Below the pieces are notes generated by a model, which was given only the letters and a program-made list of their open reading frames with translations, was not told the origin of the DNA and did not search any database. Below are positions 1 through 64,000 of a stretch of DNA of 64,000 nt, piece after piece. Position 1 is the first letter of the stretch; every line of letters begins with the position of its first letter. A program made the position numbers and the translations under genes. The stretch covers positions 107,356,305 to 107,420,304 of the forward strand of contig OZ026518.1 in assembly GCA_964019695.1 (NCBI GenBank), read 5' to 3'. The stretch is from Loripinus fragilis (Eukaryota > Mollusca > Bivalvia > Lucinida > Lucinidae).

Positions 1-447
1 CATGACAAGGGTTAAAACATTATTCAATTACTGAGAGAGACAAAAATAATTATCAAATAATAAAAATTGTTCAAGATTCAGGAGAAAGTCTCTTAACAGA
101 TCTTTATGCACTTAACACTTCAATACATCTTTACCTTCCACCCACACATTATCTAAAACAGCAATCCAGACGCAAGAAAATCAAACTAAACCTACAATAA
201 TAACCTATATAGCTTATGGACACAAGGACATATCCATATAAATCCAATAGAAAAAGATATTTCCATTAATCGCAGGAGTAATCATTGATAAAACGTTGGG
301 CCTGATTTCGATCTAGACTGTTAATTTGACACCCAAAAGAATTTTTTGAAAACATTCATTTTTAGAAAAAAGTGTTGAAAAAATATTTTATGGAGCAATT
401 AAGGCTTGATATTTCATGTGGATCACCTGCCTGCTTTACCTTACATA
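1..447. other. AT-rich DNA without recognisable feature
   Basis: AT-rich sequence with no coding region, splice pattern or obvious repeat that I can support. It ends at the TTAACCCTTAAAGCGCC terminus of the MITE-like element that follows. Confidence 0.5.
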
Positions 448-662
448 TTAACCCTTAAAGCGCCAATCACGACTGCAGCAGACGACAAATTTTGCGACAT
501 TTTCCCCAATTTTCGACAAAAATAAGGTATGATATTACCTGAGAATCGTCTGCCAGCAGACGATTCTCATGAAATATCATACCTTATTGGTTATTTTTGA
601 AAAAGCGGTAAAATTTGACATTGTCGTCTGCTGCAAATTATAGGTGGCGCTTTAAGGGTTAA
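448..662. mobile_element. Hairpin MITE, TTAACCCTTAAAGCGCC family (copy 1)
   Basis: The ends are inverted repeats: TTAACCCTTAAAGCGCCA at left, and its complement GGCGCTTTAAGGGTTAA at right. Inside them are a second inverted pair (GCAGCAGACGACAA and TTGTCGTCTGCTGC) and a perfect central hairpin at about 524-586 built on GAGAATCGTCTGC. There is no coding capacity. Related copies lie at 16871-17115 and 53158-53671, so this is a dispersed non-autonomous DNA element. TTAA at the tips may be the target duplication. Confidence 0.75.
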
Positions 663-1279
663 TGCATTGTTTAAACAGTAAAATTTAAATTCTCAATTAC
701 TGCAATATGTGTTAGCTTACCACTTTTGCACTGGGGATTAATTGTGGCAAACTCTAGAGGCCGCTCAAGAAAACGATTTACATTATTAAAATCTTCTGAT
801 AACCATTAAAATGGTGGCTTACATAGCTCGCTCTTTAACCCTACTGCATCCTAAGTGGCCAAATATTTGAACTTGCAGATAGTGCCACAAAACCAAAGCA
901 AATTAAGTTCTGTTATTGCTGTTGTAATGACGATTTCCAAAGAAAAGAAAGATTCCATGAGATTTCGCCAAAATCAGCCCACACACCATTAGCAAATTAT
1001 TGTCCTTGTGGGCTGACACAATATATTTCTCTTCCTCAGCCAATATTGATGAGTCAGCATTCAGTGGAATCATGTCAGTCCTCCCTTTGTTTACATCGTT
1101 ACTGTAAACAACCATACTCATCAACAATCATGACAGGCTAGCAGTATTATATGGGCTGTGACACGAGAAAACATGTTTTCTGGGTTTCCCACATAGCGAA
1201 ACTCAAACCAGCCTGCTCAGCTACAGAGACTAGCTAGAAAATTGTAATTTCACTTGTATATAGCCTATATATGAAACTC
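663..1279. other. Unassigned intergenic DNA
   Basis: A 74-codon open frame on the minus strand (903-1127) resembles nothing I recognise and has no clear splice sites. I do not call it a gene. The sequence leads into the minisatellite. Confidence 0.4.
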
Positions 1280-2430
1280 TTTTGCATTCTCAGTGCTACA
1301 GATCGAAAACTTACATTCTCAGTGCTACAGATCAGAGGTTCTTACACTCTTGGTGCTACAGATCAGAAACTCTTACATTCTCAGTGCTACAGATCAGAAA
1401 CTTACACTCTCAGTGCTATAGATCAGAAACTCTTTTACATTCTCAGTGCTACAGACCAGAAACTCTTGCAATACACTCTCAGTGCTCAGATCGGAAACTT
1501 ACTTTCTCAGTGCTATAGATCAGAAACTCTTAAACTCTTGGTGCTACAGATCAGAAACCCTTTTACATTCTCAGTGCTACAGATCAGAAACCCTTTTACA
1601 TTCTCAGTGCTACATATCAGAAACTCTAACATTCTCAGTGCTAGGGATTTGAAACTAACATTCTCAGTGCTACAGATCAGAAACTCTTACAATATCAGCC
1701 CTACAGAAAGAAAACTTACATTCTCAGTGCTACAGATCAGAAACCCTTTTACATTCTCAGTGCTACAGATCAGAAACTCTTACATTCTCAGTGCTCAGAT
1801 TTGAAACTAACATTCTCAGTGCTACAGATCAGAAACTCTTACAAAAAGAAAACTTACATACTCAGTGCTACAGATCAGAAACCCTTTTACATTCTCAGTG
1901 CTACAGATCAGAAACCCTTTTACATTCTCAGTGCTACAGATCAGAAACTCTTACATTCACAGTGCTACAGATCAGAAACTCTTACATTCTCAGTGCTACA
2001 GATCAGAAACCCTTTTACATTCTCAGTGCTACAGATCAGAAACCCTTTTACATTCTCAGTGCTACAGATCAGAAACTCTTACATTCTCAGTGCTACAGAT
2101 TGGAAACTCTTACATTCTCAGTGCTACAGATTGGAAACTTTTACATTATTGGTGCTACAGATCAGAAACTCTTACATTCCCAGTGCTACAGATCAGAAAC
2201 CCTTTTACATTCTCAGTGCTACAGATCAGAAACTCTTACATTCTCAGTGCTACAGATCAGAAACTCTTACATTCTCAGTGCTACAGATCAGAAACTCTTA
2301 CATTCTCAGTGCTACAGATCAGAAACTCTTATAATATTAATGCTACAGATCAGAAACGCTCACATCCTCAGTGCTACAGAAAAGAAACTCTTACATTATT
2401 GGTGCTATAGATCAGAAACTCTTACATTCT
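1280..2430. repeat. Minisatellite, about 36 copies of a 31-33 bp unit
   Basis: The core AGTGCTACAGATCAGAAACT is followed by CTTACATTCTC (31 bp) or by the CCCTTTTACATTCTC variant (33 bp), repeated over about 1.15 kb. Variants such as TTGGTGCTACAG and short deletions are interspersed. Because the variants change phase, overlapping open frames appear in all three plus frames with the same low-complexity peptides. These frames are by-products of the repeat and not genes. Confidence 0.97.
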
Positions 2431-2433
2431 GGC

Positions 2434-2860
2434 AGGCTAAGGATTAACAAGTATCACACAGGTGCATGCATACTAACTATGAATGCTATGAATGTGCAAT
2501 ATTTCTCAACTGCTTTCCCAATAAATCAACAATTTTAAAGTACAAACAAACAGAAAATACAGGTAAAATTAAGTCAACCCTTTTCCTGCTGAGCCATGAT
2601 GTACAGTGGCATCTTTTAACCAATTCTTTTCTACTGAACCCACATGTGGCCCTGGGTCCTCAAGCTCAAGCTTTGCCTGAGTAGCTCACATGACCTTACT
2701 GTGGCTGCATCAACTGGCTTGATACTGCAGATCTGTCTGATCATGGCCCTCTCGTTTTGCTGCTTGTTTTATATGTGAAATGTTTTTTTTTCAAATTGCA
2801 TCAAACTAGATGGAAAGAATCTATCAGCATAAAAAGGTTATGTAATAGTTACACCATGGG
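2434..2860. other. Unassigned intergenic DNA
   Basis: No gene or RNA is recognised. The stretch separates the minisatellite from the hairpin at 2861. Confidence 0.4.
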
Positions 2861-2930
2861 TTGTCCGCCTGTACGTGGAGATAATCCACGAGCTTTAGCG
2901 AGTGGATTATCTTACGTACAGGTGGACAAA
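2861..2930. repeat. Strong hairpin (MITE core)
   Basis: TTGTCCGCCTGTACGTGGAG is mirrored by TTACGTACAGGTGGACAA. Inside is a second pair, ATAATCCACG/AGTGGATTAT. The flanking TAATAGTTACACC and ATAACTATTTTATACC are also loosely inverted, so the hairpin is probably the centre of a longer fold-back element. Confidence 0.7.
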
Positions 2931-3349
2931 CATGATATAACTATTTTATACCACCTATATCAGTGTAGACCTTGCACATCACAAGATATTTCTTGCTAAA
3001 GTTGGTAAGGGTGGTATAAAATTGTAGCTTAAGCCCCAACTTTTTGAATGTAAAATTGTATAATTATTTTCTTACCAATCAGTTAAATTTAAACGTATGT
3101 CTCATTGAGATGCAGTTTTTTTGAGTACTCACAACGTATGTTTTGGTTGAGAAATAAGAAAAATAACTTTCAATGATGCACTCTTATCTGGATGCCGGAA
3201 CGGCACTTTCAATTTCTTCCTAGAAATACAGTAACTTCTGATTTCATTGATTACTCTGCACTAATGAGTGTTATGACGTCAATGCCTGAAGTCAATTACC
3301 TAATATAAAGGTGATGTGCAGGAAAGCTCATGATCCGTCCTGCTATATA

Positions 3350-3560
3350 GCAAAATGAGCTAGGACGTAATTTCCAACAATGTGCATGGCATTTTGACAA
3401 GTGTCGACTCAGATGAGCCTGTGCAGCCTCCTTTTAAGCTTAGAAACTCCAAATGATGTTCGGTCAGTAGCTTAACAGGTATAGAATACTCCAGCGACTA
3501 GCAAAGGCTCTGATCAGACTGCGCTGGTTGCATGTCATGGCTCAAATTATAAATCAGTCA
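3350..3560. repeat. Dispersed repeat shared with 37430-37605
   Basis: The blocks GCAGCCTCCTTTTAAGCT and ACTCCAAATGATGTT recur in the same order near 37460-37550, followed in both places by an AGACTGCGC motif. This suggests two diverged copies of one interspersed repeat. No coding potential is seen. Confidence 0.55.
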
Positions 3561-3675
3561 AAGGAAAAGTATAACTCTTTGCATACTGGGTTATTTTTCA
3601 TGCTTTCATTGTAGTCTGCTGATTAAACAAAAAAAGCTTTTTCGAAAAATAGTTTCACTAAGACCATCAGAGTGT

Positions 3676-3746
3676 CAAACAGTTTGGACCCAGATCAGGC
3701 CCTTAGTAACATTTTGTTGTGCCTGATCTGCGTCCAAAATGTTTGC
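3676..3746. repeat. Short fold-back hairpin, CAAACAGTTTGGACCCAGATC family
   Basis: CAAACAGTTTGGACCCAGAT is followed by its imperfect complement GATCTGCGTCCAAAATGTTTG. The same arm sequence recurs at 4454-4519, 4635-4700, 8335-8401, 16977-17042, 30660-30725, 31975-32033 and 53759-53823. Confidence 0.75.
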
Positions 3747-4198
3747 AAAGATTATCAGCATATGACACTACATGTACGGTTAGAAATATTTTGTTGCTCC
3801 TAATTTTTTCAAAACTAAACTTAATTTAACCCAATCAAGCTGAAGGGAATTTCCCAATCTTATCAACTGGACAAGTCCATTTACATTTTTAGGGTTGTTG
3901 GGTGGTATTTTCCATTTTTATGTGAATTTTAATGGAACATCCTGTGGGCAAAATGTGATGCCTGATCAAGGTCTCCACTGTTTGCCAAATATAATGTCCC
4001 ACAAAAAGGAGGCTAGGTGAAATGGGTTAAAAAAACTCAGGAATAAATCACACATCAGGCCAAACATTTGTTCCGTTTATCATTTTGGTCCAGCTATAGG
4101 TTATTAGGATTCCATGATTCAGGTTCAGCAGTTACAGATATCACATGGGACAGACTGTAAATTTTTCCAGGTAAACTGAAGAGCATATGGAAACAAAC

Positions 4199-4272
4199 TC
4201 ACACCGGGTAGGCGGCAATCAAAAACATTGTTGATTGTTGATAGCGTTTTTGACTGCCGCCTACCCGGTGTG
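4199..4272. repeat. Perfect-stem hairpin in a fold-back MITE
   Basis: TCACACCGGGTAGGCGGCA is matched by TGCCGCCTACCCGGTGTGA around a 35-base loop. Weaker inverted similarity continues outward (ACAGACTGTAAATTTTTCCAGG versus TGTACATTTTCTCAGG and its surroundings), so the whole element probably covers about 4125-4340. Confidence 0.75.
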
Positions 4273-4453
4273 AAACTGTACATTTTCTCAGGTATAATGA
4301 AAGGACATAGGAAATAGGGCAAGTGAGTGATCTGTTTGCGCCTACACATCTTCACCAACAAAATAATTTACCTGTGGGGCTCTAGAAAAGATTAAGTCAC
4401 GATAAACCATTTTAGTCACAATCATGTATGTGGCAATCCGCATAATGTATAAT

Positions 4454-4519
4454 CAAACAGTTTGGATCCAGATCAGGCTGGACATCTTGTCAGGCCTGAT
4501 CTGGGTCAGAACTGTTTGC
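4454..4519. repeat. Short fold-back hairpin, second copy
   Basis: CAAACAGTTTGGATCCAGAT is paired with ATCTGGGTCAGAACTGTTTG around CAGGC...GCCTG. It belongs to the same family as 3676-3746 and is followed by the same CAGCAGATGACAC trailer. Confidence 0.75.
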
Positions 4520-4634
4520 AAAGGTCATCAGCAGATGACACTAGTATAGGCAATGAGTTAAGTCCTATATTTATCATATGTTTCCTAAATGCCTGAATTA
4601 AGTGCATTGTACTAACTTATATGTGCTGAAATTA

Positions 4635-4700
4635 CAACCAGTGCAAGCCCAGATCAGACTGCTCCTTCAGGAGCAGTCTGATCTTGGTGTACACTGGTTG
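4635..4700. repeat. Short fold-back hairpin, third copy
   Basis: CAACCAGTGCAAGCCCAGAT is paired with ATCTTGGTGTACACTGGTTG. The centre is the palindrome CAGACTGCTCCT/AGGAGCAGTCTG, which recurs at 16977-17042. Confidence 0.75.
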
Positions 4701-5184
4701 AAAAGGCCTTTATGTGTTTGAATAGTTAGGGCAAATGTGGCAACGCTTGAGAAAAAAACTCTTAACAAGAGTTGCGAAACATGTCTTAGTGATAAATATC
4801 AATGTTGGGAAAGGTTCTCAGCAGGTTATGAAATATCATTAATGACAAAATATGACAAAAGATCAGTGAGTGTTAATTAAGGGGGCATGAGCATGGGAGC
4901 TACCCTATTTACCATAAAGCCTTAGAGGGATGGTGAAAAGTTGAGGGGAATGGCGGGGGGAATGGCTACTTGTTTATCAGTCCATCATTCACATGAAACC
5001 TTTAAGTCTATTGTTTTAGCAGGATCAACAGCCTTGATTTTGTTTGTTTTGATGCTTACATCACAGTTTATATTTTTAGTAATGTCAGGACCCTCAATTA
5101 AGAGAAAGTGTCTAGCTCAAGGAAACAGCCTGATCTGATTGCTGGACTATATGTATGCCCATTTATGTTTTTGTGGCCGTGTTC

Positions 5185-5395
5185 CTTGGCTGTACCAGTA
5201 CTGGCCGGGGGGGTTTATGCTTTTTGTGGTTCTATGTCCAGGAGCTCCCGAAGGCTCAACCGGCAGTGGTTCTGGTTTTAAAGCGTCTCAAAAGACGGGG
5301 CAATGGCTTAAAGTCTCATCCAGCCGGGAATCGAACCTGCGACCTCTGGTTTACAAGACATAGGTTTATCCCCTACACCACAGCGGCTTCTCAAT
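5185..5395 (-). mobile_element. tRNA-derived SINE (minus strand)
   Basis: Read on the minus strand, the head has a pol III A-box-like TGGTGTAGGGGATAA and, about 35 bp on, the B-box-like GGTTCGATTCCC. Then comes a body shared with copies at 5720-5865, 5888-6000 and 5995-6180 (AGTGGTTCTGGTTTTAAAGCGTCT on the plus strand). A tRNA-like head on a conserved unrelated body is the SINE signature. It is too diverged to be a functional tRNA. Confidence 0.7.
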
Positions 5396-5719
5396 ATATA
5401 TTCAATCAGAAGTTTTAGAACATATTTATTCAGAAATCTTTTTCATACATTATAGTTTTTTGTTTTATATGGTCTATCCAAAATGATATTCTTTTCACAG
5501 AAAACTACAAAATAAAGTTATAATAGGGATAATCCTATCCTACTTAATGTTTTTGCTGTTTAAATGCATATGCAATATGCTACAATTTGCTTTGACAAAC
5601 CCATTTTTTCCTTGTTATTAATAAAATCAATTCATAATCTTCATAGATCATGACTTTGAGGATAGTCTCACAGAGTCAAAAACAGTTTGAAAACAACTAA
5701 AAGATACACTCATTGTATG

Positions 5720-6000
5720 TAGCATCCTCTGATGGCTCAAAATGCAGTGGTTCTGGTGTAAAAAGTCTCAGAAGATGGGGCCACCACTAAACATATCATC
5801 CGACAGGCTGGTTAAGCCAGGAATCAAACTCGGGACCCCTGGGTACGTCTCTTCATGTGGCTGATCCTTGGAAGTAACCTGTACTGAGCAGGGCTGTGGT
5901 TTTAATGTCCTGGGGCACCCGGGTGCTTATTCTTGTTTAAAATGTCTTAGAAGCCAGGGTAGAGCTTAAAGTCTCATCTGACAAACTGGTGGAGTTTTTA
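5720..6000 (-). mobile_element. Partial copies of the same SINE
   Basis: The body blocks GCAGTGGTTCTGG, AAGTCTCAGAAGATGGGGCC and GGAATCAAACTCGGGACC match the neighbouring SINEs. A second, weaker partial copy starts near 5888 (GTCCTGGGGCACC, TAAAGTCTCATCTGACA). Both are diverged and truncated. Confidence 0.6.
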
Positions 6001-6250
6001 TGGCCCGGAGCACCCAAAGGCTCAACCAGCAGTGGTTCTGGTTTAAAACGTTTTAGGAGAAGGGGCCACAGCATAAAGTCTCATCTGACAGACTGGTGAA
6101 GCCACTCACTCAGGAATCGAACTCGGGACCCCTGGGTACAAGACAAGTAACATATCCACTACACCATGGCGGCTCACGGTTTGTGTGTATTTTTATTTTA
6201 TGCGGCGAACACCCAAAGGCTCAACCGACAGTGGTTCTGGATCTCCCTGG
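6001..6250 (-). mobile_element. tRNA-derived SINE (minus strand) and a trailing fragment
   Basis: The minus strand shows GCCATGGTGTAGTGGATATG (A-box region) and GAGTTCGATTCC (B-box), followed by the family body (AGCACCCAAAGGCTCAACC on the plus strand). Downstream at 6205-6240 a second fragment, AACACCCAAAGGCTCAACC, begins. This is the best-preserved copy in the cluster. Confidence 0.7.
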
Positions 6251-6773
6251 TTACCCATTACTGCAGTTGCAGGTATACATGAAATTATAAACTCTGGTAA
6301 TATTATTCCACAGCAGGATTTTCAAATTTGCTTTTCAAAATGCTAAATTACACCTGTAATATTTGTTACATACATAATTAATTTTCATTTATAAATCAAA
6401 ACATATCATTTAAAAACAAAAGCAAAACTGTCCAAGGGAGGCTACTCTTTTTCCCTCATTCTAAAACTAAAAAGTGTTCCATAATAATTCTAGTGCTTTA
6501 AGAAGTAGTCCGGACCAGAAAAGTTAACTACAGTCAAAGTCTTCCAGATCAAAACTGTTGGACACTCTGATGGTATTCCTGAAAGATTTTTTTTTTAAAA
6601 AATATATACTTTTTAAATAAATCAGCCATGATCAGCCATGTGATATTATTCAGCAGGCAAAGGCTTAATACTTGTTCTGCTTAGACCAGATCAGCTGGCT
6701 TCTGACAAAGCCATCTGATCAGGCTCCACAGTTTTCCACTTTGCTTGTAAATACATGCTTTAAGTATATACAT

Positions 6774-7040
6774 GCGCAGATCCAGAAAGTTTTGTCAGAG
6801 GGGGTCCAACATTGACAACTTTTTCTATTCTTTTTATTTTAGTTGATGAGGAGAGAAGAGAGGATCCAAATACCACTATAAGCGGGCCGATGATGGCTCA
6901 ACATTGAATGCTGGCTTGGTACATTTGTAGCTTTGTGATTTTTCAGGGGATCAGGACCAGTATTGCTAATTAAATAGACCCTGTATTTTTTGTGATTTTT
7001 CAGGGGAGGGGGGTTCTGTCACCCCCTCTGGATCCGCCCA
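6774..7040. mobile_element. MITE-like repeat with GCGCAGATCC / GGATCCGC termini
   Basis: The left end is GCGCAGATCCAGAAAGTTTT and the right end CCCCTCTGGATCCGCCC, so the tips are inverted GGATC-type repeats. Relatives occur at 53203-53504 (nested in another MITE) and 56780-56842 (a fragment with TTGGACCCCCTCTGACAAAA). It is non-coding. Confidence 0.6.
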
Positions 7041-7659
7041 TAATATATAACTGCTGCAAGTTCACAGGATAAAGAGGAGCACAAACTATTCAGCATGACA
7101 AGGCTTAAGTTTCAAGACTTCTGCAATGGCATTCATTTTCCATTACTCAAAACAAATGTCAAGTCCCTCAAGAACAGGGCTTGACATTTTATTCACAAAA
7201 GGTGGTTAAAATGTCACATCTCATTTGCAAAGGAATTTTATTTAAATATCACTTGCTAACATGTATATATGGTGTTCTACACTCAGAGCTACCATATCAT
7301 TTTTTTAAAAAAAAAGATCAGTGGAATACAAAAAATCTACCCAACACGTGAAGATATTATCGGACTGCATTGAAATTTGACTACATGTAGACTAGCTCAC
7401 TCGTTCATGATTTCTATGACTGTGCTTAGGCTTATTTGTTTAATAATGTTCATGCTTTAAGCATGTTAGGTAAAGGGAAATGAGCTTTAAAAGACGGAAT
7501 TTGTCTAACACTATAAATCAGATTATGCTGCAATTTTTATCAAAAAGTAAAGAAGTATATGCATTTGCATGTTGTTACCCCGTTGTTACTGCCTAATGTA
7601 ATTTTTCAACTTCACATTTAACTATAGAGCAGCAGTCGATGGTACACCATCGCAAATAC

Positions 7660-7985
7660 CTGCTTTTTTACCTTTGACTTTTACCTTTGGGTCAAGGTGA
7701 TATGACCCTCTACATCATTTGACCTATGCACCTGTAAATTTAAGTTTGAATTTAATACATCCAATGGTTAAGGAGGAGATGCATTTACACGAAAGTATAC
7801 TTTGACCTTGACCCTGAGTCACATGAAATGTTGCTCAGTCCCCTCTACATCATGTGATCTACAGTGTATGCACCTGCAAAGATTGCAGTTGCTACATCCA
7901 ACGGTTTTTGAGGAGATGCATTTACAAGAAGCATAACCGCCGCACATAGATGTACGTACGGGGTTGTAGGCACAGATGACGGACT
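7660..7985. repeat. Two-copy direct repeat of about 150 bp
   Basis: The block GACCCT...CTACATCAT..TGACCTA..TGCACCTG followed by ACATCCAA.GGTT..GGAGATGCATTTACA appears twice (about 7695-7795 and 7840-7935). It contains the TTTGACCTTGACC motif often seen in molluscan repeats. The second copy continues into GACGGACTGAATTTGGTACAAAA. Confidence 0.6.
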
Positions 7986-8334
7986 GAATTTGGTACAAAA
8001 TCAATATACCCTTTTTCTAAAAACAATAGCGGCTATAATTACAATCTCAGCTATTGTACGGAATAAATTTTAATGGCCATAGTACTTTAAAATAAGTGCT
8101 TAAATGTAGCCATGACTTCCTATTTTTATAGTCCGTCCGAGTGACCAGCCTGGGTTACAGGGTCTGAGTCGTTATTGATAAACCAACAAGTGTAATTAGT
8201 GATCGAAAATGTCATTTCGGCTATACATGGGAAATGCGGTTGTGTTACTGCCCATTGCATGCCACACTGTACTTACTTCAAGGGGTCAAAGGTAGAATTT
8301 CTAAATCATGATGTAGAAGGTTGTTTTAATCTAA

Positions 8335-8401
8335 GCAAACAGTGCAGACCCTGATGAAATGCAGCATAATTCTGCATTTCACTTAGGTCTTCACTGTTTG
8401 C
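8335..8401. repeat. Short fold-back hairpin, fourth copy
   Basis: GCAAACAGTGCAGACCCTGATGAAATGCAG is mirrored by CTGCATTTC..TTAGGTCTTCACTGTTTGC. It belongs to the CAAACAGT...ACTGTTTG family, with a diverged centre. Confidence 0.65.
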
Positions 8402-8548
8402 CCAAGTACCCTTTAACAAGTTTTAAGGGCTTCCAGAAGACAAAGGGTTAAAGTACTCAATGTGCACTTAAAGAAGCCTATGTCCTTAATTATCAGATTG
8501 AATACAGTAATCATAAGAGAAACAGGTTTCCCTGTGTCTTCACTGACT

Positions 8549-8676
8549 GGAGGCGAGTTCAACAATGCGAGTGTTCGCGGGCGCTCGTTGTTCTGGTACC
8601 TATCTTTATTCATAATGTGTAAAGCCTGGTATCAGTACAGCGAGCGCCTGAAAGCGCTCGCATCGTTGAACTCGAC
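8549..8676. mobile_element. MITE, GGCGAGTTCAACAATGCGAG family (copy 1)
   Basis: Terminal inverted repeats of about 35 bp run from GGCGAGTTCAACAATGCGAG to its complement ending TCGTTGAACTCG. They enclose a ~45 bp centre (TTTATTCATAATGTGTAAAG). Copy 2 at 12810-12939 has the same tips but the centre in the opposite orientation. Confidence 0.8.
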
Positions 8677-9109
8677 TCAGATATCACATCCTATATCAAA
8701 TAGGGCTTAGCTGATGTGGTATATCACTATATATGCAGTGAGTGCTGTGGTCTAAAATTTAGAAGCCCACAGTGACTTGTGCTTAAGGGAATATATACAG
8801 AATATCTAATATCAGTGTTTTCCTCTGGCACGACCAATATAAAGTACGTGGGATTACTAAATAGAACTCTGTTAGCAAACTCACCAGATGAATCAGATAA
8901 TCAATAGAAACAAAGAACTCTAGATTCTTTCAATTGGTATGTCATGCCTCTGGGGTTAGTTAACCCTTGTCCTGCTGAACCCATAGAAACATGTATCCAC
9001 TTTCAAGAAAAAAAGTGTAGATCCAGATCAGCTGCAATCCTTGATCCCAAGTCTGACCCATTGCCACTCAGCTACAGCAGCCCCATGCATACAGGCCCCA
9101 AAATTGGAC

Positions 9110-9260
9110 AACATTACAGTCAAATTTATTCGAAGACGAGGAGTGTGTAACTGAAAATTATTTTTCTTACATATGTTGTGGGTACTCAAAAGAACCGTCT
9201 CGATGAGACGGTTCTTTTGAACACCAAAACACAGGTTAAAAGTGATAGATAAGAAAAAAA
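9110..9260. mobile_element. Fold-back MITE around a GAACCGTCTC hairpin
   Basis: AAAAGAACCGTCTC/GAGACGGTTCTTTT forms a perfect stem at about 9187-9215. Outer sequence (TTATTTTTCTTA...GTGGGTACTC and its mirror) resembles 3080-3170 and 51655-51760, where GTATGTTTTGGTTGAGAAATAAG-like text recurs. This indicates a dispersed family. Confidence 0.6.
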
Positions 9261-9649
9261 TCATAATTTTACACAAATTATTTTTGCTTAACTGGCCCTA
9301 TGTGCACAATATCATTTTTGACAAACCTACATCCATGAATGCAAGTTTGTTTGTTTAACTTGATGCATTACATATATACATCCCATACAACAATTTCCCG
9401 GTCATGTCGGGACATTTCCTGGGTTGAATCAGTCATAAGCATGGAGATAAAGGTGCCGTGTCTGTGTGATGTAAAGGCATTGCTAGAGGAGCAGGGTGGC
9501 TCAGAACACGTTAGACGTACCCATGCACTCATTTATTGACTTGACTTTTTCTTGATGTGCAATGCGAAATTCGCGTTCCTATGATAACAAAAAATAAAAA
9601 TGACACCAAATAAATGTGAAATATATGAACACCTGGAACGCAAAACTCT

Positions 9650-9840
9650 CATGATTGGGAGTAGAGTGCTTGACTCAAGATCGAGGGGTTGCAGGTTCAA
9701 GTCGGCACTGTGTTGTGTCCTTGAGAAAGACACATTATCCTCTGTCTAATACTGGTTCAACCCAGGAAGACCATTCTCGACATGAGTGAAAAATTGTTGA
9801 GTGGGACATAAAGAATCAAAACAAACAAAACTTTCGTAAT
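9650..9840 (+). mobile_element. tRNA-derived SINE, GGGACATAAAGAATCAAAACAAAC tail family
   Basis: The plus-strand head has AGAGTGCTTGACTC and the B-box-like GGTTCAAGTC. The body has TCCTTGAGAAAGACACATTA, TACTGGTTCAACCCAGGAAG and GTTGAGTGGGACATAAAGAA, and ends in AAAACAAACAAAA. The same head, body and tail occur at 14818-15012 (minus), 31800-31915 (partial), 37128-37250 (minus, partial) and 57025-57225. Confidence 0.8.
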
Positions 9841-9930
9841 TGCCAATTAGTAATTAAATGTAACAAGCTCTTTTTTGAATGAAATACTTTAAAGCAGTAC
9901 AATGAAGAATGAACAAAGCAGAAATCTTAC

Positions 9931-10133
9931 CTGTCTTTGAAGAGTAAACTCAGTTTGTGTTTATGTAGTCTAAATTTCCTGGCTAGTAAACATTTCAATC
10001 CTTCAACTGTGTCCAACTCTGAAACCGAAAGTTGGATTTTACCTCCAGTTGTGGGACACACAATCAAGTGCAGCGGTCGTTTATCCTTACAGTGAAAATA
10101 CAATGGATTCCCATGCGATCTTTGTCTGTTCAT
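9931..10133 (-). CDS. MIDN: Midnolin-like first coding exon (ubiquitin-like domain)
   Basis: This exon encodes 67 complete codons plus two bases before a strong splice donor (CAG|GTAAGA, GT at 9930-9929 on the minus strand). Just upstream of the ATG is a plausible acceptor (CTTTTTGCAG, exon start about 10154), so an untranslated exon probably precedes it. The peptide contains TTGGKIQLSVSELDTVEGLK and a downstream LSLLFKD. From memory of the family, vertebrate midnolin has a ubiquitin-like domain with TTG, LSV, ETVEGL and LLHKD in the same spacing. Midnolin is a nuclear protein that brings unstable transcription factors to the proteasome without ubiquitination. The remaining exons are not visible to the left, so the intron is longer than 9.9 kb or the locus is a fragment. 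Another ubiquitin-like protein is the main alternative. Confidence 0.62.
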
Positions 10134-10154
10134 GTTATTTTATTCCGTTTCGAC

Positions 10155-10460
10155 CTGCAAAAAGTTTGATACGTTAAAGAATATAGAGATACGCTGGACA
10201 GAACGCCAGTGATCTTTGTGTCAATAGCGTACACACGCTACACACTATATCAAAGCTCGCTACTATGTTGAAGCCTGTCGACCAATCAAATGGCTTAAAT
10301 GATTGGAGGAGTCTACTTACACCGGCGTTCAATAAGTTTATGCGAAAACTTTCAATCGCTCTTTAGCCATTAAAAGCTCTGGTTTTCGATAAATGTATGT
10401 AGATTTCATATATAACAATACTTCTTTGTTAATCATTTTGGTAAAAATGCCTGTTTGAGG
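10155..10460 (-). promoter_or_regulatory. Probable 5' region of the midnolin-like gene
   Basis: This stretch lies immediately upstream of the coding exon on the minus strand. It is less AT-rich than its surroundings and holds a CCAAT-type box (GACCAATCAAAT at about 10270). A TGACGTCA-like element followed by CACGTG lies further upstream at 10558-10580. Promoter function is inferred from position only. Confidence 0.3.
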
Positions 10461-10818
10461 CTTGTTTCATGCAACATGTGAAATTAGGTTAGCTTATCTG
10501 TATCCTGAAAACCCTACTGCAATAATGGCACATTGTTTTGTTCCAAATGTTAGCTCTGACGTCAATGCGAGATCACGTGTATTTGTTTTCATCAATGAAG
10601 GCAGTTTTCAATCGATGAATGGTAGAGTGAAATGTCAGTTCAACGATAACTCGCAGCTGCCAATCTATCGTAAAGATAATTACTTTAAACTGAATACCAG
10701 GAGCCTAGGCTGGTGTTTGTGCCGAAACACACGATGTGAGATTCTGCTGCTGCACTGCTTCGCTTGGCACAAATGGGGTAAATTGGGGAATACCACATCA
10801 CATAGCATGACACTTGTT

Positions 10819-11200
10819 TCACAGGTGAAAGACGCGGTGATTTGTCCCCCCCCCCCGCCCCCCCCCCCCCCAAAAAAAAAGAAAACTATACAGTCCAGAA
10901 ATATTTGTGAACACTGTGTTTTACCATCAAAATATGGAAAAAAAAATCATTTTATAATTGTTTCATGGTACACTATGACTCTTCATGGTATACTATGACT
11001 CGGACCCAATAAACATACTGGGTCCGAGACTATGACTATCTTATATCTATATAGTCATAGTGCTATCTTTATAGTCATAGCGTAGAGCATGAAAAAATTT
11101 ATAAAATGAAATTTTGTTCATATTTTGATGGAAAACAGTTTTCACAAATATTTCTGGACTGTATAGTTTTCGGACAAATCACCGCGTCCTTCACCTGTGA
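10819..11200. mobile_element. 380-bp fold-back element with interrupted poly-C arm
   Basis: The arm TCACAGGTGAAAGACGCGGT...AAACTATACAGTCCAGAAAT at left is mirrored at right, ending ACCGCGTCCTTCACCTGTGA. The centre holds CTCGGACCCA/TGGGTCCGAG and several CTATGACT-type short repeats. The left arm has expanded a run of about 27 C (with one G) plus poly-A that the right arm lacks, so the run arose after the palindrome formed. Confidence 0.8.
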
Positions 11201-11514
11201 CTAATTTGCCCTTGACCTTTGTCTCCAAGATAGCAATCCAAAACCTTTGTTGTCATCTACTTCACATATAATAGACAACCATTGTCCTAAATATGAACAG
11301 CTTACAAGCCATATCAGAGTTTAAGTAGGCACACACCCAATGTGCAAAATATGAACCGCTTACATCAAGACAGTGACGTATAATATAGGTCACTGATCAA
11401 CATATAAGAGATGGTCACTTTACAACTTGCAAGTCCTGATCAGTCATACAACCAAAATTTAATTATTTTGACCTTGTACCTGGAACACAAAGAATTTCTT
11501 GTCATCTAAAGAAT

Positions 11515-11665
11515 TCTCAAATACATGTATGGGGCCCCCAGGGGTTTTGGGGATCTGGGGAGAATGGCTATTCTTTTTCAGGGATCTAGGGAGCACTGGT
11601 AATTATTTTAGGGGATCTGGGGAGCAAGCTCCTAGTTTTGGGGATCTAGGGAGCCCTGCCAAAAA
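11515..11665. repeat. GGGGATCTGGGGAGC tandem-like repeat
   Basis: Four imperfect units of about 35-40 bp share GGGGATCTGGGGAG or GGGATCTAGGGAGC. Related units lie at 14145-14275, and a single one at 12790-12805. The outer boundaries of the two clusters are inverted (CATGTATGGGGCCCCCAGGGG versus CCCCTGGGGGCCTCATGTATG), which may mark the tips of a 2.75 kb element. Confidence 0.6.
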
Positions 11666-12365
11666 GCAAAAAAAAAAATAAAGGAAAAGACTCCATTTTG
11701 TTTGATTTTTTAATAATTCCTTCTACTTCTCCCCTTGTAAATTATAAATGTACTTATTTTTGTATAACATGTACATCTAAATTGACCTCAGGGGAAAATA
11801 TGGTAATTAACTTTTGTTGTTGTTCATTTATTAACCTTAAAAATGTTGATTTTTAGCTAGGGAATAGCATACTTTAGAACGCCCAGATTGCACCAGATCG
11901 CACCATTTTTATCAAAATTTTCCCGGGGGAGCATGCCCCCGGACCCCCCCCTAGCACGAGTCTTGCTGCATATTGTTACAGTGCTACCTATGCACCTGCT
12001 ATGTAATCCACTTTTTAGATGGTAAGCTCTTTTTTTATAAGAAAATTAAGAATGCTGATCAAATATATACTTGTTCGATGAAACTGAAGCTAAACAAGTG
12101 TAAAAGCATTTGTAGAAAATTTTATTACAAAAAAAAATACTTTCACTTTGTCAATAAAAAAATCTAGTTTAAGCTGTTGGAAAAAAAACAGCCCCTGCCC
12201 CCCCCCCCCCCTCCCCAACCAGAAAAACAAATGGTCTGTCTCTAATTAAAAAAAAATCAAATCTAGAGAGCATTCCGCCATGCCCAATCTACCAGGTACA
12301 GCAACAACATTTTAAGGAATGGCCTTTGATACTTTGAGCCATATACCATGCATTTCATTGAAATA

Positions 12366-12640
12366 ATTATATGTCATGTAATCTATCGCGAGTTCGATCC
12401 CGGCCCGGTACCATACTTTCGTGGAGATTGATCATGAAATAATTTCTACGGTCATTCTCCTCCCTCTCGCTGATTTATTCAAGAAGGGTTGTTGTCAGTT
12501 ACAAGCGAAAGTATGTGCACAAATTACTGGTTAACCGCTTGCTCAAGCCTGCCCAGGAAAAAGTGTGGTTAAGTGAACTGACCGTCCCGCAATGACCATA
12601 GCTGTTGACATGGGACGTAAAGAAATAAAAACAAACAAAC
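12366..12640 (+). mobile_element. tRNA-headed SINE, second type sharing the same tail
   Basis: It opens with CGCGAGTTCGATCCCGG, a good B-box, and ends GACATGGGACGTAAAGAAATAAAAACAAAC, the same kind of tail as the SINE at 9650. The body (TTTCGTGGAGATTGATCATG, CTCATTCTCC-like) is different, so this is a distinct subfamily. Confidence 0.65.
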
Positions 12641-12809
12641 TATTACTAAGCCCTGTCTTTACATGTATAAGGCAAACTATTAAGTTATCATTAAGTCATG
12701 CGCTCTTGTATAGCTTCATAGTTTTTAAGTATGTGATTTTAATCCTACGAAAAGATAAATACATTTTAGGGAGAAATGACTTGTATTTTTGGGGATCTGG
12801 GGAGAAGCT

Positions 12810-12939
12810 GAGGCGAGTTCAATAAAGCGAGCGCTATCGGGCGCTCGTTGTACTGATGACAGGCTTTACACATTATGAATAAAGGTAGGTACCAATCAAC
12901 GAGCGCTCGGCGAGCACTCGCATTGTTGAACTCACCTCT
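12810..12939. mobile_element. MITE, GGCGAGTTCAACAATGCGAG family (copy 2)
   Basis: The tips GAGGCGAGTTCAATAAAGCG and CGCATTGTTGAACTCACCTC are inverted. The centre CTTTACACATTATGAATAAAG is the reverse complement of the centre in copy 1 (8549-8676). It is inserted directly beside a GGGGATCTGGGGAG repeat unit. Confidence 0.8.
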
Positions 12940-12959
12940 GGTCTTTTTCTACGGCGTTA

Positions 12960-14130
12960 CTTATTAATGCATAAGTAACTAATATTAGTTCATTTATGAA
13001 ACAGTGGTTACTTAGCCTATAATTGTAATTGGTTTTGAAATGGACTATTCCGAAGAGGGGTGTGATCAAAGTTATTGTTCAATGAATAATGTTTTGATTA
13101 AATTTTTCGTTTTTCCAAGGGTAAAGTAAAAACAAACGTAGACTTCTCTTATTAAAAGAGTATTTAAAACGTCTAAAATCGGGTGTCTTTTCAGTGTAAA
13201 TGTCGGATGTTCAACCCCTGTTATACCCACGGACTGTACCTATTTTTCACACTCGCCAGCAGGTCTAATGGTCTAACTTAGAATAACTTAATATTTCTAC
13301 CAAGAAAATATTTCCAATTATGTGTTATCAGCGGTTTTCTGGGGCGAATTTATTGATAATTCATTACTATAGATACGAAATTCTTAAATAAGTATATTAA
13401 ATAAGTATTTAAAGGACTATTCTGTAAATCATTGTGACGTCATTCATTCTATATTTAGCAGTGTGAATTAAAACAGTGTCACGATAAAACAGAAACAAAC
13501 TTTTCTTTTTATTAGAAAATAGGAGCAAGAAAAAAAAGTTAAACAAACAAACAGAACGTACAACGGGCATACAAGCAGAAAAAATGAATAAGCAAAGAAA
13601 ATAACCTAAGAAATATTAAAGGCAAAACGCGGAATATAGGTCATTCGATTGGTTTGACCTGAGGTTTGTTTCGATGTTGTGTCAAACGCGGAAGCAATAA
13701 TCATCATTCTTTATTTTGCTACTGGCACGCTAGTAGATTTTCCCTATCACCCGCAAACTCATGGCTGGGGTTGGGTTTCTTTCCATCAAAAGGAGGAAAA
13801 TGCATGGGATATTATTCTTTCGACTTGAGAAGTCATAGTTTTTCTTGTTACTGTATATCAAGGGACGTAATGCAGTCTAACTTTTTCTTTCCCCGCGGAC
13901 AAGTATTGGTTTTCATAAAAGACTGATGATAACAAGTATTCACAAAAGCTTGCTTCCCCATCACCGTCTGATTGAATGGTTTATTAGCGAAACGTCAAGT
14001 ATTTGATGACTCATTTCAAAGCCGCTTTAATGTATATCTCATTGCGAAAAAAACTTCATTATTGTCCTTCATCTATTATTACTCATAAGAACCTTTCAAC
14101 AACGCCGTTTATAACATGTAACACATGTTA
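12960..14130. other. Unassigned AT-rich DNA
   Basis: An 86-codon plus-strand open frame at 13666-13926 begins with a non-conserved peptide and shows no family motif. I do not support it as a gene. The sequence has scattered poly-A runs and no clear repeat structure. Confidence 0.35.
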
Positions 14131-14144
14131 TAGTTTTTCTTGTT

Positions 14145-14275
14145 AGGGATTTGGGGAGCAAAGGCAAAATACTTTTAGGGAGCCGAGGCAATTATTTTCA
14201 GGGATCTTGGGAGATCAATGCATTATTTTCAGGGATCAAGGGAGCACAGACCCCCCTGGGGGCCTCATGTATGAG
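14145..14275. repeat. GGGATCTTGGGAG repeat cluster
   Basis: Four imperfect units (GGGATTTGGGGAGC, TAGGGAGCCGAGG, GGGATCTTGGGAG, GGGATCAAGGGAGC) lie in the same orientation as 11515-11665. They end in CCCCTGGGGGCCTCATGTATG. Confidence 0.6.
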
Positions 14276-14312
14276 TCCTGTGTGCATATGTAATTTTTTT
14301 TAGCAAAGCAAA

Positions 14313-14363
14313 ATGGCGGAAAAGAGCACAAGCAATATACCAACACTAAGGGATTCTGTCGAT
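14313..14363 (+). CDS. Candidate short first coding exon of an unrecognised gene
   Basis: ATGGCGGAAAAG opens a 17-codon frame (MAEKSTSNIPTLRDSVD) that runs exactly to a consensus donor GAT|GTAAGT. A pyrimidine tract and AG precede the ATG at 14302-14303, so the exon may start at 14304 as a second exon. The ATGGCGGA start context and perfect donor are what one expects of a conserved host gene. The peptide is too short to identify. No following exon could be found before 16870. The position, 4.2 kb from and divergent to the midnolin-like exon, fits a second host transcription unit. Confidence 0.4.
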
Positions 14364-14817
14364 GTAAGTTGCTTTATATTGTTAAGGTTTTGCTTGAAGG
14401 TTTGTACGTTTTTATCTGTAAAACTGTACTGTCTTTACCCCTGCTTATCTAGTTCCCACGTGATTTCCCTGTATGTGTTTTATCTATAGGAATTTCTGTC
14501 ATTATAAATTTACACCTTTAGCATGCTTCCTTGTGAAGTACCTAGAGCATGAATGTAATATGGTTAGGCCTGTTCCCCCGCCCTGTTGTTTGTGGGTGGT
14601 GCGGTTATCCTGTCTTACTGCCGTTGGGCCCTCTTTGAACTGGGTTGTCCTGGCGGGCCATTATCAGCCCCTGACCATGGTGGGCCATTGGCCCCTTCCT
14701 GTCCTGTTTGGCCCGGCGCTTGGTGATCCAGGCTGGCCAATGGTCCCTGTCCTCTGGGTGGCCGTGTTTAGGGGCTGGCTAGTCTGCAGTGGGTTTGATG
14801 TTTGTTTGTTTGTTTGT

Positions 14818-15012
14818 TTGTTTGATTTGATTCTTTACGTCCCATCAACAATCTTTCAGTTAGAAAGGGACGGGTCTTCCTGGGTTAAACCAGTACTAAG
14901 CTAGGATTAATGTTCTTGCTCAAGGACACAACGCAGTGACGCCGGTGAGGCTCGAACCCGCGGCCCTTCGGTCTCGAGTCAAGCACTCTACCATTGAGCC
15001 ACTGCGCTCCCG
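14818..15012 (-). mobile_element. tRNA-derived SINE (minus strand)
   Basis: On the minus strand it has CTCAATGGTAGAGTGCTTGA (A-box region), GGGTTCGAGCCTCACC (B-box region), then TTGAGCAAG, CCAGGAAGACCCGTCCC and GGGACGTAAAGAATCAAATC. It ends in a CAAACAAA-type tail. It is nearly full length and is the best-preserved copy of this family here. Confidence 0.8.
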
Positions 15013-15015
15013 TGG

Positions 15016-16870
15016 GTTTGATGTGCTTTGGGGGCCATCATTTCCTAATTATCTATAACACTGTCTGAATACATCCTGATCTGGAGTCCTTTGGTATTGT
15101 TCAATCCATGCATCCTTCACCTTAATGCGTTTGTGCTTAATATAGCACACATTTTGCTCTGCTATTTTGGAGACATTATATTTTTAGAGTATGAATCAAG
15201 CCTGGTGGCTCATTGAACATTACCATATTTGAGGTTCAACCACTGTATCAGTGCTGTTCCAGATCTATAAAAAAACACAACGACTCCTTGCTTGGGGGCT
15301 TTCATGATGAAGCTTCTGATCTGTTTCCACGTTGGGTTTTCCTGGGAATTAGGGACTTTGCTATGATTTAGTCAAGTAGAAGAAATGACTGTTTGGGCCG
15401 ATTATGGGGATATTTTCTAAGAAGATAATTATGGACTTATTCCATGTTCGTGTGTCTGTGTGCTGCAACTATATACAGAACTAGATATATTTAACCTAAT
15501 TAATCAGTTATATTACGTTGGACTACACATGTGAATCCTCTCATGTAGAATAGACTATTCTAAGAAGTAAGAGACGATTCCAATGAGTAGTATTATAGTT
15601 AAATGAACAGAGAAAGCTTAAGTTCCGAAATTTAACAATTGGTGGCAGCGGTGGAATAAAAAACTTTGAGCTATCCAGACGCTGAGCGTTTCTCACTTCC
15701 TAAATTTAACAATATCAAATGTTCTTTTACCGTTTTACTATACTAAACCTATCCATTTCACCTGTATACTTTTTTCTTAACTATTCACCTCTTTTATTCA
15801 ATTAACCCCCCTTTTTACACTTGCATACCGAACCCTGTCTGATGTCCTCTACAGAGGAAAGAAACAAATAGGACCAAGTAGCTCTTGCATTGTCTAAACG
15901 TTAACAAGGCCAATGCAGAGACGTCAAGGTGCCCTTACGAAGTAGTATGGGATACATTGCGAAGTGCCTTGGTGACGTTGCGATGTGTGTTGGTGGCCAT
16001 GTGAAAGCTAGGGGAGGCAGCGCAAGAACTATAATCTGTACATAAAAGAGGAAAGAAACGGTAAGATTTCACAAAGGAAAGCCATGTATTTTTTTGTAAG
16101 ATGTTAAAAAACAATTATTGCAATATGAGACCTTTTTCGGTAATTCCATCTCTCTTCGCACATTTTCGCTGAATAAAGGATAAATTGGGCAAAAATTTAA
16201 AGCTGAACTGTAAATGACAATATTTCATCTTATACATGACATAGACATCGAAACATGCAGTGTTTTTTTTTTTAACCTTTAGCACTCTATTCTCCCCGTC
16301 AACTGGTATACAGAGGGTCAGGGAGGGCCATCCCTCTGCATACCTTACAAACTACAAGATGTTTATTGTTATATTTTGTTATCTTGCTCACACCTTTCAT
16401 GCCCAACTTGTACCTTTATGAATATCTGGTGTGTGTTTAAGGGCAATAAAGGTTAAAACGGCTTAGCCAAGTTAAAGTAGACACTTGTGTTTCACAATGG
16501 TCAATTTTCAGGATTGCATCAATCTTCAAACTTATTGAAATATGGTAGCTATGACCTTTGTGCATATTATTCTGAAGCCATTCCTATAGTGCAGCCCATC
16601 ACATGATATGTGAAAGCTTAAATTGTCCACATTATCTTTGCTAAGCCAAATAAACATTATAAATGAGCATACAATCCAAATATCGGTGTATCCACCCTTT
16701 GTATCCAAACTTGCTGGTCAAGTCAAACAGTGCAGACCCATACCAGATTTCCATATGAAGTATCGGTTGCTTAAGGTCTGCACTGCATTTTATTATGCTT
16801 CTGCATTTCTTTCTCCCTGTTAAGGATCAGCTAATTCTATGTGTCTGGATATCTAGGGTAAATAACAGCC
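15016..16870. other. Mostly unassigned DNA with a possible LTR relic
   Basis: The only suggestive element is at about 15632-15658, where ATTTAACA is followed by ATTGGTGGCAGCGGTGG. That resembles the end of a long terminal repeat followed by a tRNA primer-binding site, but I found no matching second repeat or gag/pol downstream. A weak copy of the CAAACAGTGCAGACCC hairpin lies at 16724-16785. Confidence 0.3.
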
Positions 16871-17115
16871 TTAACCCTTAAAGCGCCAAGAAAAATGCAT
16901 CTGAAAATATCATCTGCTGAAGTCGTCTGTTGCAAATAAATGCCTAACATTACTTACAAATTAAGTCTAGAAGCGAACAGTGTGGACCCAGAACAGATTG
17001 CTCTTATAGGAGCAGTCTGATCTGGGTCCACACTGTTTGCCATAGAGGCTTCTTAATCATTTCAGCAGACGAGAAAAGCTGGCGACTTTTGTTGCGATTG
17101 GCGCATTAATGGTTA
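16871..17115. mobile_element. MITE, TTAACCCTTAAAGCGCC family (copy 2), containing a hairpin
   Basis: The left tip is TTAACCCTTAAAGCGCCAAG and the right tip TTGGCGCATTAATGGTTAAC. The centre is the strong hairpin GCGAACAGTGTGGACCCAGA ... TCTGGGTCCACACTGTTTGC at 16976-17042. It shows that the CAAACAGT...ACTGTTTG hairpins are centres of the same MITE superfamily as the copy at 448. Confidence 0.7.
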
Positions 17116-17318
17116 ACATCTAATGACAGGAGTATCAAATGAAAAAGGTTACATTTATTAAGGAAAATAAAACAGAAAAAATGGTCTCAAACACTTAACC
17201 CTTCGTCCAGCATGGCAGGATCATTTATCTTCCATTTTATAATAAATTTGTTTTGAGGAATCTGCTTATGTCAAGGGTTACCGTATGTTATATAGCTCAT
17301 TGTATCGTATCTATCACA
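17116..17318 (-). pseudogene. 3' end of the Tx1/L1-like LINE, separated from its body
   Basis: Read on the minus strand, the first bases after the 8.6 kb insertion continue the LINE frame. The duplicated TGTGATA gives the end of K-D-V-I, followed by GATACGATACAATGA, that is D-T-I-Q-stop. The remainder is non-coding LINE 3' flank up to the MITE at 17115. The LINE body lies at 25964-30388, on the other side of the inserted element. Confidence 0.75.
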
Positions 17319-17338
17319 AGTAGTAATGGGGGCCACTC

Positions 17339-17402
17339 TGGCACAAATTTTTTTTAAGCCTGAAAAGAACTTAGAATTTTTCAGGCTAAAAAATTTGTGC
17401 CA
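17339..17402. repeat. Subterminal hairpin of the left inverted repeat
   Basis: TGGCACAAATTTTTTTTAAG and AGGCTAAAAAATTTGTGCCA pair, extended by AGCCTGAAAA/TTTTTCAGGCT. Outward, GGGGGCCACTC pairs imperfectly with GATGACTCCCC. The same structure lies at 25881-25944 in the right repeat, about 20 bp from each tip. It could act in end recognition or replication priming; that role is inference. Confidence 0.75.
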
Positions 17403-17440
17403 TAGATGACTCCCCTGGTAGGCTTGAGTGACTAGCTGTG

Positions 17441-18195
17441 AATAACTTAGTTTATTTTTGAGGTCTATTCTGGTTGGGCCTATAATTGTGATAGTTTCCT
17501 GGGCTATTTGAAAATAACTTAGTTTATTTTTTGAGTTCTATTCTGGCTGGGCCTATAATTGTGATAGTTTCCTGGGCTATTTGAAAATAACTTAGTTTAT
17601 TTTTGGGATTATTCTGGCTGGGCCTATAATTGTGATAGTTTCCTGGGCTATTTGAAAATAACTTAGTTTATTTTTTGAGTTCTATTCTGGCTGGGCCTAT
17701 AATTGTGATAGTTTCCTGGGCTATTTGAAAATAACTTAGTTTATTTTTGAGTTCTATTCTGGTTGGGTCTATAATTGTGATAGTTTCCTGGGCTATTTGA
17801 AAATAACTTAGTTTATTTTTGGGATTATTCTGGCTGGGCCTATAATTGTGATAGTTTCCTGGGCTATTTGAAAATAACTTAGTTTATTTTTTGAGTTCTA
17901 TTCTGGCTGGGCCTATAATTGTGATAGTTTCCTGGGCTATTTGAAAATAACTTAGCTTATTTTTGAGTTCTATTCTGGCTGGGCCTATGATTATAATAGT
18001 TGCTTGGGCTATTGAGAAATAACTTAGTTTATTTTTGGGATTATTCTGGCTGGGCCTATGATTTTGATAGTTTCTTGGGCTATTGAGAAATAACTTAGTT
18101 TATTTTTGAGGTCTATTCTGGTTGGGCCTATAATTATAATAGTTTCCTGGGCTAATGGGAAATAACTTAGTTTATTTTGGGGGATTATTCTGGTT
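17441..18195. repeat. 72-bp tandem array in the left inverted repeat (11 copies)
   Basis: Each unit contains AATAACTTAGTTTATTTTTG, then GAGTTCTATTCTGG or GGATTATTCTGG, then GGGCCTATAATTGTGATAGT, then TTCCTGGGCTATT. AATAACTTAG occurs at 17441, 17513, 17585, 17657, 17730, 17802, 17873, 17945, 18018, ~18089 and 18161. Open frames through the array are by-products of its period. Confidence 0.95.
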
Positions 18196-18209
18196 GGGTA
18201 TCCATATCG

Positions 18210-18530
18210 TTTGAGATGTGGATGCAATGTGGACCTTCACATGTAAAATGTGGATGCAATGTGGATCCTCCACATTTTGAATGTTGATGTAATGTGGAGC
18301 AATGTGGATGTATTGTGGAGCAATGTGGATTTCCACATTTCAAATATGAATAAATGCAGATATATTGTGGGTCAGAATAATGGAGATTTACGTTCATTTT
18401 TGGATAAATACGAATTATATGTGTACCGCCACACTTAAAATGTGGATCCACCACATCTCCACATCTTGACAATGTGGATCCACCACATCTCCACATCTCC
18501 ACAATGTGGAGTTTCCACACCTACACATTT
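18210..18530. repeat. TGTGGA / TCCACA motif cluster, left
   Basis: About 25 occurrences of ATGTGGA, TGTGGATCC and the complement TCCACAT are packed into ~320 bp, many as back-to-back palindromes such as TGTGGATCCACCACA. The mirror copy is at 24190-24415 plus 24894-25010. The density and palindromic arrangement suggest a binding array for an element-encoded protein, but this is not shown by the sequence. Confidence 0.7.
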
Positions 18531-18901
18531 GACAAATTGACTTGTACCCTCTCTCCAATCAATCCCTGGTAGGCTTGAGCATTGAGCTGTGAATAACTTT
18601 TTGGGCCATTCCTGCTGGTGTATGATTGTGATAATTTCCAGCATTGAAAATAACTTAGTCAAATTTAGCTTTGAAAATAACTTAGTCATTTTAGGAGGTA
18701 TAGTATGTGGTGATATATGGTGTGTGTAATAGTCAAGGCTACTTAGTTCTATGCGTCTTAAGAGTCTCTTGGTCAATTAAGACCTCAACTCATAGAGGCA
18801 TCACTCTGTAGCGTTAACTAGTGTATAGCTAGTTGTCTCAAGCTTACTACTACTGATTTTTTAATGGAAGAACAACAAAGACTGGTGAACATTTCTATAA
18901 C

Positions 18902-18907
18902 TTTATT
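18902..18907 (-). terminator. Polyadenylation signal AATAAA for the minus cluster
   Basis: AATAAA on the minus strand lies 114 bp past the stop of the zinc-finger gene, inside the left inverted repeat. Its mirror copy at 23815-23820 serves the plus cluster. Confidence 0.55.
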
Positions 18908-19020
18908 GCCCCGCTAACTATAACTGATTACAATGACAGAGGATTAGGGCCGTCCCTCTGTTCATTGTTTACAATAAGAGTAATTAAAGAATATATGCCA
19001 TCATACCAAGTAGAATATAA

Positions 19021-19845
19021 TTAGAATGTTTTAAACATTGATCCAGAGCCTAGTTGACTTTGAGTATATCTTGGTCCAGAGTTGTTCTGTTGCAGCTGAC
19101 TTGGTGCATATTTTAATCCTGAACTCTGTTGTAATGAATCTGATTCATCATCTTCACCTAAGGAATAGGATGGTGGGTCATATTCTTCAAGTTTTCCATC
19201 CAAGAGGTATCTTCGTTTTTTAATAGCATATCTCAAAGCTTCATCCTCATCAAACTCATCGTCATCTCGAAGTCTCTTTGCTGTAGATGTTATCTTCTTG
19301 TGCAAGGGATCTTTCTTCATGGCCTTAGATACTTTAAGAAAGCACTGGTAGCGATCAATGACCTCTGCTCTGTATCTAGGTTCTAGTTTATTAAAAGTGA
19401 CCTCCTCTGCTTCATCTGTGTCCATGTCTGGATGTTTCTCTACTGTATGTTGTACACCTTCATTGAAAGTGGCTTGTAGGTATCTATGAGCTCCACCAAC
19501 AAAAGTTTTCCATGGATCAAACTTGCTCTTTTTTCTAGAATAATGTTGGTCTTCATCATCTTCATCAGTATAGTCTGTATCACTTTCGTCATGAATACCA
19601 TAATCTTTGTCTGTATATTTCCCAAAGATATCTTCCTTTTGATGACTTCTAGAAGTCCCTGCATCCGATTCTTCAGACATAGTAGAGTCTTCATTTTCTG
19701 ACATTGTTTCTGACTCCATATCTTCACTGCAGATACCACTTGTCAGATGTCGTCTTAAACTGTCTGATCTTGCAAACTGTCGTTCACACTTTGGACACTG
19801 ATGTTGACCCATTGAAATCGTTTTGGTAAATGAATAGCTTCTCAT
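19021..19845 (-). CDS. C2HC zinc-finger acidic protein of the mobile element
   Basis: An intact 274-codon single-exon frame. Residues 17-39 form one zinc finger, C17-x2-C20-x12-H33-x5-C39, with the linker QFARSDSLRRHL typical of C2H2-type DNA-binding fingers; the last ligand is Cys. Residues 41-100 are strongly acidic and Ser-rich. A central segment begins FDPWKTFVGGAHRY (about 109), the middle is rich in charged residues (KRLRDDDEFDEDE), and the tail is Gln/Ser-rich. The ATG at 19845 is followed by an alternative start at Met12, immediately before the finger. It is last in the minus cluster, 78 bp after the 146-aa gene. A likely role is DNA binding at the element ends or transcription control, by inference. 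Similar finger-plus-acidic proteins accompany FYLTL-type proteins in invertebrate virus-like elements, from memory. No nuclease or transposase motif is seen. Confidence 0.75.
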   Translation of the reverse strand: MRSYSFTKTISMGQHQCPKCERQFARSDSLRRHLTSGICSEDMESETMSENEDSTMSEESDAGTSRSHQKEDIFGKYTDKDYGIHDESDTDYTDEDDEDQHYSRKKSKFDPWKTFVGGAHRYLQATFNEGVQHTVEKHPDMDTDEAEEVTFNKLEPRYRAEVIDRYQCFLKVSKAMKKDPLHKKITSTAKRLRDDDEFDEDEALRYAIKKRRYLLDGKLEEYDPPSYSLGEDDESDSLQQSSGLKYAPSQLQQNNSGPRYTQSQLGSGSMFKTF

Positions 19846-19923
19846 TGATTGTGTCCTTTTATACTTGAAGTAACATACAAACCCACAGTTTTGTCAATAT
19901 TTCTCACAAAAATATGACATTTT

Positions 19924-20364
19924 CTACTCTTTTTTATTTGCATGTATCTCTTTTGCTGCAACACTTGAAAGAGGACTGCATTTTCTTGTTTTGCTGCTCT
20001 CTTTTGCAGAAGAAAAATTCTTTCTTTTATCACATCTTTGCTCCATTATATTTCTTCCCTTCATATATTTCTTCTCTAATGGCCTTCTTTCTAGTTGGTT
20101 TCCTAACAGCTTACGAAGTTCTCTATGGCACATTCTACAGTACTTTGGTGGTCTTCCTTCCTTGAGTTTACTATCCAACGCTGTACTCAGTCTTTTCATC
20201 AGATATCGAATTTGTCCATAGCTCATATGATATTTAGTTGATCTTTTAGATGCAGGTGTTTTCATATCATCATTGCAGTTTGTATTTTTCTGTCTTGCTG
20301 AGAGATCCATTCTTCTTCTTGTAGTGTTCGAAGAACAATAAGAAGTGTCAACCAGAACCATCAT
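19924..20364 (-). CDS. Unrecognised small basic protein of the mobile element
   Basis: A 146-codon frame counted from the first ATG (MMVLVDTS). The frame is open for nine codons upstream, back to a TTG next to the previous gene's stop, but no ATG lies there. The protein is basic and Cys-containing, with a central GRPPKYCRMCHRELRKLLG segment that might bind metal through the CxxCH pair. Before it, YGQIRYLMKRLSTALDSKL looks helical. No known domain is recognised. It starts 24 bp after the 299-aa gene ends and is followed by the zinc-finger gene on the same strand, so the three may be co-expressed. A second frame (GTG at 20033 to 19842) overlaps its end; I do not call it. Confidence 0.6.
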   Translation of the reverse strand: MMVLVDTSYCSSNTTRRRMDLSARQKNTNCNDDMKTPASKRSTKYHMSYGQIRYLMKRLSTALDSKLKEGRPPKYCRMCHRELRKLLGNQLERRPLEKKYMKGRNIMEQRCDKRKNFSSAKESSKTRKCSPLSSVAAKEIHANKKE

Positions 20365-20387
20365 ATTTATACTGATAACAAAATTGA

Positions 20388-21287
20388 TCAACTTTTTAAA
20401 CGTTTGAAATGTAACTTTACTAAAGTTTTCCCACCAACAAAAGGGACAGACCTGCCAATTTCATCTTTGATATCAATATGAACCTGATCAATATAAGATT
20501 TTGCCAAAGGTACATAATGCAAGTTCACAAATTCTTGATGCGATTGAGTGCTAGGTTTTGACTGTTTATAAGAAACAATTCTAAGTAAAGGAGCCGTTAT
20601 ATTTCCAACGTAAGTGTAATCTGCAACATCAGAATAAACAAACATCTGATGGTGAGTCATGTTCAAATCAACAGCATATGTAAAAACCTGATTATCACTC
20701 CCAATCAGTTTATTTGAAAGATCAGGATTCAATCCAAGTATTTCTCCAAGAGACTTTGAAAATCTAATTTGGACTCTTTTTGGATTTTCAACATGTAAGT
20801 TTACACGGTTACCTGATTTCTTGTAACTTAATGTGATCATACTGTGGATTTGACGTAGAATAGCTCCACATTTTTCTTCAATTGCAATCTGAATTTGCTC
20901 TACTAAGTGCTGAGGCGAATTATAGTTTCCTGCTGGGATAAACAATTTTATTTCAGGACAACTTCCATCTTTCATGCATACAGTATTCATTTTACTTTTC
21001 CCCAGTCTTTCCAAAACATTCTCATCGTAGAAGTGAACATAAAAATAATTGCTGTTATGTGAAATGTTATATACTTCCGAAGGAGTCATAATTTCTACCA
21101 ACGCTACAACCCATTGTTCTTTCTGGACTTGAATAGGATGATTTAGCTTTGTGGTAAATGAGAACTGTTTATTTTTAGGGAAAATATCCATAGAACTATC
21201 ACTCAGTAAGCTCAGATAAAATTCATCCATGATCTCATATGTGAAACAGCCACTACAGTTGATAGAAATATAATGACAATTAGACAT
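20388..21287 (-). CDS. FYLSL-type protein, possible virion protein
   Basis: An intact 299-codon frame. A better start may be Met20, because from there it reads MDEFYLSLLSDSS, the usual opening of a protein family I recall from large virus-like elements of molluscs, cnidarians and echinoderms (F-Y-L-x-L-x-S-x-S). Further family landmarks are QWVVALVEIMTPSEVYNI (about 79-96), IPAGNYNSPQHLVEQI, VQIRFSKSLGEILGL, MFVYSDVADYTYVGN, PLLRIVSY and the ending GRSVPFVGGKTLVKLHF. The mostly beta-prone pattern and constant C-terminus would fit a jelly-roll virion component, but that assignment is inference and rests on memory of the family. It is first in the minus cluster, with a TATATATATATA stretch at about 21299-21312 just upstream. 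Confidence 0.75.
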   Translation of the reverse strand: MSNCHYISINCSGCFTYEIMDEFYLSLLSDSSMDIFPKNKQFSFTTKLNHPIQVQKEQWVVALVEIMTPSEVYNISHNSNYFYVHFYDENVLERLGKSKMNTVCMKDGSCPEIKLFIPAGNYNSPQHLVEQIQIAIEEKCGAILRQIHSMITLSYKKSGNRVNLHVENPKRVQIRFSKSLGEILGLNPDLSNKLIGSDNQVFTYAVDLNMTHHQMFVYSDVADYTYVGNITAPLLRIVSYKQSKPSTQSHQEFVNLHYVPLAKSYIDQVHIDIKDEIGRSVPFVGGKTLVKLHFKRLKS

Positions 21288-22462
21288 CGCTTAACTTCAT
21301 ATATATATATATTGGCTACTCTTGTATTAATCATATGAAGATAAAATATATAGCATCTGTGGGAAAAAGCCCAGATTTTCTGAAATCAACAGTTGAAAAT
21401 TCTCAAAATTGTTTCATCAAGCGTAATCACTATTTGATTTTTTTATCCGATCGAATATTTTCTATAAGCCAAACTAATGAAATTTTCACCATGTGGTAGG
21501 CAAAATCACTAGTTCTCAAATTATTTTGATATGCAAATTTGATTTTTTCATCCGATCAAATATTTTCTATAAGCCAAACTACTGAAAGTTTCACAATGCG
21601 ACAATAGAAATCACTAGCAAAAAAAATTGACAAGCAAAACTATATGAATTTTTTCACTAAGTGTCAGGCGAGACTATATGTTTTTTGCTAGGCCTAAAGT
21701 GCAGGCGAGACTACATTTTTTGAAAAATTAGCAAGAAGTATCAGGCACTGTTTAAACAGCACCATTACTCCCCCAGTACTATCCTAACCTCGGAATCCCT
21801 GGCGATTGAAACTGTCTCAAATACAAGTCAAATTCCTGCATGTCTCTATGGACCAGAGAATTTGAGGCGGAGCCACTCCAACCCAAAGGCTGGCGCCCTT
21901 AAACAGCCAAAGCTGCTCTACCTTTTTAAATGCATATTCAACAGTTTCTGAAGCACAAAGCTTCTCTACGGGCCTCGGCGGATGTATAGAGTACCAGTGG
22001 TCAGTTATTTTTGTTCACACTATATCTCTACTGACTTAATAAGCAAATATTTGCAATTCATATATATAGTTATCCTATCACAGAATAAGTTTGAAATGGT
22101 GTCTCAATGTTACTCTATCCCATAATAGTTTTCAAGCCTTATAGTATGTAAAATCGATAACTTGAATATAAGAGCTATCTTATGGTAAAAATTTGAAGTA
22201 AATCGGATAAAAAATACCCGAGATATTACAATTTCGCATATTTTTTACCGTGAAATTTTTTATTCAGGGGAAATAATTTATTGGCATGAAAAAGCAAGAA
22301 CCGGATTTCTAAAAAGTAAAAATTCATATTTTCGCAATAACTTGAGTTTGCCTAGACCGATTTTCAAAATTTTTTCACCTTATAAAAGCTTAGAACAATT
22401 GCCATCTTATCACATTAAAACTAATTCATCTGCAGGTAACACATAAAGAAAGCAAATCAGTT
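21288..22462. promoter_or_regulatory. Central bidirectional regulatory region of the mobile element
   Basis: This 1.2 kb separates the divergent clusters. Next to the minus cluster it has a TATATATATA tract (21299-21312). Two imperfect copies of a ~47 bp block (GATTTTTTTATCCGATCGAA then TATTTTCTATAAGCCAAACT) start at 21436 and 21541. Two AGGCGAGACTA.AT blocks lie at about 21667 and 21702. A GC-richer segment at 21770-21980 (GAGGCGGAGCCACTCC) stands out from the AT-rich surroundings and could be a core promoter. Promoter or origin function is inferred from layout. Confidence 0.5.
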
Positions 22463-23140
22463 ATGGCATATCAACTACCGATAGAAATACAACATATGAT
22501 ATGGACTTATTCGATGTACAATTCAGCTAAAGGGTTAGGATTCAGGAAGCAAATTCAAGAAGGATGGTTTAAACTTAGGTTGAGACGCTTGTCAAATGCT
22601 TTAGAGACTAAATCTCAGGACATCTATCACCAAGAACTAGGCCAACTACTTCTAAGCATTGACGAATTACTATATCTTCCTGGCGAGATGCGCTTAAGAT
22701 TTCATACCGAGATGCTCAAGATACATTACTCCAAATTTCACAGTATTGATAAAGCTCGTGTTTGGGTTGTAAGAATGAAGAATTTGACAGTGGATAAACT
22801 TTACTCTATTTGTACTCGTGACACAGATATCAAGTATTTTTTGAATGGAATCATCTATGACAGTAATAAGTTTTATGGATGCTTGTACTTAAAGGAAGAA
22901 ACTCCTAAGCATCAGGTCCAATGGTTAATGTCTGCATGGAATACTCAAGATGTATCTTTATCTGTGGCATCTTTAACAGTTGCGGGGATTAATCACTTTA
23001 TAACCAGTGAACTGATTAGGTATATAAACAGACCAGATTCATATAACGTTGCCATTGGACATTATACTCCAAGACAGATAGAACCACAAATTATTTTGAA
23101 GTTTCCAAGTCGTGAGTCTGATTATCTGCTGAATAACTGA
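22463..23140 (+). CDS. Unrecognised 225-aa protein of the mobile element
   Basis: An intact frame from ATG (MAYQLPIEIQHMIWTYSM) to TGA. The first 15 residues, LPIEIQHMIW, recall the first helix of an F-box or a similar short docking helix, but the rest matches no family I know. Residues 20-110 are rich in Leu, Arg and Glu and look helical. Later segments (YGCLYLKEETPKHQVQWLMS, SYNVAIGHYTPRQIEPQIIL) look mixed alpha/beta. No Cys/His metal site or catalytic triad stands out. It is the first plus-strand gene after the central region, with two bases separating its stop from the next start. Confidence 0.7.
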   Translation: MAYQLPIEIQHMIWTYSMYNSAKGLGFRKQIQEGWFKLRLRRLSNALETKSQDIYHQELGQLLLSIDELLYLPGEMRLRFHTEMLKIHYSKFHSIDKARVWVVRMKNLTVDKLYSICTRDTDIKYFLNGIIYDSNKFYGCLYLKEETPKHQVQWLMSAWNTQDVSLSVASLTVAGINHFITSELIRYINRPDSYNVAIGHYTPRQIEPQIILKFPSRESDYLLNN

Positions 23141-23142
23141 AT

Positions 23143-23529
23143 ATGTATACGATCACCAAAAGTCTACCCGTGTGCTTAGATCAAATTTTACATTTTGATG
23201 TCTACAAAATAACTTTAGAACACATCTTATCATTAGAACCATCCAGTGCCGAGTTTTTGAAAACGAGAGCAGGAATCAAGAACTGGTTAAACCGATTTGA
23301 GACATTTGATACATTCAGATTTTGGACTAAACGTAATGCTCGAGAGATGTTGAGAATCATTGATGACACTCCTGTCACCTATATGGATTGGTTAACTTAT
23401 GTGGCAAACAGCGAAAGTGTGATTTCTCACATCGAAGCAGTATTGAAAGAAATTCAACAACCCTCAGAAGAAGAAGATATGGATTATGAAGATCTCATTT
23501 CAAACATAGATAGCTTGATCACGATATAA
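23143..23529 (+). CDS. Unrecognised 128-aa protein of the mobile element
   Basis: An intact frame starting two bases after the 225-aa gene stops (TGA-AT-ATG), a spacing compatible with reinitiation on one mRNA. The N-terminal half is mixed hydrophobic (VYKITLEHILSLEPSSAEFL), the middle basic and aromatic (RFWTKRNAREMLRII), and the tail acidic (PSEEEDMDYEDL). The protein is probably soluble, with no membrane segment. The function is unknown. The close coupling suggests it works with the 225-aa protein. Confidence 0.7.
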   Translation: MYTITKSLPVCLDQILHFDVYKITLEHILSLEPSSAEFLKTRAGIKNWLNRFETFDTFRFWTKRNAREMLRIIDDTPVTYMDWLTYVANSESVISHIEAVLKEIQQPSEEEDMDYEDLISNIDSLITI

Positions 23530-23575
23530 AAAGAATGATCAAGTCATTTTGCTCATCATATCTGAGTTCAACATC

Positions 23576-23683
23576 ATGGAAGAAGCAAGAGAGAAGAAAT
23601 ATTTGGAAATTCCACTAGATCCTGTACAGAGATGGTTGCAGAGAACTCAGATAAAATTGATCCCTAGTGATGAATACAAGTGA
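23576..23683 (+). CDS. Candidate 35-aa microprotein of the plus cluster
   Basis: ATG opens a 35-codon frame beginning MEEAREKKYLEIPLDPVQRW and ending SDEYK-stop, 46 bp after the 128-aa gene on the same strand. The composition is coding-like: charged, one amphipathic helix (VQRWLQRTQIKLI), no low complexity. It is the last frame before the inverted repeat. A polyadenylation signal at 23729-23734 and another at 23815-23820 follow. It is short enough to be chance, though its position makes it worth noting. Confidence 0.4.
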   Translation: MEEAREKKYLEIPLDPVQRWLQRTQIKLIPSDEYK

Positions 23684-23814
23684 TCTTAGTGACTCAGTAG
23701 ACATATTCATTAAATATTTTAGACACATAATAAATCTAGGAGTTCTATTGTAAACAATGAACAGAGGGACGGCCCTAATCCTCTGTCATTGTAATCAGTT
23801 ATAGTTAGCGGGGC

Positions 23815-23820
23815 AATAAA
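23815..23820 (+). terminator. Polyadenylation signal AATAAA for the plus cluster
   Basis: It lies 132 bp past the end of the 35-aa frame, inside the right inverted repeat. It mirrors the signal at 18902-18907, so each inverted repeat supplies a 3' end to the cluster facing it. Confidence 0.55.
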
Positions 23821-24411
23821 GTTATAGAAATGTTCACCAGTCTTTGTTGTTCTTCCATTAAAAAATCAGTAGTAGTAAGCTTGAGACAACTAGCTATACA
23901 CTAGTTAACGCTACAGAGTGATGCCTCTATGAGTTGAGGTCTTAATTGACCAAGAGACTCTTAAGACGCATAGAACTAAGTAGCCTCGACTATTACACAC
24001 ACCATATATCACCACATACTATACCTCCTAAAATGACTAAGTTATTTTCAAAGCTAAATTTGACTAAGTTATTTTCAATGCTGGAAATTATCACAATCAT
24101 ACACCAGCAGGAATGGCCCAAAAAGTTATTCACAGCTCAATGCTCAAGCCTACCAGGGATTGATTGGAGAGAGGGTACAAGTCAATTTGTCAAATGTGTA
24201 GGTGTGGAAACTCCACATTGTGGAGATGTGGAGATGTGGTGGATCCACATTGTCAAGATGTGGAGATGTGGTGGATCCACATTTTAAGTGTGGCGGTACA
24301 CATATAATTCGTATTTATCCAAAAATGAACGTAAATCTCCATTATTCTGACCCACAATATATCTGCATTTATTCACATTTGAAATGTGGAAATCCACATT
24401 GCTCCACAATA

Positions 24412-24891
24412 CAGTCAAAACTCTTTATAACGTCACTCGTTATAACAGAATATTTAATATCCGACATAAAATTGCTGGGAACGGATCTGTTTCCATTAAA
24501 AATTCCCTCTTTATAACAGAAAATTCACATAACGACACCAACAGTAATTTTTGGGAACAGATATACAATTTCTATTGAAAGTAAATTCATTATAACAGAA
24601 TTGTTAACATGTGTCAGACAATTTTGTGATCAGAACAAGGTCTCTTTGCATGAACAGGTTTCTGTCTCACTTGATAATTGGTAAGCTTTGTGCATTTTGA
24701 TGCAATATGAAATTAAACTGATGAAAACATTTGGAATAATAGCATTTTAAATCATTTGTACAATATTTTCTTTTACCAAATGATTATTATGTTGAAATCT
24801 GGTAATGGTCAGAATTCTTTATAACAGCAAATTCACTATAACGTCAAGGATAGCTTGGAACAAACAGTGTCGTTATAAAGAGGGTTGACTG
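24412..24891. mobile_element. 480-bp pogo/Tc1-mariner-type MITE inside the right inverted repeat
   Basis: The tips CAGTCAAAACTCTTTATAACG and CGTTATAAAGAGGGTTGACTG are inverted, and TA is duplicated at 24410-24411 and 24892-24893. Internal CTTTATAACAG/CTATAACG repeats reinforce the ends. No coding frame is present. The left inverted repeat has the uninterrupted site (GATGTATTGTGGAG near 18308-18321), so the MITE landed after the 8.6 kb element had formed. Confidence 0.9.
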
Positions 24892-25034
24892 TACATCCAC
24901 ATTGCTCCACATTACATCCACATTCAAAATGTGGAGATGTGGTGGATCCACATTGCATCCACATTTTACATGTGAAGGTCCACATTGCATCCACATCTCA
25001 AACGATATGGATACCCAACCAGAATAATCCCCCA

Positions 25035-25855
25035 AAATAAACTAAGTTATTTCCCATTAGCCCAGGAAACTATTATAATTATAGGCCCAACCAGAATAGA
25101 CCTCAAAAATAAACTAAGTTATTTCTCAATAGCCCAAGAAACTATCAAAATCATAGGCCCAGCCAGAATAATCCCAAAAATAAACTAAGTTATTTCTCAA
25201 TAGCCCAAGCAACTATTATAATCATAGGCCCAGCCAGAATAGAACTCAAAAATAAGCTAAGTTATTTTCAAATAGCCCAGGAAACTATCACAATTATAGG
25301 CCCAGCCAGAATAATCCCAAAAATAAACTAAGTTATTTTCAAATAGCCCAGAAAACTATCACAATTATAGACCCAACCAGAATAGAACTCAAAAATAAAC
25401 TAAGTTATTTTCAAATAGCCCAGGAAACTATCACAAGTATAGGCCCAGCCAGAATAGAACTCAAAAAATAAACTAAGTTATTTTCAAATAGCCCAGGAAA
25501 CTATCACAATTATAGGCCCAGCCAGAATAATCCCAAAAATAAACTAAGTTATTTTCAAATAGCCCAGGAAACTATCACAATTATAGGCCCAGCCAGAATA
25601 GAACTCAAAAAATAAACTAAGTTATTTTCAAATAGCCCAGGAAACTATCACAATTATAGGCCCAGCCAGAATAATCCCAAAAATAAACTAAGTTATTTTC
25701 AAATAGCCCAGCAAACTATCACAATTATAGGCCCAGCCAGAATAGAACTCAAAAAATAAACTAAGTTATTTTCAAATAGCCCAGGAAACTATCACAATTA
25801 TAGGCCCAACCAGAATAGACCTCAAAAATAAACTAAGTTATTCACAGCTAGTCAC
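25035..25855. repeat. 72-bp tandem array in the right inverted repeat (12 copies)
   Basis: This is the complement of the left array. AAACTAAGTTATT recurs every ~70-73 bp from about 25040 to 25830. Two alternating forms (AATAATCCCAAAAATAAAC and AATAGAACTCAAAAAATAAAC) appear in the same alternating order as on the left. Confidence 0.95.
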
Positions 25856-25963
25856 TCAAGCCTACCAGGGGAGTCATCTATGGCACAAATTTTTTAGCCT
25901 GAAAAATTCTAAGTTCTTTTCAGGCTTAAAAAAAATTTGTGCCAGAGTGGCCCCCATTACTAC

Positions 25964-28255
25964 TATCACATCTTTATATTTGGTCCATGCATTTTCAAAT
26001 TTATCTAAATTGCCATTTCTTGTTGGTGTGTGTTGTATCAGCTTATAGAAATATTTTACCTTATTTTGCAGTGCTACTACAGATAGGGGGTGGTCAAGGC
26101 GTTTTGTTGCGTATATATAGTACTTGACAATAATAAAAATATGTAAGTCTGCTGATGAGTATGTATTCCCTATGCTAAATATAAACAATTCTTCAACAAA
26201 TGTCAGATTAACATTGTTATTAAGGAGCCATCTTTTGAAGTCTTTAAGGAGATTTTTAGTTTCTTGGCATTCCCAGAGCATATGTTTTATTGTTTCTTCC
26301 TCTTGACAAAAGTTACATCTTGGGCTAGGTACATATTTCATGATATATAGATATTTTTAGTTGGTAGAATTCGGTGGTTTATTCTTGTTTGGAACCATTG
26401 CATTTTTGTTCCTAAAGATAGTTTGAAAGGAAAAGAATAGATTGCTTTCCATGTTTCATCTTCCATATTGTAAACACTATTCCATTTATGCTGGGAAGTT
26501 GGTTTATCTGTATTCTTGTTTAGAATCATATAAAAGTCTCTCCCTCCCATCTTTGATTTTATAAGAAGGAGTATATTTGCAGGCAACAATGGTGCATGTA
26601 GTTTTTTTTAGAAAAGCTTGTTATTTTATGGGTTCCTGCATACGCCATTATTGCTTGGTTTAGTCCTAGAAATTGGACAAAATTTGTTTTTATGTTGTAA
26701 ATAAAACGTTCAAATTCTTCTTGCAAAAGAAATGCACCTGTTTCATGTATCAGATCATTAATGTTCCTAACTCCTTTCTGGCCCCATTCTTTTGTGTATA
26801 TTGGTTTGTTGCTGATTGTTATCTTATTGTTATGGAAAATTGTACTTGAGAGAATAAAGTCTTCGGTATCTTCGTCAATAAGTTGGAGTATTTCTGAGTA
26901 TGCACTTATTACATCATACCAAAATCTATTATTTATCTTTTTTAGTAGAATCAGTGTAACATTTTCCAAATACTAGTAACTCCTTAAAGATTATTGTAGT
27001 GCTTATGACAGATTGCCAAAGACTATTGGATATAATGAATCTTCTTAACCAAATTAATTTCATACTTTTTATAAATGCTTTGAGATTTATCATTTTAAGA
27101 CCACCTCCACAAGACTGTTTTATAACATTTTGTTCAATTTTGGCAGGGCCATCCCACAAAAATTAAAAAAAATATATTATTTAACTCCTTAATTGTTTGT
27201 TCATTTGGTATTGAAATAAATAAATGATTTAACATAGGGAGTAGAAGTGTTTTTATAACTGTTATCTTACCTAATGGGGTAAGATATCGTCTGTTCCAGA
27301 GTTTAAACAAAGATCTGATGTTTTGTACTTTTTCTTTGAAGTTTATCTGTTGCATTTTGTCTAAGTCAATATGAAAATTTTTCCATAGAATAGTAAGTGA
27401 GTTTGATCAGGAAATACCACAATCACAAACCGCAGACAACCCAGTGGCACCGCGAGGAAGAGCCGCTCAACCATCACGAGACACCAGGAAGACAAATTAA
27501 GCAAAGCAATCAGCTCTCACTTCCCCATCAGGATGATTGCAATACTAGAATGGACATAAAGTAACGTACAACAAAACATAGAACAACCACAGACCCCCAC
27601 AATGGGAGAAACAATAAACAAAAAGTCAACAACAACAGAACCACCGCCTTAGAACAGACAGCAGCCTAAGCCACCGGGGGGCTTAAATGCATTTTACTGG
27701 TACCAAATCTTCGCCCTAGATTCTGCTGTTGTTGAAGTACAAGAAATGTTCAGCTCGCATGGAGGCCATCTAACTAATGCAATGTATCATCATGGAAAAC
27801 ACTCCAATCAAATTACTACACCATGATGAAACAAAGAAAAGGGCTCATGACTCACAGATAGTCAGAGCTAAAGAAAACCTCAAGTTGAGCCACGGTTTAA
27901 AGTCAGTTTTACCCCATGATAGCTTCCAACTTGTTTTGATGGATGCAGTACTATATTTCTTAATCCCTATCCATACAGAGGTTTTTCAAAATTAACTTTC
28001 AGACCTGAAAAATGTGAATAATCATACAATACATCGAGTGTTGCATTTAAAGATTTGCTTGTTCCACCTAAAAGAAATAATGTGTCATCAGCGTATTGAG
28101 ATAATCTATGTTCCTTGTCATTTATAATTATGCCACTTATGTTTATGTAATTTCTGATCATTATGCCTAGAATCTCAGCACAGAGAGTAAATAGAAAAGT
28201 TGACACTGGATCGCCCTTGCCACAGCCACGACCAATATTGAAAAAAAGATGACAA
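25964..28255 (-). pseudogene. Tx1/L1-like LINE ORF2, RT thumb and C-terminal part (broken)
   Basis: On the minus strand the frame resumes after a frameshift near 28220 with a core RT segment containing YADDT (28081-28094), followed by SHFSGLKVNFEK. It is cut by a foreign repeat at about 27389-27985, then resumes (FHIDLDKMQQINFKEK, LNHLFISIP). It ends with the zinc-knuckle-like CNFCQEEETIKHMLWEC region typical of LINE C-termini (zf-RVT). Several frameshifts near 26560, 26950 and 27150 make it inactive. The 8.6 kb mobile element interrupts it eight residues before its stop. The IGENT, QYADDT and SGLKVN motifs fit the L1/Tx1 group. Confidence 0.8.
27389..27985 (-). mobile_element. Dispersed repeat A inserted in the LINE
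   Basis: It starts ATAGTAAGTGAGTTTGATCAGG, continues ACAACAACAGAACCACCGCC and AAATGCATTTTACTGGTACC, and runs into AGCTCGCATGGAGGCC and beyond. Copies are at 34384-34725, 48145-48560 and 51896-52368, with fragments at 29335-29425 and 30897-31058. It separates two parts of the LINE RT domain, so it arrived later. Its tail structure resembles the 3' region of a Penelope-like element, but this is uncertain. Confidence 0.7.
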
Positions 28256-29290
28256 GTTGCCGCATTGGTTCACACTTAGCTTTACATTTTTGTTAGATGT
28301 TTTTATCCAAGAGATGATAGAGTTACCAAAGCCAAAAAATTCCATAACTTTATGTATAAATGGCCAAGACACAGAGTCAAAAGCGTTTTCAAAATCTACA
28401 TAAAGCAGTAATCCTGGTATATTGTTTTCCTCAGTGTATTGCATAATGTCGTAGATTAATATAGTGTTTTCTCCTATATATCTTCCCACAATGAATCCTG
28501 TTTGATCACTGTGTATCAGTTTATGTAGAGTACTCTTAATTCTGGCTGCAATGACTCCAGAAGCTATTTTATATACACAATTGAGTAAGGATATTGGTCT
28601 AAAATTTTTAACAAAGTGGCGAGGCTTGTTATCTTTTGGTATGCATGTAATTATTCCTTCCCTTTGAGTTATTGATAGTTCCCCCTTTGAAAAAACATAA
28701 TTAATAGAACGCACTACAAAATGACCAATCTTTTTCCAAAATATTTTAAAAAATTCAGCAGTGAAACCATCTGATCCTGGGCTCCGATTATTTGACATGG
28801 CTTTGAGAATTAATGAAGCTTCACGATACGTTATTCGACCTTCTAATGAATCTGATTCGTCTTTATTTAATCTTTTAATATCATTGTTTCTAAATAATCC
28901 AAACAAACCAATATCTATAAGTTGGCTGTCTTTGCTAGCGTAGAGGTCTTCATAGAATCTCTTTGTTTCATTTAAAATGTCGAACTGGTCAGTTATTATT
29001 TTCCCATCATTTGTTTCTAATTTTGATACAATTTTACTTGTGTAGTTGTACTTTTCAAGGTTAAAGAAGAAGTTAGTTGATTTTTCATCGTCTTCAATAA
29101 TTTTGGCTCTTGCTCTTACCAGGACTCCTTCCATTTTATTTTTTCTTATTCTGTATAGTTCTTCTTTTAGATTCTCAATTTCATTGAGGTTTGTATCTGT
29201 CAACTTACCTTCTAGAGATTCTATATTGCTGATTAATTCTTTTTCTTTTTTATCTGCTGCTTTTTCTTGTAACTTGAGAATGAAATAGAT
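28256..29290 (-). pseudogene. LINE ORF2 reverse transcriptase, fingers and palm
   Basis: A 342-codon open stretch on the minus strand. After a charged linker, it has the RT landmarks SNNRSPGSDGFTAEFFKIF, FRPISLLNCVYKI, DQTGFIVGRYIGENT and LLYVDFENAFDSVSW. The catalytic Asp of motif A is present (YVDFENAF). A frameshift near 28220 separates it from the YADD motif. From memory, the GRYIGEN and FENAFDSVSW signatures are those of L1/Tx1-type LINEs. In these elements this enzyme copies the RNA by target-primed reverse transcription. Confidence 0.85.
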
Positions 29291-29334
29291 TTTCCTCTTA
29301 ACTCCATCAAAAGTGTTCCTAGAAGAAGTTGGTC

Positions 29335-29425
29335 GTTAATTACAAACTGAATTTGCGGTGCCACAGGGTTGTCTGCAGTTTGTGATTGTGGTATTTCCTG
29401 ATCATGCTCAATTACTATTTTTGGT
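29335..29425 (+). repeat. Fragment of repeat A between LINE endonuclease and RT
   Basis: GTCTGCAGTTTGTGATTGTG followed by GTATTTCCTGATCATGCTCA matches the end of repeat A seen at 31010-31050 and 52315-52360, in the opposite orientation to the insertion at 27389. It interrupts the LINE reading frame. Confidence 0.65.
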
Positions 29426-30297
29426 CGTCAGGTATGTTATTTATTTGGTCTATATTATAAACGGGTAATGCATATTGTTTCTTGACTTCATCAATTTTAT
29501 CACTCATTGTTTCCAAATAATCTTTGTCAGTTAAAAGAAAATTATTGTGCTTCCAAAGGGGTTTTCCTTTTTTAAACTGGACAAAAGCTATGTCAAGAAT
29601 AATCATAGAGTGATCAGATCTATAGCTTCCTTCAATTGTGGTCTTATTGACTGAGGGGAGTAGATCTTGTGAAACAAGGAAATAATCAAGTCGAGCTTGC
29701 TTGATGGGAGACCTTTTTCGCCATGTATATCTTCTTAATGATGGGTTGGCATCTCTGAACGGATCAATCAAACAGTTATTTTCCTTAATTTGTAGGATTT
29801 TCTCATGTGATTTTTTATTATTAATAGTTTTGTAGTTAAAGTAATCTAACTTTTCATTTTGAACTACGTTGAAATCGCCACATATGATTAAGCTGCATTT
29901 CCTATTTTATCAGCTACATTAATAATGTTGTCAAAGAAAGTAGGGTTGTCTTTATTAGGGTCATATAAGTTTATTAGGGTAAATCTGTTCTCCTCAACTG
30001 TTAAGTCACTGATTATGTAATAACCCCCTGGGTCAGATATGTGCTCATTTATAGTATAAGCTAAGTTTTTCCTAAACAGAATTGATACTCCTCTAGAGTT
30101 AGATGTGCCTGAACTAAATAGGCACTCATTGTTCCATTGGAATCTAAACAAGCGTTCAGATGATTTGGTAGTGTGTGTATCTTGGAGGCAATATATGTCA
30201 CATTTTCTGTCCTTTAAGTAATTTAGAACATCTAATCTTTTTTCCATAGAACCTAAACCCTGACAATTTACAGAAAGTATTTTCTTTAACATATTAT
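29426..30297 (-). pseudogene. LINE ORF2 APE-type endonuclease domain (one break)
   Basis: Starting near 30297 (MLKKILSVNCQGLGSMEKRL), the frame shows the endonuclease landmarks VNCQG, DIYCLQDTH (catalytic acidic residue region), RGVSILF, then CGDFNVV near 29860-29885, RLDYFLVS and YRSDHSMIIL. The SDH triad is present. A stop or frameshift near 29888, just before GDFN, breaks the domain. The enzyme nicks target DNA to prime reverse transcription. The presumed ORF2 start has no ORF1 upstream in this window. Confidence 0.85.
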
Positions 30298-30659
30298 GTC
30301 TACACAAAGGGGCTGCCATGCTGTGAGTGTTGGGAGACCTGTCGAGGCAATCAAAAGGAACAAATAAGAAAGTTTTGAACTTTCTCAAAACATGATCAAA
30401 TAAAGATCAGCTAACAAGTTTTGTACAAATGTGCTGTAGATTTTTGTTTTCTTGTAATCTAAGATTTTCAAAATGCTTTGTTAATAGTGAGTCATTGCTA
30501 TACAAATATGTTTCGCTGCACAATATCAAAATCGCTAACAGAGTTGCCCAGATCTACCAAGTCCATTTACAGACTGTAGGGAACAGTCCACCCCAAGCAG
30601 AAATGGTCTGCTATAATGAGAAGGTCTGGATGTCATTCCATCTTCATTTGACGACATTT

Positions 30660-30725
30660 GCAAACAGCTTGGACCCAGATCAAGCCTGCCCAATATTAGG
30701 CTTGATCTGGGTCCAACATGTTTGG
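30660..30725. repeat. Short fold-back hairpin, CAAACAG family
   Basis: GCAAACAGCTTGGACCCAGA pairs with TCTGGGTCCAACATGTTTG around AGCCTG/CAGGCT-like arms. The CAAATATGTTTCGCTRCACA block and what follows (30500-30580) are repeated at 30785-30860, so the hairpin lies between two copies of a ~90 bp direct repeat. Confidence 0.7.
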
Positions 30726-30896
30726 CACAGTAACAATACCACACAACAAAACAATTAGAGCTTTGTTACTACTGACTCAATACTGTACAAATATGTTTCG
30801 CTACACAATATCAAAATCGCTTACAGATTATCCAGATGTACCAAATCAAGTGGCAGTCTGTTGGGAATAGTGAACGGCGAGCACAAATAAAATGAA

Positions 30897-31058
30897 ATAT
30901 GCAGTGTTGATGGGGAAGAAAGAGCTGGTTGCTTTGCTTTGTTTGTCTTGCTGGTGTCTTGTGCTTGTTGTGTGGCTCTTCCTCACGATGCCAAATGGTT
31001 TGTCTACAGTTTGTGATTGTGGTATTTCCTGATCATACTCACTTACTATTTTTGAATG
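30897..31058 (+). repeat. Repeat A, partial copy
   Basis: GAAAGAGCTGGTTGCTTTGC through TATTTCCTGATCATACTCAC and TTACTATTTTTGA matches 52228-52370. The open frame across it (ending VIVVFPDHTHLLF) recurs in the other copy only because the repeat is conserved. Confidence 0.7.
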
Positions 31059-31799
31059 AAAAAAAATACCGTTTATTTCTACACTTTTCTGAGGTGAGAT
31101 TATTAGTTTCAGCCAGACAGCATTACGGTGCCTTTACGGCACTCTACTTGAGTGTATTGGATGATTTACGACAAACGTTATGGTTGTGTTACAAATTTAA
31201 GCTTCATTGATAATATGTGCATACAACAAAGAGGCTGCCAAACGTGCTTAGGTACCTCTCTGTCATATCTGTGATCAAGGTAAAATTTGCTGATCAACTA
31301 TGAGCAGCTGAATGGCTACAGCATGCAAACAGTAAATATCATACATTTTTCTAGCATTTTCATTGTGAGGATGGGAGCGATTTTGAACTGGTTGTTACTG
31401 CAAGATTGCATCCCTGCTAACACTGATGACAACTACATGTATCATAATCTTACAGTGTTTAGATAAGTGAAAGTTAATACCAAAAGAGACAGCTGAGCTG
31501 TCACATTTTGATCGTTTATTTACACTTACTTTCCTATTAGAACAATGGAGGACAATAATTTCTCCAGAGATAAAAGAAGTTAAAAACATTTCTACCTGTT
31601 ATTGATGATGTTATTCTATCCAAAAGAACTATGGAAGTCATTGCACATCCATGGGTCCGTAAATTTTTGCCTGAGGGGTGGGTGGGGTCAACTATTTTAC
31701 AGTTTACAGGGGAGACCCAATTGTGCATTGAATACGTGACTATATAATTTTTGGGGAAAAGGGTAAAAAATAGGAGGTGGGGGACATAGTTTTGGGGGA

Positions 31800-32105
31800 G
31801 CAAGACACATTAATCCCTGCTTAGTACAGGTTAAACCCAGGAAGACCCATCCCAGAATAACTGAAAAAATGTTGACTGGGACGTTGAAAATCAAATCAAA
31901 CAAACAAAACCACCCGCGCACTAACCGTCCTCTAAAATGCTTCAAAGCACAATATAAATATAAAGGCAAACATCATGGACCCAGATCAAATTACTGCTAC
32001 AGGAGCAGTCTCATCTGGGTGTAAATGGTTTGACCAAAATGCTTCTAAACCACTTCAGTAGATGACATAGTAGACAAAGTTTTGTTATGATTGGCGCTTT
32101 AGGGG
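31800..32105 (+). mobile_element. SINE 3' fragment followed by a hairpin MITE
   Basis: GCTTAGTACAGGTTAAACCC, CCAGGAAGACCCATCCCAG and GACTGGGACGTTGAAAATCA with a CAAACAAAAC tail match the SINE at 9650. At 31975-32033 follows the hairpin GCAAACATCATGGACCCAGA...TCTGGGTGTAAATGGTTTG, ending at 32105 in GATTGGCGCTTTAGGGGC, the tip of the TTAACCCTTAAAGCGCC family. Confidence 0.65.
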
Positions 32106-32998
32106 CTATAGAAATAATATATACATTCCAGCCCAGCTCCTCCTCTAGGTAGCACACTTTCTGTCTTGTTCGCTGCTATATCAGAGAGAAACCCATACAG
32201 AATGCCGTGCTGTGTCTAAGAGCTGTATGCAAGAAACCAACACTCATTTTACACTATTCTTAACACAATCAAGACAAGTAGTGTCAAACATAGAGGTGCT
32301 ATTTGCATCAAATTGTTGATATAGCGTCCCATTAGTGGAAGAAGGTGCCAAGAGACATTTTTCAACTTTCGAGAAAAATGTGTTTTTATGTTTGCAATCA
32401 ACCAACAATTTTGTTCTTTCATCAACGACTACTAAAGTTTGTATAAAGTTGGTTTAAGGTTGTAGAATATTAGTAATGTTGTATTCACGCATCTAACATG
32501 TACACTGTGTTTTATTAATTAATTAGTAGATGGTACCTTTACACAATAGTGATCATGTAGGAAAGTTGTGTGGAATAGGGTTCCATATGTCATTTGGTAC
32601 CTTTTCATACATGCATATTTCTGATAAAGTTTGTAATATAAGATACCAAATGACACATGACTCTTTTCTCCAATATACTTTTTGAGAAATATTAAACGAA
32701 AAGAATGGACCAAGTGTCACACAGTACTTTTTCAAAGAGCTCACCTGAAATAAAAACAATATTAAAGTGTGCCATGTGTCATATGGTACATTTTGTTGTA
32801 GTCAAACGCGTAGTCAATAGATAAGTTTAAAGTTACCATGGTTTTACTTGGTACCTGGTACAAAGTCATTCTGATTAAAAACGCTAAAAAATTTCCCTTA
32901 TATACATTCATGCAGATTAAAGAAACATTCTCTCTTTTATAAACAAAATAATGAAATTTAGCATTGCAGAGCTTACAGAGACATTAATTCAATATATA

Positions 32999-33996
32999 CG
33001 AGGGTTGTCCCTGTAAATCGTGGACTTTTGTAATAAAATGAGACAGTGTATCAGGAATTCTATGAAATTTGTATGACATGTTTATATACATCTAAGACAC
33101 ATGGTCTACAAATATGGATGAAATCACAGCTTAGATAGCAAAGTTATGGACCTTTAATTGAGGGTATCTTAGCGTATGCGGAGCACGTCGCAAATTATTT
33201 AGCTGTATTTTCAAAGAGGGATGGTCAAATGTTTTGACTCTATTCTTTTTATATAAGCTTATATGGCAACAGATATTTCCATCTATTTGTTGAGTAAGTC
33301 TGGTTCAAGTAATGACTAAATAGATATAGTTTAGATATGTTTAGCACACAAACAAGCGATATCTTTTAGACTAAATACGAGATAACATATGAACCATTTA
33401 AATAATTAACAGAAAAATAGCATATGTTCCGTTAAATTGACGAAAAGGAGCTTGTCTTTGTGATATTACAAAAAATACACGAAATCCATTTTACGATACT
33501 AGTGAATGTTTTATCAATTATTTAACATTAAAAGAACGTAGTTTAATGTGTTTAATTAGCCTAAAAATATTGAAACGCCATACCGTTCTCATAATGTTAG
33601 CATTTTCTGAAAAATAGAAATGTAGTATGTATGTAAAATCTTTAATAAAATCAATGCGCATGGCCACAAATGTTTAAAATTTTCAACACTTTACCTTGCA
33701 TAGTTACTGGTTGATCTGGTAATGTTTTGTTTGAAATACAACAGCGAAATTTGATTAAATGTACACTACCTTTTGGACTAGAAGAGTTTCTTTGAAATAG
33801 TTTCGACGTGCGCCGCTCACACCAACATACCATCAAGTAACGGTTCATAAATGTGTTATTTGAACTACGAGTCCACCCATATTTATACAAAATGTTTCAT
33901 ATATGTGTATAAACCCATCCTTAAAATATCATAGAGTTACTGATATACAGTCTTGTGTTATAAAAAAAAGTCCACGATTTACTGGGACAACCCTTC
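32999..33996. mobile_element. Mariner-like non-autonomous element, copy 1 (intact ends)
   Basis: CGAGGGTTGTCCC at left and GGGACAACCCTTC at right are typical mariner-type tips, flanked by TA on both sides. Inverted similarity extends about 180 bp inward (TCGTGGACTTTTGTAATAAA versus TTATAAAAAAAAGTCCACGA). The ~1 kb interior has no frame resembling a transposase. A second copy is at 40328-45115. Confidence 0.8.
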
Positions 33997-34383
33997 TATT
34001 GAGGAAACCATTCTTCCAATTACACAGACCATCATGTTATGCACATCTTAGAAAGTGCTGATGATTTGATTCTAACAAAAACTAAGCAACTGGCAGTGCA
34101 TTTCAGTCCTGAACGCATTTCCAAAAACTTGCATGACGCAGTCCATAAAAGTAAAGATCATTATTTTTTATATGCATAATTCAATTTTACCGACTCACTT
34201 TTAAAGACGTTCCATACTGACTTAAACAATTTAAGCCTATAATCATGGATTTCTAATCAGGGTATGTACGTATGATTCTTCATTGGACGAAGGACATGGA
34301 ATTCTGTTCTTTGTGGGGCTGTCTGTTGACAAGTTCATGTATAGGCCTACAACATTATGCTGACTTAAATAATTTTGTGTTTT

Positions 34384-34725
34384 AACAACAACAGAATCTA
34401 GGGCGAAGATTTAGCGCTAGTAAAATGCATTTAAACCCCCTGGTGGCTTAGGCTTCTGTCCATTCTAAGGCGGTGGTTCTGTTGTTGTTGATCTATTGAT
34501 TAATGTACTTCCAATTGTTTTGGGGAGTTTTGTGTTTGTTTTGTTATGCATTACTTTGTGTCCATTCTAATTTTGCAATCATCTTGAAGAGGAAGAGAAG
34601 GCTGGTTGCTTTGCTATTATTGTGTTACAGATGAACTGATACTATAAATGTTCTATGGCTCTTCCTCACGATGCTGTGGGTTGGTCTGCAGTATGTGATT
34701 ATGGTATTTCCTGATCATACTCACT
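34384..34725 (+). mobile_element. Repeat A copy
   Basis: It runs from ACAACAACAGAATCTAGGGC through AAATGCATTTAAACCCCCTG to GTATTTCCTGATCATACTCA. Orientation is the same as 51896 and opposite to 27389 and 48145. Confidence 0.7.
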
Positions 34726-34729
34726 TTTT

Positions 34730-36090
34730 TAACATTCTGTATTTATTTATGTTAAAGATCCTCGAACGTAGGCAACTGCCATTGTAGTTTTAACAGACAT
34801 GTTGCATGTTGCGACATCACATAGCCCACATTTATCTGGTCTATTTTTTGATTTGAAGAAAGATATGTTGTAGCCATCACAAGCATGTATCGATATTTGC
34901 AGTGAGCCTCTGTTTTTATGTTTTATCTTTTGCATTCTCTCATGTGTTAATAATATATTTCCTTGATGTTTAGATTATGAGCCAGGAATTCTTTTTTAGA
35001 TGTTAACATAATGTGCTTACTTTTTGGCGAATTATCTGATATGGCAATGCGCAAATATTATTGAGCATTCTCTGTTGGCTGGGCTATGTGTTTCCCTTTT
35101 TTTACCCTTTCCACCTAAAAGCAATGGTGTTTGCTTTTCGATGTGTTGGCAATGTTACTCACCATTTAACTAGTGTACACATGGTAAAAACTGGACAAAC
35201 TATATGATGTTTGTTTCAGCAGCATTGAAGTATTAGTGAGTCTCAGTCTTGTACCACTTACTTCTTACTGGTCTAACATTACAAAACAAGTCACAAATAT
35301 AGTCTTTCTACCTTCCATAAGAATCTAGGCTTTACATATGTATTAAGACATGCTGTCTCTCTTCCTTTGATGTTATTGCTGCATTTTAACCTTGATTTTA
35401 TGCAGATGTGTGTCTGAACAACTTTCAAAGGACTCTAGCTATTTTTAGTGCTGCACAAATAATGGTGCCAATGACTTCTTAAATTCCTTACATTGCTTTT
35501 CCAATAAACTTTGCCCTTTCAGCTTCATCGTACATCAATGTTTCTTACGAGGGCTTCTGTAAACTCGTAACTGTACACTTATTAAGTCATTTTAGTTATA
35601 AGTACTATTCTGCGGATCTTAGACAAAGTTATTTGATACTGTGATATTGCCAGTCTGGTGCATGTCGGTTTCTTCCTAGCGTCTGGATCATCAGTAAAGT
35701 CTGTCACTGCTTTATATAAATGCTCTCTATCTCTAATTGCAAGGTGTGCTTAACAAAAACAGGCAAAAGTAGTTGCCATGTTTCTAAGCAAGCGCTCATA
35801 CACAGGTGTAGTAACTGCATTAGAATAGGTCTTAAGTTCCCATTCAACATATCAGACACGACAATAGGGAAATAGTCTGCCAAATTTAAGTGCGGATCAC
35901 TTCTCTCTTGTAGTTGTTTCACTTCAGAAACTGTTCAATATTGATAAGCTTCATTAAACTGGTCAACAAAGCAAAATGTTTTGTAGCTTTCAACATTCAT
36001 CATAAAATTACAAAGTTTAAGTCAAAGTCAGAGATATTTTTCAAGATTTGCACCTTGCACAACTGCAGTAGTAAAAACAACTAAATGATC
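34730..36090. other. Unassigned DNA
   Basis: Minus-strand open frames at 34747-34935 and 35704-35922 (the latter with SDPHLNLADYFPIVVSDML) hint at old coding sequence, perhaps from a transposase. I recognise no family and see no splice structure. Confidence 0.3.
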
Positions 36091-36096
36091 AAAATG

Positions 36097-36600
36097 ATTA
36101 GATTTTGGTGACCTTGACCTTATTTTCAAGGTCACAGCGACACTTTGAAATGTCCTAAATGTGGTTTCCGTGCATTATCTTCTGAACCAGTCGATGAACT
36201 TTGACCAACCTAGCATAAATACGTTGTTGGGAGAAGGGAAAGAGTTGATTAGATTTTGGTGACATTGACCTATGTTTTAAGCGACTCTTTGAAATGTCCA
36301 AAAATATGGTTCTCGTGCGTTATGTTCTGAACCAGTTGATGAATTTTGACCAAACTCACATTGATACATTGTTGGGAGGAGGGGAAGAGTTGATAAGATT
36401 TTGATGACCTTGACCTAATTTTCAAGGTCACAACGGCACTTTGAAATGTCAAAAATAGGGATTCCATGCATTATCTTCTCCACTAGTGGGTGGAGTTTAA
36501 CCAAGCTTGCCTAGATATATTATTGGGAGTAGGGAAACAGTTGAATAGATTTTGGTGACATTGACCTTATTTTCAAGGTCCCTAATATTGCCCCAAAATG
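36097..36600. repeat. About 148-bp tandem repeat, 3.4 copies
   Basis: AGATTTTGGTGACCTTGACC or its variants begin near 36101, 36249, 36396 and 36547. Each is followed by TTTTCAAGGTCAC, CACTTTGAAATGTC, GCATTATCTTCTGAACCAGT and TTGTTGGGAG.AGGG. The variants are diverged by several percent. Confidence 0.85.
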
Positions 36601-37127
36601 GGACCCAGTAGGGTTTAATGAAACGTGTCTCTTGTCATTTGACACAAAAAACCCTTATCCTATTCCAGGTATTAAGCCTATAACAAGGGGTTGTGTGGAA
36701 GACATATAAATACATCAAAAACTGGCATGTTATTAAAATAATATAATTCTTGTCACGAGAAAAGAGTTACACGGGCACGCATATGTAAGCAGTGGAAGCC
36801 CTGATCAGACACCACGTTCTGAGGCGTCCTATTTGGGCCTGCACTGTTTGCTTTAGTCTCATAAAAAGGACGCTATGCCTATCCACTAACTTTACGATAG
36901 TACTACAATTGGACCGCCGGCCTATTTCTTGTGATTCGAAGTAACGTCTTTGTTTTAAGCGTTCCTACGTCACCGTATATTGTGTGACTACAAGCTATAA
37001 AAATGATTCATAAATAGCGATACGACGTCATTCTGTTTCCAAATTGTTTTATTTTGTCTAGCACATACTTAAATTATAAATTCATGCCATTTCACTGGAA
37101 AATATCATTACTAGAACCAGGGTTTTG

Positions 37128-37255
37128 TTTGTTTTGATTCTTTACGTCCCAGCAACAATCTTTCAGTTATATAGGGACGGGTCTTCCTGGGTTGAACCAG
37201 TACTAAGCTAGGATAAATGTGTCTTGCTCAAGGACCACAACGCAGTGACGCCGTA
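37128..37255 (-). mobile_element. SINE fragment (minus strand)
   Basis: GATTCTTTACGTCCCAGCAA, GGGACGGGTCTTCCTGGGTT and TGTCTTGCTCAAGGACCACA match the SINE at 14818. The tRNA-like head is missing, as it stops at GTGACGCCG. Confidence 0.75.
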
Positions 37256-38305
37256 GAACCAGGGTACAGAACAGAACATACATGTACTATACATTTCAGG
37301 CCACGCACCTGTAGGTGGCATAAGAGATTAATTTATTTTACTAAAAATACAATATCATTGTATTGGCAATAACATGTATATATAATAAATGACAGAACTT
37401 CCACATGGCAGAACTACTGAGCCGCGACACGTGATTTCCTTGACAAGTGTAGAATCAGACGAGCTTGTGCAGCCTCCTTTTAAGCTCGAAAGAAAGTACA
37501 AACCGGTGTATATTGCTTCGAGTTTTATGCTAAGAAAAACTCCAAATGATGTTTAGTCAGTAGCTATACAGTCATTGAATATTCAAGCGACCAGACTGCG
37601 CGTATGCAGAGATTCGGACGGTCAGGACGGAACATTCGCTATCGTTAAGTAGATAGGAATGCTCTTACCAAAGACTTCATATTTTGTGTGAAAGTAGGGC
37701 TAAATACTGTTGTCAACAGCGATTGCGTTAAGTACCATTTTCCTGTGGGTTGGTCCAGTTATGAAAATGACGAGATAATGATATCTTAAACTGTCAGTTC
37801 ATTGACAAATAAGCATTGCGAGGGTGGGTGTTCATTGCTCCTGGATTGCAGGAAAATAATAGTGACGTATATGTCCCCAAAATAGAAAACAATGTGGAAA
37901 ACCTCCCCCACCTAGGGGATTTTGCTGACATAATTCAATCACGGTGCGTCAAGTAAGAGATGTTTGCACTCTGTACGCCGAGAGATAGCCTGTAACAGCC
38001 TGTTACATATGTTACTATAACTAATTAAGAAAAAAAGTAAAATGAAAGTTTGAGCTACAGAAAGAAGACATTAAACTATCTAATTATTCACGAAGTCTGC
38101 ATGCAGAATTTGTGCAATTTTCAAATTTTTTAATCTTGGTTTATTAACAATATACAATATAGTGAAATATCGTTATCTTAACCATCGGCCCATAATACAA
38201 AACAATCATGATACAACGAGGAGGGATAAGCTACAATTACTACCGTTCTTTATTAATCAGTATGTGCTCTTGGAAGCGAAATTATGACATGGGTTCTAAA
38301 GGAAA

Positions 38306-38640
38306 TAACAGCACAGGGGGGGGGGGGGGGAGGGGGGTACTCTCATTTTTTCTTCATACGTAGGCTCGGGCCAGCGTCTACCATTCACCCCCAAAAAATA
38401 TCAGGAATTTCATTCACCCCCCCCCCCCCCAAAAAAAAAAAATATTTGAAATTTAGCAACCCAAACAAAATTGACCCCTAAATATAGTCCAATTTTGTGA
38501 TGATCCCAAAAATATCCACAAAATCGTCATACCCACAAAATATTCATTTTTCTGAGAACCCCAAAAAGTATTGAAATTTAAAATTTTGAACCCCCAAAAA
38601 TAACCCGAACCTACATATACATGTATGAAAATGTCAGAGT
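38306..38640. mobile_element. Fold-back repeat with poly-G tip and TTCATACGTAGG arm
   Basis: CACAGGGGGG... is followed by GTACTCTCATTTTTTCTTCA and TACGTAGGCTCGGGCC, then a (CCCCAAAAAT)-like interior. A relative at 54980-55398 has both inverted ends. The poly-G run is probably expanded from a GGGGG terminus. Confidence 0.55.
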
Positions 38641-39056
38641 ACCAAACAACGGAACAACAGTAGCCATTGTGTTACGTGGATGCACATCAGTGCAGGAAGC
38701 GTGAAGTAGGCATGAAATGCTGTTGTTTTTTATCACATGACGTCGCGTCTGGGAGTGATACAACGCCATGCATTAAAATCGATAAATTAAAAACTTGCTA
38801 TATCAAACGATAAAGTCACAGTTTTGAAAGCGCATGTAAAGCACACACTAACTGACGTCAATTGTTACTGCAAAATGACGTCAAACGTGGTGTTAAACGG
38901 TGTAAAGTCGTTTTTACGATTGAAAGACGTTACATATTCATGTAAACATATGTGACACAGTCCAACTATTAGCGGGGTTTCTTCAATGCAATGGCGGAAA
39001 GTTGGAAGAAGCTGAAGACTTCAAATGTATTCTCGTCGTTAATGTGTGTTAGAATC

Positions 39057-39211
39057 GAAATAGATCAGCTCTAGTGCGTGAATTGTTGAGTAATAATTCA
39101 CAATTTGTTGGTCAGTTGTACGAAGATAAATCATGATTTGATCTTCTTTACAACTGACATCCAAACAGTGAATTATTACTCAACAATTCACTGCTAGAGC
39201 TGATCGATTTC
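39057..39211. mobile_element. 155-bp fold-back MITE
   Basis: GAAATAGATCAGCTCTAGTG...GAATTGTTGAGTAATAATTCAC is mirrored by GTGAATTATTACTCAACAATTCA...CTAGAGCTGATCGATTTC. A smaller inner pair AGTTGTACGAAGAT/ATCTTCTTTACAACT closes the stem. It has no coding capacity. Confidence 0.8.
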
Positions 39212-41772
39212 TTAAGTAAAGTAACGTAGAGACGTCCATTATAACGTTGCGTAAAATATAGCAAAATCTTGACGTTTTCACGCAAAAAATACGATTTTAA
39301 TTGATTTTAATGTCAGTTGATAAATAGAATCTAATATTTGTGCTCCTGTATAATTGAATTTATTGAACTCGTTGCGATAAAAGCAATAAAATGCTCAGCA
39401 AGCCTCGCATTCTATCTCTTTTCCTCAACTCGTTCAATAAACTCAATAAAACATGAGCACTCATGCAATATCCTCTACATAAATGAAACAATGCTGTAAA
39501 TATGTCAATTAGTAAACCAATGAATTATAATGCATGGTAGTTTATGATGAGCATATTTCTCAAACATAAGCAGGTTAGTACCCATAATCAAATGGGTCTC
39601 TACGCGAGAAAACCTGTCTTCGGCGATTTGCGAACAACACAGGCGCTGACCAGCCTGCGCATTCGTGCAGCCTGATCAGCACCTTTGTTATTCGCTTTTT
39701 GAAAAGAACCATATGTAAACTTGCTACAGGTTAAATTTCAATTTTCTAGCTAGTCTCTGTACCTGAGAAAACTTGTTTGAAACTCGCTTTGTCAGAAACC
39801 CCGAAGACAGATTTTGTCACGATTAGGCCCAAATATTGTCTCTTCAGATGGCGAATACTGTGAATGATATTGAACCAACTGTTCTGATTTACAATAGTAA
39901 TTTGCACAAAAATAAGTCCTATAGCATAATATATGACTATTATGTCAATACATACATAAACTGCCCTGTTCGTTGCAATTAGAAGCAATAGGTTGCCACA
40001 TTCCACTCAATAGCGATGGTTGTGATGTTCACTGAAACTGCCTCTTTGAGGCATAATCAGTGAGCTACCACAAATCGCGATATGAGTCATAGTCACTACC
40101 AGCAATAAAGGGATTCAGCGCTACAAATTATTTTCTATATGTGAATGCGCTAAGTAAGTATTTATCTATTGATAAAATGAAAGAAAGATCCATTCTTGAC
40201 ATGATCAAGCATATTTTTCGTGGTGTAGCAATATGTTTAGTCCATTCAAATTTAATGTGTGTGTTTCGTAGTTGTGTATAAGATGGACTTATTAGGAAAA
40301 AATGAAACTCATCTTCAATTACATATACGAGGGTTGTCCCAGTAAATCATGGACTTTTGTTATAACACGAGACTGTGTATCAGGAATTCTATGAAATTTG
40401 TATGATATGTTTATATACATCTAGGACACTTTTGATACATATATGGATGGATTAACAGTAAAGATAACAAAGTTATGAACCTTAACTTGATGGTCTCTCA
40501 GGGCCACATTGCAAATTATTTTGCTGTATTTCAGAGAAGGGTGGTCAAATGTTTTGTCTCTACTCTTTTGATATCAGCTTTAATGATAACAAATATTGCC
40601 ATCTTTTTGTTGAATAAATCTTCCTGTTTCAAGTAACAACTACATATTTTGTTTAGATATGTTAAGCAAACATACAAGAGTGATCTTATAGATTTAATAC
40701 GAGACAACGTATTTACCATTAAAATAATAGACAGAAAAATAACATGTGTTCAGTTAAATTGACGAAAAAAAGGAATAAAATTGTAACTGATATAGATATA
40801 GATTCCAATACTCCTGACTCCTGAGATTGACAAAATTCTAATTATTTATATCCCTTTGCAGGGCATGTGATTACAGGTAATCTAAATGTCATTCCTGACG
40901 CTAGAGTTCGCAATATTATTTCTAAAGGTCCTAAGTATAGATTTCCTTCTTATATTGATTTCTCTAAATGTCGTAGAGAGATTGCTGCTTCTTAAAATGA
41001 CTTTGGTAATCGTTGGTGCAAACGGGAAAATGTTGAACCTGATGCCTTGAAGGAATGAAAGATTAACATTATTAAAATTATTGATACTCCTATTTCATTT
41101 TACTCTCGCAGTACACAATTTTTACCCCCTAAACCTAAATCTTCTTTTCCGCATCTTAAACGAGGTACCCAGGATTTTCATATGAACTATGTTTTGGTTC
41201 CAGCAGTTAAAGCTGCTAACAATGTTGTAGTTGTTTGACGATTGTATTATATTGATACTCTTAAGCGTGAGCTTATTGACGCTAATGCCTATAAACTGCA
41301 GCCTTCTTTGAGTTAGAGAGTGATTGTCGATGGGCATGGTTGTCTTATAGCCCTAAATTTTGGTGTCAAAGCTAAAGAAAATCAAGACAAAGTTCCTACG
41401 TTATACTGGTTACCTAAACTCCATAAAAACCCCTATAAAGCAATATGTATTGCTAATTCTAGCTCTTGTACGACAACAGATCCTTTTAAATTGTGAGCCT
41501 CGTGTCTTACAGCTGTTAAAAACATGTTATCAAGTACTGTGAAAATGTATATGAGAGATCCGGTAAAAACCTATTTTGGTCTATTAAAAATTCAGGTGAA
41601 ATTTTAGATAAACTTCAAGCTAGAGATTTCAATGCGACCAGATTGTCTACTTATGATTTTTCTACTCTTTACACTACTTTACTTCATAATTTAATTAAAG
41701 ATAAACTTATTGCTCTTATTGAAAGAACCTTCCAGAGAGAAGGCCCTCCTTACCTTGCATGTAATGACATAA

Positions 41773-42435
41773 ATGCATTTTTTACTTCTGAAAAACCTAA
41801 AAAAATATCATGCATGGTCATGTCAAAATGTATGTTATGCACTGACCTTTTTGTTGGACAACATTTTTATTGGATCTGGCACCAAGCTGTATAGACAAGT
41901 AGTAGGGATCCCTATGGGCACTAATTGTGCTCCCCTGGTTGCAGATTTATTCCTGTTTTGTAATGAGAGGGACTTTATGATATCTCTTTCTGATGATAAG
42001 CAGGCTGATGTTATTAATGCGTTTAACACTATTTCTAGATATTTGGAAGATATTTTAAACACCAATAATGTTTATTTTGACAATATGGCAAGTCAAATAT
42101 ACCCTTCAGAGCTCCAACTTAATAAAGGCAATACCTCTCATACCAAAGCCGCATTTTTAGACTTGCATTTGTCAATTTCTAATGATATTGTTACTACCAA
42201 AAGTTATGATAAACGTGACGACTTTGATTTTGAAATCGCCAATTTCCCATTTTTAGATGGTGATGTTCCTCACTCTACATCATATGGAGTCTATATCTCT
42301 CAACTCATTCGTTTTGCTAGAGCATCTGTTACTGACTTTAACACTCGCAATAAATTGTTAACTCAGAAACTTCTTAAACAAGGCTATCGGTATCATAAAC
42401 TTTGCAAAACCTTTTCTAAATTTTATAGACGATAA
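41773..42435 (+). pseudogene. Penelope-like RT palm and C-terminal fragment
   Basis: This is the longest uninterrupted part of the element, 220 codons. It contains YRQVVGIPMGTNCAPLVADL (RT motif B-like, residues about 40-59) and then SRYLEDILN in place of the usual Y-x-D-D. A further landmark is ARASVTDFNTRNKLLTQKLL. Upstream, at about 41643-41770, another frame carries YDFSTLYTTLLHNLIKDKL. The frameshift between them and the Asp-to-Glu change mean it cannot be active. Confidence 0.7.
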
Positions 42436-42639
42436 TATGATTTGATACCTAAATTCCAAGTTGGACTTAAATCTCTCTTGCCTCAAGGACTTTCGGAACC
42501 TGAATTCTATTGGGACTTGGTGTATAAATTGAAGAAGATTGTTGGCTCTAATAATTTTTCAGCGCAGTTCATTAAAATAATTTCCCATTATAAAAAGATT
42601 AGTTTAAACATATTTTATTTCCAACAGATAACAAGTTAT

Positions 42640-43987
42640 ACAGTACAATATATACAATTCATAAGGAAATTAGGATTAGAACAAAAGCGTAAGCTTATAG
42701 AGTTCTTCTCCTATTATAGAGTACACTGTGATATGGAAGGCGGACTGTATCATGTGTCATAGCAATTTGTAGTCAATGTGATCACACATTGACCTGTCAA
42801 GCAAGTTTGATTTTTATGTCCATACATGCGGAATGGAAAATGACATAATATACTATGTGAACTTGTAAATTGATGAAAATACTAAGACAAATAAAAACTA
42901 ATGATGGAAGACGGGATCATTTGGATGTGAGTTTGGCATTTGGAGATCAAACATATAAGAATCGCATTGACTTTAATATATAGTTGTGTACATGGTCAAA
43001 TATACTCCTGTTACTATCTTCAGGCAAAGCTGGGTCACCATAAAGAAAAAGATGTAAGGAAGGGTTTTGAATTAAAGATATACTGTTTAATAGTTCATGT
43101 CTGATTGCTTGATAGTTTCTGCAGTGGAAGAAGTAATGTTGAGAGTTTTCAATACTACCACAGCTAAATAATGGTGAATCGGTTATGTTTTTAGTAAATA
43201 AGTCTAAATTAAGTGCACTGCAGCCTGTTCGAACACGTGAGTGAAGAATTTGAGGTTTTCTATTTCCATGATAGTAATTTCTAGGAATGGGTAGGATGTT
43301 TTTTTTTAGAAAGAGCTTGAAAGAGTTAAGAGTATTGGATTGTCTTGCTTCTAGTGGTAAATTGTTCCAGAGATGCAGAGTTGATGGTAAGAAGGAATCC
43401 CTGTATTGATTTGTTCTTGCTCGTATTGTTTGATAGTTATGTGCATTTCGTAAATTGTAGTATGGCCGATGTTTTTTTCTTTGATCTTTGCTGATGTTTA
43501 AATCAGACACCCTAGAATAACGACGAAGGAGGAGCTTTAAACCGTACTCTAACTTCCAAGTTTAGTTAAACAGCGATGTAGGCGGTAACTTACTAAAAAG
43601 CGACACATTATCCCGTAGGTAAATATAATATAATTGGCAGCTTAGGCCGGATGCAGGGAGGAGCGAATGTAAATTTCGTCAGGTGTCAGTAACACATGTT
43701 TATTTGCGCCTGCGCCATACTACAGGCTAGATAAAGGATTCTTCCTCGGCTTTCTGTTTAAACCGCTTGGTGGGCTACGCCCACCTTGCTGTTTAAACAA
43801 GAAAGCCTCGGAAAAGTATCCTTTATCTATCACTTGTATCTAGAAGCAGAACTAACTTGTGCTGGTATAAGGGAAGACAGATAGATAGGTATGAGATGGT
43901 TAATCATTTTATAAAGAAGAGTTAATTTATGGTTGCTCCGTCTTTTTGAGAGTGATTCCCAGCCTAAATATATAAAAAGATTGGCTA
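42640..43987 (-). pseudogene. 5'-truncated LINE inserted in the Penelope-like element
   Basis: On the minus strand, the fragment at 43830-43987 reads LGWESLSKRRSNHKLTLLYK. The 187-codon frame 43510-42947 reads YYNLRNAHNYQTIRARTNQY, PSTLHLWNNLPLEARQ and ends with FDHVHNYILKSMRF. This is the standard C-terminal region after the RT of many CR1/RTE-type LINEs (W-N-x-L-P, and the paired C/H motif CGSIENSQHYFFHC). The RT itself is missing, as expected for 5' truncation. A MITE at 43727-43831 splits it. Confidence 0.7.
43727..43831. mobile_element. Hairpin MITE within the LINE tail
   Basis: TAGATAAAGGATTCTTCCTC pairs with AAAAGTATCCTTTATCTA. GGCTTTCTGTTTAAAC pairs with GTTTAAACAAGAAAGCC, and GGTGGGCTACGCCCACC forms the tip. 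It separates LINE residues ending SSASRYK from the downstream YYNLRNA segment. Confidence 0.75.
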
Positions 43988-44356
43988 TAACATTAATGTA
44001 TTGTAACAGACTGCATGCTTGGTGGTCAACCAATCACGGTTGGCAACTTTGCATTCCTCTTTAATTGCACGCCGGTGGGTCGGACTTCAGACTCTATGAC
44101 GGTTCTGACTTAAAGACTTACCTTTTGAAGAGATGGTAGGGGCCTGATACTTTGGCTGTGTGTCGGACCCACCGGGGGTTACCTGTTGGATTTCTTTTGC
44201 TCCGGTATTCAGTTTTATTTACTGTTGAGTCATTATCTTTGCTTCATCTCCTTGTTATATCTTGATTTATATGTTCTGAGAGATGATGCATTGATAAGTT
44301 AGGGTCTTTCATGCAAACCAAATATCTATGTGTCTTGATCCATATCTGAATTTAGG

Positions 44357-44655
44357 GTGAGGTTGGCGCCGTTTACCGGTTTAAGCCCTCCAGTAGATTA
44401 TTTTACTGACCGTTCCAAGGCGGTACTTATTTCGTTGATCTTTTATGCTTTTTCTGTCTTGTGTTTGCTATGCCTTTGTGAGCGTCTGTTTATATGTGCC
44501 TTGTGGTCACCTGCTGGGAAAGGACTGACCTCATGGCTCTCGTTTTTGGTGTCCAACTGTGAGTTTGTCACTTTCCTATTGGTACCCTGGGTCAGGTGTG
44601 GTACTTGATTGTATCGATTCCTGATCTTTGCACCCTAACTTACTTTGTCTTTGTG
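44357..44655 (+). repeat. Penelope-like 3' region (repeat B, reference copy)
   Basis: The sequence includes CACCTGCTGGGAAAGGACTG, TTGTCACTTTCCTATTGGTA and TCGATTCCTGATCTTTGCA. Fragments of it recur at 45918-46012, 52733-52990 (minus) and 59655-59800 (minus), which suggests 5'-truncated insertions of the same family. Confidence 0.75.
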
Positions 44656-45289
44656 GTATTACTAAAATAATTTGCACGAAATCCATTTTACGATACTAGT
44701 GACTGTTCAGCTGCCAATTATTTAACATTAAAAGACGTGGTTTTATGTGTTTAATTTGCCAAAAAGTATTGAAAGTCTAATTTTTGCGCCCTACCATTTT
44801 CTGAAAAACAAAATGTAGTAGGTATGATCAATCTTCTAAAAAATCAATGCCAATGGCGGTAAACGGTTCAAATTTTCAACACTATACCTCGAATAGTCGT
44901 CACTATTTGGACTAGATACATTTCATTACAAAAATTTCGACGTGCTCCGCACACGCCGACAAACCGTCAAGTAAAAGGTCATAACTGTGATTCCACTCAT
45001 ATTTGTACAAAATGTTTCCTAGATGTATATAAACACATCCTTAAAATGTCATAGAATTACTGATACACAGTCTCGCATCATAACAAAGGTCCGCGATTTA
45101 CTGGGACAACCCTCGTACGTTCCTTTTTAAACATAACTTACAAAACCTTACAGGTCGATCTATGTATAGATGCTTTCCCGTTTCAATCATTAACGCATGA
45201 CTTGAACACCTAAAATCAGCTTTTCGATACAAAAAGGTAAATCTATTTTCAGATTGCATTCTACTTTTAACATTACCTTAAACGAGTTA

Positions 45290-46400
45290 TAATGCTGCGT
45301 GATTTAGGAGAGCCTTCAATCTGCGAGTGCAACTGTTGGATTATACCATCATTAATCCTCTGCCCAATTGCACATCATCGCCTATAGTATTTGCTTCCCA
45401 CACATACCTCAAACCATAAGAATGAGATCTAAGCATATTATAGCATTGTCTTGGGTATCTGTGGTCAGGTTTTTGAAAAAAATTTAACCCAGTATTAATG
45501 CAATTAGTAAAATATGTAACAGCGAGGGGGTATCTCCCGCACTCACTCAGAACAAAGAAGTCTGCAGAGTTTTGATTTAAGCCGATAAACTGGCTATGTT
45601 CTTTCTCAATAGATTTACTGTACTCATAGCCCCATATTTCTGAGCCATAGCATATAATCGGTCGTACTATATAGAATCAAACATATATCTTTTGGATAGA
45701 AACTTCCAAAAGATCGTTGGTACTGAAAAATTCTACAGACAGTTTTATTGGCTTGGTGGGCTAGTACTTCTTTAGTTTTTGTCTTAACTAGTTTTGGGGT
45801 AAAATACCCCTAAGTATTTGTAGAAATGCTCCCCTGTAATACATTGTTTCTGTTTGCTTTACAATGCCACCATTACGGAAAACGATAACTTTTGTTTTTA
45901 AAAGGTTGTGAATAATTGTGTCGTTGTCACTTTCCCTTTGGTATCCTGGGTCAGTTGTGGTGTTGATTGTATCGATTACTGATCTTTGCCCTCTTTCTTA
46001 CTTTCAAAGTCATACCAACAGATTCACAGAATCTTTCTATTAAATTCATTTGTCTTTGTAATCTTATTATGGTGTCACAGACATTAACGCAAAAATGCCT
46101 TCTATTTCATCAGTAACAAAGACACCCCTGTCACATTCAGATCTTAGATATGATATCAAGTCATCTATAAACAGAGCGAAAAGTATTGGAGAACATACAC
46201 ATCCCTGCCTAGTACCAATATAAAATTGGAAAAATGTGTCAGCCCATACTTAACCTTTACACATGATTTTAATTGTGAATACATATAAACATTTCAATAC
46301 CGGTACTGTCTGGCACACCGGAGCGATCTGATGTGAATTTTTGATAGCATGTCGTATTTCGGCCTCAGTAATAGGCACGTCCAAACTTTCAGTGTCATTA
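45290..46400 (-). pseudogene. Decayed LINE reverse transcriptase (minus strand)
   Basis: Minus-strand frames with many stops show ESLDVPITEAEIRHAI, RQGCVCSPILFALFIDDLIS and, further on, KTKVIVFRNGG and EHFYKYLGVF. These are the region before the fingers, motif B and the part after the YxDD of a CR1/RTE-like LINE. A piece of repeat B (45918-46012) sits inside it. It is strongly degraded and cannot be active. Confidence 0.65.
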
Positions 46401-46430
46401 TTCTGAGTGGTATTATGAAGGTGATGGTTA

Positions 46431-46877
46431 GGCCAGAATTTTTATTAGTTGATTTATAAACCCTCCTACTGTAATTTTCCAGAAAGTAGAAAAAAAATAA
46501 TTTAAAAATTATTTTTTTATTTTATCCGCCATCTCTTAAAATTATTGGTTTCGTTGAATAAATAATATATTTTTGAGATTCTGTCTGTGTGTTTTTTGAG
46601 AGTAACACTGTTAAAAGTGATTGTCCTGTCCAGATTTTTAGGAAAATGATAAAATATTTAAAGATTTAATACAGACTGTTGGTTTAACTAACTAGTTTTA
46701 CTGTGGGTTTTTTCTGGAGACATTAATAAAGCTCTGAAAATGACCAGTTAACTGGTTATTTTCAGAAAAATGACCAGTTAACTGGTCATTTTCAGAGCTT
46801 TTTTATTTATTTTTTTCGCCCCCGAACCTAATTCTGAGAAAAAATTCCCGTAAATCAACTTAAAAAAATTCTGGCCT
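46431..46877. mobile_element. 450-bp MITE with GGCCAGAATTTTT termini
   Basis: GGCCAGAATTTTTATTAGTT at left pairs with AACTTAAAAAAATTCTGGCC at right. Near the centre is AAAATGACCAGTTAACTGGT, repeated twice as a perfect palindrome (46736-46795). It is AT-rich and non-coding. Confidence 0.75.
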
Positions 46878-47744
46878 TATTATCAATCTGTACTTGTGGT
46901 TCAAATGATGAAAACAATGTTTCAAAGTAGTTTACCCAATCATTATTACTAATGATATTTTGTTAACAGTCCCAGTAGAATTACCTTTTATTGTTTGCTA
47001 AAACTCTGTTTTAAATGTATCTTTCCATTCGTATTTGTTCCAACTGCTAGTAACATTCTCATCATAGTGATTTTTCGGTATACACATGTTAAGTGCGTGT
47101 AATTGTAGTGTACATATAACTGGAATATTGCGTACCTATTCAGAAGTAAGAACATTTGTTTAAACTAGCTGAAGCAATATCACACTGGCCAACGTAAACG
47201 CACCGGTGGTTGCTACAACGAGCTGGTGGTTGCATTTTTCAGCACAGATGGTGGCGTAAAAGGTAAAAAAATCTATACCTGTTGACTTCACGATTTATTT
47301 ATAAACTTGCATTTACTTTATTTGTGATGACACCTGGCGCACAGACCACCGGTAACATTGCAGTTTATGGCTCTGCCAAGCAATTGGTGATTCAATTCAT
47401 GGTTTGGACTGCAAATCCAACAAAGTTCTTGAGTTTTGCCGTGACAGGTGCTTTTTTCTAGTGTAACTGCCTAAATTGAGAGAAATCTGCATGTCTAAGC
47501 GCAGCTGGTGTCATATTTCCATGAAATAACATCCAAAAACGATTATTACTTTCTATTTTTTTCTTGGTAAACTAGCAAATGTTTTATTGAGGAATTTTAT
47601 TACAACGCACTGGGAGCATTTTTTAAAGCATTGATGCAACGCGCTGATGGTTGCATAGAAGTCTTGTGGTTGCTGGTGCAGATTCACCACATCATTCGCT
47701 GTTCACATAAACGTTACAAAAATCGCCATTTCAACCAGTACATG

Positions 47745-48120
47745 ATATTGTGATACTGTGAAGAATGCTCAGGGGAGCCTGTGCAAACGTCCAGACTCAC
47801 AAGAGCCTTTGCTGCCAGCACAAGATATCTTGATATTTATTACATTGTCCAGTGATTTTGCCTGCGCAAATGTGCAGACTCACCAGAGTATTCGCTGCTG
47901 ACGTAAATAGCACACAAATCGCCATTTAAGGCAGCACAAGCGATTCTGTACAGTGACGAAGGCTAAGGTAAGCCTGTGCGAATGTGCAGACTCGCCTGAT
48001 CCTTCGCTGCTCGCACAAAATGGCATTCAATCGCCATTTGAGTCACCACATGAGAATTTTGAACTGTGACGAAGGCTCAGACTAGACCAAGCTAATGTGC
48101 AGACTCGCCAAAGCCATCGC
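47745..48120. repeat. About 110-bp tandem repeat, 3-4 copies, inside the inverted-arm element
   Basis: Units share ACTGTGACGAAGGCT, AGCCTGTGCGAATGTGCAGA, CTCGCC..A.CCTTCGCTG and CACAA.ATCGCCATTT. Related pieces at 48590-48670 and 48960-49030 lie on the other side of the inserted repeat A. Confidence 0.75.
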
Positions 48121-48144
48121 TGTTCGCATGAATGACACCCCAAA

Positions 48145-48560
48145 ATAGTAAGTGAGTATCACAATCTCAAACTGCAGACAAACCCATGGCACTGAGAGGA
48201 ATAGCCACACAACAATCACGAGACACCAGGAAGACAAACTTAGCAAAGCAGCCAGCTCTCTCTCTTCCCCATCAAGATGATCCCAAAACAAGAATGGACA
48301 TAAAGTAACAAAATATAGAACAATTACAGAATCCTGTAATGGGAGTAACGATCAACAACGAATCAACAACAACAGAATCACCACGTTAGAACAGACAGCA
48401 GCCTATATCTCTGGGGTGCTAAAATTGCATTTTACTGGTACCAAATATTCGCCCTAGATTCTGCTGTTATTGAAGCACCAAAAATGTAAGCTCGCATGGA
48501 GGCTTCTTAACTATTGTAATATATCATAACGGACAAACAATCTCATTAAATTAAAAGCTT
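48145..48560 (-). mobile_element. Repeat A copy
   Basis: It starts AATAGTAAGTGAGTATCACA and continues CAACAACAGAATCACCACGT and AAATTGCATTTTACTGGTAC to TAAGCTCGCATGGAGGC. It is inserted between the tandem units of the 2.4 kb element. Confidence 0.7.
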
Positions 48561-49744
48561 TGGTGCCAATCTGAAAAATAGGCGGAAACACTCTCAAAGT
48601 GCGAACAGGGCTAGCTTTGGAGTGTCTCTGGTGAGGCTACACATTTGCAGAGTCACGCTTGAGCCTTCATCAGTGTACAAAAACCACAAACTCTATGCCT
48701 ATTGACTGTATGATTTCTTTATAAGCTTGCATGATGACCCAATGCGTACAAACCGTCAGTAACATTGCAGTTTATGGCTCTGCCATGCTATTGGCGTTTT
48801 AATTCATGGTTTGACAGAAAAATCCAACACAGTTGTGGAGTTTGACAGTGACAGGTGCTTTTTTCTATTGTGACTGCCTAACTTCAGGAAAATTCTGCAT
48901 GTGCTATGTTATCATAGTCCCATGAAATAACATCAAAATCGATTACTACTCTCTATTTTTTCTATGCAGAGAAGGCTCTGGCGAGTCTGTACATTTGCAC
49001 AGGCCAACCTGAGTCTTCGTCACAGTTTACTGAAATATTATGTGTTGGCTCAAATAACGATTGATGTACCGTTTATAAGAACAGTTAATGCAGTGATGAG
49101 GCTGCACCAGGAACCATGGCACATCTAGGTAACCATCAGTGCGTTGTTTCAATGCGTCAAAAATGCTCCCAGTGCTTTGTAATAAAATTCCTCAATAAAA
49201 CAGTAGCTAGTTTACCAAGAAAAAAAGATACAAAGTGGTAATCGTTTTATGGATGTTATTACATGTAAATATGATAACAGCTGTGCCCAGACATGCATAT
49301 TCCCCTCAATTTAGGCAAGTAAACTAGAAAAAAGCACCTGTCATGGTAAAACTCCAGAACTTTGTTGGATTTGCAGTTCAAACCATGAATTAAATCACCA
49401 ATTGCTTTGCAGAACCAGTAACTACAATGCTATCGGTGGTCTGTGCGCCAGGTGTCATCACAAATAAAATAAATGCAAGTTTATAAATAAATCATAAAGT
49501 CAACAGGTATAGATTTTTTACCTTTTACGCCACCACCTGTGCTGAAAAATGCAACAACCAGCTCGTTGTAGCAACGATCGGTGCGTTTACATTGACCAGT
49601 GTGAATATAACCAAATAAACTTTTCACTTCGTTTGATACGCAAGTACTATAGTGCCAACGAAGAGTGACAGTCACGTGATATTTTGTTTACAATTGCCGA
49701 GTATATAGTACAATGCTACCCATAAAATATTAACTTGTGTTCTT

Positions 49745-50221
49745 CACGTTAGAAGATACTGTAGTGTAGTGGTTATGTCAACGGCGTTCGACGCAGTCGT
49801 ACCAGGATCGAACCTATTTAGAGGTTGTTATTTTTTTTCTTCATATTTTTACTAGGCCCAAAAGGAACAGGCGGCATTATTTCAGCTTACTGTAAATTCG
49901 GAAGTTTTCGTAAAGTTTTATTTTCGCAAAATTTCTCACATGCAAAATTTCGTGAAAATAAAATTATCGCGAAATGGCGAAATCACTCTGTTGTTTACTT
50001 GCCCTAGCACCTAATTTTTACGTCGCAAATATGTCTTTTAACGCTCACATTCGCGTGTATTTCATAATTTACAGTAGCTTGTGTTGTTACAGAAGTTTTT
50101 ATATATGTACCTTATACATGTTAAAGGGATAAAAAAATAAAAAAAAATAATAATAAATAAAAAGAAAAATAAATAAGACATGAAGAGAATAATAAAATCA
50201 GACCTCCACCCCTCCCCCCTC

Positions 50222-50252
<31 letters not shown>

Positions 50253-50360
50253 AAAAAAAATAAAAAAAATGAATAAAAAATAGCAGCCAATGAGATCCGA
50301 ACGTAAAAAATGTTCTTTGTGGTTTAGTAATCTTCCTCGTTACCACTTGAGCTACCGCAA
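49745..50360. repeat. Diverged tRNA-like fragments and simple A/T-rich repeats
   Basis: GTAGTGTAGTGGTTATGTCA with GGATCGAACCTATTTAGAGG (49760-49825) resembles a degenerate SINE head. 50128-50270 is a low-complexity AAATAA run with poly-C and poly-A. Frames through it encode only homopolymers. Confidence 0.45.
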
Positions 50361-50559
50361 TTCTATAGATTAACTGTGTATTTATCCTGTCATGAAAGGT
50401 AAGTCCCATAACTTTGTAAACAAAACATGACGTCACTTCTACTCTTGGCTGGCAGAATAATAATATTTCCATCTTGGCCTTTATGTCACCATAGAGTCGC
50501 CCATTCAGTGAGAGTCCAAATCTGTTATAAACAGTTATATCTTAAGCGTTTCTGTCAAT

Positions 50560-51110
50560 CTTGAATATTTCATACAGGTAATCAGTATCTCCAAAGACAA
50601 GGTCAAGGTCATCATTTGGGATATAGTCCAAAATGTCTTTTTTCCTTGCATTAAGATCTCTTGAAATAGGGGGAATGAAATCAACCTGTTTATGTTTTAA
50701 TGATGTTTCCTTATTTTTAACTTTTTTCTAACATTCATGAATACGCAAATTATGCACATAAGATGATTTGTATATCTGACCATGAAATAAAATGCATGTG
50801 TCTAAGCTTTTATTTGGTACCAATTATACTAATCTATGATGCGTAGCAGCTGAGATATCATTGATTCTTTAGGTACACCCCCATTCTTGAATCACATTTT
50901 AAATATTTTTTTTTAATATATGAATATGCAGATTATATCATTTGCATATGTGACAAATAAGTAAAAGGTCTGTCTAAGGTCTAATGTGGTATCAAGTCAA
51001 GTAGTCTAAGATACGTAGCAGCTGAGATATGAGTAATTTTGTAGGCACACCCCCATTCTTGAATCCATTATGGGTTGCCATTGACACCATGCATTCTCTG
51101 ATAGCCTAAA
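50560..51110. repeat. Two-copy ~185 bp direct repeat
   Basis: ATGAATA.GCA.ATTAT.. through CGTAGCAGCTGAGATAT and GGTACACCCCCATTCTTGAATC occurs at about 50730-50893 and 50918-51066. It is an old duplication with ~20 percent divergence. Confidence 0.65.
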
Positions 51111-51895
51111 CAGGTTTATTTTGTGGACACTTTTGTTCCCCATTAAAGTGGTCATAATTCAGAAATTGGCAGCCGCCATGAAAAATGATCCAAAGGTGCA
51201 AGACAGGCTCAGTTGGTTCAGTTGGCACCTGGACTATTTGTCAAAGAACTTTTATATATAGTTTTTAAGAATTTAATAACCAGTAAAATTACAGATGTTT
51301 GACCTTGACCCCCTTTTTAGAAGATGGATTCAGGCAAGATAAAAAGTTATTATTCTAAAATTACAAAAAAATAAATTGCATGAAAAACACTTACAACACA
51401 ACATAAGTTATTTTTCTTCATATATTTCGAAAAAGTATAGTATCGAGTTATCTCCCATTTTGCACTTTGACGCTACACCTTTTCGAAGTGTCAACACCTG
51501 GATATTGAAAGTAGAGATGATAGAGCATTCTCATCCTTTCGAATGATTGGTGTATTTTTCTCCTTAATTAGGGCCTATTTAAATTGATCTTTAATTGGCA
51601 GTCACTGCTTTGATACCAGGTGCTTTGTTACCAAATCCCTAGATTCAAGTGCGTTATTATTTTTTCTTCTTATTTCTCAACCGAAACGTATGTTGTGGGC
51701 GTTTAAAAAATTCCGTCTCATTTGGTTAAGTTAAAACTGATAAGTAAGAAATTATTCACAATTTTATGCTCATTTGTTTTGTTTCTCTGGACATTATGTA
51801 AATTGTAATTGTAAAATCATTAACCTTTAAATTGCCCAGAATAATTAGCAGACACATTTTCACATTTAGAGACCAAATTAAGCGTAAAACTATCT

Positions 51896-52368
51896 GTGAG
51901 TCATTAGCCCTTTTCTTTATTTCATCATGGTGTGCTAATTTGATTAGAGTGTTTCTCCATGATGATTCATTGTATTAGTTAGAAGGCATCCATGCGAGCT
52001 GAACATTTCTTGTACCTCAACAAAAGCAGAATCTAGGGCAAAAATTTGGTACCAGTAAAATGCATTTAAGCCCCCTTGGTGGCTTAAGCTGATGTCTGTT
52101 CTAAGACGGTGGTTCTGTTGTTGTTGACTTTTTGTTTATTGTTACTCCTATTGTGGGAGTTTGTAATTGTTCTATGCTCTGTTGTGCGTTACTTTGTGTC
52201 CATTCTAGAATTGCAATCATCTTGATGAGGAAGAGAGAGCTGGTTGCCTTGCTTAATTTGTCTTTCTGGTGTCTCTTGGTGGTTGGGTGGCTCTTCCTCG
52301 CGGTGCCGTGGGATTGTCTGCGGTTTGTGATTGTTGTATTTCCTGATCATACTCACTTACTATTTTTG
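51896..52368 (+). mobile_element. Repeat A, longest plus-strand copy
   Basis: It begins CTGTGAGTCATTAGCCCTTT and passes through ATGCGAGCTGAACATTTCTT, GTACCAGTAAAATGCATTTA and GAGAGAGCTGGTTGCC to TATTTCCTGATCATACTCAC. It matches 27389-27866 over most of its length. The internal open frame at 52132-52464 is conserved only as part of the repeat. Confidence 0.75.
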
Positions 52369-52732
52369 ATATTTTATGTGAATCGTTTGCCAGCAGATAC
52401 TTCATTTGGTTCCGATAGAATGCTTTATTTACCTCTAATACGGACCTCTACAGCAATACAGTGATTGTCGTTTTCAGTAGTGTCAGTTGTGCATGGTATT
52501 GCAAACTTGACTTGTAGATGATATTAGTATTTCTAAGAGCATACATTATGGAGGACAAATATATAAATAAAATATCTATAGACAGATGAAATAATTTTAC
52601 GACTGTTGCATCGTTTTATTGATATCCCAATGTTTAACATCAAATATCTTCCAATGCATATACTGGTGCAATTTAAGCAAGTTTCGATTAAATAGCTTGT
52701 ACATATAACAACTCCATCATATCATATTAGCA

Positions 52733-52990
52733 CCGAAGTAAGAAAGAGGGCAGAGATCAGGAATCGATACAAGCAAGCACCACACCTGACCAAGGGTACC
52801 AATGGGAAAGTGACAACGTCACAATTAGATATCACAAACGAAAGCCAAGAGGTCAGTCCTTTCCCAGCAGGTGACCACAAGGCATCAACAAACAGACGTG
52901 CATGAAAGCATAACAAAACGAGACAGAAATAACATAAATGATCCACAAAAGAAGCACCGCCTTGAAAAGGTCAGTAAAAATATTTTACTG
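52733..52990 (-). mobile_element. Penelope-like 3' fragment (repeat B)
   Basis: GCAGAGATCAGGAATCGATA, CACACCTGACCAAGGGTACC and CAGTCCTTTCCCAGCAGGTG are the complement of 44390-44650. It is 5'-truncated relative to the copy in 40790-44655. Confidence 0.75.
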
Positions 52991-53157
52991 GAGGGTGTAA
53001 GACAGGTTTTCTTATGGCTTGTCTCATTGTCAAGAACTGCAGCTGTTGCCAGAGACGTACACTATGAGCTCCTTTTCACTTGGTGTGGAAACTGAGTGGG
53101 AGAAAAGTGCTGTAGTTACCTGCATTACGTCATCCATTCACTTTCAACAGCTTGTTG

Positions 53158-53671
53158 TTTAACCCTTAAAGCGCCAAGCACGACTGCAGCACATCTTTCA
53201 TGAGCGGATCGGGGGGGGGGGGGGGGGTCCCAGGCCCGACGGCCAGAAAAAAAGTCTGGACAACGTTTGTTTTAGTCCTCAAATTATTTTACAGTTTACA
53301 GAGGGGGTCCAATGGTTTTATTACAGGAAAACCCATACCTTTCCAAGGATCCAGAGGGGGCCAAATATTTTCCAAGGGGTGGGGGGGGTGTCCCACTTTT
53401 TCCAGGGGTGGGGGTCCAAATGCTAATTTCTATAGAAACCCATATAACTTGTGATTTTCCAGGGGGCGGGGGGTCCCGACCCCCTAGCCCCCCTCTGGAT
53501 CCGCACATGTCTTTCATAATTGTTCGAAAGTAATAAGGTATGATATTTCATGAGAATCGTCTGTCAGCAGACGATTCTCATGAAATATCATGCCTTATTT
53601 GTTTTTTTTGAAAAAGCGGCAAAATTTGAAATTGTCGTCTGCTGCAAATTATAGGTTGCGCTTTAAGGTTT
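53158..53671. mobile_element. MITE, TTAACCCTTAAAGCGCC family (copy 3), with nested insertion
   Basis: The left tip TTTAACCCTTAAAGCGCCAA, the right GCGCTTTAAGG and the central hairpin GAGAATCGTCTG/CAGACGATTCTC (53548-53580) match copy 1 at 448-662. An insertion at 53203-53504 splits the left arm. It is flanked by ACATCTTTCAT and ACATGTCTTTCAT, a probable imperfect target duplication. Confidence 0.75.
53203..53504. mobile_element. GGATCCGC-type repeat nested in a MITE
   Basis: It opens AGCGGATCGGGG with a run of G and ends CCCCTCTGGATCCGC. The interior has GAGGGGGTCCAATGG and GGGGTCCAAATG units. It is the same family as 6774-7040. Confidence 0.6.
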
Positions 53672-53758
53672 TACTCCTTGCATGCTGGGTAATAATTGTA
53701 CATATCTACCTGTTGTCTGCAGATTAAAAAAATATTGTTTTAACATTTGTCAAAGGGA

Positions 53759-53823
53759 CAAACAGTTTGGATCCAGATTCGCCCCCACGGTTTGTGAGGT
53801 AGATCTAGATCCAAACTGTTTGC
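53759..53823. repeat. Short fold-back hairpin, CAAACAG family
   Basis: CAAACAGTTTGGATCCAGAT pairs with GATCTAGATCCAAACTGTTTG. It is followed by the family trailer CAGCAGATG. Confidence 0.7.
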
Positions 53824-54354
53824 AAAGATAATACATGTATCAGCAGATGGTGTTTATCGTCACTAACAGGAGTTAATTAATTTCTGAATTCACTTTTGTG
53901 GCAGCATGTGGCATATCAGCTCATGCGAATGTCATTGTAATTAAATATTTTTAGGAAAGACATGTGTGCTGTGTATTGCTGAAATAAAATGAACCACAAA
54001 TCGAAGGTCCACTTTTGTCATAATAAGATAATGACGGCATATGGTGAGACAAAGCATATATCAAAGTAGGTTTTTTTGAAACTATCTGTCTCGTAATCAT
54101 ACCGTGTTCTCTTTTGTGGATATTTGCAGCAATACGTTAAGTTTTGCTTTTATTGTGAGATATGCTGTCTAGAAAGCAGGAAACTTGCACAAATGTCAAC
54201 ATTCATTATACAACTCTTTTGTTTCAAATCACCAAAATGGTCAATTTGTGGCAACAGGAGAAGCACAATTTTGAAGAAATTATAGTGCAAACACAACATG
54301 CATAGAAGATGATATTAATAATACTTTCAAGACTACAAGCAGTGCAGATTCTAT

Positions 54355-54480
54355 TTTATATAAAAAAAAACAAAAAAAAACAAAACACAAAAAAAACATC
54401 ACCAAAAACAATCAAACAAAACAACAACAAACTAATAACAACAAAAAACAACAACAACAAAAACAACAATAAAAACACGA
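54355..54480. repeat. Low-complexity A-rich (CAA)n tract
   Basis: Runs of AAAAACAAAA and AACAACAACAA over ~125 bp, probably an expanded retroelement tail. Confidence 0.8.
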
Positions 54481-54979
54481 GTTAGTTAATGGATAGGTAA
54501 TAAATGTTGGTGGCCAAATTATTATTATGATTTGCAAGTATCAAAATAATTGGAACAATGTTTTTACATTTTAACTTCTAGATACTGGTACATTTTGTCT
54601 GAAAATTCTCGACGATTTTAGTCCGTCAAGTCTTTAATTATGATAATTTTGTCAGAAGGGCAAACGTATAAGAAGAACCGTTAGAATGAGTCGAACAGGA
54701 ATATTTGCACTGTATTTGTAGACTTTTCTATCAAGTAACGGTATTAGAAGTACAGAATATAAGCCTTATATTATGAATAGTAACATACATCGGCTGGTTT
54801 GGCCATGGGTTGAAGGGCAGAGCGAGGAAGAAACAAACATTCAAGCGTACTAAGTGGTGAAACTCGACATTCAACAGAATGGTTGGTTTGCAGGATATTG
54901 CTATTGTTCCAAATTATGAAAATATATAAGTGCATCTTTAATTATCACGAAACACGAGGAGATTTACCGACCAAAGTTA

Positions 54980-55398
54980 TTGCAGCCCCAGGGGGGGGGG
55001 GGGGGGGGGTTACTCATATATTTTTATTTTTTTATATATACGTTGGGTCAGACCACTTGTTGGGGTTCAAAATCTTGAGTTTCAATATATTTTTTGGTTT
55101 TCAGAAAAATGAACATTTTTGGGGGTATGAAAAATTTTGGGATATTGTTTTGGGGTCTTCACAAAACTGGACTGGTTTTAGGAGTACTTTCTATGCATTT
55201 TAGGGTCTTTTTTCAAGGTCAATGTACAGACTGGTGATATTGTTTTGGTTGCTAAAATTTCAAATATTTTTTTGAGGTATACCTGATATTCCAGATTTTT
55301 TTTTTTTTTGGGGGGGGGGGGAAGGGTAAACAGTAAATGCTGGGTCCAGGCCTACGTATGAAGAAAAAATATAGTACCCCCTCCCCCTGGTGTTGCAG
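54980..55398. mobile_element. 420-bp fold-back element with poly-G tips
   Basis: GCAGCCCCAGGGGG... followed by GTTACTCATATATTTTTATT and ATACGTTGGGTCAGACC pairs with GGTCCAGGCCTACGTATGAA, then AAAAAATATAGTACCCCCTC and CCCCTGGTGTTGCAG. It is the same family as 38306-38640. Confidence 0.65.
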
Positions 55399-55399
55399 G

Positions 55400-57020
55400 T
55401 AGAGAACCTGTACAATATTCAAAGCACTATATGGTACAAGAAAAACTGCATACAGCATCAATATTGCAAACAATGTGTCAATTTTAAGTGACGAAGCTTC
55501 AAGCATACCACATTGTATTTATAAAAGTACTTTGAATAAGTTTACACGTAAATGGTGTACAGGTATTCACAAAGAATATCAATTATCACAAGACGTCGCG
55601 TCTAGGAGTGATATAACACCATGCAATAAAATATACTAGGCACAATAAATTTAGCAATTGTTTTTGTATGGGTTAGCCCATCCACATCAGATCTCGAGTT
55701 TCTTTTGTTGTCATGAAGATACAAGCGCCGATCATCTGACAAGAATTTCCATGTAAAAAAATACAGAATTACCAAACGCAGCGGCCATGCTAAAGTGACG
55801 TTTAATTTTAAGACTAGCGGGTAACGTGGGTATTTCTTATCATTGGGGGGAGCCGAAACCATTTTCAAACGATTGTTTGGTCACTAAAAGCAAAAAAAGC
55901 ATAGTAAATGCTGCAATTTCTGAACTTTCTCAGAGAAATAAAGGACTAAGTTTTCACAATTTGACGTTTTTACTAATGCTTTTACGTTATCGCCTTTAAA
56001 CGGTGTTTCTAGTCGGGTTTTCTCGAACCACATTAACAAGAAAAACTGTTTGATGCCTTCCAACACATTCAGACAAATACTGTTGAACGAAACATCTTCA
56101 CTGCAACAGTGCACGAGCCGAAAGATAAAATCTAACGTCACCGTTATCTCGCAAATGCGTCGCACCATTTTTCAGTTACTTAGGGTTTTAATCAACCATA
56201 AGATGAGTTACATTGTAAGCCTATGATATGTTTGTTAACTGATACTCTGTTGAATTGAAATGCCAATTAACATTAGAAGTTTAATCAAATGATGACTACG
56301 TATTGACGTCATTGATGGCAGCTGATTTTTTTCCAGCATGAAATTTCTATCACATCTGTCACATGACCAATAGTATTATAGGCGTATGATGCATGAGGAA
56401 GATGAAAGACCACCAAACGAAAAAGCACATGCTTATCATTTTAGCATTACTTACAACGGATGTGATTTTTGCTTACCGACCCCTTGTGCAATTCTTGCTC
56501 TCCCCAAATGCCTATTTAAAGGATGGCGTCTAAAATTTTGTGGTTTCGTTTGCCTAAGATCCTATTCTCGTCATTGCAATTGAAATTGATCGGCACTGCA
56601 CAAAGATGAGCACAAAAAAGATGCAAAACATAAGAAATTGCTAAACTTATTGTGCATAGTATAGATAAAAAACTAGTGGTTTACAAATTTCGTAACGCTA
56701 CGTAATGCCGTCCTTTATAACGTTGCGCTAAAGATGGTAAAATCTTGAAGTTTTCAATGGCGTTTCGCTGGCGGGCTTGTAGTGGTAAAAACGTTGTCAA
56801 AGTTGGACCCCCTCTGACAAAACTTTCAGGATCCGCGCATGACTGACAAAAAAAAATGCAAAACTGAAAGAAAGGAATGCATTGACGAAAGTTTAAATTG
56901 GCCTGAAGCACACTAAACAATTTTAACAAGAATAGCACTGGATAGAGAAAAGAAACTCTCAGCAATAATTAAACAATTCAGCTGTTGGGAAAGAAACCCA
57001 AAATTACAAAGCCACAAAGA
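55400..57020. other. Mostly unassigned; possible old exon at 55884-56168 (minus)
   Basis: The minus-strand 94-codon frame starting MVRRICEITVTLDFIFRLVH has a more even base composition than its surroundings and an ATG right at the frame start. It has no recognised motif or clear donor. Fragments at 55590-55640 and 56700-56842 (GACGTCGCGTCT, TTTATAACGTTGCG) recur near 38735 and 39240. Confidence 0.25.
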
Positions 57021-57024
57021 AACG

Positions 57025-57225
57025 TGTAGCGGCTCAGCGGTAGAGTGCTAGACATTAGATAGAGGGTTCACAGTTTCGATACTCACTCTAGGCACTGTAT
57101 TGTGTTCTGAGTTAGGGACTTTATTCTCTGCTTAGTACTGGTTCAATCCCATGAACTTATGACGTTTCGATATGAGCGAAAACTTGTTAACTGGGACATA
57201 AAATATCATATAAAGAAAACAAATA
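57025..57225 (+). mobile_element. tRNA-derived SINE (plus strand)
   Basis: GCGGCTCAGCGGTAGAGTGC (A-box region), GGTTCACAGTTTCGATAC (degenerate B-box), GCTTAGTACTGGTTCAATCC and AACTGGGACATAAAATATCA match the family at 9650 and 14818. Confidence 0.75.
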
Positions 57226-57779
57226 AAGCCACAATCAGATATCAGTTATTATCGAAACAAATGCAAAGAAGAACCATATTGCTAGATGAAAAAGGCAGAG
57301 ACATCATAGAGATTGATAACAGAGATGCAATGCAAACTACATGGCTGCAGAATGAGCAATACAGAGTTATAACATATTTGATAAAGAAAAGCAACAAATG
57401 GAAAATGTAAGTTATAAGGAACAGAAGCGAAGTCAGCAATGGAACCACACGACTGATTGACATACAGCAATATTCACCAAATATCTACTGATCGCTGACC
57501 ATGCATGCAGTTCACTGGACATTATAGTAATGCTAGAGTTTATTTGGCATGTACTGAGAAACGCACATGTTTTACTTCTGAACAACATGAAATATTTTAA
57601 AAATGATGGTCATGTCAGAAAATTTGTGACGCTCTTCATTATCTGATAATCCATGATTAACTTGCTATGATGCGTACCGGGATTTATACAATATCGCAGC
57701 GCTCGATGACCTCCACCAGCGATTGCAGGAGGAATATGATCATTTTGGCGCGTTAGCGTATGATTTTCGTGACTTTCTC

Positions 57780-59297
57780 AATCGCACGAACATGGCAAGA
57801 AGTATTGAAACTGACCCATCACAAAGAAATGGTTAACACATGGAACAAAACTGCTGCTGATGCTCTGAAACATATTAGTTCAATTACAAAGGCCATGATG
57901 GGTGCAGATGAATATTATCAGACAGAGTCCACCAAATCTCAAAAGTCTCGGAACAGCCCACATTCAACAAAAAGTAAAAGCTCTTAGGCTTCTTCAAAGC
58001 TAAGTGAAATGGTCGCTATCAAGCGAGCCAAAGGTGTGGCAGCCCATACAAAACTGGAATTTGAGACACAAGTTTCCACAATTAAAAAGAAGCAAGCTCA
58101 ATTAGATGAGCAAGAAAATTAGCCAAAGCATCCGCGGTTAGAAAAAAGGCTGAGCTGGAAGCAGACCTCCAGTTCTTACCAGGAAAAGTGAGGCTGTTGC
58201 TGCTGAGGCTGAGGCAGTTCACGCTTTGGAAGCTCTTGAATTTGAAGAAGGCAACGTAAGTGACAGAAGCTCTTTGTTTGGCACAGCAGAGGATCTCAAT
58301 TCTGTTTATGCTATGGCTTGCACTGGACAGTACGCCAAGCAGCAAACTGAGTACAATGCCTCACAGCATGTTCAGATTGTGGCCATTAAGACAGAGAATG
58401 GAAATCAAAGTTTCACCTCAAACATTAAGCCCCCATTTGAGTTCCAGGCCTTCACTAATTATATTCTGTCTCCTAATCCGAGAGCAGAAGAGCCCTCCGA
58501 ATAGCCCATGCTCAATGAAAACGCCCCACCATTTTGCCCAAATCCAACGATTGTCTTGAAGACATATGAAGCCCATCCAGGCAAGGATGAAGGGCTGAAA
58601 ATCAGAATAGCCCGAAGGTTACAAATGAGTTGGCCATGTTTCTTGTCAAAAAGGACCTGCTTCTCTCTCGACTTACAATGTTTTCCGACCGTCCTGAGGT
58701 CTACGCTGTTTGGAAAAACAGCTTTAAAAGTATCACGGTGGAGCTGAATTGCTCCCCATCAGAGGAGCTTGACCTACTGGTCAAATGGCTGGGGTTCGAA
58801 TCCAAAAATTATGCTACAAGCATCCGGGCTTCAAATTCAAATCAACCTGCAAGAGGACTATATCAGCTTTGGGAAAGACTTGAAGAGCGGTATGGCCGGC
58901 CAGAGATGGTCGAATAAGCGCTAAAAATAAACTTATCAATTTCCCAAAACTAACAAGAAAGTACTATCAAAGGCTGTACGAATTGTCCGATATGTTGCAC
59001 GAAATAGAGTCGGCCAAAAAGGATTCTACTTATGCTCCCCTACTTTCATACTATGATACATCTTCGGGGATTCGCACTATTGTCTATAAGCTACCATATC
59101 AGCTACAGGAAAAGTGGACCAATAGAGCAGTAAGTTACAAAGACAAGCATAACGACTCTTTCCCACCATTTTCTGTGTTTGCAGAATTTATAAGAGACAT
59201 GAACAAAATAAAGGACGACCCTGGTTTCGTTTATGAGAACACGTTTTCATTTTCTCAGTCTTCGAGAGAAAAACCGATCAGAAAACCCCTAAAATAA
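57780..59297 (+). pseudogene. BEL/Pao retrotransposon gag region (decayed)
   Basis: A series of overlapping plus-strand fragments read as one Pao-type Gag: AIKRAKGVAAHTKLEFETQV, LEFEEGNVSDRSSLFG, LNCSPSEELDLLVKWLGFES, RGLYQLWERLEERYGRPEMV and YKLPYQLQEKWTNRAVSYKD. The middle part is the DUF1759-like capsid region of BEL/Pao elements. Stops or frameshifts near 57985, 58125, 58503 and 58915 break it. Gag normally packages the element RNA in virus-like particles. No 5' long terminal repeat could be identified. Confidence 0.75.
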
Positions 59298-61633
59298 AGC
59301 ACATGTTCGGTGTGAGGAGTGCGGAAGCAATAGTCATGCTTCAGCAATGCATATTGACAGCTCTACTTCGTTTAAGCCAATACCTTCACAAGCTTCACTA
59401 GGCCATGGCGGGGAGTCAAGCTCCACTGGTCCTGATTTTGTCAATTTTAACTGTCTGCAAATTTGTGGGGATGAATTTGGCAGAAAGTTTTGCACCAAAA
59501 ACATCCCGGTAAGAGTCTACCATAAGAGTGATCCGTATTGAGCAAAAACCATGTATGTGATAGTGGACAGCCAAGGCAACAAATCACTGTTGAAGTCCAA
59601 TTTCTTCACATTATTCAATCTCGAAAGTGAAGAAGTAAAGTACAAGTAAGTAATGGTGCAAAGATCAGGAATCGATACAATCAAGTACCACACCTGACCC
59701 AGGATACCAATGGGAAAGTGACAAACTCACAGAAGACACCACAAACGAGAGCCAAGAGGTCAGCCCTTTCCCAGCAGGTGACCACAAAGCACATATAAAG
59801 TTAAAGTTATATAAGTTATCTTCTTGTGCTTGGCATTCTTTGGTCTCTGGTAGGCGAGCTTAGGGTTTTGTGATTGAGTCCTTGGACGGGAATGCTAAGT
59901 TTCAGCTTCCCACCCTTATTGAGTGTGATCAGTGTCCAAGCATAGACAACGAGGCACATATGTTAATCCTCATTGGTTAAGATTTTCCCGAAGCGCATCA
60001 TGTACTTGATCAGCGTATAGGTGACCGTGGCACTCCATATGCTCATTGTCTTTCGCTTGGTTGGGTTATTGTAGGAGAAGCTTGTTTGGGCAAAGTCCAT
60101 AAGCCCAACATTATTAATGTAAACAAAACTCACATTTTCAGGAATGGTTGAGCTTCTGTTTGTGTGCCATGCGACAATGAACTATATGTGAAAGAGATAG
60201 TTTCAGATACCACTGACCATCTTGGTTCTACAGTCTTTGATCGAACTAAGGATGATGACAAAGTTGGTCTCTTTGTTGAAGACCATAAATTCCTACATCT
60301 CATGGAGGAAGGTTTTCAGAAAACCAATGAGGGTAACTGGATTGCCCCTTGCCTTTTCGTGCAGAAAGAGGAAAGTTACCTAACAATAGATCTCAAGCTT
60401 TTAGAAGGGCCAAGACCCTAGATAATAGCTTGAAAATCCATTGAAGAAGTCCCACTTTGTAGCCTTTATGAAGAAAATGATAGATAAAGGTCAGGCAGAG
60501 TTAGCACGGTCCTTAAAGAAAGATGAGGAGTGTTGGTATCTCCAAATCTTTGGCATGTACCACCTGAAGAAACCAGATCAGATTCGTGGCATCTTCGATT
60601 CATCGGCAAAGTTTAATGATGCGTCTCTGAACAGTGTGTTAATGTCAGGTCCTGACCTTAAAAACAGGTTACTGGGAATATTGCTTTGTTTTAGAAGCCA
60701 TCCAGTAGCCGTCACTGTCGACATTGAGCAAATGTTCTACAGTTTCCTGGTTAGGGAGGATCACAGTAATTTTCTTCGGTTTCTATGGTATAGGACCAAC
60801 AACCCTGATAAAGATCTTGTTGAGTATAGAATGAGGGCTCACGTTTTTGGCAACACTCCCTCACCAGCTATAGCCACACATGGTCTTCTGAAAATTGCTG
60901 CTGTAAGTGAAGGGCAGTTTGGAGCAGATGTGAAAGAGTTCATTGAGAGGAACTTTTATGTTGATGACGGCGTTACCTCTCTTCCTACAGTTGAAGATGC
61001 AGTTGGCTTGATCAAGCGAACCCAAGAGGGCAAGAAAGAGGGCAATCTTCGCCTCCACAAAATCGCCTCCAAAAGGGAAGAAGTTATGATGGCTTTCCCC
61101 CCTGAGGACCTTGTGAAGGATCTGAAAGGGCTTGATTTTGCTTGCGATGAAATTCCAGTTCAGCGGAGTTTAGGCCTCGGTTGGCTGCTGAAATCTGATG
61201 CTTTCACATATCAGGTATCATCTGATAGCAAGCCATATACAAAACAGGGAGTTTTGTCCGTTGTGAACAGCATACACGACCCCGTAAGCTTTGTTGCCCC
61301 AGTCACCGTAGAAGGGAAATTGTTCCTCAGAAATTTTCTATCTGGAACAGTAGACTGAGATGAACCTCTTCCCAAAGAATATATCAGTGACTGGTAGTCA
61401 TGGAGAGGCTCACTGTCAGACCTGAGAAATCTTTAAGTCCATAGGACTTGCACTACTGCTTCTTACAGTAAAGCAGTCAAGAAGTGTGTCCACATTTTCA
61501 GCGATGCCTCTGAGAAGGCAATAGCAGCTGTTGCGTTTCTGGTAACGACAGCTGAGGATGACAGTAAACAGATTGGTTTTCTTCTCTTATATTAGTTCCT
61601 TATACTTTGGAAAATCACTTTTACCACATCAGA
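59298..61633 (+). pseudogene. BEL/Pao pol region: protease, RT, start of RNase H (decayed)
   Basis: Order: a Cys/His knuckle-like CEECGSNSHAS near 59310, a protease-like YVIVDSQGNKSLLKSNFF near 59550, a linker SLDGNAKFQLPTL, GDRGTPYAHCLSLGWVIVGE, then the RT. The frame 60441-61358 contains GIFDSSAKFNDASLNSVLMS, VTVDIEQMFYSFLV (catalytic Asp) and FYVDD at 60954-60968, the Pao version of YxDD. HIFSDASEKAIAAVAF near 61490-61535 starts the RNase H. A repeat-B fragment at 59655-59800 and several stops disrupt it. The assembly gap at 61634 cuts off the rest. Confidence 0.8.
59655..59800 (-). repeat. Repeat B fragment inserted in the Pao pol region
   Basis: TGCAAAGATCAGGAATCGAT, CACACCTGACCCAGGATACC and CTTTCCCAGCAGGTGACCAC match the complement of 44480-44640. 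Confidence 0.75.
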
Positions 61634-61833
61634 NNNNNNNNNNNNNNNNNNNNNNNNNNNNNNNNNNNNNNNNNNNNNNNNNNNNNNNNNNNNNNNNNNN
61701 NNNNNNNNNNNNNNNNNNNNNNNNNNNNNNNNNNNNNNNNNNNNNNNNNNNNNNNNNNNNNNNNNNNNNNNNNNNNNNNNNNNNNNNNNNNNNNNNNNNN
61801 NNNNNNNNNNNNNNNNNNNNNNNNNNNNNNNNN
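61634..61833. other. Assembly gap of 200 N
   Basis: Exactly 200 undetermined bases, a round figure that suggests a placeholder rather than a measured distance. No BEL/Pao sequence is recognisable on the right side, so the join may not be contiguous. Confidence 0.98.
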
Positions 61834-62950
61834 ATAGAGATACATGTCATTCTTCAATCACTGGCGACCTATCTTGGAAACTATTATTGAAACCAAAAGC
61901 AGTTGTAGTTTTCAGGCTAGTATTGCTTGCAATCAGTACACAGAAATGAACAGTTTGTATTTTCTGAAGCAGTAAGAGACTTCCAACTACTAAACATCAC
62001 ACTATTATTATTCGGAAATGACATACTGAATAATGCAACAAAGACAACACTATGAGCAGTGCATGCGTTTATCAGGAATACTAAACGTTTTGATAATGCA
62101 TGAGCATGTATATTTCCGTTTAAGTTGGTCTGTTTAAAATTATCTATCTCAACAAGGGGAGCATTCTGCTATTCTTTCGACCTTCATTAAGTGATACTTG
62201 GTCTTGAAACCCTTGAGCATCCTGCAATACTTTTGACCTGCATTTAGCGATAATTGGTCTTGAAAACCAATTTTCCGTCTTTTTGAGAGTGGCCGTTTTT
62301 CACAGATTTTATAGTACTCACTTGTGTTTTCTTCTTTCTGAAAAAGAAAAGCTCAATGGTCTCGCGATTAGAACCTTACTACCCTTATTGCGCTCGGGTT
62401 GTAACATGAACCACATATATTATTGTATTGGGCCTTAAAAGTGAATTATCCTAGCATTGTACAGCACTTTTGTGTTTTACACGACGTACATATAATAAGA
62501 CACGCTTTCTCCTGTAAACAGAAAAAGCAGCAGCGAAAATCAATGATTGCAATAAGGAGTCTGTATCTAAAATAGTTTATTGTTGCAAGTAAAAGGATTG
62601 TTTTGGCGAAGCCATAAAACAGTCTCTGAATTTCAGAATATGTAATATTTTATTACAAAGCGGATAGAATTATTTTTGCTGATCGTTCTTTTGAATTTCT
62701 GCTGATTTCAGATAATGTGCCTTGTACAGTGTGCTTTCGAGTCCTTATTTGAATAGTAAATCAAAAGTGGTTAAACTTTATGATGGCTTCTTTAAATACT
62801 GTCGCATTTTGAGAAAAGCAACACTTCGATATTTTGGATCGTTTTTGTTGTGATGCATCGTTGATGACATGCATGCACTACTACAGACCTTGATCTTTTC
62901 TGTCTCCTAACCCATTCATCCGTATGTTTGTTAGCTTTTCGTTTCGTTTC
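61834..62950. other. Unassigned AT-rich DNA
   Basis: A small duplication (ACTTGGTCTTGAAACCCTTG and AATTGGTCTTGAAAACCAA at 62195-62280) is visible. No gene or element end is recognised. Confidence 0.4.
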
Positions 62951-62952
62951 GC

Positions 62953-63560
62953 GATGTCAACAAGGGTTCTCAAAGCCTTGCCTGGTAAACTTGATATCGA
63001 AAGACACTCACCTAGTATTCTCCATATCTTGGCAAGCCTCGCGATGTCAACAAGCGTTCTCAAAGCCTTGCCTGTTAAACATGATAATAACAGACACGCA
63101 CCTTGTGTTCTGCCTCGCGATGTCAACAAGGGTTCTCAAAGCCTTGCCTGGTAAGCTTGGTATCAAAAGACAGTCACCTAGTACTCTCTATATCTCGGCA
63201 AGCCTCAAGATGTCAACAAGCGTTCTCAAAGCCTTGCCTGGTAAACTCATTATCAAAAGACACTCACCTAGTATTCCCTATATTTCGACAAGCCTCACAA
63301 TGTTAACAAGCGTTCTCAAAGCCTTGCCTGGTAAATTTGATATCAAAAGACACTCACCTAGTATTCTCTTTATCTTGGCAAGCCCTGCGATGTCAACAAG
63401 CGTTCTCGGAGCCTTACCTGGCTAGTTTGATATCAAAAGACACTCACCTAGTAATCTCTATATCTTGGCAAGCCTCGCAATTTCAACAAGCGTTCTCAGA
63501 GCCTTACCTGGTAAACTTGATGTCAAAAGACACTTACCTAGTAAGATATATAGCTCCTGC
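62953..63560. repeat. 90-bp tandem repeat, 7 copies
   Basis: GATGTCAACAAGCGTTCTCA, AAGCCTTGCCTGGTAAACTT and GATATCAAAAGACACTCACC mark each unit; starts at 62953, 63043, 63119, 63209, 63299, 63389 and 63479. The third copy is 14 bp short. Since 90 is a multiple of three, a 165-codon frame stays open through it. I treat that as a by-product. Confidence 0.92.
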
Positions 63561-64000
63561 TTCAATTATCATTCTATTGAGGTGAAACTGTGTGGATGTA
63601 TGTTATACGACCATGATTTGGCACAGCGCATATTATATCTATATTCAGGTCGCGATCAACGACATTGTATTCAAGTTGTGGCCCTGTTGAACATGGTAAA
63701 CATAGATTTGGTTCACTTCTGGATACCTATTCCTACAGTCTATGTTTGATTTAGCTCAGTAAGACTAAGATGGATATTATTTCAAATTATACAGTCAAAT
63801 AATGTTATAAGAGCTCGTGTTATTGACTTAGCTACATTAGGCAATTACAATACAAAAGGTATAGTAAATGGTCATCAAATCAGATACTGTGAAATGTTTA
63901 ACAACTGCTTACCAAGGTGCATGTATATATTATTATCCTAATTCTGTAAGATCTTCTAATTGGTGTAAAACACCGCCGTTCTGAAAAAGTAAGTGAATAT

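Follow-up and report, generated by a model that had tools for sequence, protein, structure and literature searches.

Virophages such as mavirus, which depend on giant viruses, have genes of their own for a major capsid protein and for replication, and P4-like phage satellites are also known to redirect capsid assembly. According to PMC8097293, vertebrate Mavericks have 6-bp target-site duplications and the end motif (AGT)2//(ACT)2. Polintons are suspected of making virions, but for Mavericks the same paper states that no particles have been observed. In adintoviruses, 'Ziftr' zinc-finger regulator genes are present in some genomes, and both loss and duplication of the penton occur (PMC11071296). 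No satellite of an animal Polinton was recognised in the titles and opening lines of abstracts returned by searches of open-licence papers for satellite and non-autonomous Polintons.

The element described here comes from Loripinus fragilis (GCA_964019695.1, contig OZ026518.1, 107,356,305-107,420,304, forward strand). All coordinates refer to this whole stretch of 64,000 nt, which we call the window. The boundaries of the element were placed at 17319 and 25964, giving a size of 8.6 kb, and its features are as follows.

17313..17318, no strand: left copy of the target-site duplication, ATCACA, 6 bp
17319..18976, forward strand: left terminal inverted repeat, 1658 bp, with the tip AGTAGTAATGG
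18978..21361, reverse strand: replacement cassette (zinc finger, 146-aa protein, penton), sitting where the 18-kb relative has its PolB-to-protease operon
19021..19845, reverse strand: C2H2 zinc-finger protein, 274 aa, with an acidic middle (zf-C2H2 E 1.4e-4, under the Pfam curated cut-off)
19924..20364, reverse strand: basic protein, 146 aa, pI 10.2, with a Cys motif
20388..21230, reverse strand: penton (capsid vertex), 280 aa from the probable start Met20, the ORF being open to 21287
21362..22437, no strand: central divergent intergenic region, common to 18-kb Polintons, in which it immediately precedes PolB
22463..23140, forward strand: 225-aa protein, an optional right-arm gene that full-length Polintons have too
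23143..23529, forward strand: acidic protein, 128 aa
23576..23683, forward strand: scar, in which the start of the 106-aa right-arm gene runs directly into the end of a full-length relative's zinc-knuckle gene, with about 0.9 kb missing
23746..25964, reverse strand: right terminal inverted repeat, about 2.2 kb including an extra insert
25965..25970, no strand: right copy of the target-site duplication, ATCACA

The matching tips noticed in the sequence-only reading, an earlier inspection of the same DNA, were found at both ends, and AGTAGTAATGG agrees with Polinton inverted repeats, which end in 5'-(AG)n or (AGT)2; the 6-bp duplication is a Polinton feature as well. The same reading had seen a flanking direct repeat of 7-8 bp. 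The repeat exists, but its true length is 6 bp; it appeared longer because CT, the last two letters of the element, also stands ahead of ATCACA on the left. The inverted repeats, described as near-identical and about 1.7 kb long, are indeed long and near-identical, but their lengths are those listed above, the right one being longer because the right arm contains an additional stretch of about 0.5 kb (24414-24936). The left one holds a 72-bp tandem array (17441-18198). All 15 elements that were read at both ends, 11 small and 4 large, had identical 11-bp tips and perfect 6-bp duplications, and in young copies the two inverted repeats were 99.5-99.9% identical (L016, L018, L057/L058).

Larger relatives sharing the termini, which it had been suggested to look for, were found as complete 18-kb Polintons of this genome on C11, C13, C16 and C6. 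One of them gave matches to PolB (E 5.5e-45), to an rve integrase with a chromodomain and to an A32-type ATPase, and a weak match, below the cut-off, to a C5 protease. The outer part of the left inverted repeat of the window element was 83-91% identical to the ends of three 18-kb Polintons, and the central spacer was 93-94% identical to that of three large elements over 1.09 kb. A TATAAAAG box 83 bp ahead of the right-arm gene occurs in the large element too. With Polinton ends, 6-bp duplications and same-ended larger relatives that carry PolB and integrase, the element gives no support to the new class that had been considered.

The core of divergent single-exon ORFs is as it had been described, with a length of 4.77 kb, and our searches of the element agreed that it has no recognisable replication or integration enzyme. 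Neither PolB nor rve integrase was matched in the window element or in 8 small copies, both being found in large elements, and the large element's 430-aa putative major capsid, ATPase and protease genes had no match in the window element. When the 15 proteins of a complete relative were compared with the element, matches at E 0.01 were limited to the penton and to 20 residues of a single right-arm protein. The five window proteins gave no replication or major-capsid match in Pfam or PHROGs; the PHROGs matches were weak (E 0.1-0.2) and to families of unknown function. PDB matches obtained by sequence were chance-like.

No ORF of the element is longer than that of the penton (299 aa). Translation probably starts at Met20, because most homologues begin there, the model has low confidence before it and a TAG is present at residue 18 in 3 of 26 copies. 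Structure prediction, which had been recommended, was run on the penton; the single jelly-roll penton fold, again a Polinton feature, was confirmed, and with it the virion-type gene that had been proposed. A profile search of the PDB returned one penton (E 0.037), and the penton alignment found no relatives in the viral contigs and genome contigs collections. The window penton is 43-46% identical to that of the relatives and forms a separate clade in the tree. The database homologues in the tree were 240 aa or longer, and the nearest row among them outside this clade is 66% identical; shorter partial matches, some of higher identity, were left out. All 4 complete large elements examined have the other penton (43-45% identity to the window's), as do the partial large elements L036 and L043.

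Retention of the penton from this large family was thus rejected at such identities, as was loss of the enzymes by simple deletion. The penton belongs to another lineage, and therefore the cassette replaced the operon and is not a survivor of a deletion. The sequence-only reading had envisaged a miniature derivative that keeps a virion gene and a DNA-binding protein; the element is intact, enzyme-less and Polinton-related and has a virion gene and a gene for a probable DNA-binding protein, but 'keeps' is not supported for a penton of another lineage.

Small-type pentons were scored, at 94% or more, for the best 131 of 1234 candidates, 90 without and 41 with an in-frame stop, and some of these stops precede Met20 (3 of the 26 copies examined closely). 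In 26 copies, broken ones included, the shared changes were 12 nonsynonymous to 37 synonymous (omega 0.12, p 1e-12; the binomial p values here and below assume independent changes, which related copies violate). For comparison, omega was 0.22 for the large elements' PolB and 0.26 for their putative capsid protein. That an enzyme-less element has a penton under purifying selection points indirectly to a role of capsid vertices in spread within this genome.

The boundaries of the cassette are the points where identity to the large elements ends: towards the inverted repeat this is after about 41 bp of query, and towards the spacer it is before column 76. Nine of the 13 small-type loci had the junction with the repeat, the retrieved sequence of the other 4 ending short of it, and 11 had the junction with the spacer, the penton being lost in the other 2. 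The complete three-gene cassette was present in 13/13 copies drawn from the scored penton list. Sequence upstream of the cassette was unlike the window's in 10 of 13 sampled copies; the one of these that was followed further still belongs to the same family of small elements, and its spacer is truncated. A unique deletion derivative of enzyme-bearing relatives, against which the earlier interpretation was to be judged, is half right: the relatives examined have the standard enzymes, but the copy is not unique. Conservation of the ORFs between copies holds, with detectable purifying selection on the penton, the zinc finger and the 225-aa protein. Fifteen stretches beside single inverted-repeat matches were also inspected; 5 had small-type genes (L023, L025, L026, L032, L033), 7 had large-type genes (L024, L027, L030, L034-L037), and L028, L029 and L031 matched none of the tested proteins.

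The six genes claimed earlier came down to five: zinc finger, 146 aa, penton, 225 aa and 128 aa, of which the 146-aa gene is the least supported. As candidates for a sixth, ORFs of 96-113 aa within the inverted repeats were short tandem repeats translated, and an 83-aa antisense ORF showed no significant constraint (omega 0.78, p 0.39, 3 copies). The zinc-finger protein, with 98 homologues at E 0.001 and an omega of 0.55 on shared changes, is probably DNA-binding; its alignment found no relatives in the viral contig collection. The 146-aa gene is under little or no constraint (omega 0.63-0.98). The 146-aa and 128-aa proteins were compared against Pfam, PHROGs and pieces of this genome. A single comparison of the 128-aa protein with the large element's 106-aa right-arm protein (32% identity, 94 residues, E 3e-4) makes it a possible paralogue; the 128-aa gene showed no significant constraint.

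The 225-aa gene had an omega of 0.39 (p 3e-4, 6 small-element copies) and a predicted structure with a pLDDT of 51; its protein had no relatives in the viral contig collection, and its family no profile similarity to the 128-aa and 106-aa proteins. The idea that the 225-aa and 128-aa genes mark small elements was rejected from the location of the scored 225-aa loci (n=150): 61 have a scored integrase or large-type penton at a distance of 6-13 kb, 7 are next to a scored small-type penton and the remainder are unassigned; a scored 225-aa locus lies within 4 kb of 7/131 scored small-type pentons. The scar in the right arm was recognised from window 23500-23615 and 23615-23900, which match L038 at 104-219 and 1127-1413.

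It seems fairly probable that the element is a non-autonomous, satellite-like Polinton, a reading supported by the common ends and spacer, the recurrent cassette junctions and the constrained divergent penton over many copies. The ends and control region are shared with the presumed helper at the sequence level, and these stretches would act in cis. The PolB of an active complete Polinton would replicate the small element from the common ends, its integrase would insert it, and packaging would fall to its major capsid protein and ATPase. The small element's penton might take the five-fold vertices of some particles and favour packaging, release or entry of those holding the small genome; the zinc-finger and basic proteins would probably bind element DNA or the control region. 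More tentatively, and with rather more doubt than belief, we suggest that in eukaryotes the element may be what capsid-redirecting satellites are among phages: a satellite of an animal Polinton virus, using a complete Polinton's polymerase, integrase and shell and biasing packaging or entry with a vertex protein of its own.

Against the satellite-like reading, selection on the penton could have acted in a full-length master yet to be found, some small copies drop the cassette, the sequence upstream of the cassette differs from the window's in most sampled copies, and constraint is slight or absent in the 146-aa gene and not significant in the 128-aa gene. The element could then be a passenger mobilised in trans, its cassette selected in an unseen full-length master and regained by recombination with no gain for the small element, which we regard as unlikely. 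The copies are mosaic, the penton being 96-99.7% identical (one 55-aa broken piece 91%) and the zinc-finger and 146-aa proteins about 85-99%, which is consistent with recombination. Of the first 9 small elements for which both ends were read, 2 are penton-less: L016 had no penton match and L022 retains just a 56-aa zinc-finger piece, and therefore insertion may not require the cassette. A master could also be missed in a list of the best 131 of 1234 candidates. The large elements with the other penton, complete and partial, nevertheless speak against it, as does the 66% identity of the nearest long homologue beyond the clade. A scored integrase match was found within 25 kb of only 1/131 scored small-type pentons and within 2.5 kb of 64/141 scored large-type pentons, although this and other genome-search absences are weak because only the best candidates were scored.

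Quite improbable is control of the helper for the host's benefit, where an expressed penton, with or without the zinc finger, would interfere with complete Polintons and copies would persist by protecting the host, by analogy with endogenous virophages. A penton unlike the helper's could poison its vertices, and the penton and 225-aa gene are conserved, but the very high copy number and the young copies with near-identical inverted repeats resemble selfish spread. Plain decay of a Polinton deletion derivative drifting without function is the least probable, since the clean 0.9-kb scar and the stops in 41/131 scored penton loci, some ahead of Met20, are set against a penton differing from the relative's, junctions recurring over many copies and the constraint on shared changes.

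The satellite-like reading predicts mixed particles, and abundant large and small elements with common ends in one genome make it directly testable. If true, satellite parasitism with capsid hijacking extends to animal DNA viruses.

Compared with the Polintons/Mavericks of the same genome, the window element has the same (AGT)2 tips, 6-bp duplications, inverted repeats with the 72-bp array, divergent spacer, a penton and right-arm genes, but it is without PolB, integrase, ATPase, protease and the 430-aa putative capsid gene, and its penton is of another lineage. It shares the penton fold with adintoviruses, for which a penton-bearing genome without polymerase and hexon is not described in the available part of PMC11071296. 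Unlike in virophages, major capsid and replication genes were not found. MITE-like non-autonomous DNA transposons also have ends in common with an autonomous element, and movement would be in trans in both cases, whereas the window element has several genes under purifying selection, including one for a virion protein. SaPI/PICI phage satellites (PMC12409344) are about half the size of the helper genome (here 8.6 versus 18 kb) and contribute a capsid gene of their own; use of helper particles would be a further parallel. They are bacterial and have another capsid fold, whereas the contribution of the window element is a vertex jelly-roll.

The window element ends in matching tips and lies in LINE-like sequence.

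Features of the window element and its insertion site (window coordinates)
17319-25964, window element; both tips AGTAGTAATGG, ATCACA flanking each side
25971-30388, minus strand, interrupted LINE-like retroelement, split by the window element
28175-29203, minus strand, reverse transcriptase of this retroelement (PF00078, E 7.9e-15)
29888-30388, minus strand, endonuclease of this retroelement (weak match)

The flanking repeat described in the sequence-only reading is present, but its length of 7-8 bp has to be corrected to a duplication of 6 bp, the other two bases matching by coincidence. All 15 elements read at both ends share one 11-bp tip and are flanked by perfect duplications of 6 bp. 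When the flanks were joined without the window element, the retroelement frame stayed open up to a nearby stop; no uninterrupted independent copy of the interrupted sequence was found among the genome stretches fetched. Elsewhere in the window, an ORF at 60441-61358 matches a Pao-type retrotransposon peptidase (PF05380, E 4.6e-5), and tandem arrays occupy 1288-2430 (31-bp unit, about 36 copies) and 62949-63543 (90/180-bp unit).

The inverted-repeat arms contain 100% paired stretches of 668, 431 and 377 nt, and a global alignment across their 72-bp arrays gave 15 mismatches in 1656 paired bases. Because long parts of the two arms are identical, this copy looks young; its penton has a 100% identical match at three other loci of the genome. 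The arms are unequal: the number of 72-bp units differs and the right arm is about 0.5 kb longer. The extra DNA (24410-24936), absent from the left inverted repeat, has 28-nt imperfect terminal inverted repeats (24410-24437 and 24866-24893, 89%) and looks like a small nested MITE-type insertion.

Paired inverted-repeat matches in the 1.99-Gb assembly holding the window revealed eight small elements of about 5-9 kb besides the window's, and three of about 18 kb. The latter are the larger relatives, with shared termini plus polymerase or integrase, that the sequence-only reading had suggested looking for, and all three encode both enzymes. Their genes were compared in all three and Pfam was run on one; they comprise PolB (PF03175, E 5.5e-45), an rve integrase with a chromodomain, a poxvirus A32-type ATPase, a penton and one protein with a sub-threshold adenovirus-protease match. 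A 430-aa protein without a Pfam match in the element searched is taken, by position and length, to be the putative major capsid protein. In a fourth complete Polinton (C6:61300297-61324062; loci L034 and L038-L041), with the duplication CACGTC, PolB is interrupted by about 6.8 kb of foreign DNA. The right arm of this Polinton is enlarged, with 225-, 128-, 119- and 212-aa genes, the 225-aa and 128-aa genes being additional to the usual right-arm set, which suggests that new genes are acquired in the right arm.

When 15 large-element proteins were compared with the window element and eight small copies, the only matches were the penton and a 20-residue stretch in the 106-aa protein; PolB, integrase, ATPase, protease and the 430-aa protein had no match in any of the nine. 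For the window element, the sequence-only reading had likewise seen no replication or integration enzyme. The penton is also the sole one of five window proteins with a match in the three 18-kb elements. At the DNA level, the outer ends of the window element share 83-91% identity with the ends of those elements. Identity rises to 93-94% between its central 1.09 kb, taken as the control region, and the spacer that lies directly upstream of PolB in the large elements; the shared stretch includes a TATAAAAG box ahead of the right-arm genes. The spacer of other small copies is 85-95% identical to that of one large element. On the left, identity ends some 75 bp short of the penton ORF and returns in the inverted repeat, whose start in the large element lies 17 bases after the protease gene; thus, a 2.4-kb cassette replaces the whole polymerase-to-protease operon. 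On the right, the window matches the C6 element as far as roughly codon 14 of its 106-119-aa gene, and the match resumes at the end of the zinc-knuckle gene; the window has thus lost about 0.9 kb in between, which leaves a fusion ORF of 35 codons. In three other small copies (L017-L019) the 225/128-aa pair is missing and the spacer runs directly into the right repeat; L016 has no penton, and in L022 only a piece of the zinc-finger gene is left.

The ORFs are conserved between copies, as the sequence-only reading implied, with constraint in three of them (all selection p values treat the changes as independent, which makes them too small by an unquantified factor). For near-full-length ORFs alone, omega was about 0.23 for the penton (8 copies; 19 nonsynonymous and 33 synonymous changes, p 1.3e-7), 0.46 for the 225-aa gene (6 copies, one in a large element; p 0.002) and 0.61 for the zinc finger (7 copies, p 0.004); the 128-aa gene gave 0.59 (4 copies, not significant) and the 146-aa gene 0.98 (8 copies). 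Pairwise values from fewer copies showed the same trend (penton 0.13, 225 aa 0.32, zinc finger 0.52, 128 aa 0.64, 146 aa 0.84). In 26 penton copies including broken ones, with the 19 residues before Met20 left out, omega was 0.34 for all changes (p 2e-10) and 0.12 for changes common to at least two copies (12 nonsynonymous to 37 synonymous, p 1e-12); the remaining unshared changes are less constrained, in line with expectation after insertion. Shared changes in the same 26-27 copies put omega at 0.55 in the zinc finger (p 0.002) and at 0.63 in the 146-aa gene (p 0.055), and because of the weak constraint on the latter the 146-aa ORF is the least certain gene. By the same method, the large elements gave 0.22 for PolB (2 copies), 0.15 for ATPase (4), 0.29 for integrase (3), 0.26 for the 430-aa protein (4) and 0.53 for their penton (4); six further genes ranged from 0.14 to 0.76, some not significantly.

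In a 58-row penton tree, from which homologues below 240 aa were left out, small-element pentons formed one clade with a 66% relative as sister, and large-element pentons grouped elsewhere within the same broad family. Genome searches scored the best 131 of 1234 first-look candidates for small-type pentons (94-100% identity), the best 141 of 1146 for large-type pentons and the best 114 of 3102 for integrases. Within these scored lists, an integrase lay within 2.5 kb of 64 of the 141 large-type pentons and within 25 kb of one of the 131 small-type pentons; two of the latter had a large-type penton within 25 kb. One such pair (L042/L043 on contig C412) reflects a small element that is about 7.1 kb long, has tips and a duplication of its own and lies amid large-Polinton fragments, so both kinds can insert close together; the other pair is about 20 kb apart on contig C155.

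Every tenth row of the penton list, a sample of loci having a penton, showed the penton, the 146-aa gene and the zinc-finger gene in this order in all 13 copies, some of them broken. Upstream of the penton leader, ten of the 13 had sequence unlike the window's; one of these, traced outward, proved to be a small element of 7.4 kb whose repeats are 99.9% identical; its spacer is truncated, and the 225-aa and 128-aa genes are both absent. A protein-database penton cluster of 1286 members, from an unstated number of assemblies, also points to high copy number. Three stretches lying 2.4-6.2 kb inside single inverted-repeat hits (L028, L029 and L031) matched no small- or large-element protein tested; these could be ends of truncated elements or elements that carry different cargo.

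Polinton PolB starts replication at the element ends and the integrase makes a 6-bp target duplication; since the ends are common to both kinds, complete elements could in principle act on the small one. Packaging of the small genome would use the shell of the complete element, and the small element's penton would sit at the vertices. Selection would be weak on a gene that served all copies purely in trans, so the constraint on the penton suggests a benefit mainly to the encoding genome, for example when there are few genomes per cell or if packaging follows vertex assembly. Because L016 and L022, both without a penton, exist as inserted elements, the penton may be dispensable for insertion as such, unless these copies lost it later. 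The strongest competing explanation of the constrained penton would be a full-length master that carries this cassette and lies beyond the best-scoring loci listed; among the relatives searched, no source of the cassette was found.

The most fitting label for the window element is that of a non-autonomous, chimeric Polinton derivative. The element differs from a Polinton in lacking the defining enzymes and would work like a satellite, with a predicted dependence on a helper. The Polinton penton was identified in PMC4028283. No penton-only element appears among the adintoviruses in the part of PMC11071296 available to us, where some are described without a penton or with two, and some with zinc-finger genes. 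The end motif and the 6-bp duplication are the same as those reported for vertebrate Mavericks in PMC8097293.
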